The notes beneath the pieces were generated by a model. That model was not told the origin of the DNA. It saw only the letters and a program-made list of their open reading frames with translations, and did not search any database. A DNA stretch of 64,000 nt from a virus. The stretch covers positions 1 to 64,000 of IMG/VR virus record IMGVR_UViG_3300024352_000023. One strand, given 5' to 3'. Made by a program: the position numbers and the translations under genes. Positions 1 to 64,000 of this stretch are shown one piece after another. Position 1 is the first letter of the stretch. Each line of letters opens with the position of its first letter.

Positions 1-2
1 TC

Positions 3-155
3 GGTGGTCCGAACGCCCAGGTGCTCATCAACAACAACGACGACTTCAGCCGTTTCATCATCCTGATCTGGCAACTGTACGCCGGCTTCGAAATCCTGAA
101 CAAGGACTTCGTGACCACCGCGTTCAGCTTCGTGTCTGATGACGGTACTGTCTGA
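3..155 (+). CDS. C-terminal end of a truncated protein, probably virion structural
   Basis: The reading frame is open from the window edge to TGA at 153-155, giving the last 50 residues of a protein whose start lies outside. The segment has NNNDDFSRF and aromatic/hydrophobic strand-like stretches (FIILIWQLYAGF). No family is recognised. It lies 36 bases before the next same-strand virion-like gene, so a structural role is inferred from position only. Confidence 0.6.
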   Translation, partial: GGPNAQVLINNNDDFSRFIILIWQLYAGFEILNKDFVTTAFSFVSDDGTV

Positions 156-191
156 TAATTAACAAATAAAACACAACATAGGAAAAGATAA

Positions 192-992
192 ATGACCTAT
201 TTGTCCGCTAAAAAGATCTTCCCAGGTAACTGGGCAGAGCCTCTGAACGGTTGGTACAAGAACATTGATACCAACGATGACGGTACCAATAATGCCTCCA
301 AGGGCGGCCCCACTTCTGTGCTGGCCGTCCCCGGCTACCGTTACTTCCAGCAGCGCGGTTACGTTGCTGTTGCCACCGCTTCTGGCGCTGGTGCAGCCGC
401 TACCGGCAATGTGATCGTTCCTTCGCCTTACCGCCAGGACGACACCCGCCCCGACATCACCGGCATGGTGATCTCTGGTAGCGCAACCCTGCCTGCTTAT
501 GTGTATCGCGCCACCATTTCCGTGGCTTCTGGCTGGGGTGACGGCCGCGTTGCTTCCGGTATCTACGCTGCTACCGGCAACGTGATCACCTTCTGCCGCG
601 ATTCCAGCGGTCCTGTGTCTGCTTCCGGCGACGCTGAGGGTGTGGCCCAGGCAAACCTGACCTCCACCACCTCTGGTTCTCAGGCTGGCGAAATCTTCTT
701 CGCTGGTGGTTCGGCTGCTTACAGCACCAACCCCTTCCTGACTGCAACCGGCGCTGCTGGCGTGACCGCTACCAACGTCTACAAGAGCATCACTGGCTCC
801 ACCACCCTGAAAGTGTTCGCCCGTGGTACCACCACCGGCACCAGCACTTCTGGCGGTTGGTACATCTCTAGCGCCGATGCCAACGCTGGCCGCAGCGGCT
901 ACTTCGTTGTGGAAGTCTGCTACGTGCAACCTGACGAAGCTCCTGGCTACGAAGACATCGACGGTTACCTTCTCGGCCGCACTGTTAGCTGA
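192..992 (+). CDS. Putative virion structural protein (266 aa)
   Basis: The ATG follows an A-rich stretch with GGAAAAG at 181-187. The product is rich in Gly, Ala, Thr, Ser and Val, with many short beta-type segments (e.g. ATGNVIVPSP and ATGNVITFC, an internal near-repeat), as in capsid-decoration or tail proteins. It has no signal peptide or membrane helix. It heads a run of same-strand genes for virion and wall-degrading proteins. GC-rich synonymous codons suggest high expression. The exact role is unknown. Confidence 0.6.
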   Translation: MTYLSAKKIFPGNWAEPLNGWYKNIDTNDDGTNNASKGGPTSVLAVPGYRYFQQRGYVAVATASGAGAAATGNVIVPSPYRQDDTRPDITGMVISGSATLPAYVYRATISVASGWGDGRVASGIYAATGNVITFCRDSSGPVSASGDAEGVAQANLTSTTSGSQAGEIFFAGGSAAYSTNPFLTATGAAGVTATNVYKSITGSTTLKVFARGTTTGTSTSGGWYISSADANAGRSGYFVVEVCYVQPDEAPGYEDIDGYLLGRTVS

Positions 993-1004
993 TTGAGTTA
1001 AACT

Positions 1005-1027
1005 AGGACCAGTGTAATACTGGTCCT
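1005..1027 (+). promoter_or_regulatory. Perfect 9-bp hairpin abutting the start codon of the HhH gene
   Basis: AGGACCAGT (1005-1013) and ACTGGTCCT (1019-1027) are perfect complements around the loop GTAAT. The 3' arm ends one base before the ATG at 1028. There is no T-tract, so it is not a normal terminator. The only purine-rich ribosome-binding candidate (TAGGA) lies inside the 5' arm. A translational control hairpin is inferred. Confidence 0.6.
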
Positions 1028-1456
1028 ATGACAACCCTTCCGGCAATGCTTTATCAGCATAAAAAAACAGGTGCCCGAGTCAAGGTTGTAAGCGAATGGG
1101 ATAACGGCGATTGGTTTATGGTCGAAGACCAAGACGGTCGCCTTTTCACCGTTTACAAGAATGAAGTTGAACCTGATGAAGCTGCTACCAAGAAGGTGAA
1201 AACCCTTCAGGTAAAAGATAAGGCGGCGCAGGAAGAACCTCGTACTTTTCCCCCAGATCACCGTTTAAACATCAATGGCGCTACCGCCCAAATGATCGCT
1301 GATCATATTAAGGGTATCGGATTGAAAACAGCCCGAGAGATTAAAGATCTTCAGATGTCCTTATCGGGTGAAAGGTTCAACAATCTCGAACAGTTAAGGC
1401 AGATTAAACGTGTTGATTGGGATGCCGTACTGGCAGCTGATTTAATCAGGGTCTAA
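1028..1456 (+). CDS. Helix-hairpin-helix (ComEA-like) protein
   Basis: The 142-residue protein has a basic N-terminal half (about residues 7-50, SH3-like beta segments such as RVKVVSEWDNGDWFMV). Its C-terminal half (about 78-140) reads as a helix-hairpin-helix DNA-binding unit: a LNINGAT entry, GIGLKTAREI, then a second NLEQL repeat. ComEA-type domains bind double-stranded DNA non-specifically. A function in packaged or incoming DNA is inferred from the virion-gene context. A start at Met7 is possible. A terminator follows. Confidence 0.55.
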   Translation: MTTLPAMLYQHKKTGARVKVVSEWDNGDWFMVEDQDGRLFTVYKNEVEPDEAATKKVKTLQVKDKAAQEEPRTFPPDHRLNINGATAQMIADHIKGIGLKTAREIKDLQMSLSGERFNNLEQLRQIKRVDWDAVLAADLIRV

Positions 1457-1475
1457 TACTCATCTCCTTCTAATG

Positions 1476-1500
1476 ACCCTTGGGAAACCAGGGGTTTTTT
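1476..1500 (+). terminator. Intrinsic terminator with GAAA tetraloop
   Basis: ACCCTTGG and CCAGGGGT pair (one G-U) around a GAAA loop and run into six T residues at 1495-1500. It ends the transcript of the HhH gene, 26 bases before the next ATG. Confidence 0.85.
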
Positions 1501-1526
1501 AGTCTTAAAATTAAAAATAAAAAGAT

Positions 1527-2234
1527 ATGGCTGGCCCTTCCCTTTACTTAGGACGCATTGGTTCCACTGGAACATCAACGGCACCTCATGCGCATTGGGA
1601 GGTCATGAAAGACGGGAAACGCTTCCCGTTATCTCAGGCACGCTCTGATATTGGTCAATATTTACAATTTCGTTTACCAAACCAAGAGTCTTGGCAATCG
1701 CTGTATTCAAAACAAGGTAATGACTTTGTTCTGAATCCAGCTGCTACTTTAACTAGCCCCATGGGGATGCGCAAACATCCAGTTCATGGTGACATGCGTG
1801 AACACATGGGAGAAGATTATGGTGGCTTTCCAGAAGGTACGCAGCTTCGTTTTCTTGGGCAAGGTTCAGTTGCTACTCATGCCAACCGAGGTGGTGCTGG
1901 TAATGTTTCTAGCCTGCGTACAGGGCCTTATGAACTGCAGACCTTCCACCTGAGTGAATTACCTGGAGCATCCACAACACGGGGTAAAGTTCAGCAAGAT
2001 CAAACTGGAACAACTGCAACAACTGCAGAGGGAGAGGAAGAAGTTACCGGTGACGCTTTTGATGATTTACTAAATTCTTATATTGAGAATCAGTTAATGC
2101 AACAGTTGATTCAACAATCAACAGCAAAGGCGCAATCGCCGTTTGAGAAGTTCTCTCAGCTGTTAACAATGTTCCCAACAGGGGCAATGGCCAATCCTCT
2201 GACGGATCCAAAACAACAGCAGAAGGCCGGTTAA
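1527..2234 (+). CDS. Circularly permuted M23-type peptidoglycan endopeptidase
   Basis: The 235-residue protein holds all M23 (LytM) signature blocks but in swapped order. The normally C-terminal block comes first (residues 11-25: IGSTGTSTAPHAHWE, with the HxH zinc/catalytic pair H21/H23). The normally N-terminal blocks follow: SPMGMRKHP (77-85), HMGEDYG (93-99, ligands H93 and D97), then FHLS (140-143). A Gln-rich C-terminal tail follows. M23 enzymes are zinc endopeptidases that cut peptide crosslinks. A virion-associated DNA-injection lysin is likely. A terminator just upstream excludes a missing 5' extension. Confidence 0.7.
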   Translation: MAGPSLYLGRIGSTGTSTAPHAHWEVMKDGKRFPLSQARSDIGQYLQFRLPNQESWQSLYSKQGNDFVLNPAATLTSPMGMRKHPVHGDMREHMGEDYGGFPEGTQLRFLGQGSVATHANRGGAGNVSSLRTGPYELQTFHLSELPGASTTRGKVQQDQTGTTATTAEGEEEVTGDAFDDLLNSYIENQLMQQLIQQSTAKAQSPFEKFSQLLTMFPTGAMANPLTDPKQQQKAG

Positions 2235-2245
2235 TTCAGGTCCTT

Positions 2246-2251
2246 TATAAT
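2246..2251 (+). promoter_or_regulatory. Perfect TATAAT -10 box
   Basis: TATAAT lies 22 bases before the GTG at 2274. No TTGACA box sits at the normal distance. The same arrangement recurs at other genes in the window. Confidence 0.4.
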
Positions 2252-2273
2252 TAAAAACATACGGAAATAAGCG

Positions 2274-2735
2274 GTGCAGTTATCCGACTTTGACAAAAGT
2301 AGGGTCCGGTATCACCTGGGCTACTTCACGGTTTCCGTGCCAGCGGGCGACTATGCCCGTCTGGAAGAAGCAATGAATACGATCCCTGACTCGTACTTCT
2401 ACGACAAGATCGCTATTCAGATTGGTCGTTGTGATACGGCCGAAAAGAAAACCGAAGTAGCAACTTCACCTTCCACCAGGTTAGAGAGCATTGCTGGCGA
2501 CGTTGACCGTACGATCCGGTCGAGTAACGCCAAAGAAGCCCTCAAGGTTTGGGACGAGATTTATCTCTACGAAACCAACCGTTTAGCCGGCATCCTTTAC
2601 GTTCCTAACTACAAGGATCCGTTCCAAGCCAGGTACCGTTACGAACGCTCTGGCGCTGAATTCATCCAGGCACTCCCTGGTCCCGCCGACACAGCTGTTG
2701 GTTCTCGTCTTTATTTACATGAGGTTTGGAGGTAA
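2274..2735 (+). CDS. Conserved-looking hypothetical phage protein (153 aa)
   Basis: It starts with GTG; no in-frame ATG lies near. The protein is soluble, mixed alpha/beta, with many Tyr and Arg residues and a central variable, charged segment. I recognise no family. It sits between the M23-like and the hydrophobic virion gene. Its stop overlaps the ribosome-binding site GGAGG of the next gene, so the two are probably translated together. Confidence 0.6.
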   Translation: MQLSDFDKSRVRYHLGYFTVSVPAGDYARLEEAMNTIPDSYFYDKIAIQIGRCDTAEKKTEVATSPSTRLESIAGDVDRTIRSSNAKEALKVWDEIYLYETNRLAGILYVPNYKDPFQARYRYERSGAEFIQALPGPADTAVGSRLYLHEVWR

Positions 2736-2737
2736 TT

Positions 2738-3751
2738 ATGCTTCAATTCGTTGGCCCAGCCTTACAAGGCGCTAGTCTCATTGGACGTGTTGGCGTTCCG
2801 CTTCTCCAGCAGGCAGGACTTGCAGCTGGCATGACTGCTATTGGTGCCGGAATTAATGCTTTAACGAATAAACCACAAGCTAAACCTCAGCTCACGGGTA
2901 GGCAAAAATTAGGACAAGCCTGGGGCACTATTCCCGACAGCCTTAATTATCCACAGGGCGGTGGTTTTGGTTACGCAAGGGGAAATAATAAGCGAGCTAC
3001 TCAGCCAAGTTATCAAGATGCACAAGGCAATACTTACGATGCCGTAAGTGGCCGTCTTCTTTACGCTGCTAAACCACGTAGAGGCTCTAGTCCTGTTGGA
3101 ACTAGCGGAGGCTCTCTTGGAGGTGGATCTCCTGCGGCAGAGCGTGAGTTCCAGGCTGAAGTGTCTCGTATTGCTCAGTTGACTGCGCAAGATCCTGAGC
3201 TTCAGCGTTATGAGCGTGCTGCAGCGCTGGCTCGTAAGCCTGGTGCAACTGAACAAGATGTTCAGACTGCAGAAGATATTGGTATGGCAATGTGGGCAAA
3301 GGCCAATCCAAAGCTTGCGGCAAAGGTCAAGCCTGGTCAGTCCGGTTATGAAGTCATTCAAAATGAATTGAATGCCGGTCAGATGGGTCCTGTGACAAAC
3401 TTCCCGTTTGACACGACTCGCCCCCTCAGCCCGACTCCCATTCCTCCTGAGCAGCGTGCAGTGACGTACGAAGGTGTGCGTCCTGTGAGTCTGGAAGGTG
3501 TGACCCCGATCGTTGGCGGTGGTTTCCCAACGGAACAAGCTGCTATGTTTGAGCGATTCCAACAAGCCATCGCTCCAAACAAGCCAACTTTCCAGGGCTC
3601 ACCTCTTGGTACAGCTACACCTTTAGTCGGTAATCTTTCTTACACCGGATCGATTACACCTATTGGTACCGCTGTGGAAGGCGGCGACTTCCGTTCCGAT
3701 AAGGCACGCAAGTTAGCTGAGATGTTTAAGAACGCTCAGTTCTCTAGCTGA
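2738..3751 (+). CDS. Virion-associated protein with hydrophobic N-terminus
   Basis: A strong Shine-Dalgarno (GGAGG at 2728-2732) fixes the ATG at 2738. The 337-residue protein begins with an Ala/Gly-rich hydrophobic stretch (about residues 3-40) that could be a membrane segment or hydrophobic coat helix. A Pro/Gly-rich disordered middle and an Ala/Glu/Arg helical part (about 110-190) follow, and the C-terminus is beta-rich. Such a layout is common in phage internal or ejection proteins, but this is inference; no family is recognised. Confidence 0.55.
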   Translation: MLQFVGPALQGASLIGRVGVPLLQQAGLAAGMTAIGAGINALTNKPQAKPQLTGRQKLGQAWGTIPDSLNYPQGGGFGYARGNNKRATQPSYQDAQGNTYDAVSGRLLYAAKPRRGSSPVGTSGGSLGGGSPAAEREFQAEVSRIAQLTAQDPELQRYERAAALARKPGATEQDVQTAEDIGMAMWAKANPKLAAKVKPGQSGYEVIQNELNAGQMGPVTNFPFDTTRPLSPTPIPPEQRAVTYEGVRPVSLEGVTPIVGGGFPTEQAAMFERFQQAIAPNKPTFQGSPLGTATPLVGNLSYTGSITPIGTAVEGGDFRSDKARKLAEMFKNAQFSS

Positions 3752-3840
3752 TCACATCCTTGGCATTGCTTTGCATGTAAGTCCAACCAACTGGACACGA
3801 ATCTTTGATTCACGGGGGCCAGTGTTGTTGCTTTAAAACC

Positions 3841-3957
3841 ATGATTCTTTGCCCTAATTTTGTCAAACGCCTGGCCACTAAACTCAGCGTTGTTGTTGCA
3901 CTGCAAGCTGTCTTTACTCCTGGTCTCCGCGCAGAGTCAAATTGGGTAGGAGAATAA
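3841..3957 (+). CDS. Small protein with signal- or anchor-like N-terminus (38 aa)
   Basis: The short frame encodes basic residues (VKR, TK) followed by a hydrophobic run (LSVVVALQAVF) and an Ala-Glu site, like a signal peptide or membrane anchor. It fills most of an otherwise empty 219-base gap and ends 13 bases before the SleB-like hydrolase gene, so an accessory role in wall degradation or lysis is possible. There is no clear ribosome-binding site, so this is tentative. Confidence 0.4.
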   Translation: MILCPNFVKRLATKLSVVVALQAVFTPGLRAESNWVGE

Positions 3958-3970
3958 CGAGACAGAAGTC

Positions 3971-4654
3971 ATGGCACCAAGGACCGTACAACAACTCTTT
4001 AATCTCAAACCGGAAGAGCTTAATGCCCTTACGGTTCTTTCGGGTCTGGAAGGTTTCCGGGGCGAAGGAGGACGTGATGTTGCTGCTGTTGCAGCCAACG
4101 TTTTGGCACGTCGATTAAAAGGTAATTGGGGCGGTGTTGACATTCGTAACATCGCAAAAGCACCTGGTCAATACGAAGCTGTTTTCAATTACTCAATGGA
4201 ACAGCTTGCAGACCCAGCGTTTGCAGCTCGTGTATTAGGTGGAGAAGCGGAATTCAAACGCCTCCGCGATATTGTCAACAATCCCAACGTTGTTGGTGAA
4301 GAGTTCAAAAAAGCAAAAGGTGCTCAATCGTTCCGTGGCGTTGCCGCTTACGGAAACAGGAAACCTACTGATTACACACCGGTTCCAGGTAGAAGCAACT
4401 TCTACTTCAATCCCCTGGATCCAACCACATATCAAAAAGGTGTCAACATCTTTGGTGCGACCAACGTCGCTGCCCAACCTCCTGTACAACAAGCAAAGCC
4501 AAAACCCAAGGCTCAAGACCTTGCGGGTCAAAATCCAGCGTTGTTGTCAATGGCACAGCAGTTGTTTGCACCTTTAGTTGCACCTTCCCCTTCCAGTGGT
4601 CCGTTTGATGCTTTCACCAAAGCATTAACTCGCTTTGCCACTTTGGGACAATAA
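3971..4654 (+). CDS. SleB/Hydrolase_2-like cell-wall hydrolase
   Basis: The N-terminal ~100 residues resemble the SleB lytic transglycosylase fold: GFRGEGGRDVAAVAANVL carries the acidic catalytic position (Glu of RGEG), followed by NIAKAPGQYEAV, matching the family's Gln-Phe/Tyr motif. A Pro-rich C-terminal tail (residues ~170-227) resembles virion attachment linkers. SleB-type enzymes cleave muramyl glycan strands. With the M23-like gene nearby, this suggests a two-enzyme virion lysin set. The 3' end overlaps the antisense HNH gene by 30 bases. Confidence 0.65.
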   Translation: MAPRTVQQLFNLKPEELNALTVLSGLEGFRGEGGRDVAAVAANVLARRLKGNWGGVDIRNIAKAPGQYEAVFNYSMEQLADPAFAARVLGGEAEFKRLRDIVNNPNVVGEEFKKAKGAQSFRGVAAYGNRKPTDYTPVPGRSNFYFNPLDPTTYQKGVNIFGATNVAAQPPVQQAKPKPKAQDLAGQNPALLSMAQQLFAPLVAPSPSSGPFDAFTKALTRFATLGQ

Positions 4655-5251
4655 ACCAATTTGTTTTGGTTTTATTTGTTTGCAGCCCTTGGAATCATGC
4701 CTTTCTTTTGAAAAGGCTTTTTCCAAGGGCCAGTCATTGTTTAATCTTTTTTGCATAGACTGCGGACTAATGCCTACTTCTTTTGCCCAATCTGCAATAC
4801 ACATTGTTTTTCCTTCGAACGTGTAAAGCCTGGTAGCACGTTTGCCACCTCTATTGCGTGTTTGCTCCTTGTGTGTCGCCCATCGACAGTTTTCTTTGCA
4901 GTAATTTTTATTGTTATCTATTCTTTCTAGCTCCATTTTGGGATCCAATTTTTTACCCATATCTTCAAGGAATAAACTGAAATTTTCCCAACGAGAATCG
5001 TAACTAATGCCACGACCTCCGTAACGGTCATAAGCGTTGTGGTTTTTATTATTGCAACGATTTTTCATTGCATTCCATGAGCTATATTCTGGCGTTCTAT
5101 CTCGATTTCCACCGTGTTTAAATGAGGCACAGTTTTTGGAACAAAAAGTATAACCACGTTTTTTTAAGCGTTTTCGATGCCATGCTGCAGTATTTCCCTT
5201 TCGTTCATAGAACTCGCCACAACAAGAACACTGAAAAGTTGTTTGTGCCAT
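4625..5251 (-). CDS. HNH homing-type endonuclease (208 aa)
   Basis: An N-terminal zinc ribbon (CSCC near residue 9, C..NC near 37-41) precedes the nuclease core, with ELERIDNN and NCRWATHKEQTRNR motifs as in phage HNH proteins. A basic, helix-turn-helix-like C-terminal region (ADWAKEVGISPQSMQKRL) probably binds DNA. It is antisense in a run of plus-strand virion genes and overlaps the 3' end of the SleB-like gene, as expected for a free-standing homing gene inserted between late genes. Confidence 0.8.
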   Translation of the reverse strand: MAQTTFQCSCCGEFYERKGNTAAWHRKRLKKRGYTFCSKNCASFKHGGNRDRTPEYSSWNAMKNRCNNKNHNAYDRYGGRGISYDSRWENFSLFLEDMGKKLDPKMELERIDNNKNYCKENCRWATHKEQTRNRGGKRATRLYTFEGKTMCIADWAKEVGISPQSMQKRLNNDWPLEKAFSKERHDSKGCKQIKPKQIGLLSQSGKAS

Positions 5252-5300
5252 TAGAATAAGGGAAGTTTTCGGAGGCCCCTGTCAATATAGCAGAGACAGG

Positions 5301-6086
5301 GTGTTTAGTCCAATATCTAGTACTGCCACTAACAAGCAGCCACTGCTCGTTGATCGTCCGTTATTTGATTCGGTTCGAGTAACGACCCAGACTGTTGGTA
5401 CGCCGTCTACTTTGTTTGTGCAAGGTGGTCAAGCTCCGTCCATTTTGGTGGACATGGATGCTGCCCTGGAGCTTGATAACAACAATGGTGGTGTGATTGA
5501 TTCCATCACCATTGTCCGTAACGACTATTACCGTGATGCGGACTATGTTGTATCTAGCGGCACTTCTGGGACTGTTATTTCTATTACTAGCGGTCAAGTC
5601 GTATTAGTTTATGACACGGGTGTTGTAACCACTCCTGCTGCTAGTGGATTTGGTTATTACACTTACACTGGTACCACTACTCTGACCGGTGTTAACACCA
5701 AGCTTCTGTACTCTGGTGGTACGTCGAGTGGTTTTGCATACAACGGTGTGAACTATGGCTACCAGCCAGAAGTCACCTTTGTGTTCTACCAGACCCGTGG
5801 TACCACCACTCCGATTCCGGCATCGGGTGATTACAAGGTACTCTTTGCTAAGCAAGTCCCAGCCAATACCCAGCGTGTCGACTGTTCGGACGTGATGCCT
5901 GAGATGGCCGCTCCGATTGTTTCCGCTGGTAACACCACAGGTCTTGGTAACGGCGCTCCTCTACGCAACCGTGGCGTTTACCTGGAACGTGGCGACCGTA
6001 TTTACGTTGGCGTCTTTGCTGATGGTCCCAACACTTCCGGTTATATTCCAGGTGCTCATATTTACGCACAAGGCGGATTCTTCTGA
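5301..6086 (+). CDS. Beta-rich virion structural protein
   Basis: The 261-residue protein begins with GTG directly after the HNH insertion. It is rich in Gly, Thr, Val and Tyr, with sheet-forming segments (SGTVISITSGQVVLVYD) and almost no Lys, typical of capsid-decoration or tail proteins. It ends two bases before the next GTG, so the two virion genes are tightly coupled. No family is recognised. The -10-like TAGAAT at about 5253 is a possible promoter. Confidence 0.6.
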   Translation: MFSPISSTATNKQPLLVDRPLFDSVRVTTQTVGTPSTLFVQGGQAPSILVDMDAALELDNNNGGVIDSITIVRNDYYRDADYVVSSGTSGTVISITSGQVVLVYDTGVVTTPAASGFGYYTYTGTTTLTGVNTKLLYSGGTSSGFAYNGVNYGYQPEVTFVFYQTRGTTTPIPASGDYKVLFAKQVPANTQRVDCSDVMPEMAAPIVSAGNTTGLGNGAPLRNRGVYLERGDRIYVGVFADGPNTSGYIPGAHIYAQGGFF

Positions 6087-6088
6087 TC

Positions 6089-7651
6089 GTGGCCAAAAAG
6101 GGTGGAAGCTCTTTTGGTAATTTCAATCGGGCTGAGGTTTTTGATCCTCGGCCCGTAAAACCAATCACGACCGAGTTTTCAAAAGGTTCGGTTCCTGATT
6201 CGATTTATGCTGTCAACCGCGAGTCGGCCTGGTCCCGCTGGCGCCGTGGTTACGAGATCGCAACAGCTTGTTTCTACGACAACTCATACGATTATCCCTT
6301 CACCTACACTGTGCCGATCCCAGCTGGTACCCCATCGACCGGCGGCAACCAACCGACAATCCCAGGTGTTTTCAAAGGATTCCCGACAAAGAATAAAGAA
6401 TTCGGCATGCACTGGGCTGGCGTACGCGTGGCTGGCAGCCTACGGTTTGATAATGTTCTTGATAGCACTGGGGTGCGTGCTTCTATTTCTTCTGTCACTG
6501 AGGACGCTAATTTCTGGTACGTCAAGCTGACAGGAACTTGGAGTGTTAGTAACCCACTTCCGCCTCCGCTTTACGTAGCGATTCCTGGTGTGCCAGGTGG
6601 ATTAAAAGCAATCAACGGTGAGATCTTGGAGGATCGCATTATTACTCCTGGTGGAACTCCGATTACTAGGGATACGATTGATCCGACAACACAAAAACGA
6701 TACGGATATGTGTCTGCTGTTTTAGCAGATACGGATCCATTTAATGGCATTCTCAAGATCCGTAAAGCCGGTTCTGTTGAAGCAACACCTGACCGTGCAC
6801 TGGTAACACCTGCGACTAGGCCGCCAAACGTCGGTCGTTTCTTCATGACGGGAACACGGTATTGCTGTTCTTGTCAGGACTTCAACCGTAGAGATTACGG
6901 TTTCATGAGTTCGTTGAACAAAGTTTCCGACTCGTTAAAAACCATGTTCCCTCGTACAAATGTGGCTTCCCTTAAGCCGGGTCGCTACGAAGTTATGACA
7001 TTGAAAGGAGTTGTTGATAACAATGCGATGACCAGTGCCACGGAAAACCGTGACATGCGAATTATTTCTCCGGCGCCGCAATATAACGTTCCACCGACTG
7101 TTACACCAACTGTCTCAACCAAACCTGGTGCAGCCAGAGACAATCCCGGTGTTTTCAGGGATTTTGGTGCGATGTATATCCGAGATACATCAGATCCCTC
7201 ATTGCCAGGCTCCAGGGCAGAGGGTATGCCTAGTTACGAGGACTACTCCGCTGCAGGGAATGTCATCACATCACTGACGGATACATGGACCCCACTGCTA
7301 GATGAGATGCGTTACTGCAAACACATCTACGCCATGAAATATGAGGAGGGCGTGTTTCCGCCGGAACCTTCCGATTTTCCAGTCGGCATTGAAAGCATGG
7401 CGGCATGGGAGCAAAAACTGGTGGCAGAAACTGAAAGCGATCAGATTGAAGCAAGGGCTGCCAATCTTCAGAGGCGTTCGTTATCCACCATGGACGTACC
7501 GCCTTACAACTGTCAGGCGCCCATGATGATGCCGATGATGCAAAAACTGTTCAACATTCCATCAACCTTTGTGAAGATGGCTGGGTTTACCATGATCGAT
7601 AAGAACGGGGGCAAGTACATTCCGGCTTCCGGTCAACGACCCGCTGTGTAG
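6089..7651 (+). CDS. Large virion structural protein (520 aa)
   Basis: A GTG start two bases after the preceding stop gives a 520-residue protein. Aromatic and Pro-rich beta segments fill the first 250 residues. A Cys pair motif (RYCCSCQDFNRRDYG, about residues 257-271) may bind metal or form disulfides. The C-terminal third is more helical with a Met-rich patch (MMMPMM). Length and position suit a tail or baseplate protein, but no family is recognised. Confidence 0.6.
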   Translation: MAKKGGSSFGNFNRAEVFDPRPVKPITTEFSKGSVPDSIYAVNRESAWSRWRRGYEIATACFYDNSYDYPFTYTVPIPAGTPSTGGNQPTIPGVFKGFPTKNKEFGMHWAGVRVAGSLRFDNVLDSTGVRASISSVTEDANFWYVKLTGTWSVSNPLPPPLYVAIPGVPGGLKAINGEILEDRIITPGGTPITRDTIDPTTQKRYGYVSAVLADTDPFNGILKIRKAGSVEATPDRALVTPATRPPNVGRFFMTGTRYCCSCQDFNRRDYGFMSSLNKVSDSLKTMFPRTNVASLKPGRYEVMTLKGVVDNNAMTSATENRDMRIISPAPQYNVPPTVTPTVSTKPGAARDNPGVFRDFGAMYIRDTSDPSLPGSRAEGMPSYEDYSAAGNVITSLTDTWTPLLDEMRYCKHIYAMKYEEGVFPPEPSDFPVGIESMAAWEQKLVAETESDQIEARAANLQRRSLSTMDVPPYNCQAPMMMPMMQKLFNIPSTFVKMAGFTMIDKNGGKYIPASGQRPAV

Positions 7652-7653
7652 CC

Positions 7654-7875
7654 ATGGCAAATTTTGGTGACGTTGTTGCTACAAACTTTATTTATTCTCA
7701 GGAGCAAATTGATAGCCGTATCTATGGGGATAGTGAAATCTCTTACAGCGGTATCCCAACGGTGTACCACGCTGGAGATGTAGTACATCTGCCCTATGAG
7801 TCGGGCGAGACTTCCACCATGGAAGCCATTGGCCTGGCTTGGGCTGCCTTTGCTAGCGGCATTGGGCCAGAGTAA
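7654..7875 (+). CDS. Small virion-associated protein (73 aa)
   Basis: The ATG is two bases after the preceding stop, so it is part of the same translational unit as the 520-residue protein. The product is acidic, Tyr/Gly/Ser-rich and ends in a short hydrophobic helix (IGLAWAAFASGI). No family is recognised. It closes this virion operon. Confidence 0.55.
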   Translation: MANFGDVVATNFIYSQEQIDSRIYGDSEISYSGIPTVYHAGDVVHLPYESGETSTMEAIGLAWAAFASGIGPE

Positions 7876-7877
7876 AC

Positions 7878-7984
7878 ATAAAGTAAACTTATGGTAATCT
7901 GCAAAAGCAGATTAAGAAAACCTTTACCCCTTGCGACCTGGATACCCCTCTGTTTAGGGTCAGGTTATCCAGTTCATCTCAGCT
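7878..7984 (+). promoter_or_regulatory. Intergenic region with two hairpins before the integrase-like gene
   Basis: AATCTGC and GCAGATT pair around AAAA (7897-7914), a strong 7-bp hairpin without a T-run. A second imperfect stem pairs TGGATA with TATCCA (about 7938-7971). One or both may stop the virion transcript or act as sites for the integrase/excisionase-like proteins encoded next; that is a guess. Confidence 0.35.
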
Positions 7985-8359
7985 ATGTCTCAATCACCGC
8001 CTGTTGACCAGCGGATTGTGGATGAGTACTTCCAGCTGGCTTCCCATCGCAAAACCAAGGATGTGGCGTGGCTTTACGGCATGGTCGCCACCTATGGCTT
8101 GAATCCTGATGAGTTGTCTGGTTTTGAGTGGGGCGCAGATAATACGATCCACATCCCCTCCAAGAAACGTAACATTCGCCCACTGCATCCCCAGTGGGTT
8201 TTGTTATTTGGTCTCAAAGAAAAGCAGCCCCGCGATCTGCAGGACTGCTGGAGCACCCTCTCGTCATCTATCTATGAGGCAATGGCGTTCCAGGATGTTC
8301 AGTTGAACATAACGGATTTAATCCTTGCCCACAGACTCCGCAAAAACCATTACCGCTAA
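7985..8359 (+). CDS. Truncated tyrosine-recombinase-like protein, catalytic Arg lost
   Basis: The 124-residue protein resembles the core of tyrosine recombinases: VATYGLNPDEL (residues 34-44) aligns with the Arg I region, and IHIPSKKRNIRPLHPQW (about 55-71) with the beta-hairpin Lys region. The Arg of the usual GLRP is Asn40. The chain ends near LAHRLRKNHYR, before any catalytic Tyr box. It therefore looks catalytically dead but might still bind DNA. An excisionase-like gene faces it one base away. Confidence 0.55.
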   Translation: MSQSPPVDQRIVDEYFQLASHRKTKDVAWLYGMVATYGLNPDELSGFEWGADNTIHIPSKKRNIRPLHPQWVLLFGLKEKQPRDLQDCWSTLSSSIYEAMAFQDVQLNITDLILAHRLRKNHYR

Positions 8360-8360
8360 C

Positions 8361-8579
8361 TCAAGCAACGGCAGCCATTGTCCCTTGCTTTTGCAGGTGC
8401 TTCCTGACTGCTGGCACATTCCAACGATAGTTATCGCGGGACATACAACCAGGGAAAGCAGCGAAGTGCGGACCCAGCTTCAGGGTGCCATCATCGCGGT
8501 ACTTGAAGAGCGTCTTGCGGTCAAGCCCCAGGAGCTCTTCTGCTTTTTGAACGGATACCCATCCGTTAGCGGTGGTCAT
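8361..8579 (-). CDS. Excisionase/AlpA-like helix-turn-helix protein (72 aa)
   Basis: The protein has an N-terminal helix-turn-helix (VSVQKAEELLGLDRKTLFKY, about residues 8-28) followed by a wing (DNYRWNVPAVRKHL), as in small excisionase/MerR-type DNA-binding proteins. The start is placed at Met(8579); an upstream in-frame Met at 8621 would lie in the promoter. It converges on the integrase-like gene with a one-base gap. The layout recalls an int/xis pair from a temperate ancestor. Confidence 0.55.
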   Translation of the reverse strand: MTTANGWVSVQKAEELLGLDRKTLFKYRDDGTLKLGPHFAAFPGCMSRDNYRWNVPAVRKHLQKQGTMAAVA

Positions 8580-8589
8580 GGCGTAGAGA

Positions 8590-8640
8590 AACGCTTGCCT
8601 TAGTACAGTATCCGATGTCAAGAGGGTGTCAACAGCCTTA
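8590..8640 (-). promoter_or_regulatory. Probable sigma70-type promoter of the excisionase-like gene
   Basis: On the minus strand two TTGACA hexamers stand 11 bases apart (in TTGACACCCTCTTGACA), followed by GATACTGTACT. Spacing of the first TTGACA to TACTGT is 16 bases. This is one of the few places in the window with a consensus -35 element. No experiment supports use. Confidence 0.4.
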
Positions 8641-8716
8641 AGGAAAGTTTTATCTCTTTGTCTTACCTGGGAAATTGTGTAGGGAAATTAGAATAAATTA
8701 ACGGCAATTAAATAGC

Positions 8717-9055
8717 ATGTTTTGCAACGAGCACGAGCCCCTCGCCTTGCTAGTTGAATTAACACCAAAACTTGCGAAAAAGAAATTCAGAGAAAGTATA
8801 TACGAAGCATGGAATCACAAATGCGGTTATTGCGGAGACAAAGCAACAAGCCTGGATCACATCGTTCCACGTTTCAAGTCGGGTTCTTCTAATCGACACA
8901 ACCTTGTTCCTTGCTGTCGGCGTTGTAACGCCCATAAAGGATCAGAGGAAATGAGGAGTTGGTTTCAGAAGCAAGATTTCTTTTCTACTGAAAACCTTGG
9001 TAAGATTGAAGCCTGGGTCCAACAAGAATCAGTCTTTATTTTTGGTGAGTGCTAA
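8717..9055 (+). CDS. HNH endonuclease (112 aa)
   Basis: A compact HNH nuclease: CGYC (about residues 36-39), SLDHIVPRFKSG with the catalytic His, NRHNLVPCC with Asn, and CRRCNAHKG with the second Cys pair and final His. The zinc-binding and catalytic residues are all present. Its TAA shares one base with the ATG of the 900-residue virion gene, so the two are translationally coupled. A -10-like TAGAAT lies 22 bases before the ATG. Confidence 0.85.
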   Translation: MFCNEHEPLALLVELTPKLAKKKFRESIYEAWNHKCGYCGDKATSLDHIVPRFKSGSSNRHNLVPCCRRCNAHKGSEEMRSWFQKQDFFSTENLGKIEAWVQQESVFIFGEC

Positions 9056-11754
9056 TGGGCGTATTTGCTGATTACGTTAATACCTACGGAGATATTAAAA
9101 ATGCTTTGAATAGCGCAGAGCGTGCCAATGGTTTGTATGTAGATAACAATCCAGACTTGGCAGCGGAATGGGAATCAAATAAAAATAAGAAGAAATTTTT
9201 AGAACAATATCCAACCAAGGGTTCTTACGGTGCTTGGCATTACGATAATTTTGGTCGCAACGAAGGCCGTGAGATGTTTTACCACACGTTGGTAAGAGAT
9301 CCTGGTATTGGAACTGTTTTTTGGGATCGTTATGTTGATAACAATGGAGATGTAAATAAAGCCTGGAGAAATGCTGGTCAACCAGATAAATCAACTTTTG
9401 GACAACAGTATTGGAATAGAACGGGACGCGCTAGGGGTGATATGGTTCCAACCAGGGTTAGAGGCCCTGAGGGCTGGGGCCAAGCACACTGGCAAACATA
9501 TGGCGTCAATGAAGATCGTATCCTTAGTGGTGCAAAGTTTGGTCTTGATTCTCAAGGAAAAGTTTATGTAGCCAACCCAGGATCCATAGGTGCAGCGGCT
9601 AGAAGAAGATATGACGACGTTGTTAATACAATCAATAATGCAAAAGAAGGCACATATAAAAGTGTGATGGAAAGCCTAGGCAATCGCCTAGGTGATGTTG
9701 GATTAAGAGATTTAGTTGATAGCAACGGCATTGATACGTTAGCCGCGTCTTACCAGAGACGAATTACGCCCTGGGATTCCAGTAAAGCAGCTCAACCTCC
9801 AACGGGTGGCTTTGATGCAGGTTATTACAGGAACAATACCCCTGGAGGATCACAAGCAGAAGCTCAGTGGGATGCTGCTCAGGAAGCTGTCAATGTTGGT
9901 GGAGAAAGAATACCTGATCTTGATGTTGTAGGACGCTACAACTTTGATAGCTATCTCCACTGGCACTACACCACACAAGGCAAGGCTGCTGGGTACCGAG
10001 GTAACGAAGCGTCTCTTGCTGAGTTGCCTGAGTATTACGAAGAAGCAATGACCGATGCTGAATACCAGCAGTATCGGGACAAAGTTCTTGGGATAGAAGG
10101 GGAAACAATTTTAAGCAAGAGTGTTGGCACAGAACTTTCTGCAAAAGAGAAGCAGGTACAGCAGCAGTTTGGTTCGTTAACAAATGATTCGCTCAAAAAA
10201 GCAGCAGATGAATTAGTAAAAGCGAAAGCACGAGAAAGAGACTTTGAGTTTTATAAAGGACTCGAAGGGTTTAATGAGGTGATGACCATCAATGAAACCA
10301 TTACCAACTCATTGCTTGGTGATAGCGGCATTGGTGGCATCCTTGGCTTCGTTACCAATCCTGAGAAAGCAAGAGAGAGCCTAGAAGAAAGCTTGTCAAA
10401 AGCTACGGGCATTCCGACTTTTAATGGTGTCACCTACAACTGGCAAAAGTGGTTTGATGAGCAGCTTGCTGGTAACTACCAAAAAGGAATTACAGTACCA
10501 GATCCAGTTGATCCAACAAAAACCTATACATTAACTGGTGATTTTGCTAAGCGGTACATTGATGAATACCTGAAGCCGCGCTTTGATAACTCCAAGTCAA
10601 TGAGCGAGTTTATTAGTACGATTGAGCTTCAGCAGCAAGACAAGAATATCTTTGATGTTCAAAGTGCTTTGGTTAAGTTAAAAGATATTGCAGCGCTACG
10701 AGCAGAGGCTTATTTGGATGGTGTATATAACACTGCACCTCTTAACTTTAATGCAGATTTTTACATGAATCCAACCGGTAACTTTACGCCGGATGACCCA
10801 AAAGTTGCTAAGTATCAAGAACAGTCAAATCAGATCAACAGTGACTGGGAAACAGCAAGACGGAATGGAGAATCCAAAGTACCAGGTACTGATTGGACTT
10901 GGAACCAGTGGGCATACCATTACGGTTTAGATCTGAACGATAAAAATCAATTTGCCAAACTCCATTACCAAGTCGTTGGTGCAGGCAAAGGGTTTGATCC
11001 TGCTCGCGATGTGATTACCCTCAAAGATGCAACTGATTATATCAACACAAAAATTCTTCCCGAAATCGCATCAAAAGACATTGATCTTGCTGATGTTAAC
11101 TTCTTGAAGTTTGTTACTCCAGAAGAATTTGCCGACAGTGTTATTGAAGGTGTTAGCCCTGAAACTAACAAAGAAGAATGGGACAAAATGCTAGGAACCC
11201 TTGGTATTGCAGGCAAGGGCATGGGTGTTGATGATGTCAAACAATATATCGCAGATCAATTTAGAACCAACAATGCAGTTAACGTACGTGAAGCTATTAA
11301 ATACCTTAACGAAAAAGGAGTTACACCAACTCAGAAAAAGATTGGCGTCGAGTACATTCAGCGTCCTGAAGACGCAAAAACTACAACGTCACCGTATGCC
11401 ACCAGTCTTTACAAGGTTTTTAAAAATGCTGGGTATCAAGGAAGCGAAGATGATTTTTACGGCAAGTTCATGACCGATGTCAGTAAAGAAGAAATGCAGT
11501 TGATGGAACAGGGCGCTTCCGATAAAGGTCTGCAGCTTGGCGGTGCTTACGCAGGTCTAACCAGTAGCGATCCATTTACTGCCCTTGGTTCCGTCAGCAG
11601 CCTCTTTGGTTCCACAGAAACAGGAACTGAGAAAGAGAAAGCAACATCCAGTTATTTTAAACTGTTAGATGACGAAGAAAAAGAAGATTACAAATCCAAG
11701 TCCGGTGAACGGATTCTTGGTGAGTTTACTTCCCTCTTTAAAGGGTTTACTTGA
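9055..11754 (+). CDS. Very large virion protein with repeated (W/H)Y..G..EGR-type motifs
   Basis: The ATG overlaps the stop of the HNH gene, giving 899 residues. The first 330 residues contain at least four imperfect motifs of an aromatic pair, a Gly and a charged pair: WHYDNFGRNEGREM, YWNRTGRARGDM, HWQTYGVNEDRIL and HWHYTTQGKAAGYRG. A related pair occurs later near residue 620 (WAYHYGLDL). The remainder is helical, charged and Asp/Lys-rich. Size and place suit an internal, ejection or tape-measure-like protein. No enzyme motif is seen. The stop overlaps the next ATG. Confidence 0.6.
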   Translation: MGVFADYVNTYGDIKNALNSAERANGLYVDNNPDLAAEWESNKNKKKFLEQYPTKGSYGAWHYDNFGRNEGREMFYHTLVRDPGIGTVFWDRYVDNNGDVNKAWRNAGQPDKSTFGQQYWNRTGRARGDMVPTRVRGPEGWGQAHWQTYGVNEDRILSGAKFGLDSQGKVYVANPGSIGAAARRRYDDVVNTINNAKEGTYKSVMESLGNRLGDVGLRDLVDSNGIDTLAASYQRRITPWDSSKAAQPPTGGFDAGYYRNNTPGGSQAEAQWDAAQEAVNVGGERIPDLDVVGRYNFDSYLHWHYTTQGKAAGYRGNEASLAELPEYYEEAMTDAEYQQYRDKVLGIEGETILSKSVGTELSAKEKQVQQQFGSLTNDSLKKAADELVKAKARERDFEFYKGLEGFNEVMTINETITNSLLGDSGIGGILGFVTNPEKARESLEESLSKATGIPTFNGVTYNWQKWFDEQLAGNYQKGITVPDPVDPTKTYTLTGDFAKRYIDEYLKPRFDNSKSMSEFISTIELQQQDKNIFDVQSALVKLKDIAALRAEAYLDGVYNTAPLNFNADFYMNPTGNFTPDDPKVAKYQEQSNQINSDWETARRNGESKVPGTDWTWNQWAYHYGLDLNDKNQFAKLHYQVVGAGKGFDPARDVITLKDATDYINTKILPEIASKDIDLADVNFLKFVTPEEFADSVIEGVSPETNKEEWDKMLGTLGIAGKGMGVDDVKQYIADQFRTNNAVNVREAIKYLNEKGVTPTQKKIGVEYIQRPEDAKTTTSPYATSLYKVFKNAGYQGSEDDFYGKFMTDVSKEEMQLMEQGASDKGLQLGGAYAGLTSSDPFTALGSVSSLFGSTETGTEKEKATSSYFKLLDDEEKEDYKSKSGERILGEFTSLFKGFT

Positions 11755-12053
11755 TGTCTGATAAACACCGTAAGGCTGCAGGCGCAGCCAAGATTGCCAA
11801 AGATAAGATGGCTTGCAACAAGCCACAGAAGACCCCTGGTCATCCCACCAAGAGTCATGTGGTGAAGGCTTGTGAGGGCGGAGAAGAGAAGATCATCCGC
11901 TTTGGTCAGCAAGGAGTAGAAGGCGCTGGTAAACACCCAAAGACGGAAAAGGATAAGGCCCGTAAGCGTTCGTACTATGCGCGACATAACGCTCAAGATC
12001 CCAACCCTGACAAGATGTCAGCAAGATATTGGTCACATAAGGTCAAATGGTGA
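11754..12053 (+). CDS. DUF6321-like basic phage protein
   Basis: The 99-residue protein starts at the ATG overlapping the previous TGA. It is strongly basic, with the pattern KSHVVKACEGGEEKIIRFGQQG, a KARKRSYYARH segment and an ending KMSARYWSHKVKW. This resembles small conserved phage proteins of the DUF6321 type from memory. Function is unknown; a nucleic-acid-binding virion component is plausible given charge and context. Confidence 0.6.
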   Translation: MSDKHRKAAGAAKIAKDKMACNKPQKTPGHPTKSHVVKACEGGEEKIIRFGQQGVEGAGKHPKTEKDKARKRSYYARHNAQDPNPDKMSARYWSHKVKW

Positions 12054-12091
12054 TTTTCTCGCTAAGCTGCGTGAGCTGATTCCTTACCAGC

Positions 12092-12214
12092 ATGGCAAAA
12101 CCCAAGTCAACCACAATCCGTCTTGAGTCCAAACCGAAGCGCACGAGACAAGGCCAGGGGCGTAATTCTTTGCCTAGTCATGGCCGTAAACTACGTCGCG
12201 GTCAGGGTAAATAA
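12092..12214 (+). CDS. Small very basic protein (40 aa)
   Basis: Lys, Arg, Gln, Gly and Ser make up most of the sequence (SKPKRTRQGQGRNS, RKLRRGQGK). Such tiny Arg/Gly-rich proteins recur in cyanophages and probably bind nucleic acid. The gene lies in a 170-base gap between the DUF6321-like and lysozyme genes, and its dense basic composition argues against a chance frame. Confidence 0.6.
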   Translation: MAKPKSTTIRLESKPKRTRQGQGRNSLPSHGRKLRRGQGK

Positions 12215-12227
12215 TTTGTGTATGATT

Positions 12228-12249
12228 GGAGGTAATAATAGTTACCTCC
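12228..12249 (+). promoter_or_regulatory. Hairpin enclosing the Shine-Dalgarno of the lysozyme gene
   Basis: GGAGGTAA (12228-12235) pairs perfectly with TTACCTCC (12242-12249), which directly touches the ATG at 12250. The strong ribosome-binding sequence GGAGGT is thus in the 5' arm and its anti-sequence in the 3' arm. A TATGAT box lies just upstream (12221-12226). The design resembles the hairpin that silences T4 lysozyme on early transcripts. Confidence 0.65.
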
Positions 12250-12909
12250 ATGTCGGATCTTTCGCGTGCGATTAATCTAATTCGTAAACACGAAGGGTTT
12301 AACGAGAAGGCGTACTCAGATCCGGTCACAGGAGAAGAGCCCTATACCATCGGGTTTGGAACTCAGTTCTACCCCGATGGTTCTCCTGTTAAACGTGGTC
12401 AATGCTGCAGTAAAGAAAAAGCACTGGAGTATTTATTCCACGAAGCTTCTGTCATTGACACCCAGCTGATCAAGCTGAACCTGGGACTTGATGACAGCAT
12501 GCGTCAGGCCCTTATCTCCTTCATCCACTCCATCGGATGGGAGCCATTCCTGTACAGTAATGTAATCGATTGCATTGAACGGGAAGATTTCTGTGAAGCC
12601 ACCAAGGAGATGGGGCAGTGGATCTTTGATCAAAACCATTCCGTCGTCGGCACCCTTGTTGATCGCCGCCGGGAGGAAATTGCTTTGTTCCTTGCTGAAG
12701 TAGACGCCAATCCCTGGTCCTCCACAGAGATCTTGCTTGCTGCCTTCCGTAATTACACCGCTGCTCCCCACCAGGTGAGGGCAATCAGGTCCTTGGAAGA
12801 ACACATCAACCCTTACGTCCTGTCTAAGTTTGCCAACGACTTTGATATTGACGAGGATCCATGGTGCACCTTTGCGTCAGAGGAGCTCGATCTGCTGTTT
12901 AATAGCTAG
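12250..12909 (+). CDS. GH24 (T4-type) lysozyme, endolysin
   Basis: The catalytic triad of phage lysozymes is visible: Glu15 in RKHEG, Asp24 in YSDP and Thr33 in YTIGFGT. LVDRRREEIALF (about residues 137-148) is the conserved C-lobe helix. The product cleaves the MurNAc-GlcNAc bond of peptidoglycan. At 219 residues it exceeds T4 lysozyme, with an extra C-terminal region of ~60 residues of unknown role. No signal peptide is present, so it needs a holin; none is recognisable here. An in-frame upstream TTG would be inside the control hairpin. Confidence 0.88.
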   Translation: MSDLSRAINLIRKHEGFNEKAYSDPVTGEEPYTIGFGTQFYPDGSPVKRGQCCSKEKALEYLFHEASVIDTQLIKLNLGLDDSMRQALISFIHSIGWEPFLYSNVIDCIEREDFCEATKEMGQWIFDQNHSVVGTLVDRRREEIALFLAEVDANPWSSTEILLAAFRNYTAAPHQVRAIRSLEEHINPYVLSKFANDFDIDEDPWCTFASEELDLLFNS

Positions 12910-12933
12910 CATTAGAATAATTGCTAGGAATTA

Positions 12934-13239
12934 ATGCAGAGTGGCATGGAGCGTTCGGTAGAACCACGGGAGTTTGAACTACCTTTGGAGCTGCAATTTG
13001 CAATGCGCAAGGCCGAGCTCCAGGCCCAAGAGATGACATGGGATGAGCTGTATGCCGCTCTTTTGAATCTCTATCACCAACGCCTGATGGAATGGCATGC
13101 CATCAAGGACATCATGGCTGGTGAGAACATTGATATTGATGTGGACTGGCCCACGGATCTAGAGCTGGCAGAACTCGCCGCCGCTTGTGTGTACAGCGAC
13201 GACGAGGACGAGGAAGACGACGATCTTCAGCCGTTCTGA
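12934..13239 (+). CDS. NblA-like phycobilisome-degradation protein
   Basis: Residues ~14-62 follow the NblA helix-loop-helix pattern: LPLELQFAMRKAELQAQ, then TWDELYAALLNLYHQRLMEW, then AIKDIM. NblA proteins bring Clp protease to phycobilisomes and are known in freshwater cyanophages. Here the protein is longer (101 aa), with an acidic C-terminus (DDEDEEDDD) not usual in the family. The resemblance is in hydrophobic pattern rather than full identity, so another small helical phage protein cannot be excluded. Met5 is an alternative start. Confidence 0.45.
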   Translation: MQSGMERSVEPREFELPLELQFAMRKAELQAQEMTWDELYAALLNLYHQRLMEWHAIKDIMAGENIDIDVDWPTDLELAELAAACVYSDDEDEEDDDLQPF

Positions 13240-13769
13240 ATTTCGTCAATCTGCACTAAACGGTCCAGATACCACTGGGCCTTTTTTAGTGAAGTTGTTC
13301 CGCCTTTGATGCGTTCACGCCAAAGATATTTGACGCAATTGCCTTTCAGGTAACCACGGTACTCCTCTGGAGTCAACTGAGCTTCAATGGCTTCAATACA
13401 CTCAATCACACCATCGGTATAGTGCGACGGATGATTGACCTCATCTTCCTGGATCACAGGAGGACCATCAAACGTAAAGACAGGATTCTCTAAAGGTTTG
13501 GTGGCCCAGGGCACTGGGCACACACCATCCTTACATTCACCGAATGAAAGTACGTCAGGAGCTTCAGTACTTACCGGCGCAAACCAAGTCTTTTCGCTGA
13601 CAGCATCTTCTCCTTCTCGTCCGGCTCTTCCAGTTCCAAAACTAAAGAGCGGGGCTTCGGTGATGCTCCCATTGCTAGTCCCTCCTCCATTGAGGGAATC
13701 AATCCCGTTACTCCGGGACGCTTCATCCCCTCCAAGAATAACGGATTCCTTTCCAGACCTTGTTCGCAT
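13227..13769 (-). CDS. DUF3310 protein (T7 gp1.7-type), start uncertain
   Basis: The C-terminal ~75 residues carry the DUF3310 signature: NHPSHYTDGVIECIEAI, then GNCVKYLWRE and KKAQWYLDRL. In T7 the related gp1.7 is a nucleotide kinase that alters dideoxythymidine sensitivity. The frame overlaps the preceding 114-residue gene by ~200 bases, and residues before SEKTWFAPV look like shadow sequence, so translation may begin at an internal GTG (13523) or follow from -1 frameshifting. It converges on the NblA-like gene with a 13-base overlap. Confidence 0.6.
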   Translation of the reverse strand: MRTRSGKESVILGGDEASRSNGIDSLNGGGTSNGSITEAPLFSFGTGRAGREGEDAVSEKTWFAPVSTEAPDVLSFGECKDGVCPVPWATKPLENPVFTFDGPPVIQEDEVNHPSHYTDGVIECIEAIEAQLTPEEYRGYLKGNCVKYLWRERIKGGTTSLKKAQWYLDRLVQIDEIQNG

Positions 13770-13915
13770 GCAACTAAACCTCTGTTGTACATGTCATACA
13801 AGGGTACATCATTTTCTTCGTTATCGAGAGGTTGACCGAAGTCACCTTCATCAAGACAACGACACATAACCTCGTCTTGTACAAACGCATCGAGGAAGGC
13901 GGCCGCGTTATGCAT
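13571..13915 (-). CDS. Hypothetical acidic protein (114 aa)
   Basis: The frame starts with ATG next to the divergent gene at 13956 and encodes an acidic, helical protein (MCRCLDEGDF, EENDVPLYDMYNRGL). Nothing in it is recognised. Its last 66 codons overlap the upstream part of the DUF3310 frame in another phase, so one of the two starts is wrong or the two are joined by frameshift. Confidence 0.5.
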   Translation of the reverse strand: MHNAAAFLDAFVQDEVMCRCLDEGDFGQPLDNEENDVPLYDMYNRGLVACEQGLERNPLFLEGMKRPGVTGLIPSMEEGLAMGASPKPRSLVLELEEPDEKEKMLSAKRLGLRR

Positions 13916-13955
13916 TGTATTTAAGCTTTTGATTCACTCCTTTTACAATGATACT

Positions 13956-14381
13956 ATGGCAAGATTCTATAACCCACGAGAAGGAGAGGAACGTCGTCCA
14001 GTTGAGATTGGATACGACCCCACTTCCGATGCTGGTACATCAGGCGCAGAAGTTTCAGACCTACGGCCAGAGCAAGCGTATGACACTGATTTGCGTCGCT
14101 TGCCGCAAGATGAACGCTTCCAAGCAGAGTCGTTAAACGATAATCAAGGACGTGTTGCCAAATTTATGCGGGCAGCAAAGTCCGCTGGTGCGTACAAGCT
14201 GCGTGCTGGTATTGATGAGCCAATGATTCGTGGCAGAACCCCCAGGGTTCCGGCTTCGATTCAAGGTGTGGCGCTACCAACGACCGGTGATTCGGGTGGA
14301 CGATCCGGCGCTGTTGGGTACGCAGATAAGCCCAAGCCAAGGTCTGGTCGGGCTTACAACTGGCTCGATGCGTTCTCTTGA
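13956..14381 (+). CDS. Hypothetical, disordered virion-type protein (141 aa)
   Basis: The chosen ATG gives MARFYNPREGEERR; upstream Met codons lie in the -10-like TACAAT region. The sequence is Arg/Gly/Pro/Asp-rich and mostly disordered, ending in a short aromatic helix (YNWLDAF). It resembles scaffold-like or assembly helper proteins in composition only. The TACAAT at 13944-13949 would give an almost leaderless transcript. Confidence 0.5.
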   Translation: MARFYNPREGEERRPVEIGYDPTSDAGTSGAEVSDLRPEQAYDTDLRRLPQDERFQAESLNDNQGRVAKFMRAAKSAGAYKLRAGIDEPMIRGRTPRVPASIQGVALPTTGDSGGRSGAVGYADKPKPRSGRAYNWLDAFS

Positions 14382-14969
14382 TCAGACTTGAGAAAAAACG
14401 ACACGATCTGGTTGGTCTTGATACTTACCCTTGCGATCTTGGTAAGTTACATGACAGGGGTTGCCCCGATAGAAAAGCAACTGTGTGATGCCTTCGTTAG
14501 CATAAATGCGATTGAAGAGGCCAGTGCAGTTACTGATTTCAAGTGTTAGGTAACCTTCCCACCCACTTTCAGCGGGGGTGATGTTCACCAGGATGCCAGA
14601 GCGTGCATAGGTGGATTTACCGACAGCAACGACGGTCACATCACGGGGAAGCTTGAGACGCTCCTGGGCCACACCAAGACAGTATCCGTATGGAGGCAAC
14701 AGGAAGTATTGACCGCGCTCATCTTCCAAAAGCTCGGAAGGTTTCAGGATCTCAGGATCAAAGTTCTTTGGATCGCAATCACCTTCTGAAATGCGACCAA
14801 AGATGAGACACTGCTCAGGGGAAAGACGGATGTCATATCCATAAGAGCTCAAGCCATAACTGAGAAGCTTGCGACCATCTTCCTTGCTGACCAGATGGTC
14901 AACAAAGGGAGCAATCATTTCTTCTTCTTCTGCAAGCTGCTTGATTTCCCAATCGGCCAGAACGCTCAT
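14382..14969 (-). CDS. dcd: dCTP deaminase
   Basis: The 195-residue protein shows the Dcd signatures: SSYGYDIRLSPE near the N-terminus, VVAVGKSTYARSGILVNITPAESGWEGYLTLEISN with the catalytic-Glu region, and EGITQLLFYRG. It deaminates dCTP to dUTP, feeding dUMP to the phage ThyX encoded at 55 kb and breaking down the host C pool. Met5 of the longest frame is taken as start. Tail-to-tail contact with the plus-strand gene leaves no gap. Confidence 0.9.
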   Translation of the reverse strand: MSVLADWEIKQLAEEEEMIAPFVDHLVSKEDGRKLLSYGLSSYGYDIRLSPEQCLIFGRISEGDCDPKNFDPEILKPSELLEDERGQYFLLPPYGYCLGVAQERLKLPRDVTVVAVGKSTYARSGILVNITPAESGWEGYLTLEISNCTGLFNRIYANEGITQLLFYRGNPCHVTYQDRKGKYQDQPDRVVFSQV

Positions 14970-15002
14970 GGACCCTGTCATTCGATTTTTAGTATACAGA
15001 AA

Positions 15003-15599
15003 TCACGAGAGAATATGCCCGCGTTCCGAATAAACATCAATGAAACGTTCGACTGCCACATCAGATGAATCTGTGGGCGGAAGATAGACAACTAGAGAAG
15101 TGCACGTCCGATGCGGCTTAATTCCTTGACTGTTATGACGCAACAGGCTAGGAGCAACCCTCAGGATGCATAAAGGAAAACTAAAAATCTTGGGCTCATA
15201 CCGTATCATGTCCGGACAATTGGTAAAGTAAATGGCTTGCTTGATTTCCTTCGCAAGCCAAGACCGATACAGCTTTCTGAACCAGACGGCGTGAGAGGAC
15301 GTAAGTGATGGAGAGGATGCCCGTGTCATCTTCCATCGTTCGTTCTTAATGTCCCAGAAGTATGCTCCCGCTGGTGGGAACAAATAAACATTCCCGTACC
15401 ACTGCTGTCCGTTCAACCCATCGTCCGATGGTGTAAAGAAAGCAGGGGCCTGGACGTATTCATTGGCAACCTTGCTGCTGGCAACATCGAGTTCGATGCC
15501 ACCCATCACTTCGTTGGCAGCAACGATCAGATCTGAGTTAGTAATCAACTCAGCATCTTCTGATCTTGATTTAACACCACGGACCCCAGCTTCTTTCAT
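15003..15599 (-). CDS. Phage N6-adenine-methyltransferase-like protein with altered catalytic motif
   Basis: The order ELDVASSKVANEYVQAPAFFT, DDGLNGQQWYGNVYL, then a PP motif matches phage Dam-type (PF05869-like) methyltransferases. The expected NPPYG is FPPAGAYFW, losing the Asp/Asn and Tyr that normally flip and contact the target adenine. The protein may be inactive or have another role (DNA binding or base recognition). It overlaps the downstream gene of the operon (ATGA at 15596-15599). Confidence 0.5.
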   Translation of the reverse strand: MKEAGVRGVKSRSEDAELITNSDLIVAANEVMGGIELDVASSKVANEYVQAPAFFTPSDDGLNGQQWYGNVYLFPPAGAYFWDIKNERWKMTRASSPSLTSSHAVWFRKLYRSWLAKEIKQAIYFTNCPDMIRYEPKIFSFPLCILRVAPSLLRHNSQGIKPHRTCTSLVVYLPPTDSSDVAVERFIDVYSERGHILS

Positions 15600-15985
15600 T
15601 TCTCCGATGTTTTGTTGTAATCAATCTCGCAATAGCGGATGCCATCTTTGTCATTAATGACGTAACCGGCTTTTTCCGTTGGATCAATCTTCTGTGCAGC
15701 CGAGAGGATGCGACGGAAAGTCTCTGCCATGTCGCCATCGTTGCTCCGTTCACAATCTTCTTGGGCCGAGTGAATTTCTTTGAGAGTCCAGAAGAACATA
15801 GAACGCTCCTTGTTTTCTGGTTGGAAGACCATCACTCCAGGTCCTTCCAGTTCCCACATCTTGCAATACTGTTGTCCCATGTCACCAAGGATGAGCTTGA
15901 TGGTGGCATCCAGCATCCGTGCCTTGGTTTGGTCCAGCTCTGGACCAATGACAGAAGCAATTAACTTTTCACGCCTGCTTACCAT
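15596..15985 (-). CDS. Hypothetical operon protein (129 aa)
   Basis: Helical, charged protein with an aromatic centre (FFWTLKEIHSAQEDCE). Start taken at MVSRREKL; a Met two codons earlier is possible. It overlaps both flanking genes by a few bases and so is co-translated with the methyltransferase-like and DNA-binding proteins. No family is recognised. Confidence 0.55.
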   Translation of the reverse strand: MVSRREKLIASVIGPELDQTKARMLDATIKLILGDMGQQYCKMWELEGPGVMVFQPENKERSMFFWTLKEIHSAQEDCERSNDGDMAETFRRILSAAQKIDPTEKAGYVINDKDGIRYCEIDYNKTSEK

Positions 15986-16439
15986 TTTCAATCAGTCCTT
16001 GACGATGTAGGGATTCTAGAAGCTTTTCGGTCGGTTGATACAAGACAACAAGTTTGCCAAGGACGCCACGTTTTTTGACAAGTTTGCCGTTCTCGTCACG
16101 AACCTTGTCAAATTCACCGGAACGAATGAGGTACTCAGCAACGCAACGCAACCTTCTTTTGAGCGGCAACTCGGCTTGCGGAAACTTGCCGCAGATCGTA
16201 TCAGGTGCTAGATCCTGGAACGCAAGACGCAATCGATTGGCAAGGGTCATGCCAGAGTTGGCGTCTTCTTCTTCATAGTTTTTCAGGTTCTCCAGGTACC
16301 GCCTGAGGCATCCGTCGTCGAATGACCCCTCTGGTGGCATGAACATTTCGACTTGCCGGATGAGAGATTCCGGAAGGAGTTGCTCGTGATTCTCAATGGT
16401 TACGGAGGAGATATCAACTCCACGGAATCGATGGGCCAT
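15969..16439 (-). CDS. Hypothetical operon protein (156 aa)
   Basis: An alpha-helical protein with basic clusters (LPLKRRLRCVAEYLIRSGEFDKV) and a winged-helix-like tail (GKLVKKRGVLGKLVVLYQPTEK split by short turns). DNA binding is possible but not shown. Start and stop overlap neighbours, so it is part of the 15.0-16.9 kb operon. Confidence 0.5.
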   Translation of the reverse strand: MAHRFRGVDISSVTIENHEQLLPESLIRQVEMFMPPEGSFDDGCLRRYLENLKNYEEEDANSGMTLANRLRLAFQDLAPDTICGKFPQAELPLKRRLRCVAEYLIRSGEFDKVRDENGKLVKKRGVLGKLVVLYQPTEKLLESLHRQGLIENGKQA

Positions 16440-16873
16440 TATTCAAGAAAGCCCCTGTCTGTCTTGTACATCTTGGTTGCACTGTCGCCTTTACCTCTTA
16501 GATCTCCTGATTCCAGGTCCCTGTTCTTGGAGAAGGATTGCACCAGTTGGTTCCAAGGCACGCGAAGGACAGCTTTACGGTTGGGATCAGGAGAGACATT
16601 GACGAAATGGATGCCTTCTGTCCATCCTTTATTTGGATCACGCCGACCGATGGCAATCCAATTACGGATGGTCTGATCGGAGACTCCCAATCGTTTTCCG
16701 CATTCTTCTGTCGAGATGTACTCATCGGCATAAGCCTCTGGATTCAACACATCAATTTCACCGGTTGAATAACGGCTGTGCCACATGGAACTAAGGACGT
16801 TCTTGATTCCTTTTAGTTCAAACGCAATATCTTCCAGGCTTTTGCGCAGACCGTATTTCATAGCGGCAAACAT
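16439..16873 (-). CDS. Helix-turn-helix DNA-binding protein
   Basis: Residues ~52-75 form a clear helix-turn-helix (YISTEECGKRLGVSDQTIRN) followed by a wing-like segment ending in RVPWNQLVQSF. The type resembles MerR/excisionase-like or small-terminase-like DNA-binding domains. As first gene of a four-gene minus-strand operon it may be its regulator. The start could also be Met5 (16861). Confidence 0.65.
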   Translation of the reverse strand: MFAAMKYGLRKSLEDIAFELKGIKNVLSSMWHSRYSTGEIDVLNPEAYADEYISTEECGKRLGVSDQTIRNWIAIGRRDPNKGWTEGIHFVNVSPDPNRKAVLRVPWNQLVQSFSKNRDLESGDLRGKGDSATKMYKTDRGFLE

Positions 16874-16915
16874 TTTGGTTAGATGCTAGTGTATGGGCAA
16901 ATCTTTTGCACCACG

Positions 16916-17287
16916 ATGGAAGAACAAATTCCTTCCAGTACTCCTACTCAGTCGGCTGAAAAGCCTCAAATGCCGCCTGCACTTCAGGGAATTACTCCTG
17001 AGATGCTGGAAGCCATGAAGGCTCGTGCACGGGAAGAAGCCGTTCGGATGACGATTCTGCAGCAGCAAAAGCAAGTGGCTCCTCCAGAGGAAGTCCCCGT
17101 GGCACCACGTCCGTCGATTCCCGTATTTCAGCCGCCACAACCGCAAGTTGTTTATGTGCGCCGCAACCTAACCGTTGCCGAACTCATTGTTGTCTTTGCG
17201 ATTGCTTGCGGCCTAGTCACAGGTGTTCAGGCAGCCTGGAACTTTACGACTAACCACTTACCGCGCATTGAAATCAAGGCTCGTTAA
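16916..17287 (+). CDS. Single-pass membrane protein with Pro/Gln-rich N-terminus
   Basis: The start at 16916 gives MEEQIPSSTPTQS, a disordered Pro/Gln/Ser region with one short helix (EMLEAMKARAREEAVRM). One transmembrane helix follows near the C-terminus (LIVVFAIACGLVTGVQAAW). Orientation with a long cytoplasmic tail is likely. It lies just upstream of the tail-fibre genes. A holin-like role is possible but a single weak helix is poor evidence. Confidence 0.5.
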   Translation: MEEQIPSSTPTQSAEKPQMPPALQGITPEMLEAMKARAREEAVRMTILQQQKQVAPPEEVPVAPRPSIPVFQPPQPQVVYVRRNLTVAELIVVFAIACGLVTGVQAAWNFTTNHLPRIEIKAR

Positions 17288-17307
17288 GTGGGTAGACACA
17301 CTGCGAC

Positions 17308-17313
17308 TATAAT
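17308..17313 (+). promoter_or_regulatory. TATAAT -10 box before the tail-fibre gene
   Basis: A perfect TATAAT stands 30 bases before the GTG at 17344, with no consensus -35. This supports a transcript start for the fibre operon. Confidence 0.4.
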
Positions 17314-17343
17314 TCATTTTATGGGGTTTTTGTGATTTAATAG

Positions 17344-20037
17344 GTGGCCAACAGGCGTATATCCGAGCTACAAGAACTTGCCGGCATCCAGTTAGCGGAT
17401 GGAGATCTGCTGACAGTTGTGGATGTCGGTGAGGTCGACCCTGCGATTAAGAATAAGAAGCTAACAATATCTGGCACCAAGGCATACCTTAATATCTATT
17501 ACTTACCGCGCACTGGCGGCACTGTCAGTGGTTCGGTTCTTATTGAAGACAACCTGACGGTTCAAGACCAGGCCACGATCTCTGGTCTGAATGTTAGCAA
17601 TACAACAAATATCGGAACCCTTTACGTTTCTGGTACAACAAACGTTACCGGTACGTTCAGTGGTACGACCATTACCGGTACCAACGTCAACGCAACAAAC
17701 GTAACTGCAAACACATTAAGTACTAATAGTTTTTCTGTGACCACCCTGACGGGTGTATCCGGTACTTTTACAACGATTGTTTCTGGTGCCACCGTTACTG
17801 GTAATACAGGTAACTTTGGAAACCTGGCTGCGGTTTCTGGTGTATTCAGTAACTACCTAAGAGGTGGTACTGTTACCGGCGACTTTGGTGCCTTTGGTAC
17901 TGCAACCGGTATCACCGGTATTTATACGACGTTACTGTCCGGAGCCACGGTTACTGGTACGACAGCTAACTTCACGACGGGTAACTTCCAGGTCCTGAAC
18001 GCTGGATCTCACATCATCACTGGTAACTCGACCATCAGTGGTGATCTGATTGTTCGTGGTTCTGGTTTCTTTAGTTCTGGTGTACAAATCACTGGTACTG
18101 TCAGTGGTACCACCATCACTGGTACCAACGCACAGTTCACAAACGTCACTGGCGTTAATATCATCGGCACGACCCAAGTCTCTGGTGCGACTATCACTGG
18201 TGGCCTTGGTCAATTCGGAACACTAACTGGTAACTCTGCAGGGTTTACAACGGTTACTGGCACTACCGTCACAGGTAATACCGGTAATTTCACAACGCTA
18301 AATGCAATTACTGCATTCTTTACAACTGGCATTGTTCGAGAGAACATTACAGTCACTGGTACCGCTACGGTCAACAGCGATCTTTTAGTCCGTGGTTCAG
18401 GACTCTTTAGTTCTGGTATTAACGTCACGGGTCGTGTTAGTGGCATCACCATCACCGGTGCAGGTGGTGGTTTTACAACTCTTACGGGTACTACTGTTAC
18501 CGGCTCTGTTGCCAACTTTGTTAGTGGCGTTTTTACGACCCAGGTTTCTGGTCTAAATGTAACCGGTGAATACGGACGTTTCCTGAGCTTAGAAGGGAGC
18601 GTTATTACTGGCGGTACCGTCATTGGTACGACCACTGTTTCTGGTATTTCCATCCAGGGCAACAATGGTTTCTTTGGTACCGTCACCGGAAACACTGCTG
18701 GTTTCACAACTGTCACCGGAACAACCATTACCGGTACTACTGCCAACTTTGTTAGCGGCGTCTTTACAACCCAGGTTTCTGGTCAGACTGTTACTGGTGG
18801 AACAGCACGTTTCACAAGCGGTATCTTTGGCACCCTTGTTGCTGCTTCTCATACCGTCACTGGTGATCTTGTTGTCTCCGGCAACCTACGAGTCGAAGGC
18901 TCTGGTTACTTCAGCTCTGGTGTTCAAATAACTGGGACTTTAAGCGGCACCACGATTACAGGTACGACGCTTCAGGCAACCAATATCACTGGTGTATCAG
19001 GCGTCTTTACCTCTCAAATCTCTGGTGCCACTGTTACTGGAAACTTAGCTCAATTCACAGCACTAACTGGAGGGACGGCTGGATTCACCACGGTTACTGG
19101 AACAACAGTAACAGGTACAGCTGCCAATTTTGTTGGTGGTAACTTTACAACTAGCATCACAGGCACTACCGTCACCGGTACAACGGCTAACTTCGTAAGC
19201 GGTGTTTATACAACACAAATTTCTGGTGCCTTAATCACTGGCAATGCAGTACAAGCAACAGCAATAACCGGTGTCAATGGCGTATTTACAACCCAGGTTT
19301 CTGGTGCAGTTGTAACGGGTGACGCGGGTCGATTTAGTAGTATCACTGGAATCTCTGGTGTATTTACCAGCAACCTTTCCGGTACCACAATTACTGGTAA
19401 TACGGTTTTAGGAAGCAACATCACGGGGATCAGTGGTGTATTTACTACTTCGTTAAGTGGTACAACGATTACCGGAAACACCGGTCAGTTTGGGACATTA
19501 ACGGGGAATACCGCAGGATTTACTACTGTCACAGGAACAACGATTACCGGTACGACTGCAAACTTTGTCACTCTCTCCGGTTCTTCCATTACCGGACAGA
19601 CAGCAAACGTTACTCAAATCACTGGAGTTAGCGGAGTCTTCACGGCTCAGATCTCTGGTGCAACCATCACAGGCGATACGGTTCGAGCAACGACTGGTAT
19701 TTTTGTTACTAACTCTGGCGATACGTTTATTGCGGGTGGTGCAACATTTGTTACCGGCTCTGGTGATGTTCGCCCCAGGGGTTTATTCTCTTTCCCAACC
19801 ACAGTTGGTACTGCGGGATTCGTTCTGCAAACCAATGGAAATGGTACAACATCTTGGGTTGTTCAGAGTGGTGGTGGTGGAAGTGCAATCACTACCATCA
19901 TGCAAAGCAAGATTGTGATTGACGTAAACTTTGGTCTTACTGCTGGATATAATGGATTGAGTCAAGGACCAGTTGAAATTCAAACTGGCTTCACGGTAGA
20001 CGTTCCAAGTGGGTCACTTTGGAACATACTTGAGTAG
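17344..20037 (+). CDS. Tail fibre with long beta-repeat shaft (897 aa)
   Basis: A GTG start gives an N-terminal virion-binding head of ~60 residues (RISELQELAG, GDLLTVVDVGE). About 750 residues of imperfect repeats built on SGVFTTQVSGATVTGNT follow. A higher-order unit (R/EGSG.FSSG..ITG) recurs at about residues 234, 350 and 516, and the block NTAGFTTVTGTTITGTTANF recurs about four times. Such Thr/Gly/Val repeats form trimeric beta-structured shafts. The C-terminus (GTAGFVLQTNGNGTTSW) resembles the end of other phage fibres. It probably contributes to host adsorption. Confidence 0.85.
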   Translation: MANRRISELQELAGIQLADGDLLTVVDVGEVDPAIKNKKLTISGTKAYLNIYYLPRTGGTVSGSVLIEDNLTVQDQATISGLNVSNTTNIGTLYVSGTTNVTGTFSGTTITGTNVNATNVTANTLSTNSFSVTTLTGVSGTFTTIVSGATVTGNTGNFGNLAAVSGVFSNYLRGGTVTGDFGAFGTATGITGIYTTLLSGATVTGTTANFTTGNFQVLNAGSHIITGNSTISGDLIVRGSGFFSSGVQITGTVSGTTITGTNAQFTNVTGVNIIGTTQVSGATITGGLGQFGTLTGNSAGFTTVTGTTVTGNTGNFTTLNAITAFFTTGIVRENITVTGTATVNSDLLVRGSGLFSSGINVTGRVSGITITGAGGGFTTLTGTTVTGSVANFVSGVFTTQVSGLNVTGEYGRFLSLEGSVITGGTVIGTTTVSGISIQGNNGFFGTVTGNTAGFTTVTGTTITGTTANFVSGVFTTQVSGQTVTGGTARFTSGIFGTLVAASHTVTGDLVVSGNLRVEGSGYFSSGVQITGTLSGTTITGTTLQATNITGVSGVFTSQISGATVTGNLAQFTALTGGTAGFTTVTGTTVTGTAANFVGGNFTTSITGTTVTGTTANFVSGVYTTQISGALITGNAVQATAITGVNGVFTTQVSGAVVTGDAGRFSSITGISGVFTSNLSGTTITGNTVLGSNITGISGVFTTSLSGTTITGNTGQFGTLTGNTAGFTTVTGTTITGTTANFVTLSGSSITGQTANVTQITGVSGVFTAQISGATITGDTVRATTGIFVTNSGDTFIAGGATFVTGSGDVRPRGLFSFPTTVGTAGFVLQTNGNGTTSWVVQSGGGGSAITTIMQSKIVIDVNFGLTAGYNGLSQGPVEIQTGFTVDVPSGSLWNILE

Positions 20038-20078
20038 AATTAAAGTAAATTAAAACGTAAGAAGACCAGGAAAATCGA

Positions 20079-20855
20079 ATGGCTTACGGGACTTTAAAAG
20101 TTGATAATTTAACTTATACGTCAGGTGGCTCTGATGCTACAACTACCGTTAGCGGGCTGCTTGGCATTGCAGCAGGTAACTTCAATAATATTACGGCAAC
20201 TGGAACCATATCTGGAGCGACCATTACCGGTAATACAGCTCAATTCAATACAGTTACAGGTAACACAAGTCAATTCACGACGATTACAGCAGTTACCGGT
20301 ATTTTTACCACAACTCTTAGCGGTGCCACTGTTCTTGGTCCAACTCATACTGGATCTGTCGCTAATTTTAATAGTGCAAATTTTACAAGCACAGTAACGG
20401 GAACAACATTTAGCGGTACAACTATTAATGCAGTCAGCGCTAATTTTACGACCAGCATAACTGGAGTTACTGTTACAGGTATCACTGCTAACTTTAGTTC
20501 TGGCAACTTTACTACACAAGTTTCTGGTGCTACGACTCGTGATAGTAAAGGTGATGTCAGAAGCATTCCAGCAAACGCTCAGTCAACCAGTTATACCCTT
20601 GTTATTGGAGACGCCGGAAGGCATATTTCTACAACTGCAGGCGTTACAGTTCCAGCTTCTGTATTCTCTACTGGAGATGCAATAAGTATCTACAATAATT
20701 CCGCTTCAAGCATTACCATTACACAAGGTGCAAGCGTTACCCTAAGACAAGGGGGTACTGCAAATACAGGAAACAGAACACTTTTATTGAGAGGAGTTGC
20801 TACAATACTTTGCGTAGCATCTAATGAATTTGTAATCAACGGAAATATTTCTTAA
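20079..20855 (+). CDS. Second, shorter tail-fibre protein (258 aa)
   Basis: The N-terminus MAYGTLKVDNLTY is typical of cyanophage fibre proteins. Residues ~30-165 carry the same TVTGTT/SGATITG repeats as the 897-residue fibre, showing shared ancestry by recombination or duplication. The C-terminal ~80 residues (DAGRHISTTAGVTVPASVFS...) form a beta-rich tip. It lies between the long fibre and the glycine-rich adhesin gene, 8 bases before the latter. Confidence 0.8.
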   Translation: MAYGTLKVDNLTYTSGGSDATTTVSGLLGIAAGNFNNITATGTISGATITGNTAQFNTVTGNTSQFTTITAVTGIFTTTLSGATVLGPTHTGSVANFNSANFTSTVTGTTFSGTTINAVSANFTTSITGVTVTGITANFSSGNFTTQVSGATTRDSKGDVRSIPANAQSTSYTLVIGDAGRHISTTAGVTVPASVFSTGDAISIYNNSASSITITQGASVTLRQGGTANTGNRTLLLRGVATILCVASNEFVINGNIS

Positions 20856-20862
20856 GAAACAA

Positions 20863-21798
20863 ATGTCTATTCTTCAGCTATTTCTTGCAGGCACTCTTGG
20901 AAAAATATCGGGATCTGGGGGGAACTCAACCCTTACCCCTGGTGATGGTTATACATACCATGTCTATACATCACCTGGACCATTTACCGTTCTTTCTGGT
21001 CGAGGAGATGTAGAGCTATTATCCATTGGCGGCGGTGGCGGCGGCGGTGGACAAGATGGTCCTGCAGGAGGAGGCGGCGGAGGCGGCGGAGGAGCCGGAT
21101 ATTTAGTTGTACCAGTTTCTCCAAGCACATCTTTATCAGTCACTATTGGTGGTGGAGGTACTGGTGGTACTGGTTCTGCTGTAGGTACAGGAGGTGGGGC
21201 AGGGGGTACCAACGGTGGTGGTCCAGGAGGCAATGCCGGTCCAAGCGGGTCATCTGGCGGTGGCGGTGGCGGTGGCGGTTGGACAACTATTCAAAGTGGT
21301 GGCGATAATTGGGTAGTTGGTGGCGGTGGTGCTGGTGGCGGTGGATCTAACGAAGGACCTGCAAATGAAACAATTGCTAGAGGTGGTGGTTCTCCTGCTA
21401 ATAGTTATCGCCCCAATTCAAGCACTGGAGATGCGGGTTCTCCATATCCCGGAGATGGAGGTGGTTATGGAGGATGTGGTGGCGGTGTGAATAGTGTAAA
21501 TGCCTCGTCTGGTGGGGGCAGCGGCGGACAAAGTGGTTTTGGAGGTTCTAATTACTTTTATCCCGTTGTTGGGGGCAGTGGTGCAACTTATGCAGGAGGT
21601 GATGGGGCAATTCAGGGACAGAGTCCAGATCGGGCGGGTGGTTCAAGATGTCCTGGATTCTTCCCGACCAATCCTGGTTGGTCAGCTGTAATTCCAGCAA
21701 CAGCAGGAAACGGAGGCGATGGACAACCTGGTCCTTCTCCATCTGGATCAGGTGCGTCAGGTAATTCTGGAGTAGCAGTGATCCGTTACCCCGTTTAA
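20863..21798 (+). CDS. Glycine-rich receptor-binding adhesin (polyglycine-II type)
   Basis: About half of residues 50-290 are Gly, in runs (GGGGGGGG, GGGAGGGG) separated by variable loops (NEGPANETIARG, NSYRPNSSTGDAG). This pattern matches the polyglycine-II sandwich adhesins of T-even-like phages, whose variable loops bind receptors. The short N-terminus (MSILQLFLAGTLG) may attach to the fibre tip. Residues ending GVAVIRYPV are the common closing strand of this family. It probably decides host strain range. Confidence 0.8.
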   Translation: MSILQLFLAGTLGKISGSGGNSTLTPGDGYTYHVYTSPGPFTVLSGRGDVELLSIGGGGGGGGQDGPAGGGGGGGGGAGYLVVPVSPSTSLSVTIGGGGTGGTGSAVGTGGGAGGTNGGGPGGNAGPSGSSGGGGGGGGWTTIQSGGDNWVVGGGGAGGGGSNEGPANETIARGGGSPANSYRPNSSTGDAGSPYPGDGGGYGGCGGGVNSVNASSGGGSGGQSGFGGSNYFYPVVGGSGATYAGGDGAIQGQSPDRAGGSRCPGFFPTNPGWSAVIPATAGNGGDGQPGPSPSGSGASGNSGVAVIRYPV

Positions 21799-21843
21799 AT
21801 CTTAATTTATCTGCTATGATCTGCTTATCTTAAACCTTTAAGA

Positions 21844-22464
21844 ATGGCGTTTCAAAGCGTTTGGTATTACACAGATATACCCGAAAATATTGTAGAAATT
21901 TTAGAAAAAGATTTAATAAAGTCTTTTGAGTCGAAAATGGAAGATTCAAAACTGACTGGAGATATTTTAAATAAAGAGATAAGAAATTCTGAGAATACAT
22001 GGATACCTTCTCACCATTGGATAGGTGGTTTTATTTGGCACTATGTACAAAGAGCAAATAGAGAAAATTTTTTATATGATCTTCATTGCATAGACAACGA
22101 ATCTTTGCAATATACAAAATATAAAGAAGGACAATTTTACGGGTGGCATAATGATTCAGGCTTAGCAGGTTCATATAAACCTGTATCAGTAGGTAACCGA
22201 ACAGAAGGATTAGCGCAAGATTTTTTCAATCAAAACATCGAGTTAGTGCGTAAGTTATCTTTTTCTTTGCAATTATCTGATCCAGATTCTTATGAGGGGG
22301 GGAATGTGCAATTTCTTGATGAAAAAGGAAAATCTTATTTTGCACCGAGAAGAAAAGGTACTATTGTTCTTTTTGACTCAAGAACACAACATCGAGTTCT
22401 TAAAGTAAAAAAAGGAGTTAGAAAATCCTTGGTAGGTTGGGTGGTTGGCCCCCGCTGGAAATAA
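21844..22464 (+). CDS. 2OG-Fe(II) dioxygenase, PKHD type (206 aa)
   Basis: The double-stranded beta-helix iron ligands are visible as His102 and Asp104 (GWHND) and His183 (RTQHRV), with Arg193 in GVRKSLVGW for 2-oxoglutarate. FSLQLSDPDSYEGGNVQF is a typical core strand pair. Such enzymes hydroxylate proteins or other substrates using O2 and 2-oxoglutarate, and are frequent in cyanophages near tail-fibre genes. The gene and the next are notably AT-rich compared with the fibre genes, suggesting separate acquisition. Confidence 0.8.
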   Translation: MAFQSVWYYTDIPENIVEILEKDLIKSFESKMEDSKLTGDILNKEIRNSENTWIPSHHWIGGFIWHYVQRANRENFLYDLHCIDNESLQYTKYKEGQFYGWHNDSGLAGSYKPVSVGNRTEGLAQDFFNQNIELVRKLSFSLQLSDPDSYEGGNVQFLDEKGKSYFAPRRKGTIVLFDSRTQHRVLKVKKGVRKSLVGWVVGPRWK

Positions 22465-22470
22465 AACATC

Positions 22471-23178
22471 ATGGAAGAAAAGCTTGTTATCGACGCAGAA
22501 CGTCAAAACACAGGAACAACTTGGACTCGCAATTCTTTTTTTGAAGAAAATGGTTATTTAATATTAAAAGATCTTTGTGATCCTCAAACTATGGAAGAAA
22601 AACCTCCAAAAGACAGGGGACAATTAAATTACTGGGGGAAAAAATTAGATCAAGTAAATCATGTCCCAATTGAAGAACAAGTTAAAGGATCCTTGTCTCG
22701 TTACTGGTACCCCAAATATAGAAAAATACACACTGAAATTAAGAATAAATTAGAGCAAAAATTAGGAAGATCTTTATATGAAACGTATTACTACGATCGT
22801 TTTTATTTTCCGGGCCAGGACTTAAAAAAACACGTAGACCGAGACGCATGTGAGATTTCAGTAACAGTTCATATAAGTACAAATTTAAAAGGAAAAGAGA
22901 AAGAATGGCCAATCTTTGTTAAAACACCTGATATTTATATTGACGAATCAAAAAAAATAATTTCAAAAAAAGGAGAGGAAAAAGGCGTGATTTTAGCTCC
23001 AGGAGATGGCATGGTTTACAAAGGATGTGAAAGACCCCACTGGAGAACACCAATGCCAGGAAAGCGAAAGTGGTTTGAGTTATTTAAAAAAGACGACTTT
23101 TATTATCATCAAATATTTTTTCATTATGTACTGCAAGATGGATGCAGATCTCATTTTGCTTTTGACACATTAAGGTAA
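22471..23178 (+). CDS. Second 2OG-Fe(II) dioxygenase (235 aa)
   Basis: Ligands are seen as His121 and Asp123 (KKHVDRD) and His190 (CERPHWR), with GDGMVYKG before the last ligand, as in prolyl-hydroxylase-like folds. The N-terminus (FFEENGYLILKDL) is the usual lead-in. It is only six bases after the other dioxygenase gene yet has low similarity to it, so they are a tandem of two different enzymes. Modification of tail-fibre or host-surface proteins is a plausible but unproven role. Confidence 0.75.
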   Translation: MEEKLVIDAERQNTGTTWTRNSFFEENGYLILKDLCDPQTMEEKPPKDRGQLNYWGKKLDQVNHVPIEEQVKGSLSRYWYPKYRKIHTEIKNKLEQKLGRSLYETYYYDRFYFPGQDLKKHVDRDACEISVTVHISTNLKGKEKEWPIFVKTPDIYIDESKKIISKKGEEKGVILAPGDGMVYKGCERPHWRTPMPGKRKWFELFKKDDFYYHQIFFHYVLQDGCRSHFAFDTLR

Positions 23179-23195
23179 ACGTTAGGTCAATGTTT

Positions 23196-23201
23196 TATAA
23201 T
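23196..23201 (+). promoter_or_regulatory. TATAAT -10 box
   Basis: Perfect TATAAT with 20 bases to the ATG at 23222, matching the spacing seen at other plus-strand genes. Confidence 0.4.
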
Positions 23202-23221
23202 TAGACAAAGAAGCACTTTTT

Positions 23222-23620
23222 ATGGCTGATACTTTTTTTTGGCATATTATCAACCTCAAGAGAGAGATTGATACCGGTTTTGTTTCAAACGTTGTCTGGC
23301 AATTGAACGCAACACGACAACCCCTTGGAACAAATTTTGTTACTTCAACGCCTACAGGCGTGAGCGGAGAGGTTTTGGATAGTGTTACTTTCCAGGAAAA
23401 TAATGGTCCTGTTCTGTCCGCCTCGCAAGCAGGTTCCACGGATTTGCCAAAACCTAATCCAGATATTTTTGTTCCTTATGAAGATTTGACGGAGGCCTTA
23501 GTTGTTAATTGGATTACAGATTTTCTTGGAGAAGAAAATGTTTTAGAGTTAGAAAACGCTTTAAAAATTGATTTGGATAATCAAGAAAATCCAAAAACGG
23601 CAAATGGAACTCCCTGGTAA
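23222..23620 (+). CDS. Conserved-type phage protein of unknown function (132 aa)
   Basis: The protein opens with TFFWHIINLKREIDTG and continues with VVWQLNATRQPLG and YEDLTEALVVNWI. This pattern recurs in marine cyanophages as a small conserved protein (DUF7936-like from memory). It is compact and beta-rich with an acidic C-terminal helix. A structural role is inferred from neighbours. The last 17 bases overlap the endolysin start. Confidence 0.55.
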   Translation: MADTFFWHIINLKREIDTGFVSNVVWQLNATRQPLGTNFVTSTPTGVSGEVLDSVTFQENNGPVLSASQAGSTDLPKPNPDIFVPYEDLTEALVVNWITDFLGEENVLELENALKIDLDNQENPKTANGTPW

Positions 23621-24626
23621 TTATGAAATAAATTTAATTTATGCGGCAGAATATTTTAAAAAACTGCCGCATCAAATTAAAGCTTGGGAATGGCTTCAAA
23701 CAGCTGTTCCCAAGGATGTTATTGATGAATTTGCCAGGCGATACAGAGATGCTCCTAAACCAGCAGAACAATTTCCCAATACGTGGGAAGGTGTTCTTGC
23801 AGCAGCAAAGAAAGCCGGTGCAAAGTTCCCGGAATGCGTTGCTGCTCAGTGGTATTTAGAGAGTGCGCAAGGAAAACATCTTTCATGCACCCATAACTAC
23901 TTCGGTATCAAATCAAAAGATGGAGAAGGTTGTTACGTCTCAACTCAGGAAGTTTACGGTGTTCAGACAGTAACCATCAAAGATTGGTTTAAAGCTTTCG
24001 ATACGTTGTATGACTGCGTTGATTACCTGGTAACTCGTTGGTACAAGGACTACAAGGGATATAAAGGTGTTAATCGTGCTAGCAATCGTAATGAATGCGC
24101 ACGTTTGTTGAAAGAAGAAGGTTACGCTACTGATCCTTCGTATAGTACAAAATTAATCCAGATCATGGATCGCATGACTGGAACCCCTGGTAATACAGAT
24201 AAACCAAAATTCAATCCCTGGAGCCCATTCACTTATAAAGTCACACCTAACATTACGTATGGAGAGTTGACGCTCAACCAGGAAGCACGTCGATTCACCA
24301 AGCAATACCAATGTGACGTAGCACTAGAGCTCTGTCAGTTCCTTGAAAAAGCCCGTAGTGCGTTTGGTAACAAACCATTGATCATCACCAGTGCTTCTCG
24401 TCCGGAGCCCATCAACACACAAGTAGGTGGTGCCAAGAACAGCGAGCACACTTATAACGCACCATCCAAAGGAGCCGTTGACTTCTACATCGAAGGAGTC
24501 GACATCTATAAGGTGCAAGCCTGGTGCGACAAGAACTGGCCTTACTCAGTAGGATACGGTGCACCAAAAGGGTTTGTGCATCTTGGCATCAGGGAAGGAA
24601 GGCCTCGCGTACGCTGGGACTACTGA
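23604..24626 (+). CDS. Two-domain endolysin: glucosaminidase plus M15-type peptidase
   Basis: Residues ~45-195 match a glucosaminidase (FlgJ/GH73-like) domain: AAQWYLESAQGKH with the catalytic-Glu region, NYFGIK, then the FKAFDTLYDCVDYLVTRW helix. Residues ~220-340 match a DUF882/M15-like LD- or DD-peptidase: ITSASRPEPINTQVGG, KNSEHTY, GAVDFYI and GFVHLGI carry the His/Asp zinc set. It could cut both glycan and stem peptide. The ATG at 23604 is chosen over earlier non-ATG codons. Together with GH24, M23-like and SleB-like genes this phage has an unusually large wall-lysis set. Confidence 0.75.
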   Translation: MELPGNYEINLIYAAEYFKKLPHQIKAWEWLQTAVPKDVIDEFARRYRDAPKPAEQFPNTWEGVLAAAKKAGAKFPECVAAQWYLESAQGKHLSCTHNYFGIKSKDGEGCYVSTQEVYGVQTVTIKDWFKAFDTLYDCVDYLVTRWYKDYKGYKGVNRASNRNECARLLKEEGYATDPSYSTKLIQIMDRMTGTPGNTDKPKFNPWSPFTYKVTPNITYGELTLNQEARRFTKQYQCDVALELCQFLEKARSAFGNKPLIITSASRPEPINTQVGGAKNSEHTYNAPSKGAVDFYIEGVDIYKVQAWCDKNWPYSVGYGAPKGFVHLGIREGRPRVRWDY

Positions 24627-24627
24627 G

Positions 24628-24789
24628 ATGAAATGTAAGAAAGATCCGCGTATACGCGTCAATATGTGCTGGGAACTTGGTGACGAAAAAAAGTGCGTCA
24701 CTCTTGAGAAGAACAACGCACTTGCAACTCGTGATTGGGTGGAAAAGCAAGGTGGAACTGTGTTTTGGTTCCAGGCCCTGCCTGATTGA
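24628..24789 (+). CDS. Small hypothetical protein (53 aa)
   Basis: The ATG follows the endolysin stop by one base. The product has three Cys in KCKKDP, NMCWELGDEKKC and a compact beta-like tail (GTVFWFQAL). It converges with the minus-strand block whose first stop begins at the next base. Unknown function; perhaps a lysis accessory by position. Confidence 0.55.
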   Translation: MKCKKDPRIRVNMCWELGDEKKCVTLEKNNALATRDWVEKQGGTVFWFQALPD

Positions 24790-24954
24790 TCAGCGCTGCT
24801 TGGCGCGACCGATGTTCAGAGCAATAAACTCAAGGACTTTGTAAGCCTTACGCAGGATGTCATCATCCTTAGGCGTAGGAGTCAGAGCGCAAATAGCAGA
24901 AGCTGCCGCATGAATTGCCAGTGCAACTTCAATGTATTCGTTAAGTTTGTGCAT
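24790..24954 (-). CDS. Small helical phage protein (54 aa)
   Basis: The short frame encodes two helices: a hydrophobic Ala-rich one (YIEVALAIHAAASAICALTP) and a mixed one (ILRKAYKVLEFIALNIG) joined by TPKDDD. This amphipathic two-helix pattern with TPTPKDD occurs in small conserved phage proteins. A GGGAGATACCC-type purine-rich sequence precedes the start on the coding strand. Function is unknown. Confidence 0.6.
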   Translation of the reverse strand: MHKLNEYIEVALAIHAAASAICALTPTPKDDDILRKAYKVLEFIALNIGRAKQR

Positions 24955-24977
24955 GGGTATCTCCCGTTTCTTTCATT

Positions 24978-25106
24978 CTAACGGTCGAATATATTTTCCT
25001 CTTGTACTGCAAAAAAATCTTCCCAATCTTTTTCGGTTGCGTCTGTGATATTTGGATTGGAGTATTTGTTTTCCTCTTTGTTTAGTTTTTGTTCTTCTTC
25101 AGACAT
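24978..25106 (-). CDS. Small acidic protein (42 aa)
   Basis: MSEEEQKLNKEEN is followed by DATEKDWEDFFAVQEENIF, strongly acidic and soluble. The ATG overlaps the stop of the next upstream small gene (ATGTCTGA), which supports real co-translation in this run of tiny genes. No family is recognised. Confidence 0.5.
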   Translation of the reverse strand: MSEEEQKLNKEENKYSNPNITDATEKDWEDFFAVQEENIFDR

Positions 25107-25212
25107 CGTAAATGCGGCAACATGGAGCGCTTGGATTCTTTTCACAATAACGCTTCCAAGCCATCTCAGGTGAATGCTTCTGTTTAAATACAGACAAAAG
25201 ACGTGTGATCAT
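25099..25212 (-). CDS. Small basic protein (37 aa)
   Basis: MITRLLSVFKQK is followed by MAWKRYCEKNPSAPCCRIYDV. Its ATG overlaps the TGA of the 304-residue virion gene and its own stop overlaps the next ATG, so the three genes are chained. Three Cys residues may bind metal. Unknown function. Confidence 0.5.
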   Translation of the reverse strand: MITRLLSVFKQKHSPEMAWKRYCEKNPSAPCCRIYDV

Positions 25213-26123
25213 GGCCTATTTGTCAGTGGGATAAAGAGATCCGGGAACTTATCATCAGGGTGATGTTGTGCGTTCCAGGCATCCCTCCATTCTGACAGTG
25301 TATGATCGTGAATAATATCAAGGAAAGATTCGTTTCCGTATTCAAGTAAGAAGAAGTCATTGGCAGCAATACCAGCAGTGGTTTGTTGCCCAATCAACCA
25401 CTCAGAACCATCCAAAACGGTAACAGTTACACCTGAAACAATCTCGCACAAATCTTGCGTAAAACCGTTAGGCTTCCCTGGCTCTGCTGAAATAACAGTA
25501 TTAACTGTAACTGGAGAATCAACGGTTACTGTTGTGACTGGATCAATTGTTGTTTCTTGCAAGAACAACGTATAGTCTTCTAATGCCAAGAAAAGTTCAG
25601 TTTGTGCAAACTCAACAACAATTCCGACTGAATAATCAATCCGTTCATTGCGTGTGGAAGATACGCAAAGCAAATAACTTCCTGCAGGCAGTGGGTAGTA
25701 ACGGTCGTCACCACGATCCAGGCGAACAGGATCAAATGAATTGTATAGATCAGACTGATGGCTCATTACCGTATCAAGATACGGAATATAAACAGAGCCA
25801 ACATTATTCAACCCTTGCCTAATGGAATCTGCATCGAAAATCGGCAGTCCATTGACAGGGTTGGTATTTAAGTCGTAAACAGAAGTTTGAATGTAATTAG
25901 GTCTGGGACCACCCTTGGCAACAATGATCCAGGCAGGGCTAACCAAGTTGATGCGGAACCAGTGGTTATACGTACCACCGCCGTAACCATTCAGACCCAC
26001 CTGGCTCAAAGGACCAAGCGTACCCGTCAAGTAACGCAAAGAAAGTTCACCAAACGTGCCAAGGTCCAGTGGATTTTCTTTTGTGCGTTGACGTTGACTA
26101 GTTTGATTGGATACCCGTGACAC
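25209..26123 (-). CDS. Putative virion protein (304 aa)
   Basis: The central region (about residues 35-175) is beta-rich with Gly/Tyr/Asn clusters (GLNGYGGGTYNHWFRINL), then a Thr/Val-rich strand repeat (PVTTVTVDSPVTVNTV). The C-terminus is acidic. The composition is that of tail-associated or surface proteins rather than enzymes. It lies opposite to and near the fibre and endolysin cluster. No family is recognised. Confidence 0.5.
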   Translation of the reverse strand: MSRVSNQTSQRQRTKENPLDLGTFGELSLRYLTGTLGPLSQVGLNGYGGGTYNHWFRINLVSPAWIIVAKGGPRPNYIQTSVYDLNTNPVNGLPIFDADSIRQGLNNVGSVYIPYLDTVMSHQSDLYNSFDPVRLDRGDDRYYPLPAGSYLLCVSSTRNERIDYSVGIVVEFAQTELFLALEDYTLFLQETTIDPVTTVTVDSPVTVNTVISAEPGKPNGFTQDLCEIVSGVTVTVLDGSEWLIGQQTTAGIAANDFFLLEYGNESFLDIIHDHTLSEWRDAWNAQHHPDDKFPDLFIPLTNRP

Positions 26124-26143
26124 TTCTACCCAACAATCCTTAT

Positions 26144-26827
26144 TTATTCATTGTACTCGGGGCGATTCTTGACGTATTCAGGGTTGGTAATGGGGTTTTT
26201 GTGATCTCTAAGAATCACCTTGGTCACATCCAGGCCGTTATGCTCCCCCTGGTTGAACATCATCAACTTTTTGGCTTCAAATTCCGTGACGCAAGGAGCA
26301 ATCGTTTGAGGAGGAAAGTTTCTGTTGAAGCTTGATACCAAGTGCAGTGGGTTGCCGCACTTTTTGTTCCCGCACAGACGTGTCACCAACAGGGATCCCA
26401 CATCCCCCCAGGCGCACTGGTAGATCGCCTTATGGATATTGACGTTTTCGGACTTCTGTTTGCTGTAGAGGGATCGGTAAGACGGAAGACACACGCGCTT
26501 GGGTGTGGTACCAGAGGGTCCATTGATTTCCCAACACTCGTCCGGGAAGGTGACGTTGACTTGCTTCCAGACCTTGGCGTACTTGATGCGGTAATCAGTC
26601 TGTAGGTAGTTCACATCAAATCCACAGACGTTACTGAGGATCTTCTTGGCGCACTCATAGCACCAATGCTCAGATGAGTCTCGGATGAGATGACCGTGAG
26701 GACAAGCAAACCCTGTGTAGTACCCCAGCTCATTGAGTCGTTCTTCCTCCAGGGACTCGATGGCGTTGACGTGCCTGAATCTCGCGAGTCCCAGCGTGGT
26801 TTCAAATGTCTTGATGAAGCTTGCCAT
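26144..26827 (-). CDS. Zinc-binding HNH-like endonuclease (227 aa)
   Basis: An N-terminal CPHGHLIRDSSEHWCYEC zinc motif precedes a His-Me-finger-like segment with CWEINGPSG, YRSLYSKQ, IHKAIYQCAWG and LCGNKKCGNPLHLVS. This resembles the zinc-loop homing nucleases of phages, in which the CGNP.H motif coordinates zinc and helps form the active site. It follows the next HNH-like gene with one base between. Likely a free-standing mobile nuclease. Confidence 0.6.
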   Translation of the reverse strand: MASFIKTFETTLGLARFRHVNAIESLEEERLNELGYYTGFACPHGHLIRDSSEHWCYECAKKILSNVCGFDVNYLQTDYRIKYAKVWKQVNVTFPDECWEINGPSGTTPKRVCLPSYRSLYSKQKSENVNIHKAIYQCAWGDVGSLLVTRLCGNKKCGNPLHLVSSFNRNFPPQTIAPCVTEFEAKKLMMFNQGEHNGLDVTKVILRDHKNPITNPEYVKNRPEYNE

Positions 26828-26828
26828 C

Positions 26829-27191
26829 TCAGTTCAGAACGGTGGTTTGACGACGGTTGCGGCGAGTACGTGGTTGCTTTTCCTTCCGCGACTCAAGCCA
26901 CAGCTCAGTAGGCAGCTCATGCTTGGGGCAATCCTCAGGACGCTTCACGTCTGCGTTCCTGGGGTCTTCGCCCGTACGCAGGTAGTACACGATGCGGTGG
27001 GCGTGCAGCTTTTGGTTGTCGATAGAGACCACGTAGTACCTGCCGTGGTGCTCCAGGTACCCAGCCATATCACCTTCTTTATGGCGACCAGTGGTTTCTG
27101 CCCACTCCAGGCCACTGGGGTACTTGTCGGTCAGTCTCAATCTTTGTTGCATGTATCTCAATGGAGGCATCGGTCGGTACTGACGGGCCAT
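26829..27191 (-). CDS. HNH/AP2-like DNA-binding or nuclease remnant (120 aa)
   Basis: YVVSIDNQKLHAHRIVYYLRTGEDP contains the HAHRIVYYL block found in phage HNH proteins with AP2-like domains, but no second His/Asn box follows within the expected distance. The C-terminus is Lys/Arg-rich. It is probably a degenerate or very short nuclease that cooperates with, or was split from, the adjacent 227-residue HNH-like protein. Confidence 0.45.
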   Translation of the reverse strand: MARQYRPMPPLRYMQQRLRLTDKYPSGLEWAETTGRHKEGDMAGYLEHHGRYYVVSIDNQKLHAHRIVYYLRTGEDPRNADVKRPEDCPKHELPTELWLESRKEKQPRTRRNRRQTTVLN

Positions 27192-27365
27192 GGCAGGTAG
27201 GGCGGACTTTCGGACTTTACAGTATTATCTATCTTTCTATGAGCTAAATAACAACTCGTAGCATCTTGTCATTAAAAGGACTATGACATCTTATTTCCTA
27301 TTGTCATTTACGCCACGTAAGGATTGAAATACCTCTAAAGTCCGAATCCCTGACCTGCGCTTTTG

Positions 27366-27380
27366 GTCTCATCATGAGAC
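27366..27380. promoter_or_regulatory. Perfect 7-bp palindrome, possible operator
   Basis: GTCTCAT and ATGAGAC flank a single C. Related ATGAG/CTCAT words recur before the primase gene (31.9-32.1 kb). A repressor site is possible; alternatively it is chance. Confidence 0.3.
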
Positions 27381-27391
27381 TGCCTTTCCAT

Positions 27392-27419
27392 AAAAAAGCC
27401 CCTCGTTGCGTCGAGAGGC
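27392..27419 (-). terminator. Intrinsic terminator after the glycosyltransferase gene
   Basis: On the minus strand GCCTCTCG pairs with CGAGGGGC (one U-G) around ACGCAA and is followed by six T residues. It ends the transcript running from the primase-speD-glycosyltransferase genes. Confidence 0.85.
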
Positions 27420-27452
27420 TTCATCCACCCATGCGGATCGTCCGGTCAGATC

Positions 27453-28721
27453 TTAGACAGCAGCGAGTGCTGCACCTTGAGACTTCCCTTTCTTTTTAGC
27501 TTTCTTACCCTTCGGCTCCAGCGTCACTTCCGGCTTCGGTGGGTTGAGCACCTCCTGGAACACCCCATCAAATTGTGCGGCAACCGTATCCCAGTTGAAC
27601 TGCTCGTCCGTTGCGCGGATGTAGCACAGCTCAGCGACGGCATCCAGCTTGTCCCGATCTTCGTAAAGTTCGTTGAGAATCTCTGCAAGGTGTTCGGCGG
27701 AGGGGCAGGGCATCTCACGGGCAAAGTTGGTATCCACATCAACGTGGTCACAACGGATCAACTTGCCGTAGCCCTCGAAGATCTCCTTGCAAGAGGTGTG
27801 ATCAGGCACAACCTGTGCCACACGGCAGGCTGCGTGCTCAAAGTTGACCAGTCCCCAGCCTTCACCTTTACAGGTATTGACGCCCACATCGACTGCTTGG
27901 TAAATGGTCTCCAGCATCTCGACGGGTACGGACGGCGGACCAGCAGTGGGGGAGGTCATGATGATGCGACCGTTGGGATCGAGGCCACGTTTCTGCATCT
28001 CACGTGCGAAGACCTGCATCACATCCCAGCCTTGGTCCTTGGTACCCATATGCAGGTACAGCTGGGTATCAGGTTTGTCCTTGGCAAATTCAGCAAAGGC
28101 GTCGATGGTGATGTCGATCCGTTTGCGGAACTGGTTGCGGTTGCCATTGAAAACGATGAAGGTATCTTCTTTCAGGCCCAGCTTCTTACGTGCTTCGATC
28201 TTGTCACCAGGCTTGAATTGACCAGCCGTCACACCGTGGGGGATGACGTGGATGGCCTTCTGGATGCCACCTTTAATGAATTCGTGGGCACCAAATTCCG
28301 TATAGGAGACCACTGCGTCCCAGTGATTGGCGGTATCACCAAGAGAACCGATCCAACCGTAAGAGTCCATGGGCATGTAACCCACGAACTTGAAGCCCAT
28401 GCTCTTGTGGAGATCAGCGATCTGTGCGTACTGAGCGTTGATGATCCAGCAGTCATTGATTGTGAAGACCACATCCGGCCGTTCACGTTCAACGATCTCA
28501 CGGATGCGTTCTTCACCGAAGGGCGCCTGCCGGAACCGATTAGACGCCGGGTACATTTTGAATTGTTCCTGCATGGGATCGGGATCCCCATACCAGTTAC
28601 AACCCAAGACCACGATTTCGTATTGATCCTTGAGTCGTTCGATGACGTTATGGGTAACGCGGGCAAAACCCGTCATGGCAACAACGTCACCGACCCACAA
28701 AAGCTTCGGTTTTTTACTCAT
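27453..28721 (-). CDS. GT4-family (GT-B) glycosyltransferase
   Basis: The 422-residue protein starts at MSKKPKLLWVGDV. It has the two-domain GT-B plan: an N-terminal Rossmann domain with VVFTINDCWI, then VIPHGVTAGQF at the hinge, FNGNRNQFRKRIDITIDAF, and a nucleotide-sugar-binding CKGEGWGLVNFEHAACRV with Glu residues of the E-x7-E type. A Lys-rich tail follows. It transfers a sugar from an activated donor. Given the phage GDP-sugar genes at 35-37 kb and 55.6 kb, a surface-glycan or virion-glycosylation role is inferred. Confidence 0.85.
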   Translation of the reverse strand: MSKKPKLLWVGDVVAMTGFARVTHNVIERLKDQYEIVVLGCNWYGDPDPMQEQFKMYPASNRFRQAPFGEERIREIVERERPDVVFTINDCWIINAQYAQIADLHKSMGFKFVGYMPMDSYGWIGSLGDTANHWDAVVSYTEFGAHEFIKGGIQKAIHVIPHGVTAGQFKPGDKIEARKKLGLKEDTFIVFNGNRNQFRKRIDITIDAFAEFAKDKPDTQLYLHMGTKDQGWDVMQVFAREMQKRGLDPNGRIIMTSPTAGPPSVPVEMLETIYQAVDVGVNTCKGEGWGLVNFEHAACRVAQVVPDHTSCKEIFEGYGKLIRCDHVDVDTNFAREMPCPSAEHLAEILNELYEDRDKLDAVAELCYIRATDEQFNWDTVAAQFDGVFQEVLNPPKPEVTLEPKGKKAKKKGKSQGAALAAV

Positions 28722-28744
28722 TAAATCGAGATATTCTCGATTAA

Positions 28745-29104
28745 CTATACACAAACTGACGGAGTAATAGAACGTGTTAATTCCCGCTCTTCAGATGTTT
28801 TGGCTTTGAGCTTATGTTTTAAAAACTCAGCTGCCTTATGGGTATTTGTTGTGTCCCCGCAGGTATAGAGGTCGACGGCGGCGTATCCAATCTCCGGCCA
28901 GGTATGGATGGAGGCATGGGATTCGGCCAGCAGTGCCAGAAGCGTCACCCCTTGGGGCTGAAACTTCTCCCCAAAGATCCGAAGAATCGTTGCGTTTGAC
29001 ATACGCAGTGCAGTCTCCAACATTTCGGAGAGGTAGTCGTAGTCATCCAGGACTTCTGCACTGCAGTCATACAGATCCAGGATCAGGTGCCGCCCATTAG
29101 ACAT
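28745..29104 (-). CDS. speD: S-adenosylmethionine decarboxylase proenzyme
   Basis: The 119-residue protein matches class-1b SpeD in length. LAESHASIHTWPE holds the self-cleavage site Glu61-Ser62 (Ser62 becoming the pyruvoyl group), His67 and, in YTCGD, Cys82. It makes decarboxylated SAM, the aminopropyl donor for spermidine. speD is a known cyanophage auxiliary gene. Its ATG overlaps the end of the primase-helicase gene, so it is co-expressed with replication. Confidence 0.93.
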   Translation of the reverse strand: MSNGRHLILDLYDCSAEVLDDYDYLSEMLETALRMSNATILRIFGEKFQPQGVTLLALLAESHASIHTWPEIGYAAVDLYTCGDTTNTHKAAEFLKHKLKAKTSEERELTRSITPSVCV

Positions 29105-31745
29105 CTTGAATTTCTAGTTCATCCTCCATTTTCGCATTAGGGTCCACATCCAGTGACATCCCATAAAACTCTTTGTACTTTTCCTTATCGGACGCCACCT
29201 CTACGACGGACGGCCAACCTTCGTACTTCTCACTGGACTCACGTACTACCAGGTTGACGATCCGCATGCCCTTGGTATTACGCAGGGGGTAGGCATTGAT
29301 CTTCAGCTGGTGCTTACAGATGTCGAGGAGTAGAGGTTCAAAGCGGTTACGCGACATGATGCCGACGTTGCACTGACGGCAGAACTCCGCATAGCTTGCG
29401 TACAGCCAGGTGTCCTTATTGGCGTAGATATTGGAGGCACCCATCGGTGCGTTCTTCGTGAAGCCAATGGCTGAGGTCACACCTGGGTCAAATACCACCT
29501 TGTGATCCAGCCAGTCGAGCAGTGGGTTGGAACGCAGAGTTTGAGTACGCTCGTACTTCTGGAAGAACTTCACCTTCTTGGAAGTCTCCATCAGGTATTC
29601 ACGCATCTCATCTTCCGACATATCCAGCAGCCAGTTCACCAGACCAGGCAGCAGCGGAGAGAAGACACCTTGCGGTTCACCCTTGGAATTGAACTTGATC
29701 AGTTCCTTCTGTTCATTCGGTGCGCCGGTGAACGGACGGTCGAACGGAATGGTGAGACGACGACGGGCAAGACCAGAGGTGTAGTCGGTGGACTGAATCG
29801 CTTCGTTGGCGGTGATCATCACCATCCCGTGGTATTGGAATGGGTCCAGTGCTTCGCCTTGATACTTGCGCTCACTACGAATCCAGTCGTTACCGGTGAT
29901 GGCTTTCAGACGGGATACGGAACCACCCCAACGGTCAGCATCCTGGAACAGCAGAAGCTTTTTACCCATGTAGGCCGCTGCTTCAAAGCGGTTCTTCTCC
30001 AGGTTTTCAAAGTCTGTAGAGTAGGTGTTGCTCTTACCGACCAGTGCTACTGCCAGGTTTGCGTAGGTGGATTTACCGGATTTACCAGGACCGACAATCT
30101 CCACAAACTTCTGGATCTCATAGCGCCCGAGTAGTGTTGCCCGCAGCCATGCACGCAATACCTGAGTGCGTTCCCAGCTGTCGTGTTGCGTGTGCTTGAG
30201 CCACTTCACAATGTCTTCACAGGTTGCCGCAGGGTTGTAGGCGTACGGCATTTGCTGCAGCATGTGCAGTTCCCGGTTGAAGGGAAGCAGCTCCCTGCTT
30301 TCAATATTCAGCACACCATTGGTGAATAGCAGAAGTTCAGTGCCGTCATACCAATCCTCAAAGGCAAGTACTGATTGCAGCTGTGTGTAGACATCGTTCA
30401 TCAAGTTGCTTGTGAAGCCACTTGGCAGGAAGTCACCCAGCATTTGCAACCGGTGACGGATGTCACCTAATGCTTCGACCTTGGTGAGGGGAGACCAAAG
30501 ACCTTGCGATTCTTTGGCATACATAAAGAATTGACCATGCGGCTGACTGAACAGCAGGTTCCCCCTATACTCCTGCAACAAGACATCCGTGATCTCACCA
30601 GATGAAGGGTTACGCGTACGTTGGTCTTTTCCTTCTTTCTTGTTTCGCCGGGACTCCCGTTGCAGCGAAGGAGTTTGCAGAGGAGCGGACGCTACAACTT
30701 CTTCAGCAACTTCAAGGGGCATGGCAAGATCCTGCTCTAATTCAGCCAGTAATTTCGAAACGTGTTCAAGTGTCTCATCATCAACATTCATCGCACGGGA
30801 GTTGTCAGGAGGAGGATTCCAGCCATTCTCTTTAGCGATATGAATCAGGGAGCCAAGGCCCCGGCCACCACCTTTTGAAAAGGAACGCCAACGCCTGTGG
30901 CACTCACCCTCGCGATACTTTTCGGAGTGCTTGGACCACTCATCCCATACGTCAAGGAGAGATTCATCGAGTTGATGGAGGGTCTGACCAACGGTGATCC
31001 AGATGTCGTAATCATCTGCGGCACCTGGGTTCTTTTCCAGTAATCCCCAGGTTGCTTCCGTTGCCAGCTGGATGTCCCGCTCCAGCGACACTTCCGAGTT
31101 GATCGCAAAACCAGGACCAATGACCCTGGTGCGCTCTTTAGCAGGAGTACCTTGTCTGACGTTTTTATTGATGATGGCGTTCAGTAGCCAGTCCGGAAAT
31201 TCCGGCAGCTCTTCTGCCCACTCAAAACCTTGGTTTTCTGCAGTGAAGTAGCCATCGGTTTCAGGGTGCAGCCCCATCAGCACACCCTGATGCTTCTTCC
31301 AGAGGATCTCTAGTTTTTCTTTGTCTTCTTCTGCGTGCCAAGTGTACTTGTTACGGGCAAAGTGCTTGTGCTTTTCCCTGCTTAATTTGTAGAGCTTCCG
31401 TTCACGGCCAATCTTGCCGCTGAGGATGGTCAGGGTATCGGGCAGTGCTTCTTTGAGGGGAAGATCAGAAATTTCCTCAATCAGTTTGTAGACACTTGGG
31501 CCATCAACATCGACCCATACCAATCCATAGGGATGGTTGTAGACAGGGCCACCGAGCAGACCGATGGCACGGCACTCGCCACTGACAATTTCTTCTTCAA
31601 TATCACGGACGCTGAACGGTTTATTTTGCCAGCCTTGAACGTAAGGATCTTTCTTGGCACCTAATGGCGTGAGCGGCCAATCAATAGGGATATAGCTCAG
31701 GTTGATTTCGCCTGGCTTCAGTGCTTGCTCGTTCTGATTTGTCAT
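29097..31745 (-). CDS. Primase-SF3 helicase (D5-like replication protein)
   Basis: The 882-residue protein has an N-terminal primase/polymerase domain (LVWVDVDG near residue 78, the DxD metal site). A PriCT-like helical region follows (YDIWITVGQTLHQL, GGGRGLGSLIHIA, about 245-300). After a Glu/Ser-rich linker comes a D5_N plus SF3 helicase domain with Walker A GPGKSGKST (~residue 555) and Walker B LLLFQDADRW (~600). It primes and unwinds phage DNA. It pairs functionally with PolA and SSB in the far minus-strand block. Confidence 0.9.
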   Translation of the reverse strand: MTNQNEQALKPGEINLSYIPIDWPLTPLGAKKDPYVQGWQNKPFSVRDIEEEIVSGECRAIGLLGGPVYNHPYGLVWVDVDGPSVYKLIEEISDLPLKEALPDTLTILSGKIGRERKLYKLSREKHKHFARNKYTWHAEEDKEKLEILWKKHQGVLMGLHPETDGYFTAENQGFEWAEELPEFPDWLLNAIINKNVRQGTPAKERTRVIGPGFAINSEVSLERDIQLATEATWGLLEKNPGAADDYDIWITVGQTLHQLDESLLDVWDEWSKHSEKYREGECHRRWRSFSKGGGRGLGSLIHIAKENGWNPPPDNSRAMNVDDETLEHVSKLLAELEQDLAMPLEVAEEVVASAPLQTPSLQRESRRNKKEGKDQRTRNPSSGEITDVLLQEYRGNLLFSQPHGQFFMYAKESQGLWSPLTKVEALGDIRHRLQMLGDFLPSGFTSNLMNDVYTQLQSVLAFEDWYDGTELLLFTNGVLNIESRELLPFNRELHMLQQMPYAYNPAATCEDIVKWLKHTQHDSWERTQVLRAWLRATLLGRYEIQKFVEIVGPGKSGKSTYANLAVALVGKSNTYSTDFENLEKNRFEAAAYMGKKLLLFQDADRWGGSVSRLKAITGNDWIRSERKYQGEALDPFQYHGMVMITANEAIQSTDYTSGLARRRLTIPFDRPFTGAPNEQKELIKFNSKGEPQGVFSPLLPGLVNWLLDMSEDEMREYLMETSKKVKFFQKYERTQTLRSNPLLDWLDHKVVFDPGVTSAIGFTKNAPMGASNIYANKDTWLYASYAEFCRQCNVGIMSRNRFEPLLLDICKHQLKINAYPLRNTKGMRIVNLVVRESSEKYEGWPSVVEVASDKEKYKEFYGMSLDVDPNAKMEDELEIQDV

Positions 31746-31927
31746 GCCTTACTTTTTTCCTCAACCTCTACTTTAAAGATTCGTTCCGGGAAGGAGCTAT
31801 CTTTTACCAGCTGAAATGCATGCAGATGCATAAGAGTGGGCAGATAAAAACAGTCCCCATCCGTCGCACTCATCATGCGACTCATGAGACTATTTATCCA
31901 CTCACCCGAATGAACGTTGATGTCCAT
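31742..31927 (-). CDS. Small hypothetical protein before the primase (61 aa)
   Basis: It encodes MDINVHSGEWINSLMSRMM and a hydrophobic/aromatic middle (FYLPTLMHLHAFQLV). The stop lies two bases ahead of the primase ATG, indicating translational coupling. No family is recognised. It includes one copy of the GAGTCGCAT word. Confidence 0.45.
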   Translation of the reverse strand: MDINVHSGEWINSLMSRMMSATDGDCFYLPTLMHLHAFQLVKDSSFPERIFKVEVEEKSKA

Positions 31928-32002
31928 GGGTGGGGGCTGGATTTGGGTGTTTTCTTATCCTACGGCCGCCAATCCGAGAGGACCATTACGCCTTTCGATA
32001 GA

Positions 32003-32155
32003 TCAGTGAGTCTTATGCGACTCATTTAATGCGGGAATGGGATCAATTTCCTGGAACTTCCGCATCAATCTTTCGTACACCTGCAGGGCATCTTCCTTTG
32101 TAACAACAGCTGTCTCACATGCGACTTGCCATGCGTGACGTTCACGGCTCTCCAT
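32003..32155 (-). CDS. Small hypothetical protein (50 aa)
   Basis: The frame encodes a helical, charged protein (WQVACETAVVTKEDALQVYE, RLMRKFQEIDPI). Its ATG lies inside the end of the upstream 94-residue gene (14-base overlap), typical of chained phage genes. Nothing further is recognised. Confidence 0.5.
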   Translation of the reverse strand: MESRERHAWQVACETAVVTKEDALQVYERLMRKFQEIDPIPALNESHKTH

Positions 32156-32426
32156 CTTTCCGTTCGGGTTCCAGGCCATCAGTGTACCAAGGGGCAGTCA
32201 ACCGCATTTCACCGCCGAGCTTTTGAGACTCACCAGTTTGCAGCTTTGGATCAACTGGATATTCTCTGTAGATCGGTTTGTTTTGTTCTTCCCGTTCTAA
32301 CTCAGATTGAATCCGGTTTTCAAATTCAATCATATCAAGCCTGGCCTTCAGCTTTGCTTCAAACCAAACTTTCTTCCACCACTTGATTACGGCATCAATA
32401 ATGTCTGCGAATAGGGTCCGAATCAT
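32142..32426 (-). CDS. Small hypothetical protein with amphipathic N-terminus (94 aa)
   Basis: An N-terminal aromatic amphipathic helix (LFADIIDAVIKWWKKVWF) could sit on a membrane. A charged coiled-coil-like helix (residues ~25-50) and a Pro-rich tail follow. It shares a divergent promoter region with the plus-strand gene at 32460 and heads the minus-strand primase operon. Confidence 0.55.
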   Translation of the reverse strand: MIRTLFADIIDAVIKWWKKVWFEAKLKARLDMIEFENRIQSELEREEQNKPIYREYPVDPKLQTGESQKLGGEMRLTAPWYTDGLEPERKDGEP

Positions 32427-32431
32427 TTTGT

Positions 32432-32437
32432 TATAAT
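32432..32437 (+). promoter_or_regulatory. TATAAT -10 box
   Basis: Perfect TATAAT 22 bases before the ATG at 32460 in the divergent gap between minus- and plus-strand operons. Confidence 0.45.
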
Positions 32438-32459
32438 GAATTTACATATAACTATAGAC

Positions 32460-32603
32460 ATGCAGGATTATTCCCTCGACCGTTTCAGCCAGCTGCTTGG
32501 CAACCTCAAGGCTCAAAAAGAAAACGAAAAGCAAGAGGGCGACGAGCGTGCAATTCGTTTCAACGAAGCAGCCGCCGATAGCGATGACGGCATGATGGAA
32601 TAA
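32460..32603 (+). CDS. Small acidic protein (47 aa)
   Basis: MQDYSLDRFSQLLGNLKAQ is followed by a Glu/Asp-rich helix and DSDDGMME. The frame has its own TATAAT box and ends 39 bases before the next gene. Unknown function. Confidence 0.5.
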   Translation: MQDYSLDRFSQLLGNLKAQKENEKQEGDERAIRFNEAAADSDDGMME

Positions 32604-32615
32604 TACAGGTTTTGA

Positions 32616-32621
32616 TATAAT
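32616..32621 (+). promoter_or_regulatory. TATAAT -10 box
   Basis: Perfect TATAAT 21 bases before the ATG at 32643. Confidence 0.45.
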
Positions 32622-32642
32622 CAACTGATAGATTTTAGAGCA

Positions 32643-32957
32643 ATGCGAGACACACGTACTGGCGCCGCCCGTAAAGGAACTCCTAAGGGTGCCGCTGTTG
32701 ATCGAACTGGTAAAGGAGGGATGCCTACCCCCAAAGGTGGTAGTAGCTCTGAACCAAAGCCTGCACCTAAAGGCCAACCGATTGCCCCCCGTGGCACTAG
32801 CACAAAAACCCCAGCTGTAAAAGCAAAAGTAGAGCGAGCAAAAGCAGAACTTCGCGAAAAAGAAAAGCGTCAAAAGGAAGCAGAAGCTCGTCGTGCGAAG
32901 AATAAGAGTGAAGCACCAAAACTTGCTGGCCGCTACCGAAATTTAGCCGGCGGTTAA
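32643..32957 (+). CDS. Basic disordered protein with Pro-Lys-Gly repeats (104 aa)
   Basis: Short repeats of (T/A)PKG type (KGTPKGAAV, TPKGGSS, APKGQPIAPRG) lead into a Lys/Glu/Arg coiled helix (VERAKAELREKEKRQKEAEA). It resembles the 55-residue protein at 40.0 kb, which has VPPKG repeats and a Lys/Ala helix, so the two may be distant paralogues. DNA binding or condensation is a reasonable guess. Confidence 0.55.
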   Translation: MRDTRTGAARKGTPKGAAVDRTGKGGMPTPKGGSSSEPKPAPKGQPIAPRGTSTKTPAVKAKVERAKAELREKEKRQKEAEARRAKNKSEAPKLAGRYRNLAGG

Positions 32958-33808
32958 ATTAGATCTGGATCGTACACATTGCAGTTTTCAATCTGCTTGT
33001 AGTATTCATCTACGATCTTGAGCCAATCCTCCCGGAGCATGTTGAGAAAGTTTCGGGAGATCTTGAAGACCTGGGTACGAGCTGGTGTTGAGACCAGGAT
33101 TGCTGCCTGCTGCACCTTCATGCCCAGGGTCTGTTCAATTGCAATGTCGTAGGCCGCAAGTTGCTTGCAGGTCTTCTTGAATTTCATGTGACCACCGAGC
33201 AGATCCCTCCACTCCTGGGACCCCTTCTCCAGATCTTTCGGCCACTTACGGCTGTAGGGTTTAACGCTGGTCTTTAAGTCCGCGAGCGTCAGCTTGTTAT
33301 TAGCCACAGCGATAATGTCAGGAGCACCAGCCCAAGCCCTGCCTTCGTCATCGCAACCCCAGACACGAGCGACATCATCAGCACCAATAGTGAAATCAAA
33401 CTTATCGAGTACAGGAGACTCAGCCCAAAGGACTTCCTGGAACTGATCCAGAATTGATGGCATACCTGCCCAAAAGTCTGCGTATTCCTCCTTGATTTCC
33501 GGGCTTTTATTCCCTTTGAGGTACTGCTCCATACCATAGTGAATGGCAGTGCCCCGCTCGGCTGCTTGTTCTTTAACACCTGGATTTGCTTTCGACCACA
33601 TTTCGAGCTTCCGTTTGTTTGCTTCGGAAGCTGTTTCGCTGATAATCGTAGTTACGGACGGCGCAGGTCCAGTGGGTAACGGAGTTGTATAGTGACGTTT
33701 TCCGTTAAGCGTAATTCTGGCTGCGGTCCTATTAAGGTCCCGCATCATCTCTGGTTGCTTATCCTTGGACTCAATCCAAGGATCACCTTGATTTATGTTA
33801 GCAACCAT
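32954..33808 (-). CDS. PD-(D/E)XK superfamily nuclease
   Basis: The 284-residue protein shows the RecB/Cas4-like nuclease order: ERGTAIHYGMEQYL, WAGAPDIIAVANNKLTLADLKTS (Asp and the D-L-K catalytic pair), and QLAAYDIAIEQ. Such phage exonucleases resect DNA for recombination or degrade host DNA. Tail overlap of four bases with the preceding plus-strand gene. No Cys cluster for an iron-sulfur centre is visible, so a Cas4 proper is unlikely. Confidence 0.75.
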   Translation of the reverse strand: MVANINQGDPWIESKDKQPEMMRDLNRTAARITLNGKRHYTTPLPTGPAPSVTTIISETASEANKRKLEMWSKANPGVKEQAAERGTAIHYGMEQYLKGNKSPEIKEEYADFWAGMPSILDQFQEVLWAESPVLDKFDFTIGADDVARVWGCDDEGRAWAGAPDIIAVANNKLTLADLKTSVKPYSRKWPKDLEKGSQEWRDLLGGHMKFKKTCKQLAAYDIAIEQTLGMKVQQAAILVSTPARTQVFKISRNFLNMLREDWLKIVDEYYKQIENCNVYDPDLI

Positions 33809-33860
33809 TGATGGTTTTGTATATTGCTGTTAGCTTAACGCATAAGTCAAGGCTTAGAAG

Positions 33861-33965
33861 ATGGACGATTTTAACTATGCAATTGCCGCGATCCTTGGGG
33901 CAATGCTTGTTGTCGTTAGCATGGATGCCTTCATTTTCTTCACTGAGGTTGCTGCCCGGCGATGA
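33861..33965 (+). CDS. Tiny single-pass membrane protein (34 aa)
   Basis: MDDFNYAIAAILGAMLVVV then a Met-Asp-Ala step and FIFFTEVAARR form one transmembrane helix with an acidic N-terminus and basic C-terminus. Its stop overlaps the hli start (ATGA). Size and coupling suggest a partner of the Hli protein in the thylakoid membrane, comparable in size to small photosystem subunits, but it matches none I can name. Confidence 0.6.
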   Translation: MDDFNYAIAAILGAMLVVVSMDAFIFFTEVAARR

Positions 33966-34213
33966 ATAAGTTTTGGTATGGAGTGAAGGGGTACGTCTCC
34001 TGTTTTGGCTGGATCTTTGGTGCGGTTCTCCAATACATCTGGGAGGAATGTCCCGACCTTAAGTTCTGGGAATGGCACGAGAATTTAGGTGATCATATCT
34101 GGTATGCAGAACGGGTGAATGGCCGTGTGGCAATGCTTGCTCTGTCTATTGTGCTGATCTTAGAATTAGTCTCACACGAATCTATTTGGGACTTAGTTTT
34201 ATGCGCAACTTAA
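33962..34213 (+). CDS. hli: High-light-inducible protein (chlorophyll-binding)
   Basis: Residues ~50-68 hold the signature ERVNGRVAMLALSIVL, with Glu50 and Asn53/Arg55 as in the ExxNGR chlorophyll-binding helix. The helix continues to LELVSH. The 45-residue N-terminal extension is Trp/Tyr-rich (FWYGVKGYV, FWEWHENLGDHIW) and longer than in short Hli proteins. Hli proteins protect photosystem II during high light and infection. Widespread cyanophage auxiliary gene. Confidence 0.9.
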   Translation: MNKFWYGVKGYVSCFGWIFGAVLQYIWEECPDLKFWEWHENLGDHIWYAERVNGRVAMLALSIVLILELVSHESIWDLVLCAT

Positions 34214-34359
34214 CTCGTTTCTATTACGACTTCGACGAGGACTGCCGCACTGGTTGCTTCAACAACCTTGCCTACGAAGACATCGAAACGATAGATGCGG
34301 ACGAATTTGAAGCTAAGCTGCGGGAACAAGACGTTCCGTACACACGCATCGACTTATGA
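34201..34359 (+). CDS. Small acidic protein (52 aa)
   Basis: MRNLTRFYYDFDEDCRTGC opens an acidic protein with many Asp/Glu residues. The start overlaps the hli end by 13 bases and its TGA overlaps the next ATG, so hli, this gene and the glycosyltransferase are one translational chain. Unknown function. Confidence 0.55.
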   Translation: MRNLTRFYYDFDEDCRTGCFNNLAYEDIETIDADEFEAKLREQDVPYTRIDL

Positions 34360-35204
34360 AGGACTCCAAGATTGTGGCTGTGCTTTCGCTCTGGCGCGAT
34401 AGTGAAGGCTACATCGATAGGTCCCTCAAGCAATTCGAAGCAATGGAAGAGGTCCTGCGTAAGGAGAACACCCGTTGCGTCTACAGCTTTTTTGAGAACG
34501 ATTCCACTGATGAAACGCCTTATATCCTGATGGATTGGCTGCGTAATCGTAAAGGAATCCTGTTGGCTGAGAATATTGATGCACCTAAGTGGGGCAGCGT
34601 CTCCTCTATTGAACGCGTCCAGTATCAAGCTCGGTACCGGAACATGGCCTTGGCACCACTCGACACTTACTACAACTTTGATTACCTACTGGTTGCCGAC
34701 AGTGACGTGCACTGGGAACCGGAGCTGATCACAGGAATGATCAAAGCCCTGGATGACAACCCCACATGGGGTATGGTCTCACCCAACACCACACAAAACG
34801 TACGTGATTACGTTGAGGATACCGACCGCCCCTCTTATTTTGACAGCTGGTCCCTCAAGGATCGAGACGACAAACAGTGTTTGACGTTTGCCGCCAACCC
34901 CTTCTTACATACAGAAGATCGCATGCGCTGGGACCAGTGCGAACCGGTGAGTTGCAATAGTGCTTTTGGTTCCATTGCCATGGTGAAAGCTGAAGCAATG
35001 GATTCAGAAGATGGCGTTGAGTGGGCAGTGGTTGATGGTGTGGAGCACTGGGAATTTTGCGCTGGCATCCGCAGCAATGGCTATGAAGTAATTGCAGATC
35101 CCAGGTTGCATGCCGAGGTTATCCACAAAAAAGAGGTGGTTCCCCACCCCGATATTGTAAAGTTTCACCAAGGCCGCCTTCAAGAGGCGTTGCTGATGTC
35201 GTAG
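34356..35204 (+). CDS. Glycosyltransferase, Anp1/GT2-like (282 aa)
   Basis: The GT-A plan is visible: VLSLWRDSEGYIDRSL, then FFENDSTDETPYIL (residues ~47-60, nucleotide site), and YLLVADSDVHWEPELI with a DSD metal motif (~112-114). A related, probably paralogous enzyme lies at 37.4 kb, with GMD and a ColD-like enzyme between. It probably adds a GDP-dideoxy-hexose or related sugar. The 3' end overlaps the antisense gmd gene by 25 bases. Confidence 0.75.
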   Translation: MKDSKIVAVLSLWRDSEGYIDRSLKQFEAMEEVLRKENTRCVYSFFENDSTDETPYILMDWLRNRKGILLAENIDAPKWGSVSSIERVQYQARYRNMALAPLDTYYNFDYLLVADSDVHWEPELITGMIKALDDNPTWGMVSPNTTQNVRDYVEDTDRPSYFDSWSLKDRDDKQCLTFAANPFLHTEDRMRWDQCEPVSCNSAFGSIAMVKAEAMDSEDGVEWAVVDGVEHWEFCAGIRSNGYEVIADPRLHAEVIHKKEVVPHPDIVKFHQGRLQEALLMS

Positions 35205-36205
35205 GCAACCATTTCTTCCACCAGTTTCTCAAGGGTGGAATTGAGTTTCCACCCCAGCTTCTTCTGTGCATAACTGGAGTCGCCCAAGAGGGAATCAACT
35301 TCTGCGGGACGGTAATACTCAGGGTTGATACGGATCACAACCTGATCGAGCTTGGGGCAGTAACCGACTTCATCCAGTCCTTCTCCTTCCCACCTGATGG
35401 GTAGACCGGCCTGCTCAAATGCCATCTCACAGAAGGTACGCACGCTGGTCTGTTGACCTGTTGCGATTACGTAGTCGTCCGGCTCATTTTGCTGGAGCAT
35501 GAGATACATCGCTTCCACGTAGTCACGAGCATGACCCCAGTCTCGTTTTGCGTCCAGGTTACCAAGCTCCACAAATTCCTGGCGCCCTTTCCAGATCTGA
35601 CCGACAGCTTTGGTGATTTTACGGGTGACGAACTCCTCTCCACGCAGCGGTGATTCATGGTTGAAGAGGATGCCGTTGCAACCGAAGAGGTCGTAGCTCT
35701 CCCGGTAGTTGATCGTCAGCCAGTACCCAAAGAGTTTGGCGACACCATACGGGCTACGTGGGTAGAAGGGCGTCGACTCCACCTGGGGCACCTGCTGCAC
35801 TTTCCCGAACATCTCGGAAGTTGCGGCCTGATAAAACTTTGGTTTGGCATTGGCATTACGGCAAGCCTCCAAAATATTCAGCACCCCAATTGCGTTCGTA
35901 TACGAGGTGCTACCTGGCGACTTAAAACTGACACCAACGTGGCTTTGGGCAGCGAGATTGTACACCTCATCTGGTGCGAAGGCATCAACGGCCCTATGCA
36001 CTGAGGTGGCATCCGTCATATCGGAGTATTCAAATTTGACGGTAGGGGGGATGTGGCCATGAAAGATCCACTTGAGTTTGTCTTTATTCCCTGGATTGGC
36101 ATTGTTTCGAACGAGGCCCAGCACTTCGTATCCTTTTGACACGAGACTATGGGTGAGATAGGCACCATCTTGTCCCGTAATTCCCGTGATCAGTGCTTTT
36201 TTCAT
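35180..36205 (-). CDS. gmd: GDP-mannose 4,6-dehydratase
   Basis: The 341-residue SDR enzyme has the NAD(P)-binding TGITGQDGAYL (residues 7-17), YNLAAQSHVGVSF, the ATSEMFG motif and the SPYGVAK catalytic Tyr-x3-Lys. The GMD-specific ILFNHESPLRGEEFVTRKI is also present. It turns GDP-mannose into GDP-4-keto-6-deoxymannose, the branch point to fucose, perosamine and colitose. It is antisense between two plus-strand glycosylation genes and diverges from the ColD-like gene. Confidence 0.93.
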   Translation of the reverse strand: MKKALITGITGQDGAYLTHSLVSKGYEVLGLVRNNANPGNKDKLKWIFHGHIPPTVKFEYSDMTDATSVHRAVDAFAPDEVYNLAAQSHVGVSFKSPGSTSYTNAIGVLNILEACRNANAKPKFYQAATSEMFGKVQQVPQVESTPFYPRSPYGVAKLFGYWLTINYRESYDLFGCNGILFNHESPLRGEEFVTRKITKAVGQIWKGRQEFVELGNLDAKRDWGHARDYVEAMYLMLQQNEPDDYVIATGQQTSVRTFCEMAFEQAGLPIRWEGEGLDEVGYCPKLDQVVIRINPEYYRPAEVDSLLGDSSYAQKKLGWKLNSTLEKLVEEMVAYDISNAS

Positions 36206-36256
36206 CGAAACTTTTGTCTATACTCATAACTATAACCAAGATGTAAAGCGGTAGAA

Positions 36257-37429
36257 ATGGCTCAATTTGATTGGCCCCTCCAGAAAAACACCATTGGGGT
36301 GCAGGAGAAATTTGAGCTGACCAAATTCATCTTGACCAGTGACCGTTTTACCAACGGTCCCAAGTGTCGTGAGTTTGAAAACGAGTGGTCCTCCTGGCAG
36401 AAACGCCAGTTCTCTTTGTTTGTCAGCAGCGGTACCACTGCTAATACGTTGCTGCTGGACGCCGTACGTGAGTTGTATTTTGGCAAGCATGCCAAGTTAA
36501 AGATCTTCTGCCCTGCCGTGAACTGGGCTACGAACATCTCGACGTTCAAGCAGCAGGGCCACGAGATGTTCTTCTATGACATTGACTACGAAGCCTATTC
36601 GCCGTGCTTTGAATCTTTAAAGAGATTTAAGGAATTGGACATTGAGCCTGATGTGATCTATGTGACGCACATCATGGGGTTTGCCAATGACCTGCGGCAG
36701 ATCAAAGAGTACTGGCCCGACGCAATCTTGCTGGAGGATTGCTGCGAATCCCATGGTGCCCTGGATCTTGACGACGAAAAAGTCGGCAATGCAGGCCTGG
36801 GCTCAACTTTCTCGTTTTACTTTGGGCATCACATGACCACCATTGAAGGCGGCATGGTCTGCACCGATAACGAGGAGCTGTACAACCTGATGCGTGCCAA
36901 GCGTTCTCACGGTATGTCTCGTGAGATGTACGGCTCGTACCGTCTGGCAGAAGAAGCCGCTGCCCCTGATATTGACCCGGCCTTCCTGTTCCCCACCGAA
37001 GGATATAACTTCCGCAATAACGAGTTGGGCGCAGTGATTGGCCTGGTGCAACTAAAGAAACTCGATAAGTTTGTCAGCAAACGCCAACAAAACTACTTTC
37101 AGTTCTACATGCACATGATGGATCACCCCTGGATCAAGCACTTACCCAACCCGTTTGGTAACAGTGCCATGACCTTCCCGTTCCATTGTGTATCATCTGA
37201 GACACGCAATTACCTGATCAAGCATCTGCGAGCGATTGGCGTGGAGACACGTCCCTTCCTGGTCGGCAACCTACTCCGTCAGCCTTTCATGAGGGATTAC
37301 AAGAAAAGTCCGTATTTGCCCAACAGCGAGGAGATTCACGACCACGCCTTCTATATTGGCAATAACCATTTCATTACAGAGCGCCAGATCAAAGCCCTGG
37401 CCAAGGAGTTGCACTCATGCGCTGCCTGA
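36257..37429 (+). CDS. ColD-like PLP-dependent GDP-sugar 3-dehydratase
   Basis: The 390-residue protein is a DegT/DnrJ-fold enzyme (SSGTTANTLLLDAV, LLEDCCESHGA). At the position where aminotransferases hold the PLP-binding Lys, it has His: FYFGHHMTTIEGGM, His191. Loss of that Lys to His is the hallmark of 3-dehydratases such as ColD (GDP-4-keto-6-deoxymannose 3-dehydratase, colitose route) and E1. Beside gmd, this predicts a GDP-3,6-dideoxy-4-keto-hexose product. It overlaps the next glycosyltransferase by 13 bases. Confidence 0.78.
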   Translation: MAQFDWPLQKNTIGVQEKFELTKFILTSDRFTNGPKCREFENEWSSWQKRQFSLFVSSGTTANTLLLDAVRELYFGKHAKLKIFCPAVNWATNISTFKQQGHEMFFYDIDYEAYSPCFESLKRFKELDIEPDVIYVTHIMGFANDLRQIKEYWPDAILLEDCCESHGALDLDDEKVGNAGLGSTFSFYFGHHMTTIEGGMVCTDNEELYNLMRAKRSHGMSREMYGSYRLAEEAAAPDIDPAFLFPTEGYNFRNNELGAVIGLVQLKKLDKFVSKRQQNYFQFYMHMMDHPWIKHLPNPFGNSAMTFPFHCVSSETRNYLIKHLRAIGVETRPFLVGNLLRQPFMRDYKKSPYLPNSEEIHDHAFYIGNNHFITERQIKALAKELHSCAA

Positions 37430-38151
37430 TCTCAACCATCATTCGCAACCGAGCCAAGCACGTTTCCACCTGGGCCAACCAGCTGCAGAGCCTGTGTGAT
37501 GTGCACCAGGATACCGTTTTTGATCTTGTTGTCCTGGAGAACGACTCAAACGATGGTACCAAACAGGCGTTGAATGCAGTTGAGCCCCTGCTTAAAAAGA
37601 AACTGAACAAGGTCAACATTGCGATCCGCAACTTTGATTGGCCTTACTTCCACTCCATCAAGGCAGAAGAACGGGTCAAGTACCTGGCCATGGCACGCAA
37701 CAAGACCTTATCAATTGCCGATGAGATTGTTGGCCTAGAGGCTTACGACAAGGTGATCTCCATCGAACCCGATGTGACGTACAGCACCGTAGACGTAGGC
37801 CGGATGATTCATTCTGACCTTGATATTGCATCTGGCTACAGTGTTCTACCCCAAGGCATGGGTGTACCGGACTGGATTTATGACAGCTGGGCTACCAGGG
37901 TTAATGCTGATGACTCCGAGTATTTCGGCCCCAAAATTTCGGAGCTCCCCGATTGTCTCCCCTTAGCGGCCACCTTCAATTGTTTCTGTGTTTACAAGGC
38001 AGATCCGATTGCACAAGGCATTCGTTTTTCGGAAATCAACCCAAAAACCAAGCAATGGGATTGTGATACCACTACCATCTGCATGGAATTTGCCAAGAGA
38101 GGGCATGACAGAATTGGTATGTACAAGGTACCAATCCTTCATAAGCCCTAA
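37417..38151 (+). CDS. Glycosyltransferase, Anp1/GT2-like (244 aa)
   Basis: LVVLENDSNDGTKQAL matches the nucleotide-binding block of the 34.4-kb enzyme, and KVISIEPDVTYS replaces the DSD motif with EPD. FDWPYFHSIKAEERVKYLAMARN matches the same region in the paralogue, supporting duplication. It is translationally coupled to the ColD-like gene, so it probably uses that enzyme's product or a further derivative. Confidence 0.72.
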   Translation: MRCLISTIIRNRAKHVSTWANQLQSLCDVHQDTVFDLVVLENDSNDGTKQALNAVEPLLKKKLNKVNIAIRNFDWPYFHSIKAEERVKYLAMARNKTLSIADEIVGLEAYDKVISIEPDVTYSTVDVGRMIHSDLDIASGYSVLPQGMGVPDWIYDSWATRVNADDSEYFGPKISELPDCLPLAATFNCFCVYKADPIAQGIRFSEINPKTKQWDCDTTTICMEFAKRGHDRIGMYKVPILHKP

Positions 38152-38195
38152 TGTATATCGTTGCCCCTATAGTAAGAACACCCAAAGAATCCGAG

Positions 38196-38393
38196 ATGTC
38201 TCTTTCTGCTCAAGTCAAAGAGTCTGTCATGCAGGCATCCGATAACTTGCGTGATGCGATTGCATTTGCTGCCCGTGGTGAACACCCCATCGTGATCAGT
38301 ATGTTGTCTGACATGATCACTAGGCTCGAATCCCTGGAGCAAATGGACGAAATCATGGAGAAGTTTGGTGGCCGAACAGAAAAGAAAATTTAG
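38196..38393 (+). CDS. Small helical phage protein (65 aa)
   Basis: MSLSAQVKESVMQASDNLRD then AIAFAARGEHPIVISMLSDM form two helices joined by an RGEHP turn, a pattern seen in small conserved cyanophage proteins. A TAATG-overlapping start 15 codons earlier (38151) is an alternative. Function unknown. Its 3' end overlaps the next frame by 29 bases. Confidence 0.55.
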   Translation: MSLSAQVKESVMQASDNLRDAIAFAARGEHPIVISMLSDMITRLESLEQMDEIMEKFGGRTEKKI

Positions 38394-38553
38394 GCAGCCA
38401 ACGGAACAAGAAAGACTAGAAGAATACTTCTGGCAGTTAGAACGACTGATACCCAATCCTCCAAAGGATTGGGCTAAGTCTGCTCGTCCATGTAAGTGGG
38501 CTAAAATATTAGAAGAGAAGAAAAATAATCCTGATGTCTCAGGAGAGTGGTAA
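38365..38553 (+). CDS. Small basic protein (62 aa)
   Basis: The GTG start lies within the preceding gene. The product is Lys/Arg/Trp-rich (RKFRQPTEQERLEEYFWQLE, DWAKSARPCKW). Overlaps at both ends place it in the 38-40 kb chain of small basic genes. No family is recognised. Confidence 0.5.
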   Translation: MVAEQKRKFRQPTEQERLEEYFWQLERLIPNPPKDWAKSARPCKWAKILEEKKNNPDVSGEW

Positions 38554-38818
38554 GTATACGAAACCAGAGTTACGCGAGCGTATCAAAGATCGTGTGATGG
38601 CTGGATCGAAGGGCGGAAAGCCTGGGCAGTGGTCTGCCCGTAAGGCTCAGCTTGTGGCCCAGGAGTATAAGGAAGCAGGCGGCGGGTATAAAGGAGGTAA
38701 GGGTGAGAAGCAGAAGTCCCTGGAGAAGTGGGGCAAAGAGAAGTGGATGACGAAAGACGAATACGAGAAGCGCAGTAAAGCTAAGTCTGCTGCAAAGAAA
38801 TACAAAGAGAGTAAGTGA
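38534..38818 (+). CDS. DUF5872-like basic phage protein (94 aa)
   Basis: The core GGKPGQWSARKAQLVAQEYK, then AGGGYKGGKGEKQKSLEKWG and KEKWMTKDEY resembles the DUF5872 type found in phages and giant viruses, usually near DNA-associated proteins. About one third of residues are Lys or Arg. It overlaps both neighbours (next ATG shares its TGA). Confidence 0.65.
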   Translation: MSQESGKYTKPELRERIKDRVMAGSKGGKPGQWSARKAQLVAQEYKEAGGGYKGGKGEKQKSLEKWGKEKWMTKDEYEKRSKAKSAAKKYKESK

Positions 38819-39777
38819 TGGGTAACTTATTTCAACAGCTTTTAAATAAGGTTAACCGTGGTTACGGTCAAGCAGACAAGAATTTATTTGGTGGGTTGTT
38901 GCCTGGTGGTGCAGCAACACCTATAGGTGCAGCATTACAAAGATCAGGCATTCCTAAAAATAGACAGCCAAGTGATTTTGAGCGTAGGAAAGCATCATTA
39001 ATTGATGCAGCGGCTACTGCCGTAAGTAATTCCCAACCTTTTGTTGAGAAAACAATTAAAGCATCTCCAGAATCGGTACAAGGTGCAATTGCTTCTGGAT
39101 TAAATGCGCTTCCTTTTAGCGTTAACTTATTTGGTAGGTATTACACAGGTTTAGGCGATAAGAATCTTCAGATACCCGAATCCGCAACTCGTGGCATTAA
39201 ACAAGTTTTAGATACTTCTGTTGCAAACACTCAGAAAAGAATTAAAGAATCAGAATCAACAATAGAAAATTTATCTAGCATGTTGACTGCAGTTCGTAAT
39301 AAACAATATCCACTTCAACAAGCAACTGCATCAGGTCCATTTGGTGGGTATGTACCACCAGCAGAAGAGATAAACAATGCTTTAGCCGAAGAAAAAAGTA
39401 AGTTAAACAGGATAAAACAAGGGGATATTCCTTTTTATGGTTACTCAGCAACTGACAGTAATCCTTTGACTTCACCTGCTACTTCTTTTGGAAGTCTGTG
39501 GTTTAGCCCAAATCAAAACGGATATAGATCAAACGAAAAATACGATTTTGTTTACGGAGCTGCTGATGCAAAAGTTCCAAGTGGACCAGATCCAATGGGA
39601 GTTACCTTCTTAGATCCTTCTCAAGAAGCGGCTTTAAATGCTGCAATGGGGATACAATTACCAGGAGGAAAAAAACAAATGGTCACAACAACAACGCATC
39701 CTCTTACCTTCTTTGGTCGTTCAGTTGTGATGAAGATGCCAGATAAATCGTTTACATATCCAATTAACATTCGTTAA
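38818..39777 (+). CDS. Putative virion/internal protein (319 aa)
   Basis: ATGGGTAAC overlaps the previous TGA. The protein begins with an amphipathic NLFQQLLNKVN and Gly-rich stretches (LFGGLLPGGAATPIG), has an Ala/Ser-rich helix and a central coiled-coil (IKESESTIENLSSMLTAV), then a Gly/Pro/Tyr-rich tail. Higher AT content than the sugar genes. No enzyme motif; the layout resembles ejection or internal head proteins. Confidence 0.5.
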   Translation: MGNLFQQLLNKVNRGYGQADKNLFGGLLPGGAATPIGAALQRSGIPKNRQPSDFERRKASLIDAAATAVSNSQPFVEKTIKASPESVQGAIASGLNALPFSVNLFGRYYTGLGDKNLQIPESATRGIKQVLDTSVANTQKRIKESESTIENLSSMLTAVRNKQYPLQQATASGPFGGYVPPAEEINNALAEEKSKLNRIKQGDIPFYGYSATDSNPLTSPATSFGSLWFSPNQNGYRSNEKYDFVYGAADAKVPSGPDPMGVTFLDPSQEAALNAAMGIQLPGGKKQMVTTTTHPLTFFGRSVVMKMPDKSFTYPINIR

Positions 39778-39779
39778 TT

Positions 39780-39980
39780 ATGGCTGATAAAGCTATACAA
39801 AAGGGATATACAAAGCGTTACCTCCCAGAGAGTGCGTGGGCTTCTTTATCCAAAGAAGAACGTCAGGAGACGGATCAAAAGAAACGTGCTGCTAGTCGAG
39901 AAGGAAAGCAATTTGTACCGAATACAGAGAAGGCAAAACAAGCCGGTCGTGCCGCCCGTCGTTATAAACAAAGTAAGTAA
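39780..39980 (+). CDS. Small basic protein (66 aa)
   Basis: YTKRYLPESAWASLSKEERQ, KKRAASREGKQFVPNT and AGRAARRYKQSK make a highly basic helical protein, similar in composition to the DUF5872-like protein two genes upstream (both end in a KxYKxSK-type tail). Probably binds DNA. The TATAAT at 39984 follows its stop. Confidence 0.6.
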   Translation: MADKAIQKGYTKRYLPESAWASLSKEERQETDQKKRAASREGKQFVPNTEKAKQAGRAARRYKQSK

Positions 39981-39983
39981 ATC

Positions 39984-39989
39984 TATAAT
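39984..39989 (+). promoter_or_regulatory. TATAAT -10 box
   Basis: Perfect TATAAT 22 bases before the ATG at 40012. Confidence 0.45.
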
Positions 39990-40011
39990 CAAAAGAGATA
40001 CTTAAAGATTC

Positions 40012-40179
40012 ATGGCACAAGCTAAAAAGCCAGCTGCAGGCAAGGCAGTTCCCCCTAAAGGTAGAGCGGTTCCTCCCAAAGGGAAAGCAGGTGCCACCGA
40101 TAAGCAAGCTGCTGCTCGCGACAAGTTCAAAGAGATGATTGCAAAGAAGAAGGAAGCTGCCGCGAAGAAGAAAAAATAG
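40012..40179 (+). CDS. Tiny Lys/Ala-rich histone-like protein (55 aa)
   Basis: Two VPPKG repeats are followed by DKFKEMIAKKKEAAAKKKK. The composition is like that of bacterial histone H1-type tails and likely binds DNA. It resembles the 104-residue protein at 32.6 kb. It has its own TATAAT box. Confidence 0.65.
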   Translation: MAQAKKPAAGKAVPPKGRAVPPKGKAGATDKQAAARDKFKEMIAKKKEAAAKKKK

Positions 40180-40202
40180 TGATATCCTGACACAGGAGCA
40201 AT

Positions 40203-40267
40203 TCAGCTCTGGGACTAATAGTCGAAAAGTCCCTCCACGTTACGAACGTGGCGCTTACGGCAGCTGA
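40203..40267 (+). ncRNA. Candidate structured leader RNA (three-way junction)
   Basis: TCAGCT (40203-40208) pairs with AGCTGA (40262-40267). Inside are a hairpin GGGACT/AGTCCC (40211-40233) and a hairpin CCACGTT/AACGTGG with loop ACG (40235-40251). All three stems are perfect. An intrinsic terminator and then a gene follow directly, the layout of a riboswitch or attenuator. It matches no RNA family that I recognise. Confidence 0.5.
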
Positions 40268-40280
40268 GTGAGAAGGAAGT

Positions 40281-40296
40281 TATGATCCCGGTATAA
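40281..40296 (+). promoter_or_regulatory. Possible four-codon leader frame inside the attenuator
   Basis: AAGGA (40273-40277) stands before ATG ATC CCG GTA TAA (40282-40296), a tiny Met-Ile-Pro-Val frame. It lies in the terminator stem and in the same phase as the downstream gene, whose frame would otherwise continue upstream through it. It might couple translation to terminator folding. Confidence 0.3.
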
Positions 40297-40311
40297 CAAC
40301 CGGGATTTTTT
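40285..40311 (+). terminator. Intrinsic terminator directly before a start codon
   Basis: ATCCCGGT pairs with ACCGGGAT around ATAACA, then TTTTTT (40306-40311), and the GTG start of the next gene follows at once. Because it separates the leader RNA from the gene, conditional readthrough is likely. Confidence 0.8.
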
Positions 40312-40992
40312 GTGACTACTCTTGTAGCCAACGTACCACCAGTCAAGGTGTGGGTACGCAGGGAGTATTTACGTGATCTGCGGGATGGGCATGGTGAGTA
40401 CACGCCCGGCTATTGGGTGACGTGTAAATCCCTTACGGGTCGTGCCCTGTACTTTGAGACCTACTTGACGGAGTACGGTGCGTTGTATGACAAGCTTCCT
40501 ATCAGTGCATTTCTTGCATGGGATCCCAACCATCCGAAAAAACCAGAAAGTCCAACACCAGACCTGGAGCTAACTGACCTGCAGTTTTGGAATGGATTTG
40601 ATCACGGGCTTACGGTCATTGAAAAGAACTTGATCTTCAATATGGAGTTTCAAGTGATGACGCGTAGTGCGGGTGTAATGAAGGGCACATACTTATTTAC
40701 GATTGACAATTATCATCCTCATAGAAACGAACCCGATTTCTACTTTGCGGAGTTCCCCGATGAGCACAAATCCCATAACATTGTGGCTCTGGACAACGGT
40801 CAAATTGGTGCTTATCCCAATAACCGTTGCCGCATGTGCGATCCATCACTGACCAATCACAACCTCAAGACCCCAGACTTCAAAGTATCTACCCGTTACT
40901 TTGATGTGGAGCATGCGCCCAAATGGGGACGCTTGGGCGAACAAGATGATTACTTCTGGAAGACACCCAACGAAATAAACACAGAAAGTTAA
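40312..40992 (+). CDS. Conserved-type cyanophage protein, unknown function (226 aa)
   Basis: The GTG start gives MTTLVANVPPVKVWVRREYL. The protein is aromatic and beta-rich: GYWVTCKSLTGRALYFETYL, TEYGALYDKLPISAFLAW, LQFWNGFDHGLTVIEKN, TIDNYHPH, EHKSHNIVALDNGQIGAYPN and KVSTRYFDVE. This sequence pattern is recalled from many cyanophage genomes, where it remains unnamed. No catalytic residues are evident. Its start lies on the U-tract of a terminator, so it probably depends on antitermination or initiates on a leader-less form. Confidence 0.65.
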   Translation: MTTLVANVPPVKVWVRREYLRDLRDGHGEYTPGYWVTCKSLTGRALYFETYLTEYGALYDKLPISAFLAWDPNHPKKPESPTPDLELTDLQFWNGFDHGLTVIEKNLIFNMEFQVMTRSAGVMKGTYLFTIDNYHPHRNEPDFYFAEFPDEHKSHNIVALDNGQIGAYPNNRCRMCDPSLTNHNLKTPDFKVSTRYFDVEHAPKWGRLGEQDDYFWKTPNEINTES

Positions 40993-41023
40993 CGTAATTA
41001 GAATAGAGAAAAGCAATACAGCA

Positions 41024-41731
41024 ATGGCGCGTTCTACTGATTTCCTTTATCGATACCGTGACGTTTTAAACAAGTTACGTTCTGATAAGGATTCTGGTTT
41101 ATCCAATAAGCAGGAGCGCCGTACTGCGGCAAGGCAAGCACGTTCTGGCATCCGGAAAGATAAGGCTGCCGCCGCTGCTGCTGGTAATATTTATCAATCT
41201 CCTGCTGATAGAGCAGCTTCTGTTGCTGCCATTCCGCAAGAGTTCATTGATCGTTATGGCTCTCAGGCAGGAAGTATGTATGCCAACAGCCAAGTTAAGA
41301 GCGCAGATCTGAACAAACAATACGCTGCCGTTGGTGCAACCCAACAAGATATTGATCGTTACGGCAGTGATGCCTTAGATGTGGCGCGTGCACGTCAGTT
41401 AAACGAACTTCAAAAAAGTCGTGGTTTAGAAAGATTGACCGCTGGTTCACCAGAGCAACGTCAACAAGCTTTGGATGAAAGCTATCGGTTGGCGCAATCG
41501 GCTGGTATTCCTGCTGCCCGTGGATCCAAGGAAGCAACTCGTGAGTTCTATACCAAGGAGTTTGCAAAGTTTGGTGATAATCCAAACGTGTTTGGTATGA
41601 AGGATTTACTTGAGATGCGCAATCGTGGCGAGAGTGAAGGCGACATTCGTCGTATGGCTTTAACCATTGGTGCCGTTGGTCCTCAGGCCCAGAAAGCATT
41701 AGGCCTTGGCTATTTGAACCGCAACTTCTGA
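41024..41731 (+). CDS. Helical basic virion-type protein (235 aa)
   Basis: Ala/Arg/Gln-rich helices (RRTAARQARSGIRKDKAAAA) lead into two similar segments, FIDRYGSQAGSMYANSQ and DIDRYGSDALDVARARQ, a short internal repeat. An ordered C-terminal part follows. A TAGAAT box lies 19 bases before the ATG. Probably an internal or DNA-associated virion protein, by composition only. Confidence 0.5.
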   Translation: MARSTDFLYRYRDVLNKLRSDKDSGLSNKQERRTAARQARSGIRKDKAAAAAAGNIYQSPADRAASVAAIPQEFIDRYGSQAGSMYANSQVKSADLNKQYAAVGATQQDIDRYGSDALDVARARQLNELQKSRGLERLTAGSPEQRQQALDESYRLAQSAGIPAARGSKEATREFYTKEFAKFGDNPNVFGMKDLLEMRNRGESEGDIRRMALTIGAVGPQAQKALGLGYLNRNF

Positions 41732-41741
41732 TTTGACAAGT

Positions 41742-41750
41742 TGGTATAAT
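41742..41750 (+). promoter_or_regulatory. Extended -10 promoter of the tRNA-Pro transcript
   Basis: TGG followed by TATAAT (41745-41750) makes an extended -10 element. A TTGACA at 41733 is only six bases away and cannot be its -35. A 95-base leader with a CCTGG-GAAA-CCAGG tetraloop hairpin separates it from the tRNA. Confidence 0.55.
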
Positions 41751-41851
41751 AAAAAAGTTCCCGCTCTCTTTTGATCGGGCTAAGTCCTGGGAAACCAGGC
41801 CGCCAGTTCTGAGGTCCGTCGTTGGTTGCGGGTTGCCTTCCCTGGCGTCAG

Positions 41852-41925
41852 CGAGAATTAGCGCAGTTTGGTAGCGCATCTGCTTTGGGAGCAGAGGGCC
41901 GCAGGTTCAAATCCTGCATTCTCGA
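41852..41925 (+). tRNA. tRNA-Pro (anticodon TGG)
   Basis: All arms are present: acceptor CGAGAAT/ATTCTCG, D stem GCGC/GCGC, anticodon stem TCTGC/GCAGA with loop TTTGGGA (anticodon TGG), variable GGGCC, and T stem GCAGG/CCTGC with TTCAAAT loop. The 3' CCA is not encoded. It would read CCA/CCN proline codons. Confidence 0.93.
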
Positions 41926-41932
41926 TTATTCA

Positions 41933-41963
41933 GATTCTCGATAAATTGCGTTTATCAAGAATC
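41933..41963 (+). repeat. Inverted repeat just downstream of tRNA-Pro
   Basis: GATTCT-GATAAA pairs with TTTATC-AGAATC (one mismatch) around a short loop, and its first arm repeats the tRNA 3' end (ATTCTCGAT). It may be a processing/termination hairpin or a relic of an insertion at the tRNA. Confidence 0.5.
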
Positions 41964-42000
41964 CTGATAAATTATATTTACGCGTGCACAAAAACTATAC

Positions 42001-42279
42001 GTGGCTTGGGCTGATGCCAAAAAACGTATCGATAAGAATCGACAAAAGCTTCTGGAGTACAAGAAGACTTTGCAGTGCGAGAAGTGTGGGCTGGATGATC
42101 ACCGCGTCCTTGAGTTCCACCACGTAGGTGATAAGGATAACAACATTTCAAGTATGGTGAATCACGGTTACGCCTGGAGCAGGGTAGAGCAAGAGATCGA
42201 GAAGTGCATCCCTCTTTGCTGCAACTGCCATCGCCTGGAGCATTGGGAATCTAGTGTTCTTCAAACACATATTCCATAA
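42001..42279 (+). CDS. HNH endonuclease (92 aa)
   Basis: CEKCGLDDHRVLEFHHVGDK supplies the first Cys pair and the catalytic His pair, and CIPLCCNCHRLEHW the second Cys pair and last His. The start is GTG. It lies 75 bases after tRNA-Pro, a common integration point for homing nucleases. It converges on the minus-strand block with a 29-base overlap. Confidence 0.85.
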   Translation: MAWADAKKRIDKNRQKLLEYKKTLQCEKCGLDDHRVLEFHHVGDKDNNISSMVNHGYAWSRVEQEIEKCIPLCCNCHRLEHWESSVLQTHIP

Positions 42280-42439
42280 TGCATCCATAGAGCTTGGACT
42301 TCATTTCAGCCAAGAACTCAACTTCAGGTGAATCAGTGTCCTCAGGAGGCCACTGTTCATGAACTGATTTAATTGTGTTGTAAAGAAACCGGAGACCTCT
42401 GATGTCCAGCTCAATAGTGCAAGCTGACTTGAAGGTCAT
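42251..42439 (-). CDS. Small hypothetical protein (62 aa)
   Basis: MTFKSACTIELDIRGLRFLY starts at the ATG sharing its A with the TGA of the Dps-like gene. The rest is acidic and helical. Conserved coupling to the Dps-like gene suggests related expression, but function is unknown. Confidence 0.55.
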   Translation of the reverse strand: MTFKSACTIELDIRGLRFLYNTIKSVHEQWPPEDTDSPEVEFLAEMKSKLYGCIMEYVFEEH

Positions 42440-42990
42440 CAACCATTCCGCAGCGTTGCTTTGACAAACCAAGCAGCTTTAAAGGCTTGACCACAGAGGT
42501 CAGCCATGTAGTTCTGGATATCAATAGCACCGACCTTAGCAGCGATGGGCTCCAGCTTTTTGGTCTTCATGCCCAGTTCTTCCAGGTTCTTGTAGTACGT
42601 GGCGAGTTGATCCGTACCTTTATAGCTGGTAACGTGTTGAATACCAGGGCCAGCATCAGCTAGACCCCTGGCGCACATTGGCAGCAGGTAGTCCATGCTG
42701 CGAATGAATTCAGCAAGCGTATCAAACTGAGTCTGATGAGCCTCGTATTGGTCTCCAAGGAATGCGTGCACCCCGAGGAAGTTCGACCCCTCGTAGTTCA
42801 GGTGAATCAGATGGGCCTGTGTCTGAAGTTCCTTGAGGTAGGAACACAGGGAGATGCACTGCTGGATGAATGCCCCGACATCACCATTCTTTGATTTACC
42901 AGGAGCTTTTGGCTTCTCTTGTGGCTGAGGAGCAGTTTGAGGAGCGGGGGTTTGAGCTACGGGAACCGTCTGGGGGCCGGGGGTATACAT
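42439..42990 (-). CDS. Dps-like ferritin (iron-storage, DNA-protection protein)
   Basis: The 183-residue protein has a Pro/Gln-rich N-terminal tail (1-35) and a four-helix ferritin core. AHLIHLNYEGSNFLGVHAFL and FDTLAEF align with E. coli Dps. The four ferroxidase residues are His63, His75, Asp90 and Glu94, each exactly 12 positions after H51, H63, D78 and E82 of E. coli Dps. Dps 12-mers oxidise Fe(II) with peroxide and shield DNA. The phage copy could protect DNA from oxidative stress during infection or sit in the virion. The last Gly-Gln-Ala-Phe helix is shorter than usual. Confidence 0.75.
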   Translation of the reverse strand: MYTPGPQTVPVAQTPAPQTAPQPQEKPKAPGKSKNGDVGAFIQQCISLCSYLKELQTQAHLIHLNYEGSNFLGVHAFLGDQYEAHQTQFDTLAEFIRSMDYLLPMCARGLADAGPGIQHVTSYKGTDQLATYYKNLEELGMKTKKLEPIAAKVGAIDIQNYMADLCGQAFKAAWFVKATLRNG

Positions 42991-43016
42991 AGTCTTAATG
43001 CGCTTTTTCTAGTTTA

Positions 43017-44327
43017 TCAGCGAGAAACTTCTTCCCAATCCAATGCTGAGAAGACAGTATCACCATCTGATTTAGAGGCAACAGCAAAGATCAGTTCTGT
43101 TGGTGTACCTGTAAAAGAATCCCGTTCCAGCTGGTACTTAAACAGTTGATCAGTCGTCAGCTCTAATACGTTTTGGCCTTGTGTATTGGCGGAGATAAAA
43201 CCTGCAGCTAGTGTGTTACCACCGGAGATGGAGACACCGCTGAGGTTGTATTCCACAGGAGAGTTCGTGCCAGCACTGGTCCACGTACCACCAGACACGG
43301 TACCGCCTTGGATAACCTTCCAGTTAAAGACAGCGTTGTTCCCTTGTCCAAGCATGCTTAACGCATTAGGAATGACAACAGCATCAAGACGTGTGGACTT
43401 CAGGCGGATGGCCGCCGCTGGATAGAACACACCACTGTTGGTGCAAACACGTGGCGAGTTAAGTGCGTTGGATGCAGAGTTGGCATCCCCACGAACTTGA
43501 TACCCACCTTCTGAGATGACGGTGGAGCAGATTTGCTTGAGGGTACCGCTTGCGCTGAGGGTATTCAGTGCCTCAATTTCGTAACGTGCCGGCAGAGTTG
43601 CTGTTGTGATGTAGGTACCAGGAACGATGTTGGCGTGGTGGAATGAATGGCAAAGGATGAATTGACCGTTGATCACAAAGCCAGTGCGGACGGTGCCGAC
43701 ACCAAGCCATTCGATATCAGCCCAGAAGATTTGAGACTTGGTTGGATCCAGAGTGATCTTGGATTCACCACTACCGTTGAGCTTGTCACCATTCCAGCTG
43801 GACTGAGGGATGATGGTTTCAGTAACGGTGCCACTGACAGAGGAGCGTTCAACGATGGAATAGGTATCACCCGACTGCTGGAAGTAAATGCCATTGCCGC
43901 TGCTGAAGTAACCAGCCCGTTGCCGCAGGTTGGTTTGACCAGAGGACATGACAAAGGTGTTCATGATCAGCAGGGATTTACCTGGCTGATACGGGAACAC
44001 ACGATTGGTTTCACGGTAGACCTTGGAACCCGATACGGTTCCAACACTCATGTTGACCAGGCCTTCGTTGCTGCTAAAGGTGACGGTACCGCTGGTGCCT
44101 GTGGATGTAGCCCAGTGGCCATTAACGCTATAGCGATGGCTGGAATCAAAGAGTGTGAGTGGATTAGAGACGCGTAAACGTCCAAAGGCATCACCAGCTG
44201 TAGTCGCTGGTTGCATATAAACAGTATTGCCGCTTGCTGTAGTGACCTCCAGTGGTTGCCCACTGCAGGTCTGAACTTTAACAACTTCGTATAAAAGGGG
44301 TTCCCCTGACTCTCTATAGATGGGCAT
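43017..44327 (-). CDS. Large beta-rich virion structural protein (436 aa)
   Basis: After MPIYRESGEPLLYEV the protein is almost all beta: FGRLRVSNPLTLFDSSHRYS, IFWADIEWLGVGTVRTGFVI, NGQFILCHSFHHANI, YEIEAL. The FGRLRVS...LFDS opening and GTVRTGFV region occur in structural proteins of many large phages. It is a capsid- or tail-associated surface protein by that resemblance. It is an isolated virion gene in a mainly early block. Confidence 0.65.
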   Translation of the reverse strand: MPIYRESGEPLLYEVVKVQTCSGQPLEVTTASGNTVYMQPATTAGDAFGRLRVSNPLTLFDSSHRYSVNGHWATSTGTSGTVTFSSNEGLVNMSVGTVSGSKVYRETNRVFPYQPGKSLLIMNTFVMSSGQTNLRQRAGYFSSGNGIYFQQSGDTYSIVERSSVSGTVTETIIPQSSWNGDKLNGSGESKITLDPTKSQIFWADIEWLGVGTVRTGFVINGQFILCHSFHHANIVPGTYITTATLPARYEIEALNTLSASGTLKQICSTVISEGGYQVRGDANSASNALNSPRVCTNSGVFYPAAAIRLKSTRLDAVVIPNALSMLGQGNNAVFNWKVIQGGTVSGGTWTSAGTNSPVEYNLSGVSISGGNTLAAGFISANTQGQNVLELTTDQLFKYQLERDSFTGTPTELIFAVASKSDGDTVFSALDWEEVSR

Positions 44328-44330
44328 GAT

Positions 44331-44567
44331 TTATAGATCGTTTCTTTTTATTATCTCAGCCCTCCATTTTGCACGCAGGTGACCGTAGTCCCTTGGCTCT
44401 GTTACAGGGACATTATCAGCTTCGCAGATATCACAAGTTCCGTTGTGATAAGTAGCGCAATGATGAGGCGGACCAATGTAATACCCTTTTTTGTACCAGT
44501 TACCGTAGCTTGCTCCACAGTCATGGCAGATCTTTGTGGGGTAGTTGTCGTTATTGTACCGAGACAT
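44331..44567 (-). CDS. Zinc-finger protein (78 aa)
   Basis: CHDCGASYGNWYK and CATYHNGTCDICEADNVPV hold two CxxC pairs plus extra Cys/His, a zinc knuckle seen in small phage proteins. The start MSRYNNDN overlaps the upstream gene's end by 17 bases. Possibly DNA or RNA binding. Confidence 0.6.
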   Translation of the reverse strand: MSRYNNDNYPTKICHDCGASYGNWYKKGYYIGPPHHCATYHNGTCDICEADNVPVTEPRDYGHLRAKWRAEIIKRNDL

Positions 44568-44808
44568 CTTTCTTGATAAGGTCAAGGAGTGTTTTAGCTT
44601 TGTCGTACTCTTTCTTGCAATGCTCGTAGTTATCTTCTAGTGCTGTGATTAAACACTGATAGATCTGATCTGGCGTTAATTCACCAGCTGCTTCAACGAT
44701 TGTGTCGCCAAAGCTATCAGTTGTTTTCTTGATTGGGTCATAGCTGTTGGCATTAAACCAAGTTTGCCATTCATTGATGGCATCAATAGGTTCGTGAGGA
44801 TGTTCCAT
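44551..44808 (-). CDS. Hypothetical protein (85 aa)
   Basis: MEHPHEPIDAINEWQTW leads a mostly helical acidic protein ending in a coiled helix (NYEHCKKEYDKAKTLLDLIK). Start chosen at the Met before HPHEP; a Met 10 codons earlier is less likely. Unknown function. Confidence 0.5.
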   Translation of the reverse strand: MEHPHEPIDAINEWQTWFNANSYDPIKKTTDSFGDTIVEAAGELTPDQIYQCLITALEDNYEHCKKEYDKAKTLLDLIKKDVSVQ

Positions 44809-44870
44809 AGTACAAAGGACGCACCACCAGGGTGGCACGTCCAGTAAGTTTTGTTAGTTCAATGTAAGCA

Positions 44871-45134
44871 TTAAGCAACAATTTCTACAGGTTCAGTGAC
44901 AGCCTGTAGCTTTCCTTCTTCATATTGGCGTACGGCATCCAACATTTCGAAGTAACGATCCCGCATGATAGGACCTGCTTCACGGATGCAGAACTCTTGC
45001 CACAAACCGGTATAGAGTCCGACAATACCAGGGCCTGCATTGGCACGACCAGAGCATTGATACATGTGCTCCATGAAGTCAGCTTTACGTTGCTCGGCGT
45101 TTACATCCCAGCCGGCAAGATAGTCAGTGTTCAT
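44871..45134 (-). CDS. Hypothetical protein (87 aa)
   Basis: MNTDYLAGWDVNAEQRKADF is followed by GLYTGLWQEFCIRE and a helix ending in VEIVA. Soluble and Tyr/Glu-rich. The start is six bases from the upstream gene's stop. No family is recognised. Confidence 0.5.
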   Translation of the reverse strand: MNTDYLAGWDVNAEQRKADFMEHMYQCSGRANAGPGIVGLYTGLWQEFCIREAGPIMRDRYFEMLDAVRQYEEGKLQAVTEPVEIVA

Positions 45135-45139
45135 GGTCA

Positions 45140-45334
45140 TCAGTCGTCAGTTGCAATGGCGGTACAAGAAGTATAGACACCAGTGACCTGGTCCAGCTCA
45201 AAGAGAAGGTCATGCAATTCATCTTGCAGCGACTCAGCTATTTCTTCTGCCGTTTTGCCGCTGAAAGAATTGTATGTAACTTCAACGTCAACTGCAAATG
45301 ACACAGTTAACTTAGGGACCGGTACAGTTTCCAT
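45140..45334 (-). CDS. Small acidic protein (64 aa)
   Basis: VPKLTVSFAVDVEVTYNSF (beta) then TAEEIAESLQDELHDLLFEL (helix): a small beta-alpha protein. It is chained to the next gene downstream. Unknown function. Confidence 0.5.
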   Translation of the reverse strand: METVPVPKLTVSFAVDVEVTYNSFSGKTAEEIAESLQDELHDLLFELDQVTGVYTSCTAIATDD

Positions 45335-45369
45335 CCTTTGGATGTATGGCGTATTAACTGTAGCAGTAT

Positions 45370-45777
45370 TTAGAAGAGAGTTCCGAAGTCAAAGTTACCC
45401 ATATAACGACCAGCCAATGCTTGATTTGTAAAGATATCTGCAGCTTGGTTGGCAGTATTCAAGAACCCGCTACCTGTATAACCAAGCAGGTTACTAAGGC
45501 TTAAGTCATTAACACCAGGACGCCGTGGCCGCAACTCAGAAAGCTTACGGGCATAGCCACTTTCCCTTAGTGCGTTAACCAGTTCCCGTGCTTGGCCTGA
45601 AACGTCTTGTGCTTCTGTGATGTCACCACGACGACGGCTATTCTTTAGACGATACAGCGCTGTCTGTGCCACAGGACTGCTTTGATCCCATGCACCAGTG
45701 CTGCCAAGGGAACCTAAGGAATTCCAGGTTGATTCAGGGTTGCTATAGCTTCTAGCAAGTTGGCCTGCGTAGCCCAT
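45370..45777 (-). CDS. Hypothetical virion-type protein (135 aa)
   Basis: Ser/Gly/Ala/Arg-rich, with helices (TALYRLKNSRRRGDITEA, ARELVNALRESGYARKL) and a C-terminal ANQAADIFTNQALAGRYMG. The composition resembles the basic virion-type protein at 41.0 kb. One base separates its start from the upstream gene's stop. Confidence 0.5.
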   Translation of the reverse strand: MGYAGQLARSYSNPESTWNSLGSLGSTGAWDQSSPVAQTALYRLKNSRRRGDITEAQDVSGQARELVNALRESGYARKLSELRPRRPGVNDLSLSNLLGYTGSGFLNTANQAADIFTNQALAGRYMGNFDFGTLF

Positions 45778-45778
45778 C

Positions 45779-46042
45779 TCAGTTACCTAACAGACGCTCG
45801 AGCGAATGTGCTTGGTGTTGCTGGTAGTAACCAAGCCGTTCTTGAATCAAGTTGTAGTAGTTGATTGCAGCATCAACCATTTCTTCTGCATCCATTGAGG
45901 ACGCAAGGTTTTCATTGGCAAGCATGGATGCCGTCAAGATGACGACACCATGTTCCATTTTGGAACCAATGGTTGCAGACAATGGAGTCCCATCATTGGT
46001 AAAACCAGCGATCAACTTGTTCAGCACTGGATCACCGCCCAT
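45779..46042 (-). CDS. Hypothetical protein (87 aa)
   Basis: Two helices (SMLANENLASSMDAEEMVDA and AINYYNLIQERLGYYQQHQ) follow a short beta lead. It is tightly coupled to the preceding-strand neighbour at 45777. No family is recognised. Confidence 0.5.
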   Translation of the reverse strand: MGGDPVLNKLIAGFTNDGTPLSATIGSKMEHGVVILTASMLANENLASSMDAEEMVDAAINYYNLIQERLGYYQQHQAHSLERLLGN

Positions 46043-46077
46043 GGGACTCCTGTCGTATCTACCTATTGTATTGCAGT

Positions 46078-46302
46078 TTATTTAGCTACTTTCTCACGTT
46101 GCAGCCAATACCAATAGGCATGGGATGCATTCTGATGAAAGCGTTTACCCACCAGTAGTTTGAGCTTCTTTTGCTCTAGTTCATCAAGGCGTCCTTCGTT
46201 GTAAGGAAGAACTTCATTGCCATCGGCAAGCATGTTGATCTCAAGAGCATTCATCTCCAGTTGGAGGTTGAAGTCTTCGATGGCATGCTCATGGCAATTC
46301 AT
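46078..46302 (-). CDS. Hypothetical helical protein (74 aa)
   Basis: The frame continues from the end of the Gp157-like gene in another phase. MNCHEHAIEDFNLQLEMNAL, then a KKLKLLVGKRFHQNASHAYWYW helix. A start upstream at a TTG overlapping the Gp157 stop is possible. Unknown function. Confidence 0.45.
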   Translation of the reverse strand: MNCHEHAIEDFNLQLEMNALEINMLADGNEVLPYNEGRLDELEQKKLKLLVGKRFHQNASHAYWYWLQREKVAK

Positions 46303-46324
46303 CTTGATGCGTGCATCTTCCCCA

Positions 46325-47038
46325 TCAGTCGGCGGCGTCAATTTCAGGTAGAAGCTCTCCTGGATACTCGGATGCAGCCAAGTCCATTCCTTTACGGTCG
46401 AAGACTCGTGTGGAACGTACGCTGTAGTCTTGTTTGACTTGGACTCCAGCTGGTAATTGTTTACCCGTTTGATAGGCGTCACGGATTGCATCGAGGTTAG
46501 GGAGGACTTTAGTGGTTGATTTGGGTTCGATTCTCTCATCGAGAATGTCTCCTGAGAGTGATCGTAATACAACTCGCTTGGTTGTGGTGACTGTTTCTTC
46601 AACGCAATAAAGTTCTCTTTCTTTAGTGTGCCAAAACTCCGGGTCCGTGGAGATTTCGACTGTGAGTTCCTTCTTTTTAACAAGGGTGAACTGGTAGTTA
46701 CGACCGGTGATCTTGTTCGAATCCTGGGGCAGAACCCGACGTAAATAACTTAGCAAGCCTTTGAGGGACCGCAGTTGGGATTCGTGGTGACGCTTGGCTT
46801 GCGTGATGAGATCCCCTTCTTTTTTGATCCGCTCCAACGCATCTTCATGCGCTGCCATTGCGTAGTAGATGCGATCAATCTTCTCTGAACGGAGGAGGGC
46901 ACAAGCTTCCAGCTCAGCTTTTGCCAGCTCTTGGGATTCAGGAGTGAGAAGAGGCAGAGACTTTTCGAGAGCAGCATAGTGCTCGTAAAGCTTAAGGATA
47001 TTGAGATCCTTGAGTTTAGTCTGTGTGATTTGAGTCAT
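46325..47038 (-). CDS. Sipho_Gp157-like protein (237 aa)
   Basis: A long coiled N-terminal half (LYEHYAALEKSLPLL, AELEACALLRSEKIDRIYYA, LITQAKRHHESQLRSLKGLL) followed by YQFTLVKKKELTVEI and a beta C-terminus matches the Sipho_Gp157 pattern. These proteins were linked to phage resistance in Streptococcus and often sit beside recombination/SSB genes, as here. Mechanism is unknown. Confidence 0.6.
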   Translation of the reverse strand: MTQITQTKLKDLNILKLYEHYAALEKSLPLLTPESQELAKAELEACALLRSEKIDRIYYAMAAHEDALERIKKEGDLITQAKRHHESQLRSLKGLLSYLRRVLPQDSNKITGRNYQFTLVKKKELTVEISTDPEFWHTKERELYCVEETVTTTKRVVLRSLSGDILDERIEPKSTTKVLPNLDAIRDAYQTGKQLPAGVQVKQDYSVRSTRVFDRKGMDLAASEYPGELLPEIDAAD

Positions 47039-47041
47039 GGC

Positions 47042-47155
47042 TCAGTTGAATTGAGTTTGAACTTTGTTGATTAAATAGGTCACCAGCATGCCTGCTGCTG
47101 CCCAAAGAAGATCTTTCATCACCGGAAGTACGGCGGCAAACAAGGATTCGAACAT
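47042..47155 (-). CDS. Tiny membrane protein (37 aa)
   Basis: MFESLFAAVLPVMKDLL then AAAGMLVTYLINKVQ gives one transmembrane helix. The leader carries the pseudoknot element and the ACTTCAACTC tract, both shared with recognised genes, which supports real expression. It ends three bases before the Gp157-like start. Confidence 0.6.
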   Translation of the reverse strand: MFESLFAAVLPVMKDLLWAAAGMLVTYLINKVQTQFN

Positions 47156-47174
47156 GAGTTGAAGTGAGATGGAT

Positions 47175-47201
47175 GGTCAGTTTTACGTCATGACCAGGAC
47201 G
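47175..47201 (-). promoter_or_regulatory. Pseudoknot leader element, copy 1
   Basis: Read on the minus strand: stem 1 CGTC/GACG; loop bases GGTCA pair with downstream TGACC (stem 2). It lies 20 bases before the ATG of the tiny membrane protein gene. Stem 2 differs from the other copies in both arms, so pairing is conserved while sequence is not. Confidence 0.75.
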
Positions 47202-47227
47202 GCGGAGTACCACACCCGGTGGCGGAG

Positions 47228-47602
47228 TCAGTCTACCAGGTCAGTCAAGCCCTTAGTCGTGACCTTGACCAGCTCAGAGAGGTAGTCAGTAAGTGCTTCG
47301 ACCTTGGCGTTGACGGATTGGATTTCCTCCATCAGCTCCTCCCTGGAGGGAGTCAAACCAAAGATGTCGTTGTCCTTCAGTGCCTCTGGGTTGTTGGCCT
47401 TTTGGTACCGGCGACAATCATCGTTGGCTGCATAAACAGCATCTGTGAACAACTCATGAGTTGCTTTTAACTCCAAGTATCCAAGATCTTCTTCATCCAA
47501 GATGGCATGTGCACGTTTGTACAACTTGGCAGTAAACCTGATGTTGTCTTCAAAGAACTCCTCGTACTGTTCAGAGGGAAGGCCGTAGGTGTCAATCGAC
47601 AT
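47228..47602 (-). CDS. Hypothetical protein (124 aa)
   Basis: MSIDTYGLPSEQYEEFFEDN starts a fully helical acidic protein ending in a coiled helix (EELMEEIQSVNAKVEALTDY). The ATG overlaps the upstream gene by 11 bases. No family is recognised. Confidence 0.5.
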   Translation of the reverse strand: MSIDTYGLPSEQYEEFFEDNIRFTAKLYKRAHAILDEEDLGYLELKATHELFTDAVYAANDDCRRYQKANNPEALKDNDIFGLTPSREELMEEIQSVNAKVEALTDYLSELVKVTTKGLTDLVD

Positions 47603-47807
47603 AACAATCCAAAGCTTCTCGGAGTGCATCAATCATAAAGGTTTCTTGTCCTTCTGGACCTAAGTCGGTCCACCATTGAAGATCAGGATCTTTGTCATCC
47701 CAATCAATACGGATGGTCATGGATCCATCCTCTTCATCAATGCATTCAATCTGTAGCTTGTTGATCGAGTTCGGATTCAACGTGGCCCAAGAGGATGTTT
47801 TCTGCAT
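47592..47807 (-). CDS. Hypothetical protein (71 aa), start uncertain
   Basis: The clearly protein-like core is QIECIDEEDGSMTIRIDWDD and ETFMIDALREALDC. The ATG at 47807 would overlap the upstream small gene by 62 bases, which is long; a non-ATG start nearer to 47750 may be right. Unknown function. Confidence 0.45.
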   Translation of the reverse strand: MQKTSSWATLNPNSINKLQIECIDEEDGSMTIRIDWDDKDPDLQWWTDLGPEGQETFMIDALREALDCYVD

Positions 47808-47913
47808 AGGTTTCACAATCAGTTCTGATCTCTGCACCAAGTTTAATCAGACCCCAGTAGGTATCTTCATTAACCTCAAGGTGCAGAGAATACTTACCAT
47901 TTGAAAGCATCAT
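47746..47913 (-). CDS. Small hypothetical protein (55 aa)
   Basis: ATGATG at 47913 overlaps the TGA of the 314-residue gene. The product is MLSNGKYSLHLEVNEDTYWG followed by an acidic helix (AEIRTDCETYAENILLG). Overlap with the upstream stop supports translation. Unknown function. Confidence 0.5.
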   Translation of the reverse strand: MMLSNGKYSLHLEVNEDTYWGLIKLGAEIRTDCETYAENILLGHVESELDQQATD

Positions 47914-48854
47914 TGCTTTTTCACAGCGGCTTTGAGTTGTGGCAGAGATACACCAGGAAATGGTGTGTAACCAGCCTCCATCATATTGAAGAAAAGATCC
48001 CAGGCATGGTGCTGCGTGAACACCTCTTGTGGTTTGTACGTACGCCAGTGGGATAGAGGAGCTTGAGCACCAGACTTGGTGTGGAGCAGAACAAAGCGAC
48101 CATCACTGATGTGATCCGAGGGCGGCGCATACCACCAGGCCACACACTTCTCAGGTGTACCGCTGGGACTGGCATTACGGGTATCAGTGCGTTTGCACAG
48201 CAGTTCCCTGTACTTGTTGAACCAAGTCAGGTGTATACACCACGGTTTAAATCCCTGGATTTCTTCTTGGAAAGCAGATAGATTTGAAAGCTGGCGTTGA
48301 AAGGACCCACATGAACAACTAGGTTCACCAAACGAGGACTGTTGTTCTTGCACATCATCCAGTTCACCGTCCATATCAAGCGGCCGATTCGGAAGCCGAA
48401 GTCCGTCAGGCGCAACCAAATGGCCCAGGTCCGTTTGGTCAGACTGAAGGAGTGCTTTGATCTTTTCGGGGTCTGATACATGTATGAACTTATCTGCCCA
48501 ATGGGTTTGGAGTTTTGCATTCGAGGTTAGGTGTCCGAGTGCGTGCGTGTAGTTCCAGCCCTTAAACAATATGTAAGCATTGTTATGCCATACACTAGGG
48601 CCACGATAATTAGGGCCAAGATAAGAAAAGAAATCTTTGAGACGGTGGGTGTAAGAAGAGTAGGCAGCTTTGATTAGCTCCCGTGCGTAAGCCTGCTGAC
48701 TACCATCGCGACGCACCACAACACAATCAGTATCTCGCAGATAGATCCCAGCAATGTCGGTGTCATCAAAGTCTTGGTACGCACGGCGGATGTTCGTCCG
48801 CGTGTAGATGCACGCCTGCGCCGCGTTGAGTTCCTGGAGGATTTGCGTTGACAT
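47910..48854 (-). CDS. Protein with SWIM-like zinc-finger spacing (314 aa)
   Basis: A Cys-x-Cys (CSC near residue 180) and a later Cys-x-His (WCIHL near 208) have the CxCxnCxH spacing of SWIM zinc fingers. The N-terminal half has beta-rich segments (IYLRDTDCVVVRRDG, SVWHNNAYILFKGWN). The C-terminal part is Trp/His-rich. SWIM domains bind DNA or proteins; beyond that the function is not recognised. The leader has CTCAACTCAA and no Shine-Dalgarno. Confidence 0.5.
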   Translation of the reverse strand: MSTQILQELNAAQACIYTRTNIRRAYQDFDDTDIAGIYLRDTDCVVVRRDGSQQAYARELIKAAYSSYTHRLKDFFSYLGPNYRGPSVWHNNAYILFKGWNYTHALGHLTSNAKLQTHWADKFIHVSDPEKIKALLQSDQTDLGHLVAPDGLRLPNRPLDMDGELDDVQEQQSSFGEPSCSCGSFQRQLSNLSAFQEEIQGFKPWCIHLTWFNKYRELLCKRTDTRNASPSGTPEKCVAWWYAPPSDHISDGRFVLLHTKSGAQAPLSHWRTYKPQEVFTQHHAWDLFFNMMEAGYTPFPGVSLPQLKAAVKKQ

Positions 48855-48878
48855 GATTTGAATTGGGTTGAGTTGAGA

Positions 48879-49082
48879 TCAGATGTAAAGGTCATGGTCT
48901 GGAGGAACTGACCTGTCTCTGGAACGTTCGCGAGCCATCTCGCGTGCTGCCTTACCGATACGGTATGAACCGTAGATGACAGCAGCCCATGCCACTGGTG
49001 TGGTTAGGCATGCGGCAATTGTACCAGCAACCAAAACCGTGGCGCCACCAGCAGTGATTGCAGCTTTGTCTTCAGGTTTCAT
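48879..49082 (-). CDS. Small membrane protein (67 aa)
   Basis: Two short hydrophobic Ala/Val/Thr segments (GGATVLVAGTIAACL and PVAWAAVIYGSYRIG) are followed by an Arg/Glu-rich tail (AAREMARERSRDRS). A hairpin membrane protein with cytoplasmic tail is likely. Size and layout fit a holin, but lysis genes lie elsewhere and this block looks early. Confidence 0.5.
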   Translation of the reverse strand: MKPEDKAAITAGGATVLVAGTIAACLTTPVAWAAVIYGSYRIGKAAREMARERSRDRSVPPDHDLYI

Positions 49083-49160
49083 CAGTAATCCTTAATACAT
49101 TTGGAAAGTGGTTGTTGAACTTAACTGTAGAAGTAAAATGTTTGTAACAACTTAATACAG

Positions 49161-49424
49161 ATGGAAGAGATTAAGTACGTACCATTAACTCAGTTCCAGA
49201 TTGAACCAACACTTGATGATAAGTTTTGGCTGGAAAAAATCAAACGATCCATACAAGAATGTGACTCTGTTAGTACCTTGAAAGAAATGGCGACCTTGCT
49301 TGCGCAGATCGCCACGAATCGTCAAGGTGTGATAAGGGGATTGATCCAAGACATGTTCATCTTCAACAATGTTGCAGTTGAACCAAGTGATGTGACCAAC
49401 CCCCAGGTTCCTGGATCAGAGTGA
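49161..49424 (+). CDS. Hypothetical protein on the opposite strand (87 aa)
   Basis: MEEIKYVPLTQFQIEPTLDD precedes two helices (FWLEKIKRSIQECDSVSTLK). It is the only plus-strand gene between 42.3 and 54.6 kb, with a 9-base tail overlap of the next minus-strand gene. A separate control is likely. Unknown function. Confidence 0.55.
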   Translation: MEEIKYVPLTQFQIEPTLDDKFWLEKIKRSIQECDSVSTLKEMATLLAQIATNRQGVIRGLIQDMFIFNNVAVEPSDVTNPQVPGSE

Positions 49425-50432
49425 CTCGTCTTCCCCGGTGAGTTCGTTGCGTGAGGGCAGAGCCTTCACTTCAACGGCATCAGTGGTACGGGAGACGGGC
49501 AGGATCTGCACGCCATCCTTGATTCCATAGGCACCACCAAGACGCTGGGCATCTTGACGGGAGTGCTGGTTGATGTAGTCATCAAACATCTCCTGCATCT
49601 TCCAGGTGGATTCACGATCTTCATCAGGAATCGACAGGCGATTCAAGGATTCGACCGCATCATCCTGGGAGCTGTAATCAGGAATCTCGAAGGATTCGAT
49701 AGCGCAGATCTCAACGTTGTTAGCACCACGCATCTCATTAGCGAGGACGGGAGCAAACACCGTGGTGGCATAGAACTTCTCGTTGAATGCCAGAGGCACT
49801 TCAGAGTCCAGTGCTTTGCTCAGGCACTTGGACATTTCCTTCTCGTACAGCTTGACCTTGTCCGATACGTCGGTGCCGTTGAGACCCTTAAGAGTAAGGA
49901 CCATCGGGATCTTGTGAGCACGCTTGTTGTCCTGGGTCAGGATGTAGACCAGATACTTGGTGCGCACGCTGTACTTGCGCTTGTACATCTCACCTTTGCT
50001 GTTGGCCAGATCAGCGGCCACCTTGTCGTTGTCAAACATGGCTTTGACATCGGGATCTTCAAAGGTGCCAATCGTCTGGCGCATCCCAGTGGTTTCTTCC
50101 ACCATCAGTGGAGAACGCAACAGGATCTGAACGCGGGGTTCAGTGAAGTTGAGACCTTCCTCGATGGAAGTGTTGGGTGCCATGCCAAAGGTTTGCTTGT
50201 AATCCCAGATGACAGAACCTTTGGTGAACTGATCTTCTGTTGCAGTCCAACCGCAGGTATCAAGATCGGACTTACGGACAAACCAACCGCGTACTTTGGA
50301 TTTGTTTAGAGGTTGAATGGTGACAAGATTCTGGTAACCAGAAACAAATTCTTTGGACTGAAACATCCGGAAGGAGTCGAGTCCACGGGTTGCAAGCGCA
50401 GCAGTTTTCTTGGTGGTCATGGAAGAAGTCAT
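49416..50432 (-). CDS. DUF5895-like protein of the SSB/polymerase cluster (338 aa)
   Basis: The start at 50432 (MTSSMTTKKTAALATRG) is set by the pseudoknot leader upstream. The centre has GWFVRKSDLDTCGWTATEDQ and YSVRTKYLVYILTQDNKRAH, VLTLKGLNGTDVSDKVKLYE, which recalls the cyanobacterial/cyanophage DUF5895 type. The C-terminus is acidic. It lies directly downstream of SSB and shares its leader element, so a DNA-replication or recombination role (e.g. annealing) is inferred. Confidence 0.5.
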   Translation of the reverse strand: MTSSMTTKKTAALATRGLDSFRMFQSKEFVSGYQNLVTIQPLNKSKVRGWFVRKSDLDTCGWTATEDQFTKGSVIWDYKQTFGMAPNTSIEEGLNFTEPRVQILLRSPLMVEETTGMRQTIGTFEDPDVKAMFDNDKVAADLANSKGEMYKRKYSVRTKYLVYILTQDNKRAHKIPMVLTLKGLNGTDVSDKVKLYEKEMSKCLSKALDSEVPLAFNEKFYATTVFAPVLANEMRGANNVEICAIESFEIPDYSSQDDAVESLNRLSIPDEDRESTWKMQEMFDDYINQHSRQDAQRLGGAYGIKDGVQILPVSRTTDAVEVKALPSRNELTGEDESL

Positions 50433-50453
50433 GGTTGTTTCGTAGTCAGGAGT

Positions 50454-50480
50454 GAGCAGTTTAACGTCATGCTCAGGACG
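50454..50480 (-). promoter_or_regulatory. Pseudoknot leader element, copy 2
   Basis: Minus strand: stem 1 CGTC/GACG; stem 2 GAGCA/TGCTC. It lies 22 bases before the ATG of the DUF5895-like gene and just after the stop of the 80-residue gene. Confidence 0.8.
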
Positions 50481-50485
50481 GATCA

Positions 50486-50728
50486 TCAGTCTGCTTTGGA
50501 TCCACCCGCATTCATCACGTACACCTCAGTACTTAATGAATCGAAGTACATCTCAGACAGCTCCTTCATAGCTTCAAAGATGTTGCTTTCCATGTAGCCG
50601 CAACCCTTGAGGAAATCCACAAGGTGTTGCACGACATCATCAGCAACCAGTGCTTTGAATTCGTGGAGGACTTTGGTGTTTTCGTCTTCGTAAAGCAGAG
50701 TGAATTGATCGTGAGTTGGAGTTGACAT
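50486..50728 (-). CDS. Hypothetical protein (80 aa)
   Basis: STPTHDQFTLLYEDENTKVL then helices (DVVQHLVDFLKGCG, IFEAMKELSEMYFDSL). Its ATG overlaps the end of ssb (TGATG type), giving coupled expression with SSB. Unknown function. Confidence 0.5.
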   Translation of the reverse strand: MSTPTHDQFTLLYEDENTKVLHEFKALVADDVVQHLVDFLKGCGYMESNIFEAMKELSEMYFDSLSTEVYVMNAGGSKAD

Positions 50729-51549
50729 CAGAATGGAAGTTCTTCAAGTTCAGGTGCTGCTCCGTATTGACCGGGCAGATCAGGCAACCCACCACCTGAG
50801 GCCTGGTTCCAGGGATCAGATTGTGTGTTGTTGCTTGCCCATAGGTTAACGGTGTTTTCAGCCGCTGCATTGTTTGTGGTGGATGCCACAGGTTTCACTT
50901 GGGACTCAACTGCACCATTGTCACTGGCCTTAGGAGGCAGGGTGAGATTGGAGACTTGAATCTTGGTAGATGTGCGGCGCTCCTTGGTTGCCTTATCAGT
51001 CCAGGCATCGGTCACCAGCTTGCCGTGAATCGTCAGGCCAACGCCCTTACGGGTGTAGTTGGCAATCAACTCTGCGTTATTCAGGCGATCTTTCGTGGAG
51101 TTGATGGCAAAGAAGTTAAAGAGATCTGCTTTGTTCTTGCCCATGGGGACAGAGAGCGTCTGGTTGCAGATCATCAGACCATCAGCTGTAGTGCGGAACA
51201 CACGCTCATCTGATTCATCGATGTCTTTGATGCAACGACCCGAGAGGATCACATCGTTGAGGATGGGTGTACTTTCAGTAACTTCATACACAATTCCTCC
51301 ATGCAACGAATACGTTCTGGATTGAACGTCGAAACGTAACTTGGCGCTGTGAATGTGCAGACGTGCGCCTGCTTTGTAGGTACGGAATTTCTCACAAGCT
51401 TTACCGTAGACATTGAGTTCAAGTGGAGTGGGTGCTTTGTTACTGACCGGAGGCAGGTTAACGAGAGCACGCAGATTGAATGATGTCTCACTGGTGTAAA
51501 CCTCACGGGGTTCTTCCATGAGGACAGCGCAGACAGATGCGAAGTTCAT
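50728..51549 (-). CDS. Single-stranded DNA-binding protein with two OB-like regions
   Basis: The 273-residue protein has an N-terminal beta region (residues ~20-105), then a canonical SSB OB-fold (about 115-210: DGLMICNQTLSVPMGKNKAD, RKGVGLTIHGKLVTDAWTDK, RTSTKIQVSNLTLP). A disordered Asn/Gln/Pro linker ends in an acidic hydrophobic tip ELEELPF, like the DDDIPF tip by which SSBs recruit partners. It coats ssDNA at the replication fork. A pseudoknot element lies in its leader. Confidence 0.75.
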   Translation of the reverse strand: MNFASVCAVLMEEPREVYTSETSFNLRALVNLPPVSNKAPTPLELNVYGKACEKFRTYKAGARLHIHSAKLRFDVQSRTYSLHGGIVYEVTESTPILNDVILSGRCIKDIDESDERVFRTTADGLMICNQTLSVPMGKNKADLFNFFAINSTKDRLNNAELIANYTRKGVGLTIHGKLVTDAWTDKATKERRTSTKIQVSNLTLPPKASDNGAVESQVKPVASTTNNAAAENTVNLWASNNTQSDPWNQASGGGLPDLPGQYGAAPELEELPF

Positions 51550-51570
51550 TGATTCAGACGGTAGGTGTTA

Positions 51571-51598
51571 AGGCAGTTTAACGTCATGCCTAGGACGT
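51571..51598 (-). promoter_or_regulatory. Pseudoknot leader element, copy 3 (ssb)
   Basis: Minus strand: stem 1 ACGTC/GACGT; stem 2 AGGCA/TGCCT, both arms changed together compared with copy 2. It lies between the polA stop and 21 bases before the ssb ATG. Confidence 0.8.
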
Positions 51599-51602
51599 GG
51601 CA

Positions 51603-53462
51603 TTAGTGGGTTTGTGCCCAGGTGTAGCCGACGTGAGAGTCGCCTTCAATCTTACAGCGAAACCCAAAGAAGTCTTGTGCTTTCGGGAAGGCAGCCAGTG
51701 CGTGTTCCTGGATGATGGGCACGGTGTTCTCTGGGCAAGACAGCTGCACTTCATCGTGGATCATGGCGTGTTGGATCCAGTCCTTGCCATGCACCAAGCC
51801 AGCTGTTTCCAGTGATTCATGAATGTTGATGACCACTTGCTTCATGAGTACAGCACCTGCAGCTTGGAGCAACACGTTCAATGCTTTGAATTCAGAGCGA
51901 CACCAGAGTGCACGACCATCCAGTCCACGTAAGTAACCACGGTCACAGAGTGCAAGCTCAAGGTTTTGTTTGAGTTTCTTGAGTGCTGGCACACCGTTCA
52001 TAAATCCATTGATGGCGGACTTACCTAGCTGACGCAATGTTTCTGTATCTTTCTCATTCGGATCGATGATGGTACCAGCCTTAATGGCACCACATCCATA
52101 CAACATTCCATACAGCAAACGCTTACTGATGTCCCTCGTCTCTACACCAAATTGTTGTTGGTTATAGGTATGGATATCAATGGATTCATCAGTTACCAGA
52201 TTGGCGTACTCACCGTCATCCCAAACGGCTAGGTACCCTGCAAGACAACGGAGTTCCAATGCTTTAGCATCCACCCCAATGAGATGCCAGTTGTAAGGAG
52301 CGTGAAAAAGATTACGGCATTCCTTGCCATAGGGTGAGTAAGACGCTGGAACCTGACCCATATTTGGATACCGATGGCTACAACGCCCAGTGATACAACC
52401 ATTAGTAACCACGTCCCCGTGAATACATAGATCATCATTGTTGACAAGCTTGAGCCATGCATTGTTTCCATCGGCAATTTGTCCAAGACGTTTTTTGATG
52501 AGCATGTACTCAGCCAGGGGCTGAGCTTCTGGGAATGGAAGCTGTTCTAGAACTTCATCATTAAGGATTGGATTTCCTTTCTCAGTTGTTTTCTCTGGTT
52601 TCCATCCGTACTTTTTCCACAGTCTATTAACAATTTGGTCACGAGATCCAGGATTGAATTCCTCTGACCGTCGTTTAATAAATGGTTGTCCTTTAACATA
52701 ACCACGCTTGCTGTTGTTTACCTTAGGGATAAACGTTTCTTCATGGATGATGGGCGGAAACAATTCCTTTAGATGAGACTCCAGTTCTTCTTGTTTTGCT
52801 CTAAGCACATCCACAAGATCAAGGCATGCATCAACATCAAAAGGAAAACCTGCTCGCACTTGTCTGTTAATTGCCAAGGCAAAGTCATGCTCAAGCTTGA
52901 GCGCTGGTTCCTCATAGTTTTGCCGTGTGATCTGCTCCCAGAGTTTTGTGGTGACCACAACATCCTGGATGCAGTAGTCAAGCATCTCTTGAGAAAATTC
53001 GGAGAAGTCTTTGAAGTTGATCTTGTGATCGGCCAACCTCCATCCCCATGCCTTAAGTGATGCGGATCCACGTAAGTCCTTTGGAACTTGCGGATATTGT
53101 TCGCAGTCCAAGTCATAGAGTCTCTCCTTTGGCCAGATCAGACGTGTGCAGATGAGGGTGTCAAGGATGCGTGCTTTGCAGACGAATTGATGCAGCTTTT
53201 GCAGAACCGGTACGTCATAGAAGATCACGTTGTGACCAATGAGTACATCAGCGGTTGCCAGATGAGCAAGAGCATCAGCAATACGATCAGGCCCATAAGC
53301 AAAAGTTTGTTGTTTGTTGATGTCATAAATCACCAGACAATGAACAACAGAAGCTTTGTCATACAGGCCATCAGTCTCGCAGTCAAAGACTAGCCACGTT
53401 TCATTTACGGAACTGGGCTTCGTCGCGAACTTGGAGTTCTTCACTGGCAAGACTGGTGTCAT
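51603..53462 (-). CDS. polA: Family A DNA polymerase (T7-like)
   Basis: The 619-residue enzyme has a 3'-5' exonuclease (LVFDCETDGL with Asp27/Glu29; HNVIFYDVP; YCIQDVVVT) and the polymerase motifs A (GVDAKALELRCLAGYL), B (RDISKRLLYGMLYGCGA) and C (HDEVQLS). Length is close to T7 gp5. In motif A the usual Ser/Tyr after Asp is Ala-Lys, a minor change. It replicates the phage genome with the primase-helicase at 29-31 kb. Its first 62 bases overlap the upstream small gene. Confidence 0.95.
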   Translation of the reverse strand: MTPVLPVKNSKFATKPSSVNETWLVFDCETDGLYDKASVVHCLVIYDINKQQTFAYGPDRIADALAHLATADVLIGHNVIFYDVPVLQKLHQFVCKARILDTLICTRLIWPKERLYDLDCEQYPQVPKDLRGSASLKAWGWRLADHKINFKDFSEFSQEMLDYCIQDVVVTTKLWEQITRQNYEEPALKLEHDFALAINRQVRAGFPFDVDACLDLVDVLRAKQEELESHLKELFPPIIHEETFIPKVNNSKRGYVKGQPFIKRRSEEFNPGSRDQIVNRLWKKYGWKPEKTTEKGNPILNDEVLEQLPFPEAQPLAEYMLIKKRLGQIADGNNAWLKLVNNDDLCIHGDVVTNGCITGRCSHRYPNMGQVPASYSPYGKECRNLFHAPYNWHLIGVDAKALELRCLAGYLAVWDDGEYANLVTDESIDIHTYNQQQFGVETRDISKRLLYGMLYGCGAIKAGTIIDPNEKDTETLRQLGKSAINGFMNGVPALKKLKQNLELALCDRGYLRGLDGRALWCRSEFKALNVLLQAAGAVLMKQVVINIHESLETAGLVHGKDWIQHAMIHDEVQLSCPENTVPIIQEHALAAFPKAQDFFGFRCKIEGDSHVGYTWAQTH

Positions 53463-53634
53463 GTTTGTTAATCCACGTCAAGATCTGCTGAGCACCAGCC
53501 CTATATGGGTGGGAGAAGATCTTATTCAGAGCTACTTCTGAATCTAACGGAATTAATTGGAATTGATTTGAAGTCTTGCAGGCAGTGATGGCAAATGGCC
53601 TGCCATCTTTCCATGTAGCAATGACGTAAGACAT
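53401..53634 (-). CDS. Hypothetical protein upstream of polA (77 aa)
   Basis: YVIATWKDGRPFAITACKTS and QLIPLDSEVALNKIFSHPYR form a beta-alpha protein that looks real despite the 62-base overlap with polA. A long hairpin ends three bases before its ATG. Unknown function. Confidence 0.5.
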   Translation of the reverse strand: MSYVIATWKDGRPFAITACKTSNQFQLIPLDSEVALNKIFSHPYRAGAQQILTWINKHDTSLASEELQVRDEAQFRK

Positions 53635-53637
53635 AAA

Positions 53638-53677
53638 GGAATGAAAGACGGACAGATACTATCCGATCTTTCATTCC
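53638..53677 (-). terminator. Long hairpin between GP88-like and 77-residue genes
   Basis: GGAATGAAAGA and TCTTTCATTCC are perfect 11-base complements; four more pairs (CGGA/TCCG) extend the stem. On the minus strand it ends in CCTTTATG, only three bases before the next ATG. The short T-run makes it a weak terminator or an RNA-processing/translation-control hairpin. Confidence 0.6.
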
Positions 53678-53689
53678 CGTCAAGGTTCT

Positions 53690-54457
53690 TCAAGTTGTCT
53701 TCTGGTTTGATTTGCCGTATCCAACAAATCCACCTTCCTTCTTACGTTGAGAAAGTGCTTTGCTTGCAGCGGACCCAGCACGCTGGGAGCCATGAACCAG
53801 CAGTGCGAAAGGTTTGTCACCTAAGCAGTGGCTATCGTCGTGATCAATCTCAAGCCCACGTTCTGCAGCCTCAACTTCTGTGTAGACCACATAAGCAATG
53901 CGCTGGAACACATGCGGATACTTTGGGATGAGGTAGTCAAGTGTCCCACCGAAAGATGCAGTGAGGTAGAAGTTGGATGGGATCTGATCACGCAGGTTGA
54001 TCCACATACCAAGGGACTTGGTGTAGCTGTAGAACTTTTGCTTGGGCCGCTCCTGGGCAACCATGAGCCAAGCCTTCATGTAGTTCTCAGTCCAGTAGTC
54101 ACCAGATTCGTGGACACGAACAAGGTCCCGTGGTGGTTGCATCAGCAGCGACATGTCAATCAGATCACGGAGGAGTGTGACCTGATTGCCGTTCATGTGG
54201 ATGGTTTCACGCAGCAGATCCCAGTTGTGCCAACGGGCTTCACGTACGTTGGGTCTGGTCTCTGCCATGGCAGCAAAGCAGCGGTACTCATCTGCTTCTG
54301 TACCAGTGAGCTGAGGTAGGTCACGGATCTCACCAGTGACACGATCAGCCATGGTCTTACAGACACCAGCGTGTGGGCAGGAGTAGCCCGCTGGGATATT
54401 GAAGATGAGTCGGTTCTTGAGCTTGCCGTTACCAGTGGAGAACTTGAGGAGTTTCAT
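53690..54457 (-). CDS. GP88-like phage protein (255 aa)
   Basis: KLLKFSTGNGKLKNRLIFNIPAG (split by turns), CPHAGVCKTMADRVTG, YRCFAAMAETRPNVREARW and RVHESGDYW match the 'gene product 88' family seen in mycobacteriophages and cyanophages; function unknown. The Cys/His pattern suggests metal binding. Start at 54457 follows a pseudoknot leader and a TCAACTCAAC tract. Confidence 0.65.
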   Translation of the reverse strand: MKLLKFSTGNGKLKNRLIFNIPAGYSCPHAGVCKTMADRVTGEIRDLPQLTGTEADEYRCFAAMAETRPNVREARWHNWDLLRETIHMNGNQVTLLRDLIDMSLLMQPPRDLVRVHESGDYWTENYMKAWLMVAQERPKQKFYSYTKSLGMWINLRDQIPSNFYLTASFGGTLDYLIPKYPHVFQRIAYVVYTEVEAAERGLEIDHDDSHCLGDKPFALLVHGSQRAGSAASKALSQRKKEGGFVGYGKSNQKTT

Positions 54458-54493
54458 GGTGTTAAGTTGAGTTGAATGATAAGTAAAACTAAT

Positions 54494-54520
54494 GAGCAGT
54501 TTAAGGACATGCTCAGGTCC
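54494..54520 (-). promoter_or_regulatory. Pseudoknot leader element, copy 4
   Basis: Minus strand: stem 1 GGAC/GTCC (both arms changed relative to CGTC/GACG); stem 2 GAGCA/TGCTC. It lies 37 bases before the GP88-like ATG. A small CCCG/CGGG hairpin lies just upstream. Confidence 0.8.
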
Positions 54521-54605
54521 ATCTTCCCGTTCGGGAGTGTTACACAATGAACGACATCATATACATCAAGCGTCATATACTTTCCGTATCAATCGCTACA
54601 GAATC

Positions 54606-54758
54606 ATGACGCTTACGTATCGGGGTGTCAAGTATGACAAGGACGAACAGGCTAAGAAAGATAAAGCCTGGTGGAATCTAGCCCATCGTCCGTGGCTACG
54701 CCTGACATACCGTAACATCGGCTACAATCCTTTCCTTACTGGAGGTCAAATCAAATGA
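54606..54758 (+). CDS. DUF4278-like protein (50 aa)
   Basis: MTLTYRGVKYDKDEQ is the characteristic opening of DUF4278, a small cyanobacterial and cyanophage family; the rest (WWNLAHRPWLRLTYRNIGY) repeats the TYR..GY element. A TATACT box lies about 20 bases upstream. Transcribed divergently from the GP88-like gene. Confidence 0.65.
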   Translation: MTLTYRGVKYDKDEQAKKDKAWWNLAHRPWLRLTYRNIGYNPFLTGGQIK

Positions 54759-54871
54759 ACAAAGCATTGATTGTTTACCTGGTGAACCAGAAAAAGAAAG
54801 TGGCACGCAAGGATGTGGAATCCAAGCATGCCATCAAGGAATTAGAAAAACAAACAACCGCGACCTTCTGA
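54755..54871 (+). CDS. Small basic protein (38 aa)
   Basis: MNKALIVYLVNQKKKVARKD starts at the ATG overlapping the DUF4278 stop (ATGA). It has a short hydrophobic helix then a Lys-rich coil. GGAGG at 54741 provides a ribosome-binding site. Unknown function. Confidence 0.5.
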   Translation: MNKALIVYLVNQKKKVARKDVESKHAIKELEKQTTATF

Positions 54872-54934
54872 TCGCCATTTGTTTACTTCGCCCTCTTGTT
54901 CTTCAGAGGGCTCACTGTATTTAAAGCCATCCAT
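54842..54934 (-). CDS. Possible tiny protein after thyX (30 aa)
   Basis: MDGFKYSEPSEEQEGE is followed by NKWRSEGRGCLFF. It has no clear ribosome-binding site and overlaps the opposite small gene. Kept as a weak candidate filling the gap after thyX. Confidence 0.25.
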   Translation of the reverse strand: MDGFKYSEPSEEQEGEVNKWRSEGRGCLFF

Positions 54935-54953
54935 GCAGTTGAGCCATGGTGCA

Positions 54954-55592
54954 TCAGTCGTCTGAGAAGGCAGCTTCTCCGATGATGGGAAATTGTTCGC
55001 AGAAAATTTTTCGGATGGCTCGTGCAATTTGTTGGTGCTCGAGTTGAGTTCCATTGGAGCAGCGGAGATCGAGGTAGTGGATCCACGAACGGAGTGTACC
55101 ATTCATGAAGAGACGGGTCTGTGTCGATAGTGGCAAAACGGAACGAGCACATTCCTTTGCAATGCCATTGCTGACCATCTCACGGTAGAGATGCTCCGAG
55201 TTTTCATACAGCTCACTAATGCGTCTGTAGAAAGTACCAAGCATCTCAACAGGGATGTCATCAATGCTGTTCTGTCTGTTCTTCAGGTCTTGCCTGCGTA
55301 GGTGCGGGATCACAGCAGAGCCAAGCTCGCTGGTATCTGCATAACGCTGGCTAAATTCCTGGAATGAGAACGAACGATGACGCAAGATTTGTGGTGAGAT
55401 GGCACGTGTTGTTTCAATCTCAACGCACATGTTTGCCATTTCAAATGGCGACCAGTGCTTATTGCGAATGAGGTACTTGAGTAATCGTGGTGCAGTATCC
55501 ATGTTGTCTTGATTCTTCGGGGCTGATACCCGAGCCATCTTGACAATCATTTCTTCTGCACTGGGCGTAACCCAAACAAGATCAACGTTCAT
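54954..55592 (-). CDS. thyX: Flavin-dependent thymidylate synthase
   Basis: The signature RHRSFSFQEFSQR (residues 71-83) is the ThyX FAD/dUMP motif, RHR-x7-SxR-like. A Shine-Dalgarno GGAGG six bases before the ATG at 55592 fixes the start and lies within the end of the cupin gene. ThyX methylates dUMP to dTMP with FADH2 and methylene-THF, using dUMP that phage dCTP deaminase helps supply. Confidence 0.93.
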   Translation of the reverse strand: MNVDLVWVTPSAEEMIVKMARVSAPKNQDNMDTAPRLLKYLIRNKHWSPFEMANMCVEIETTRAISPQILRHRSFSFQEFSQRYADTSELGSAVIPHLRRQDLKNRQNSIDDIPVEMLGTFYRRISELYENSEHLYREMVSNGIAKECARSVLPLSTQTRLFMNGTLRSWIHYLDLRCSNGTQLEHQQIARAIRKIFCEQFPIIGEAAFSDD

Positions 55593-55929
55593 AGTCATCC
55601 TCCAATCGTTCGATGTCGTCTTCTGAAATAATTTCACCGCACTGTACTTCAACAATGCGGATGTCTTGATCTTGTGCAGTCAAACGATGGACTGAACGTT
55701 TGGGAATGTAAAGGTGTGTACCTTCCTTCACCAATTGTACGTGTCCATCGCATTCGAATAAGCCTTCGCCTGTCACCACGATCCAGTGTTCTGATCGATG
55801 TTGATGACGCTGGAGGCTAAGGCGATGACCTTTCTTGACATGCAGTTCTTTGACGAGATAGCCACGGAACAAAGCAGTTTGTTCTGGGGTCAGTGTGTAG
55901 TACCAACCCCAGGGCTTATCAACCTTCAT
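55582..55929 (-). CDS. Phosphomannose isomerase-type cupin (ManC C-domain-like)
   Basis: The 115-residue cupin starts with DKPWGWYYTL and has VKKGHRLSLQRHQHRSEHWI with three His for metal, then GEGLFECDG and YIPKRSVHRL. This is the type-II mannose-6-phosphate isomerase domain, normally fused to GDP-mannose pyrophosphorylase. Here it is free-standing, 19 kb from gmd. It interconverts fructose-6-P and mannose-6-P, so it could boost the precursor for the phage GDP-sugar genes. Confidence 0.82.
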   Translation of the reverse strand: MKVDKPWGWYYTLTPEQTALFRGYLVKELHVKKGHRLSLQRHQHRSEHWIVVTGEGLFECDGHVQLVKEGTHLYIPKRSVHRLTAQDQDIRIVEVQCGEIISEDDIERLEDDYER

Positions 55930-56228
55930 TCGATTTGAAATCCATAGCCTTCAGCTTGTAGCTTAACAAGTTGATCGGCAGGACAAATCCGCATCTGCGC
56001 ATGTTCTGTGGGTGACTGAAGGTGGTCCCATTTAATGAGCAGGAACTTCTGTTTACTGCCACTGCGGTTGGGTTTGATGTTGATACCAACCACAGTGCCA
56101 TACCGTTGAGTGCGGTACTGCTGGATACGATCCTTAACTTCTTGACGAATCGCAAAGATTCCGTGTGCCTTGGGGCGTTCGGCAACACGTTCACCAATAG
56201 CGTATTGATGCTGGGCCTTAGTGCTCAT
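55926..56228 (-). CDS. Hypothetical basic protein (100 aa)
   Basis: MSTKAQHQYAIGERVAERPK and YGTVVGINIKPNRSGSKQKF read like a small SH3/KOW-type beta barrel. The stop overlaps the cupin start (ATGA). Nucleic-acid or ribosome binding is possible; no family is certain. Confidence 0.5.
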   Translation of the reverse strand: MSTKAQHQYAIGERVAERPKAHGIFAIRQEVKDRIQQYRTQRYGTVVGINIKPNRSGSKQKFLLIKWDHLQSPTEHAQMRICPADQLVKLQAEGYGFQIE

Positions 56229-56568
56229 AGTGATTGCAGTCGTAAGAATCAGCAGTGTCGTATTCAGGAAACTCAAATGCACAAGCATCGCCCTGGTTAT
56301 GAGAGCAATCAGCGCATTTGATGATGACTGGTTGAGATGCTAAAGCGTTACCACTTAGCAACGCATAGAGCTTAGAGACAAGGATGAGGTTCTGCTGTGC
56401 TTCGTTATAGAAGTCAGCAGATACTTCATGAGTTGTAAACCTGTAGTCACAGCACTCGCATGCCTTGCGGCGGCGTGTGCCATGGGATGTTTTCCTGGAT
56501 TCGATGATACGTAATCCAGGTTGTTTGCATTGAGGACAGTCAGGAAGGAGTTGCTTCTGAAAGGCCAT
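56218..56568 (-). CDS. NrdR-like zinc-ribbon protein without ATP-cone (116 aa)
   Basis: CPQCKQPGLRIIESR, then TRRRKACECCDYRFTTHE closely follows the DNA-binding zinc ribbon of NrdR, the repressor of ribonucleotide reductase genes (C11, C14, C37, C40). The ATP-cone that normally follows is absent; instead residues ~85-116 hold a second Cys cluster (CADCSHNQGDACAF, YDCNHYEH). It may bind host nrd boxes or phage sites without nucleotide control. Confidence 0.65.
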   Translation of the reverse strand: MAFQKQLLPDCPQCKQPGLRIIESRKTSHGTRRRKACECCDYRFTTHEVSADFYNEAQQNLILVSKLYALLSGNALASQPVIIKCADCSHNQGDACAFEFPEYDTADSYDCNHYEH

Positions 56569-56863
56569 CCGTTGAGTTGAGGTTTAACGAGTCAAGGTGA
56601 TAGGCAGTTTGTTCTGCACCAATCAGTCGGAACGAATCTTTGATTAGTTCACTGTGTGGTGCGTCGAGATAGAACGCGTTGAGAAGTTGTTCAGCAGTTT
56701 CAAATGCATCGCATTTGCCTGTGAGTTTCATCATGACATCAGATGGCATGTTGTCCACAATCTTCTCGACCAGATGGTGACAGACGCGTTCCCACTCTGC
56801 ATCTGGAATGCAATCGGCAATGAGTTCTGTTACATCTTTAACAATCAGTGATTCAGAGATCAT
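56540..56863 (-). CDS. Hypothetical protein (107 aa)
   Basis: MISESLIVKDVTELIADCIP begins a wholly helical acidic protein. The ATG follows directly on the T-tract of a terminator hairpin. Its end overlaps the NrdR-like gene by 29 bases. No family is recognised. Confidence 0.5.
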   Translation of the reverse strand: MISESLIVKDVTELIADCIPDAEWERVCHHLVEKIVDNMPSDVMMKLTGKCDAFETAEQLLNAFYLDAPHSELIKDSFRLIGAEQTAYHLDSLNLNSTDGLSEATPS

Positions 56864-56865
56864 GA

Positions 56866-56892
56866 AGAAAAGACCCCCGCTAGTGCAGGGGC
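56866..56892 (-). terminator. Intrinsic terminator
   Basis: Minus strand: CCCCTGC-ACTA-GCGGGG (one mismatch) followed by TCTTTTCTTC. It lies between the 120-residue gene and the 107-residue gene, with the latter's ATG at the end of the T-tract. Confidence 0.75.
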
Positions 56893-56911
56893 CAAACATT
56901 CCGAGCAGATC

Positions 56912-57274
56912 TTAGGCAGCTTCTGCAGTGGTGTCTAGGGGCTCGTCTAGGACCCCTGACTCGCGGAGCTTATCGAGCATGCCAACCATAAGTGTGGCGT
57001 GTGCTCTGGTCTGTTCCATGAAGTGCTTAGCACGTTCTGGAGAGATGGTATGGACAGCGCCGTTGGGTTCAACGTAACGCCAGCTTCCATCAGGTTGCGG
57101 TTCACCCTGGAGCGCAAGCCGCTCAGAGTTATGGACGTACCGCATCTCAAGGTTGTGGTAATCCCGCAGACCATCGGAGCTAGTCCATGTAGCACCAAGG
57201 TTGTAGCGATTCTCTTCATCCGCATAAGCGTGGAACTCAGGGATGAGGGACTTAAAGGCAGCAAAGAATTGCAT
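56912..57274 (-). CDS. Hypothetical protein (120 aa)
   Basis: FFAAFKSLIPEFHAYADEEN, YHNLEMRYVHNSERLAL and HFMEQTRAHATLMVGMLDKL give a mixed helical protein. The leader has CACTCAACTCAACATC immediately before ATG and no Shine-Dalgarno; tRNA-Leu lies 22 bases upstream. Unknown function. Confidence 0.5.
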   Translation of the reverse strand: MQFFAAFKSLIPEFHAYADEENRYNLGATWTSSDGLRDYHNLEMRYVHNSERLALQGEPQPDGSWRYVEPNGAVHTISPERAKHFMEQTRAHATLMVGMLDKLRESGVLDEPLDTTAEAA

Positions 57275-57295
57275 GATGTTGAGTTGAGTGTGGGC

Positions 57296-57371
57296 TGGTA
57301 GCCGACCCCGGATTCGAACCGGGACTTGAGCGATTTTAAGTCGCTTGCCTCTGCCGTTGGGCTAGTCGGCC
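57296..57371 (-). tRNA. tRNA-Leu-like (anticodon TAA) with short variable loop and encoded CCA
   Basis: On the minus strand: acceptor GGCCGAC/GTCGGCT (G-U at position 1), D stem GCC/GGC, anticodon stem AGCGA/TCGCT with loop CTTAAAA (anticodon TAA), variable CAAGT, T stem CCCGG/CCGGG, discriminator A and CCA. tRNA-Leu normally has a long variable arm; here it has only five bases, so its charging identity is uncertain. Its 5' end overlaps the stop of the 72-residue gene. Confidence 0.88.
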
Positions 57372-57580
57372 TCACTTGGACTTACCTCTACATCAATGGA
57401 TGTGGAGTGCCAAGTGTGGTCATGGGGTAATGGCTCAGTGCCATACTCCCATGTGTCGTAGTCTTCCTCGTTACGAGGATCGTCTTCAATCAGGATGTAC
57501 TTAGGTGAGTTGTCTGTGATGTACTCACCAATGTTTGCCATTGCCATGGCAAGCAGTTGATCATCTGTGTAATCAGACAT
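57362..57580 (-). CDS. Small acidic protein (72 aa)
   Basis: SDYTDDQLLAMAMANIGEYI then an Asp/Glu/Pro-rich tail (IEDDPRNEEDYDTWEYG). The last ten bases, including the stop, are also the first bases of tRNA-Leu, so tRNA processing would cut this mRNA. Unknown function. Confidence 0.5.
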   Translation of the reverse strand: MSDYTDDQLLAMAMANIGEYITDNSPKYILIEDDPRNEEDYDTWEYGTEPLPHDHTWHSTSIDVEVSPSEAD

Positions 57581-57585
57581 GAGTT

Positions 57586-57620
57586 AAAGGGGCATCCCTA
57601 TAACGAGGATAGGATGCCCC
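57586..57620 (-). terminator. Hairpin terminator after the PcfJ-like gene
   Basis: Minus strand: GGGGCATCC pairs with GGATGCCCC (9 perfect pairs) around a 13-base loop, then TTTA. The next ATG is only eight bases on. The short T-run suggests partial termination. Confidence 0.65.
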
Positions 57621-57630
57621 TGCTGTGGCT

Positions 57631-59337
57631 TCAGCTATCAGATGCTAGCTGTTTCTCACGAGATTGCAAGGCTTGCTTGAATGCTTGTGAGTATTGCTCA
57701 CGTTGCTCATCATCAAGGCGTTGGTTTGCAACACCTGCAATCTGAACAACGTTCATGACACCCATGGATACATCCAGCTGGATGGTGAAGGTTGGCTTGC
57801 CATCAATCATGCAGAGCACAATGAAGTGCTTGCGTTTCTTGATGTCTTCTGCATACCTGGATGCAGAGCCAACACAGTTACGTACTGCTTGTCCCCACTG
57901 TGCAAGTTGGTGGGTATCCATTGGCTGGAAGAATGTCCAGTCACTGTCATCCACGTTGACCTTGATTGGTTGAGGGAACAGATCCTGGTGCAATGACTCC
58001 TTACGATTGGTTACCTTCCATGCTTCTGCTTGCACATAGTCATGGAAGTCAGGCATGCGCCAGCGCTTGGGTGCTTCAAGTTCCTTACCATTCTCCAAGA
58101 TACGCATGATCATGGAGAATGTATCATTCATCTCAAAGAATGATTTGACATGGTAGTCGTAATCACTCCATGAGCTACGAAGTGCACCTGTCTCCGTTTC
58201 ATTAAACTTGCGTAGCATATTAAAGAACGATGCAACGGGCGTGTTCTCCTTCAACCATTGGATAAGACGTTCGTCATACCTGAATTGGTTGAGATTAATA
58301 CAACGCAGTTCATTGAAGTATGTACGATAGTGATCAATAGGGCAGTCAGGCCAGATTCGAATAATGAATTCAATAGAATTACAAGTCTGTTCAAATTCCT
58401 TGAAACCATACTTGATAGATTTACGTTGTGTATTTTCTGGACTGTTGTACTCAGTAGTTGAACGATCAAGCATTGCTTGAAGTTGTTTCTTGATATACGG
58501 AGTAGTAATGATTGTTTCAGTCTTGCTTAAACATGTACCGTAAGACGAATAGCCATAGTCATTCTTCAGTAGCTTAGATGTTGCAATTAAGTTATCAACA
58601 GTGAGTTCATACTTGGTCTTGTCAGGTATAGGTTTGCTAAAGAATGCAGGCATGTCGAGTGCATCAACAAGGTTGTTGCAACGCAAGCGATCAAAGATAC
58701 CACGGCTATCAGTCCATTGAGGAATGGTTGTCATCAACTGAGATTCAAACCTATTAATTGTTTCATTAATGTCACGTGCTTTCTGGTAGTAACTAGCAAT
58801 ACCCATGGCACGCCAGTTGCGACTGTCTTTGCCATTGATGATGTCTTGCTTAGTTACTGTTGCAGAGTAAGTAAAGACTTGTGAACCACGACCAATGGTA
58901 TGTGGAGTACAAGTTTCTATTGTCTTGTAAATATGATTTGGAACCTGCTTAGCAGCAGCTGCAGTGTTCTTGAATGCGTAGGCGTAGCCATAGACATAGT
59001 CTTCGCCTTTCTGTGGGAGCCATGCTGCGTACCAGCATTGCTCGAAGTGATAAAGGACAGCGATAGGTACAGTGCGTGCTTGTGAAGTTGCCACGTCCAC
59101 AAGCTTGGTAAACAAACGAATACGCCCTGGTGCTAGCTGTGCATTGATATGATCAATAGCTTCTTGCTGATAGCTGGAGCGTACCACATCTTCAGGGATG
59201 AGATGTGGGATGTTACCCAGTGGATACTTAGCTTTCTTCGTAGCTTTCTTGGGTTGATTGTCTTTGACCAAAGCCTTGAGCTTTGGATCATAAGCAAGCA
59301 GTTCTTGTTGGAGATGAGAGGGAAGTTGGAAATGCAT
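57631..59337 (-). CDS. PcfJ-like protein (568 aa)
   Basis: The C-terminal ~150 residues match the PcfJ pattern: LAQWGQAVRNCVGSASRYAE, IVLCMIDGKPTFTIQLDV, VVQIAGVANQRLDDEQ. The N-terminal region is long and aromatic, without recognised motifs. PcfJ-like proteins occur on conjugative plasmids and in phages; their action is unknown. The start at 59337 follows a pseudoknot and an AACTCAACTC tract with no Shine-Dalgarno. Confidence 0.6.
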   Translation of the reverse strand: MHFQLPSHLQQELLAYDPKLKALVKDNQPKKATKKAKYPLGNIPHLIPEDVVRSSYQQEAIDHINAQLAPGRIRLFTKLVDVATSQARTVPIAVLYHFEQCWYAAWLPQKGEDYVYGYAYAFKNTAAAAKQVPNHIYKTIETCTPHTIGRGSQVFTYSATVTKQDIINGKDSRNWRAMGIASYYQKARDINETINRFESQLMTTIPQWTDSRGIFDRLRCNNLVDALDMPAFFSKPIPDKTKYELTVDNLIATSKLLKNDYGYSSYGTCLSKTETIITTPYIKKQLQAMLDRSTTEYNSPENTQRKSIKYGFKEFEQTCNSIEFIIRIWPDCPIDHYRTYFNELRCINLNQFRYDERLIQWLKENTPVASFFNMLRKFNETETGALRSSWSDYDYHVKSFFEMNDTFSMIMRILENGKELEAPKRWRMPDFHDYVQAEAWKVTNRKESLHQDLFPQPIKVNVDDSDWTFFQPMDTHQLAQWGQAVRNCVGSASRYAEDIKKRKHFIVLCMIDGKPTFTIQLDVSMGVMNVVQIAGVANQRLDDEQREQYSQAFKQALQSREKQLASDS

Positions 59338-59367
59338 GAGTTGAGTTCGTAGTTGGTTCGTAGTGTT

Positions 59368-59395
59368 GAGCAGTTTAACGTCGTACTCAGGACGT
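59368..59395 (-). promoter_or_regulatory. Pseudoknot leader element, copy 5
   Basis: Minus strand: stem 1 ACGTC/GACGT; stem 2 GAGTA/TGCTC with one G-U pair. It lies 30 bases before the PcfJ-like ATG. Confidence 0.75.
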
Positions 59396-59402
59396 GATGT
59401 CA

Positions 59403-60143
59403 TTACGATTCAACTGTTAACAATTGAATGTTGTAATGTTTGATCCATTCCACCAGCTTTGCTGTGGCTTCTGGTGACTCCAGACCAATGCATCCACTGG
59501 TACCGGACTCACCGTTGAGTTTGCCCCAGCTTGGATCTTGGTGGAAGCCAAGGGCTGAACGGTTGGTGTTGAATAAAGGAATCACTGGTACCCAGAATCC
59601 TTTACCAAGTTCTGGATCATCGAATGGTGCACGGGCAATGCCGTACCGATCGATGGAGTATGTGCCGATGGGCAGTGGTGATTTGTTGCCAGCAATGTTG
59701 CGATTCGCTGTTTGCTTAGAGGCACGTCCTGTTAGAGCAGGCATGCTATCCAGGACTTGACCGTTGGCAACCAACTGTAGTTTCCAGATTGGATCCTTGG
59801 TTTGCTTAACGGTCTCCTTGGTGCGAATCAGCAACAGCTTTGCTGACGGACGATTGCGTGCAGGTGGGATGGGTACATTGTTCTTGAATTGGATCTCAGG
59901 ACGCTCGGAGCCTGGCTCTGGTGGGGCACCAGGGGTTGGTGTGGCATCGAGGGGTAGCATCCCATCAGGGACGCTGCGAGCCATATCACCAGGCCCTTGC
60001 TCTAGAGGTTGTGAGTACATCAATGAACGCAAGTGATCTTGCTGTTCATTGTGATGAGTAACCATGTTGTTGATGTTGTGGACTGCAACGGCAGATCCAA
60101 CACCAAGTGCAGTTGAGATGAGTGCAATCATTGGTAGTTTCAT
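59403..60143 (-). CDS. Membrane-anchored L,D-transpeptidase (YkuD family)
   Basis: An N-terminal hydrophobic segment (MIALISTALGVGSAVAV, residues 5-21) anchors or exports the protein. A Pro-rich linker (~45-98) leads to the catalytic domain with GTYSIDRYG, LGFHQDP (His201) and SGTSGCIGL (Cys218), the HX..SxGC active site. Such enzymes make 3-3 peptidoglycan crosslinks or attach proteins. A phage-encoded copy is unusual. It is followed by two further exported proteins in overlapping or near-contiguous genes. Confidence 0.8.
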   Translation of the reverse strand: MKLPMIALISTALGVGSAVAVHNINNMVTHHNEQQDHLRSLMYSQPLEQGPGDMARSVPDGMLPLDATPTPGAPPEPGSERPEIQFKNNVPIPPARNRPSAKLLLIRTKETVKQTKDPIWKLQLVANGQVLDSMPALTGRASKQTANRNIAGNKSPLPIGTYSIDRYGIARAPFDDPELGKGFWVPVIPLFNTNRSALGFHQDPSWGKLNGESGTSGCIGLESPEATAKLVEWIKHYNIQLLTVES

Positions 60144-60146
60144 TGG

Positions 60147-60536
60147 TTACATGTTACCTGGCCCTGTGGGTGCAGGCGCTGAGTAGTATGCAGGAGCTGC
60201 ATCAAAGTTTCCAGGTCCTGTGCTTGGAGCACGAGGAGGTGGCGGTGGAGGAGTAGGTTGCGGTACAACAGGTTGTTCAACAACAGTTGGAGTTGGTTGC
60301 TGAGTTTGTTGTACTGGTTCTTCTTTGGTTTCAGTTTGGGTCTGGCCGTCTTCTTTGAGCTTGGCTTCCCATTCTTGTTTCGCTTTTACCTGTGGGTCAG
60401 GATCAAGCTTGCCGTCCTGGTCAGGTTGATTATTTGGCATCAATCCACCAATGACCATTTGCATGGTGGCAACACCAGCACAGGCGATGAGGAAGCCAAT
60501 GAAGACTGCGACGCCAAGGATGATCTTTCTTGTCAT
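60147..60536 (-). CDS. Membrane-anchored Pro/Gln-rich protein (129 aa)
   Basis: One N-terminal transmembrane helix (IILGVAVFIGFLIACAGVAT) is followed by a charged coil and a Pro-rich tail (PTPPPPPPRAPSTG, YYSAPAPTGPG) suited to span the periplasm. The ATG overlaps the SH3 gene stop (ATGA), and three bases separate its end from the transpeptidase start. A spanin-like or wall-anchoring role is possible. Confidence 0.65.
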   Translation of the reverse strand: MTRKIILGVAVFIGFLIACAGVATMQMVIGGLMPNNQPDQDGKLDPDPQVKAKQEWEAKLKEDGQTQTETKEEPVQQTQQPTPTVVEQPVVPQPTPPPPPPRAPSTGPGNFDAAPAYYSAPAPTGPGNM

Positions 60537-60802
60537 CGGCAGAGGTAGTCAGAGCGCATCCAGCCAACGAGTCCGTTGTATTCAACGCGATACCAACGCA
60601 TTTGATCACCGCCCCATACCCAGTCCAATGCCCGGAGGTATTGACTGTTCGGTATGGAGGCGATGACTGTGTTGTTCTTGGATGGGCCATTGCGTAGGTT
60701 GACAGATGAACCAGGGTCCCTGGTACATGTCATGGCCCATTGTGCGTTGGCCGGAAGTGCGATAAAGAAGTTAAGTGCGAGTAGTGAAAGCCAGTGTTTC
60801 AT
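60533..60802 (-). CDS. Secreted SH3-domain protein (89 aa)
   Basis: A classic signal peptide (MKHWLSLLALNFFIALPANA, cleavage after ANA) precedes a bacterial SH3 (SH3_3) domain: SVNLRNGPSKNNTVIASIPN, WYRVEYNGLVGWMRSDYL. Bacterial SH3 domains bind peptidoglycan peptides. It is the first gene of the exported three-gene cassette and carries the pseudoknot leader. Confidence 0.8.
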   Translation of the reverse strand: MKHWLSLLALNFFIALPANAQWAMTCTRDPGSSVNLRNGPSKNNTVIASIPNSQYLRALDWVWGGDQMRWYRVEYNGLVGWMRSDYLCR

Positions 60803-60823
60803 GGATAGGTAGATACTGTTAAT

Positions 60824-60850
60824 GGGCAGTTTAACGTCATGCCCAGGACA
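60824..60850 (-). promoter_or_regulatory. Pseudoknot leader element, copy 6
   Basis: Minus strand: stem 1 TGTC/GACG (one U-G); stem 2 GGGCA/TGCCC, again changed in both arms. It lies 21 bases before the ATG of the SH3 protein. Confidence 0.75.
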
Positions 60851-60854
60851 ATGT

Positions 60855-60879
60855 GTTAAAGAGTTAGAACTTCTTTAAC
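60855..60879 (-). terminator. AU-rich hairpin upstream of copy 6
   Basis: GTTAAAG and CTTTAAC pair with inner AGTT/AACT pairs. It follows the stop of the 84-residue gene and precedes the pseudoknot. No T-tract; perhaps an RNA-processing stem. Confidence 0.4.
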
Positions 60880-60900
60880 GTATTAGAAGTTATGTGTTAG

Positions 60901-61155
60901 TTAATCATATTCAACGAGTTGCCACTGTGGATCGAGCTGATCAAGATACAGAGCGAAGCCATCTTCGTCAAGAGGAATCGGTTCGTCTGGATCCAGCTCG
61001 ACAGTTGCTGTACAAAGTGCTGGAGCCCACTCTTCAGGATCAAGATGAGTTGCTCGATAGAGTAGGCGCATTTCGTCAACAAGCGCTGTAACAGTGACAT
61101 GAGTTTCAGTGAATTGAACGTCTTCAATAGCAAGGACTGAACAGTAGTTAACCAT
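60901..61155 (-). CDS. Small acidic protein (84 aa)
   Basis: A beta-rich N-terminus (SVLAIEDVQFTETHVTVTAL) and an acidic Pro-rich tail (ELDPDEPIPLDEDGFAL). Its ATG overlaps the upstream gene's stop. No family is recognised. Confidence 0.5.
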   Translation of the reverse strand: MVNYCSVLAIEDVQFTETHVTVTALVDEMRLLYRATHLDPEEWAPALCTATVELDPDEPIPLDEDGFALYLDQLDPQWQLVEYD

Positions 61156-61340
61156 TAGCCTTCATCCACGTAGGAATACGTTTTGGTGATGACGCACTTG
61201 TACTTATTCCATGCACGAGCACTGGTGTACTCGGCATTGAAACGTTGTTCGTTAAGTACGTTGGCTTGTGCCCTGCGCACAGCGCATGCAGCAAGATTAA
61301 TTCGATCAAACAAGTTGATGTCGTCGGTGAAAGCAGACAT
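61155..61340 (-). CDS. Small helical protein (61 aa)
   Basis: MSAFTDDINLFDRINLAACA and QRFNAEYTSARAWNKYKCVI. The leader has CTCAACTCAAATC directly before ATG and a CTGGG/CCCAG stem further up. Unknown function. Confidence 0.5.
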   Translation of the reverse strand: MSAFTDDINLFDRINLAACAVRRAQANVLNEQRFNAEYTSARAWNKYKCVITKTYSYVDEG

Positions 61341-61367
61341 GATTTGAGTTGAGTTAGTGGACAGAAG

Positions 61368-61423
61368 CTGGGACTTACACTGCCTCCTTCTGTGCTGTTT
61401 GCACAACGAGTACAGACGCCCAG
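61368..61423 (-). promoter_or_regulatory. Structured leader, CTGGG...GTAAGTCCCAG type, copy A
   Basis: On the minus strand CTGGGC opens and GTAAGTCCCAG closes a stem that encloses a TGTGC/GCACA hairpin. The closing sequence is identical to that of a leader at 62.26 kb. Confidence 0.45.
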
Positions 61424-61427
61424 TTCT

Positions 61428-61625
61428 TTAGATTAGCTTAATGTTTGGAATGCTTAGTCCAGTGCCAGGAATACTGACTGATCCTTTGACGCCATTGGGA
61501 CTGGCGTTGAGAGTCAGCTGGAATGGACCAAGCTTGACTGCTTTAGTCAGTGATTTGACACCGTGTTCGGTGATGTTTACACCATGGATGGTGCGATCAA
61601 AACTGATGAGTGATTTCTTAGTCAT
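61428..61625 (-). CDS. DUF4236-like small protein (65 aa)
   Basis: VKLGPFQLTLNASPNGVKGS then VSIPGTGLSIPNIKL repeats the Gly/Ser beta-hairpin pattern of DUF4236. Start overlaps the upstream stop (ATGA). Function of the family is unknown. Confidence 0.5.
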   Translation of the reverse strand: MTKKSLISFDRTIHGVNITEHGVKSLTKAVKLGPFQLTLNASPNGVKGSVSIPGTGLSIPNIKLI

Positions 61626-61828
61626 TTGAGATCGTCTGGTAGTAGCGCTTGGGATTCTTCTTCGTCCATATTTGTCATAACAAATTTCTGTCCATCGGGG
61701 GCAATAAAGCCCCCTATGAATCCCATACCAAGACGATCGGATGTTTCCTTCATACGTGCAACTAATTGCATAGCTTGAAGTCTTTGCATATCCATGGAGT
61801 CTGGTATGCGAGGAGTGTTGTTAGTCAT
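61622..61828 (-). CDS. Small hypothetical protein (68 aa)
   Basis: MTNNTPRIPDSMDMQRLQAM, then GMGFIGGFIAPDGQKFVMT and an acidic tail. The start is chosen after the ATTCACTCCACACT tract. Unknown function. Confidence 0.5.
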   Translation of the reverse strand: MTNNTPRIPDSMDMQRLQAMQLVARMKETSDRLGMGFIGGFIAPDGQKFVMTNMDEEESQALLPDDLK

Positions 61829-61879
61829 TGAGATAGTGTGGAGTGAATGATGAGAGTCTACCAGGCTTGTCAAGGTAAG

Positions 61880-61955
61880 ACCAGGGGTATGTAGATAAAG
61901 GTTCCTTATCTAATATAAGGTTTACCCCTGGTACTCCCCTGCGGGGGTGCAGGGG
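61880..61955 (-). promoter_or_regulatory. Strongly structured leader with two stems
   Basis: ACCAGGGGTA (61880-61889) and TACCCCTGGT (61923-61932) are perfect 10-base complements enclosing a CCTTAT/ATAAGG hairpin. Upstream on the coding strand, CCCCTGC/GCAGGGG (61936-61955) forms a 7-bp hairpin. No T-tract. It lies between the 90- and 68-residue genes and may be a control RNA or a transcription pause. Confidence 0.5.
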
Positions 61956-61958
61956 GGA

Positions 61959-62231
61959 TTACGAGTGCATAGCCTGGTGTTCTTTCCATGCAGCTGCGTG
62001 CATTTCTGCAGCAGTGATAGGTGGTTCACCTAGTTCGTTTGGTGTTGGGTCGTAGTCAAGTTCTTCCTCCAGCATGGAGATGATCTCTTCGACTACACCT
62101 TTGGTATGTGGTGCAAGATGTTCGTCCATCTCATGTCGCTTGCTTTCGCGAGCAAGGACATTCTTAAGGATGGAGCGTACTTCTTCCAGGTAGTAATACT
62201 CGTTTTGTGGATAAGCTTTGGCTTGTTCCAT
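61959..62231 (-). CDS. Small acidic helical protein (90 aa)
   Basis: MEQAKAYPQNEYYYLEEVRS, a basic middle (LARESKRHEMDEHLAPH) and EIISMLEEELDYDPTP. The leader contains the CTGGG-type structured element and a TTCACTCCAC tract. Unknown function. Confidence 0.5.
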   Translation of the reverse strand: MEQAKAYPQNEYYYLEEVRSILKNVLARESKRHEMDEHLAPHTKGVVEEIISMLEEELDYDPTPNELGEPPITAAEMHAAAWKEHQAMHS

Positions 62232-62258
62232 GATTGGTTTGGTGTGGAGTGAATGTAA

Positions 62259-62303
62259 ACCCTGGGACTTACGCACCGTACTTACGTCGATGCTGCCCAG
62301 GGT
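62259..62303 (-). promoter_or_regulatory. Structured leader, CTGGG...GTAAGTCCCAG type, copy B
   Basis: ACCCTGGG and CCCAGGGT pair over eight bases; GTAAGTCCCAG is shared with copy A at 61.37 kb. It lies 28 bases before the ATG at 62231. Confidence 0.5.
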
Positions 62304-62318
62304 ATGTCGGTATAACAC

Positions 62319-62570
62319 TTACGTTGACTTGGGATCAAGCATGATCCAGCCAGTGTAGTTAGCACTGCTTCGGTCAACGCGTATTAAACCGTATTGTTCC
62401 AGTTTGATCAATGCGTTGAGGTATTGATCAAGCCTGGATACTTGAGTTGAACACCGTGGTACATAACACGGTGTGTTCTTATGTCTCTTCTTGTGTGCCA
62501 AGAAGTAGAGATAAATGTTGCGTTGATTGATGGTCAGTCCCCGAACCTGAGGCAGTGCTTCTGTTGTCAT
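62319..62570 (-). CDS. Winged-helix-like protein (83 aa)
   Basis: LTINQRNIYLYFLAHKKRHK, STQVSRLDQYLNALIKLEQY, GLIRVDRSSANYTGWIML reads as a small winged-helix DNA-binding domain (helix, helix, beta-wing). No precise family. It overlaps the 122-residue gene by one base. Confidence 0.5.
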   Translation of the reverse strand: MTTEALPQVRGLTINQRNIYLYFLAHKKRHKNTPCYVPRCSTQVSRLDQYLNALIKLEQYGLIRVDRSSANYTGWIMLDPKST

Positions 62571-63039
62571 CAGCAGTAGTGTGGTTTGGATTCGGGGTAG
62601 ACCTTAGCGAAGTCGTTGGCGAAGTTGACTTCGTAGTTGTGGTACGTCGTCGAGAGCCCGAGGCTTGGCTGGTCTGCGATCTCGTACTCGTCGAAGTATT
62701 GGATGAAGGTTTGGACCGCTTGCTTCTTGGAGAAGATGCAATGGGTGAGGACTGGGAGTCCTGCCTGGTAGTACCATCCACCTTCCTCTGGACCGCCGTA
62801 GTTGAGCGTGGTTTCGTGGACGGTGACAGTCGTTGGGTCTTCGTGTTCCCAGTCCTTGTGGGTGTTGTAGCGCTGGATTGCGTAGCGCAACTTGTAGGAC
62901 TTGGGGTAGTACTTCTGGAGTTCAGAGAGGTAAGACATTGGATTGCGTCGATGAGTTCAGTGATCAGGATTAAGATGATAGCGATGATAACAATGACGAT
63001 GTCAGTGTCATCTTGCTGAGTGTGCTTAGCTTTGGTCAT
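62479..63039 (-). CDS. Membrane-anchored overlapping frame (186 aa), length uncertain
   Basis: A strong Shine-Dalgarno (GGAGG, nine bases upstream) stands before the ATG. The first 34 residues are MTKAKHTQQDDTD and a transmembrane helix (IVIVIIAIILILITELI). After that the frame runs in another phase through the whole 122-residue gene, giving Ser/Thr/Arg/Pro-rich sequence with no stop. The N-terminus looks real; the long tail may be a by-product of the C-ending codon bias of the overlapped gene. Confidence 0.45.
   Translation of the reverse strand: MTKAKHTQQDDTDIVIVIIAIILILITELIDAIQCLTSLNSRSTTPSPTSCATQSSATTPTRTGNTKTQRLSPSTKPRSTTAVQRKVDGTTRQDSQSSPIASSPRSKRSKPSSNTSTSTRSQTSQASGSRRRTTTTKSTSPTTSLRSTPNPNHTTADDNRSTASGSGTDHQSTQHLSLLLGTQEET
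62570..62938 (-). CDS. Tyr-rich hypothetical protein with unusual codon use (122 aa)
   Basis: YLSELQKYYPKSYKLRYAIQ and GWYYQAGLPVLTHCIFSKKQ show 15 or more Tyr residues. Codons end mostly in C or G, unlike the neighbouring AT-richer genes, pointing to a different origin or high expression. Unknown function. Confidence 0.6.
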   Translation of the reverse strand: MSYLSELQKYYPKSYKLRYAIQRYNTHKDWEHEDPTTVTVHETTLNYGGPEEGGWYYQAGLPVLTHCIFSKKQAVQTFIQYFDEYEIADQPSLGLSTTYHNYEVNFANDFAKVYPESKPHYC

Positions 63040-63235
63040 CGTGAAAGTCCTCCATTGGTTCGATGAATTGGAATTCGGATTGATCTGCTTCTCGCATGGC
63101 TTCTTCTAGTTCGTGTGCACGATCAGCCATGGCGTCAAGCAAGTCAGAGTTGTAGTTGTTATCAAGATCTGCCATTGATTCGTCGGCAAGCCAAGGAAAC
63201 ATGGCATCTTCTTGAAGCATGTCAATGTTTGTCAT
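63026..63235 (-). CDS. Small acidic protein (69 aa)
   Basis: Asp/Glu-rich helices (DNNYNSDLLDAMADRAHELE). The leader carries pseudoknot copy 7 and a TTCACTCAATTCAAACC tract. Its end contains the Shine-Dalgarno for the next frame. Unknown function. Confidence 0.55.
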   Translation of the reverse strand: MTNIDMLQEDAMFPWLADESMADLDNNYNSDLLDAMADRAHELEEAMREADQSEFQFIEPMEDFHDDQS

Positions 63236-63258
63236 GGTTTGAATTGAGTGAATTGGCT

Positions 63259-63285
63259 GAGCAGTTTAAGGACATGCTCAGGTCC
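63259..63285 (-). promoter_or_regulatory. Pseudoknot leader element, copy 7
   Basis: Minus strand: stem 1 GGAC/GTCC; stem 2 GAGCA/TGCTC, identical to copy 4. It lies 24 bases before the ATG at 63235. Confidence 0.8.
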
Positions 63286-63315
63286 ATGAATGATATGTAT
63301 GTACTACTGCGGTAG

Positions 63316-63816
63316 TTAGATCTTCACCTGGGTCCAGGATGTACCCTTGTGAATGTTAGAGATTGTGTGGTGACTGACGTTGTACACACGTGCAATCTCT
63401 TCGTAGGCTTGCTGCCTTGACTTAAAGCGATTCATTGTCGCTTTGTCGGACAGCATCAGCTTGATCTCTCGTACCTTCTGGTTATCTAACTTGTAGTTAC
63501 CACCATGAGGTACAGGCTTCTTAAAAGATCGATCAGCTGTAGTTCCTTGGTCCTTGGAGGCAAGCTTCTCGAGATAAGCTAAGCTTGCTTCTCGTTGATA
63601 CTGAGATTGAATCTTGGCATCTTTAACAGCCATCATCTGTGGTGCCGGCTGTTGTTGGAGGGGGACTGGGGGAGTCGTATTGAAGACAGCTTTGATCGGA
63701 AAGCCCAGTGTCACTGATGCACCGTCTTTCGTTACCGAGACAGTGATCTTGCCATCCCTGGTGATGACAGAGACGTGATCAGGGCTTTGAACGTCAAGTT
63801 GGCTGAGGGGTTCCAT
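63316..63816 (-). CDS. Helix-turn-helix DNA-binding protein (166 aa)
   Basis: An N-terminal beta region (VSVITRDGKITVSVTKDGAS) and a Gln/Pro linker lead to a C-terminal basic domain with a helix-turn-helix (QQAYEEIARVYNVSHHTISN). This kind of C-terminal module is common on HNH homing proteins, but no nuclease domain is present. A regulator is likely. The ATG at 63816 is preceded by CACTTCAATCAAAGCC. Confidence 0.6.
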   Translation of the reverse strand: MEPLSQLDVQSPDHVSVITRDGKITVSVTKDGASVTLGFPIKAVFNTTPPVPLQQQPAPQMMAVKDAKIQSQYQREASLAYLEKLASKDQGTTADRSFKKPVPHGGNYKLDNQKVREIKLMLSDKATMNRFKSRQQAYEEIARVYNVSHHTISNIHKGTSWTQVKI

Positions 63817-63931
63817 GGCTTTGATTGAAGTGAGTGCGATGGATGCAGATAGAGGATAGCTGGTACATACATGGATGCAAGTACCAGCCGTAGCGTCGGG
63901 ATTCTTGAGAACACCAGATGTGTGGTGTGAG

Positions 63932-64000
63932 TTACTGCATGTAGAGGTAAGCGCCAGCCCAGTCGGCATTCTTGAGGCAGGTCTCAAACGATACGTCGTC
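63932..64000 (-). CDS. C-terminal end of a truncated protein
   Basis: The frame open from the window edge ends FETCLKNADWAGAYLYMQ. An imperfect copy of the DNA for LKNADWAGAY follows downstream in the gap before the 63816 gene (LKNPDATAGT in one frame), so a small duplication is present. No family is recognised. Confidence 0.5.
   Translation of the reverse strand, partial: DDVSFETCLKNADWAGAYLYMQ

Follow-up and report, generated by a model that had tools for sequence, protein, structure and literature searches.

M23 peptidases are among the best-studied families of peptidoglycan-cutting enzymes. In canonical members of the family (PF01551; solved examples are 3slu, 6muk, ShyA 6u2a/6ue4, Csd3 4rny, and LytM 2b44) a block carrying the zinc motif HxGxD precedes a block carrying the HxH motif. 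The protein described here (the window protein, the window being the whole 64,000-nucleotide stretch of viral DNA that was analyzed) has the same two blocks and the same five active-site positions, but the order of its blocks is reversed, its termini lie in the FHLS/GSTG loop, a hairpin is partly lost, and a linker has been added at residues 41–69. A permuted cell-wall-hydrolase fold has been reported for the NlpC/P60 (LRAT/YaeF-like) hydrolases (PMC6403190), but these have a cysteine hydrolase fold that is unrelated to M23. We found no paper on point for permuted M23 or LytM domains in the open-access literature, and although the catalytic family is known, the permuted topology is apparently undescribed. 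A first-pass annotation of the window had called permuted metallopeptidases of this family unusual; the window protein is no isolated case but belongs to a widespread family (see below).

Gene organization and circular permutation of the M23 domain

The window derives from a virus record of 83,145 bases, and the nearest annotated isolate at its start is Synechococcus phage S-EIV1 (74.6% over positions 1–1534). Its features of interest are as follows.

1475–1496, + strand: terminator-like hairpin and T-run upstream of the M23 gene, followed by an AT-rich leader; recurs before most relatives
1527–2234, + strand: permuted M23 peptidase gene, ATG start, 235 aa
1527–1646, + strand: residues 1–40, the canonical C-terminal M23 block (IGSTGTSTAPHAHWEV...), now N-terminal, with predicted catalytic H21 and zinc ligand H23 (Pfam M23 positions 69–93 match residues 8–32; hhalign to canonical 89–122)
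1647–1733, + strand: residues 41–69, linker that bridges the C and N termini of canonical M23 (an insertion left unaligned against the doubled profile)
1734–1982, + strand: residues 70–152, the canonical N-terminal M23 block (SPMG.R, HMGED, FHLS), with predicted zinc ligands H93 and D97 and catalytic H141 (hhalign to canonical 1–83, E 4e-17; invariant columns)
1983–2231, + strand: residues 153–235, exchangeable C-terminal tail, disordered for the most part, in which two helices are predicted (176–199 and 205–215)
3971–4654, + strand: neighboring ORF, probably lysozyme/hydrolase-like, with a C-terminal tail similar to the M23 one; its enzyme type is sub-threshold in this genome

Two further genes of the window are on the opposite strand. 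An HNH endonuclease-like gene (4625–5251, − strand) overlaps the 3′ end of the neighboring ORF, and an ORF at 59403–60143 (− strand) contains a YkuD-type L,D-transpeptidase domain (E 1.5e-8), a kind of cell-wall enzyme that phages seldom encode.

The open frame of the M23 gene is 237 aa long, with an in-frame stop two codons 5′ of the ATG, and the start codon recurs, together with the hairpin/T-run and leader, in most relatives. A missing 5′ half or a frameshift is rejected by the upstream stop and the conserved start. The first-pass annotation had ruled out a lost 5′ half by pointing to the terminator and leader, and its conclusion stands; taken alone, the terminator is not above chance in a scan that found one where 1.5 are expected. 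That annotation had noticed a single locus, which might suggest a truncated or misassembled gene whose true 5′ half has been lost, but the same order, start, and leader are present in dozens of independent contigs and one cultured phage, and the canonical N-terminal block is present downstream. We give an artefact of this kind practically no credence.

The motifs of the ORF run in the order STGTSTAPHAHWE (residues 13–25), GMRKHPVHGDMREHMGEDYG (80–99), and FHLS (140–143), placing the HxH block ahead of the HxGxD/FHLS block just as the first-pass annotation had read them. The predicted zinc and catalytic residues are each present once, as it had also stated, and each is a single codon: H21 (1587–1589), H23 (1593–1595), H93 (1803–1805), D97 (1815–1817), and H141 (1947–1949). 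The zinc motif HxGxD, the HxH motif, the catalytic histidine of the HLS strand, and significant profile similarity identify the product, by its sequence, as an M23 homologue. A phmmer search of the PDB matches both blocks in 3slu (E 1e-9) and 6muk, in the order opposite to that of the ORF; query residues 67–146 align with 218–299 of the 3slu chain, and residues 8–32 with 311–335. The solved chains of 3slu, 6muk, and ShyA all have the blocks in canonical order in the alignments, unlike the window protein.

The permuted family was compared by hhalign with a canonical reference alignment of 64 bacterial M23 sequences. Against the single canonical profile there are two crossed matches, residues 70–152 to positions 1–83 (E 4e-17) and residues 1–40 to positions 89–122 (E 2e-11). 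When the canonical profile is doubled head-to-tail there is one collinear match spanning residues 1–152 (E 1e-26), interrupted by one insertion that corresponds to the linker, and the window's own subgroup alone gives such a match with E 1e-20. A single collinear match to a doubled profile is the standard signature of circular permutation, and since a joint match of the halves requires the doubled canonical profile, the M23 ORF is circularly permuted. The Pfam M23 profile (PF01551) covers only residues 8–32 (profile positions 69–93) and scores 25.9 bits against a cut-off of 28.7, because the permutation splits the domain; a subtype represented by locus L256 passes the cut-off with 38.5 bits, in two stretches.

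The new termini fall between the FHLS strand and the GSTG-HxH strand, and the V-x-VG-xx-V-xx-GQ hairpin that lies between the halves in canonical M23 is partly lost in the permuted family. In the alignments the two halves have exchanged places, and a linker of 29 residues (41–69) connects the old C terminus with the old N terminus.

An AlphaFold2 model of the monomer (46 alignment rows, no templates) has a mean pLDDT of 81–97 in ten-residue blocks across residues 1–150, with low confidence in the tail, where helices are placed at 176–199 and 205–215. In a control with residues 58–152 alone and the same 46 rows the mean pLDDT drops to 54, and for the predictor the N-terminal block is therefore needed to complete the fold. 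The designation "circularly permuted M23 peptidase", made in the first-pass annotation, is thus supported by profile doubling, by conserved active-site positions, and by a confident single-domain model that needs both halves. Foldseek searches of the PDB gave no significant match for either the full or the half-domain model, because such searches depend on chain order and the model of the half-domain is poor; a negative outcome is what a permutation would lead one to expect but does not in itself support one. In BFVD, A0A510E7V3 and H6WFX6 (cyanophage S-TIM5) match the fold with probability 1.00.

Both blocks would fold intramolecularly into the usual M23 site, with zinc on H93, D97, and H23, and with H21 and H141 as catalytic residues. 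The HxH block of one chain might instead complete the site of another, giving a domain-swapped or oligomeric enzyme, such as a dimer in which the ordinary M23 topology arises across chains, an alternative that the first-pass annotation had also named. A linker of about 29 residues could in principle swap, and AlphaFold was run on monomers only. The monomer model is confident, and the tape-measure versions described below have shorter linkers and keep both blocks together; these observations, while compatible with swapping, favor a site within one chain, and we regard the swapped arrangement as improbable.

Relatives and conservation of the permuted domain

Two single-protein scans of viral contigs recovered 41 and 45 loci, and a later alignment scan added more. 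Classification by motif gave 220 loci with the permuted order, representing 107 distinct domains, counts that refer to the sequences fetched rather than to the whole collection; the motif pattern missed more divergent domains, such as those of L256–L265, that are permuted by eye. The canonical topology, with the HxGxD block before the HxH block, is absent from the sequences of the window protein and of the 107 distinct domains, which are the same-order homologues that the first-pass annotation had proposed searching for. A search of genome contigs with alignment A2 returned Acinetobacter prophages with permuted domains together with many canonical M23 proteins, the latter serving as the canonical reference, and the corresponding search of genome contigs with alignment A1 found nothing. 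The M23 protein of ACG-2014f has the canonical order.

Permuted domains occur both in cyanophage-like contigs, including that of the isolate S-EIV1, and in Acinetobacter/Moraxella tape-measure proteins. The S-EIV1 protein AHV82231.1 is syntenic with the window gene and has the permuted order and the same kind of tail, but has HLD where the window protein has HAH, and its annotation, 'peptidase M23 family', gives the family name only. Rows from S-EIV1-type contigs are 17–28% identical to the window protein, and a tblastn search with the window protein did not list the S-EIV1 version at E 0.01. In the tape-measure proteins of Acinetobacter/Moraxella phages and prophages the permuted domain is of the HLD type and is embedded in open frames of ∼700–1700 residues (some cut by contig ends), without a separate tail.

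Cyanophage S-TIM5 provides a further example in AEZ65701.1 (997 aa, annotated as a virion structural protein), which by its length and name we take to be the H6WFX6 protein. It contains GAHLHMEIR, then NHTGVDI, then LAHL, a permuted order (HLH...HTGVD...LAHL), and aligns collinearly with the doubled M23 profile (E 9e-8); unlike the window protein it carries a phage tail lysozyme domain at its C terminus. Ahead of the permuted domain, at about residues 434–457 of this protein (gene at L316:8129–11122), lies a remnant-like GINVKEGDKVEIGQIIG hairpin with E about 1e-4, similar to the one that the window family has partly lost. This hairpin could be a vestige of a permutation that arose through tandem duplication followed by loss, but the match is weak and we do not claim it.

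A FastTree phylogeny, built from 93 columns and with long branches, separates the stand-alone permuted proteins and those within tape-measure proteins into two groups. On the same 93 columns and with the same long branches, uniting all permuted sequences in one group, as a single origin would have it, is not rejected by an AU test (p-AU 0.90).

Across 46 aligned relatives identity to the window protein ranges from 17 to 91%, yet H21, H93, D97, and H141 are invariant in all 46 rows, and position 23, the second zinc histidine, is occupied by His in 22 rows and by Asp in the other 24. For the M23 part of the window protein compared with locus L003, dN is 0.044 and dS 0.85, a dN/dS of about 0.05. 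These alignments show strong purifying selection on the block order and the five active-site positions in many phages. Among the 107 distinct permuted domains position 23 (window 1593–1595) is Asp in 83, which may reflect a change of ligand from His to Asp.

Inactive hydrolase domains can persist in phage structural proteins, and replacement of the second zinc histidine by Asp in about half of the aligned relatives would fit a pseudoenzyme, in which the permuted fold, devoid of peptidase activity, would serve a structural role or bind peptidoglycan. Conservation of the five positions over so wide a range of identity and the low dN/dS of the domain argue instead for an active peptidase, and we think a pseudoenzyme improbable, to much the same degree as a domain swap.

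The C-terminal tail and its probable partner enzymes

The tail of the M23 protein is fast-evolving and exchanged. Within the window its best local match is the C terminus of the ORF at 3971–4654 (score 45, next ORF 19, 0/200 shuffles), which has weak domain matches only. In S-EIV1 the tail-partner match scores 54 versus 31 (0/200 shuffles), and 0/200 shuffles was likewise obtained at L012, L013, L016, L020, L021, L024, L027, L029, L031, L036, L075, L078, L079, L080, and L086. The two tails at L080 (3171–4001 and 4001–4654) have TFNPTALLTQAIFQ.P.YLG in common. Where the partners could be typed they are endolysin-like (PHROG 90, E about 1e-29) or SLT/lysozyme-like. No clear tail partner was seen at about half of the loci scanned, at many of them because of a short contig, and the tail likeness is modest in the window's own subgroup.

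At L085 (3554–4312) an M23-type tail, with 83% identity to that of L044 across 102 residues, is attached to another, unrelated N-terminal domain in the same genomic position; the upstream DNA is 82% identical, and L082 and L084 look like L085. These comparisons show, at the level of sequence, that the tail is an exchangeable module behind the permuted M23 domain. The replacing domain in the three loci looks M15-like by the motifs HSPTGYHPRGMAIDV...DTHVHL, an identity unconfirmed by Pfam, PHROGs, NCBIfam, and PDB searches. Exchange of M23 for a domain with zinc-peptidase-like motifs at the same locus suggests that enzymatic activity is what is exchanged, a further point against a pseudoenzyme.

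Proposed function and significance

The permutation is solid and widespread, and beyond it we infer a mechanism for its product. The ORF at 1527–2234 likely encodes a circularly permuted zinc peptidase of the LytM/MepM type that acts as a virion-associated peptidoglycan endopeptidase with a docking tail, its one-chain site, its cleavage, and its docking all belonging to the inferred part. The predicted peptidase would cut the peptide cross-links of cyanobacterial peptidoglycan. The tail would dock the M23 enzyme into the virion together with a glycan-cutting partner that has a similar tail, and the docked pair would open the cell wall as the genome enters instead of bringing about late lysis.

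Endolysins often contain M23 domains, and the PHROGs matches of the protein include endolysin families, as would be expected if it were a late-lysis endolysin instead of a virion-associated enzyme. The phage carries two other endolysin-type genes, a phage lysozyme at 12226–12909 and a glucosaminidase and M15 peptidase fusion at 23568–24626, and the M23 gene therefore need not serve late lysis. In S-EIV1 the syntenic gene is surrounded by hypothetical genes, some ten genes past that for terminase, the M23 tail resembles that of the neighboring enzyme, and permuted relatives sit inside tape-measure and virion-annotated proteins. A role in late lysis thus appears unlikely, if less so than a swapped or an inactive enzyme, and virion association is the reading that we prefer.

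For such a virion-associated enzyme we tentatively suggest that the tail is a shared virion-loading (docking) tag, a proposal that could well prove wrong. Each genome would tag a peptide-cutting enzyme (permuted M23 or M15-like) and a glycan-cutting enzyme (lysozyme or transglycosylase), and the matched pair would be loaded into the particle; the permutation would place both termini on a single face of the M23 domain, easing attachment of a tail or insertion into a tape-measure protein.

M23 profiles are order-dependent, and permuted members can fall below their cut-offs or receive a plain 'M23' label. The permuted M23 domain identifies a class of cell-wall enzymes in phages that are split or overlooked by standard annotation. 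A natural and widespread permutation shows which connections the M23 fold tolerates and offers alternative chain ends, and with similar, exchangeable tails it can be tested directly whether wall-cutting enzymes are loaded into cyanophage particles.
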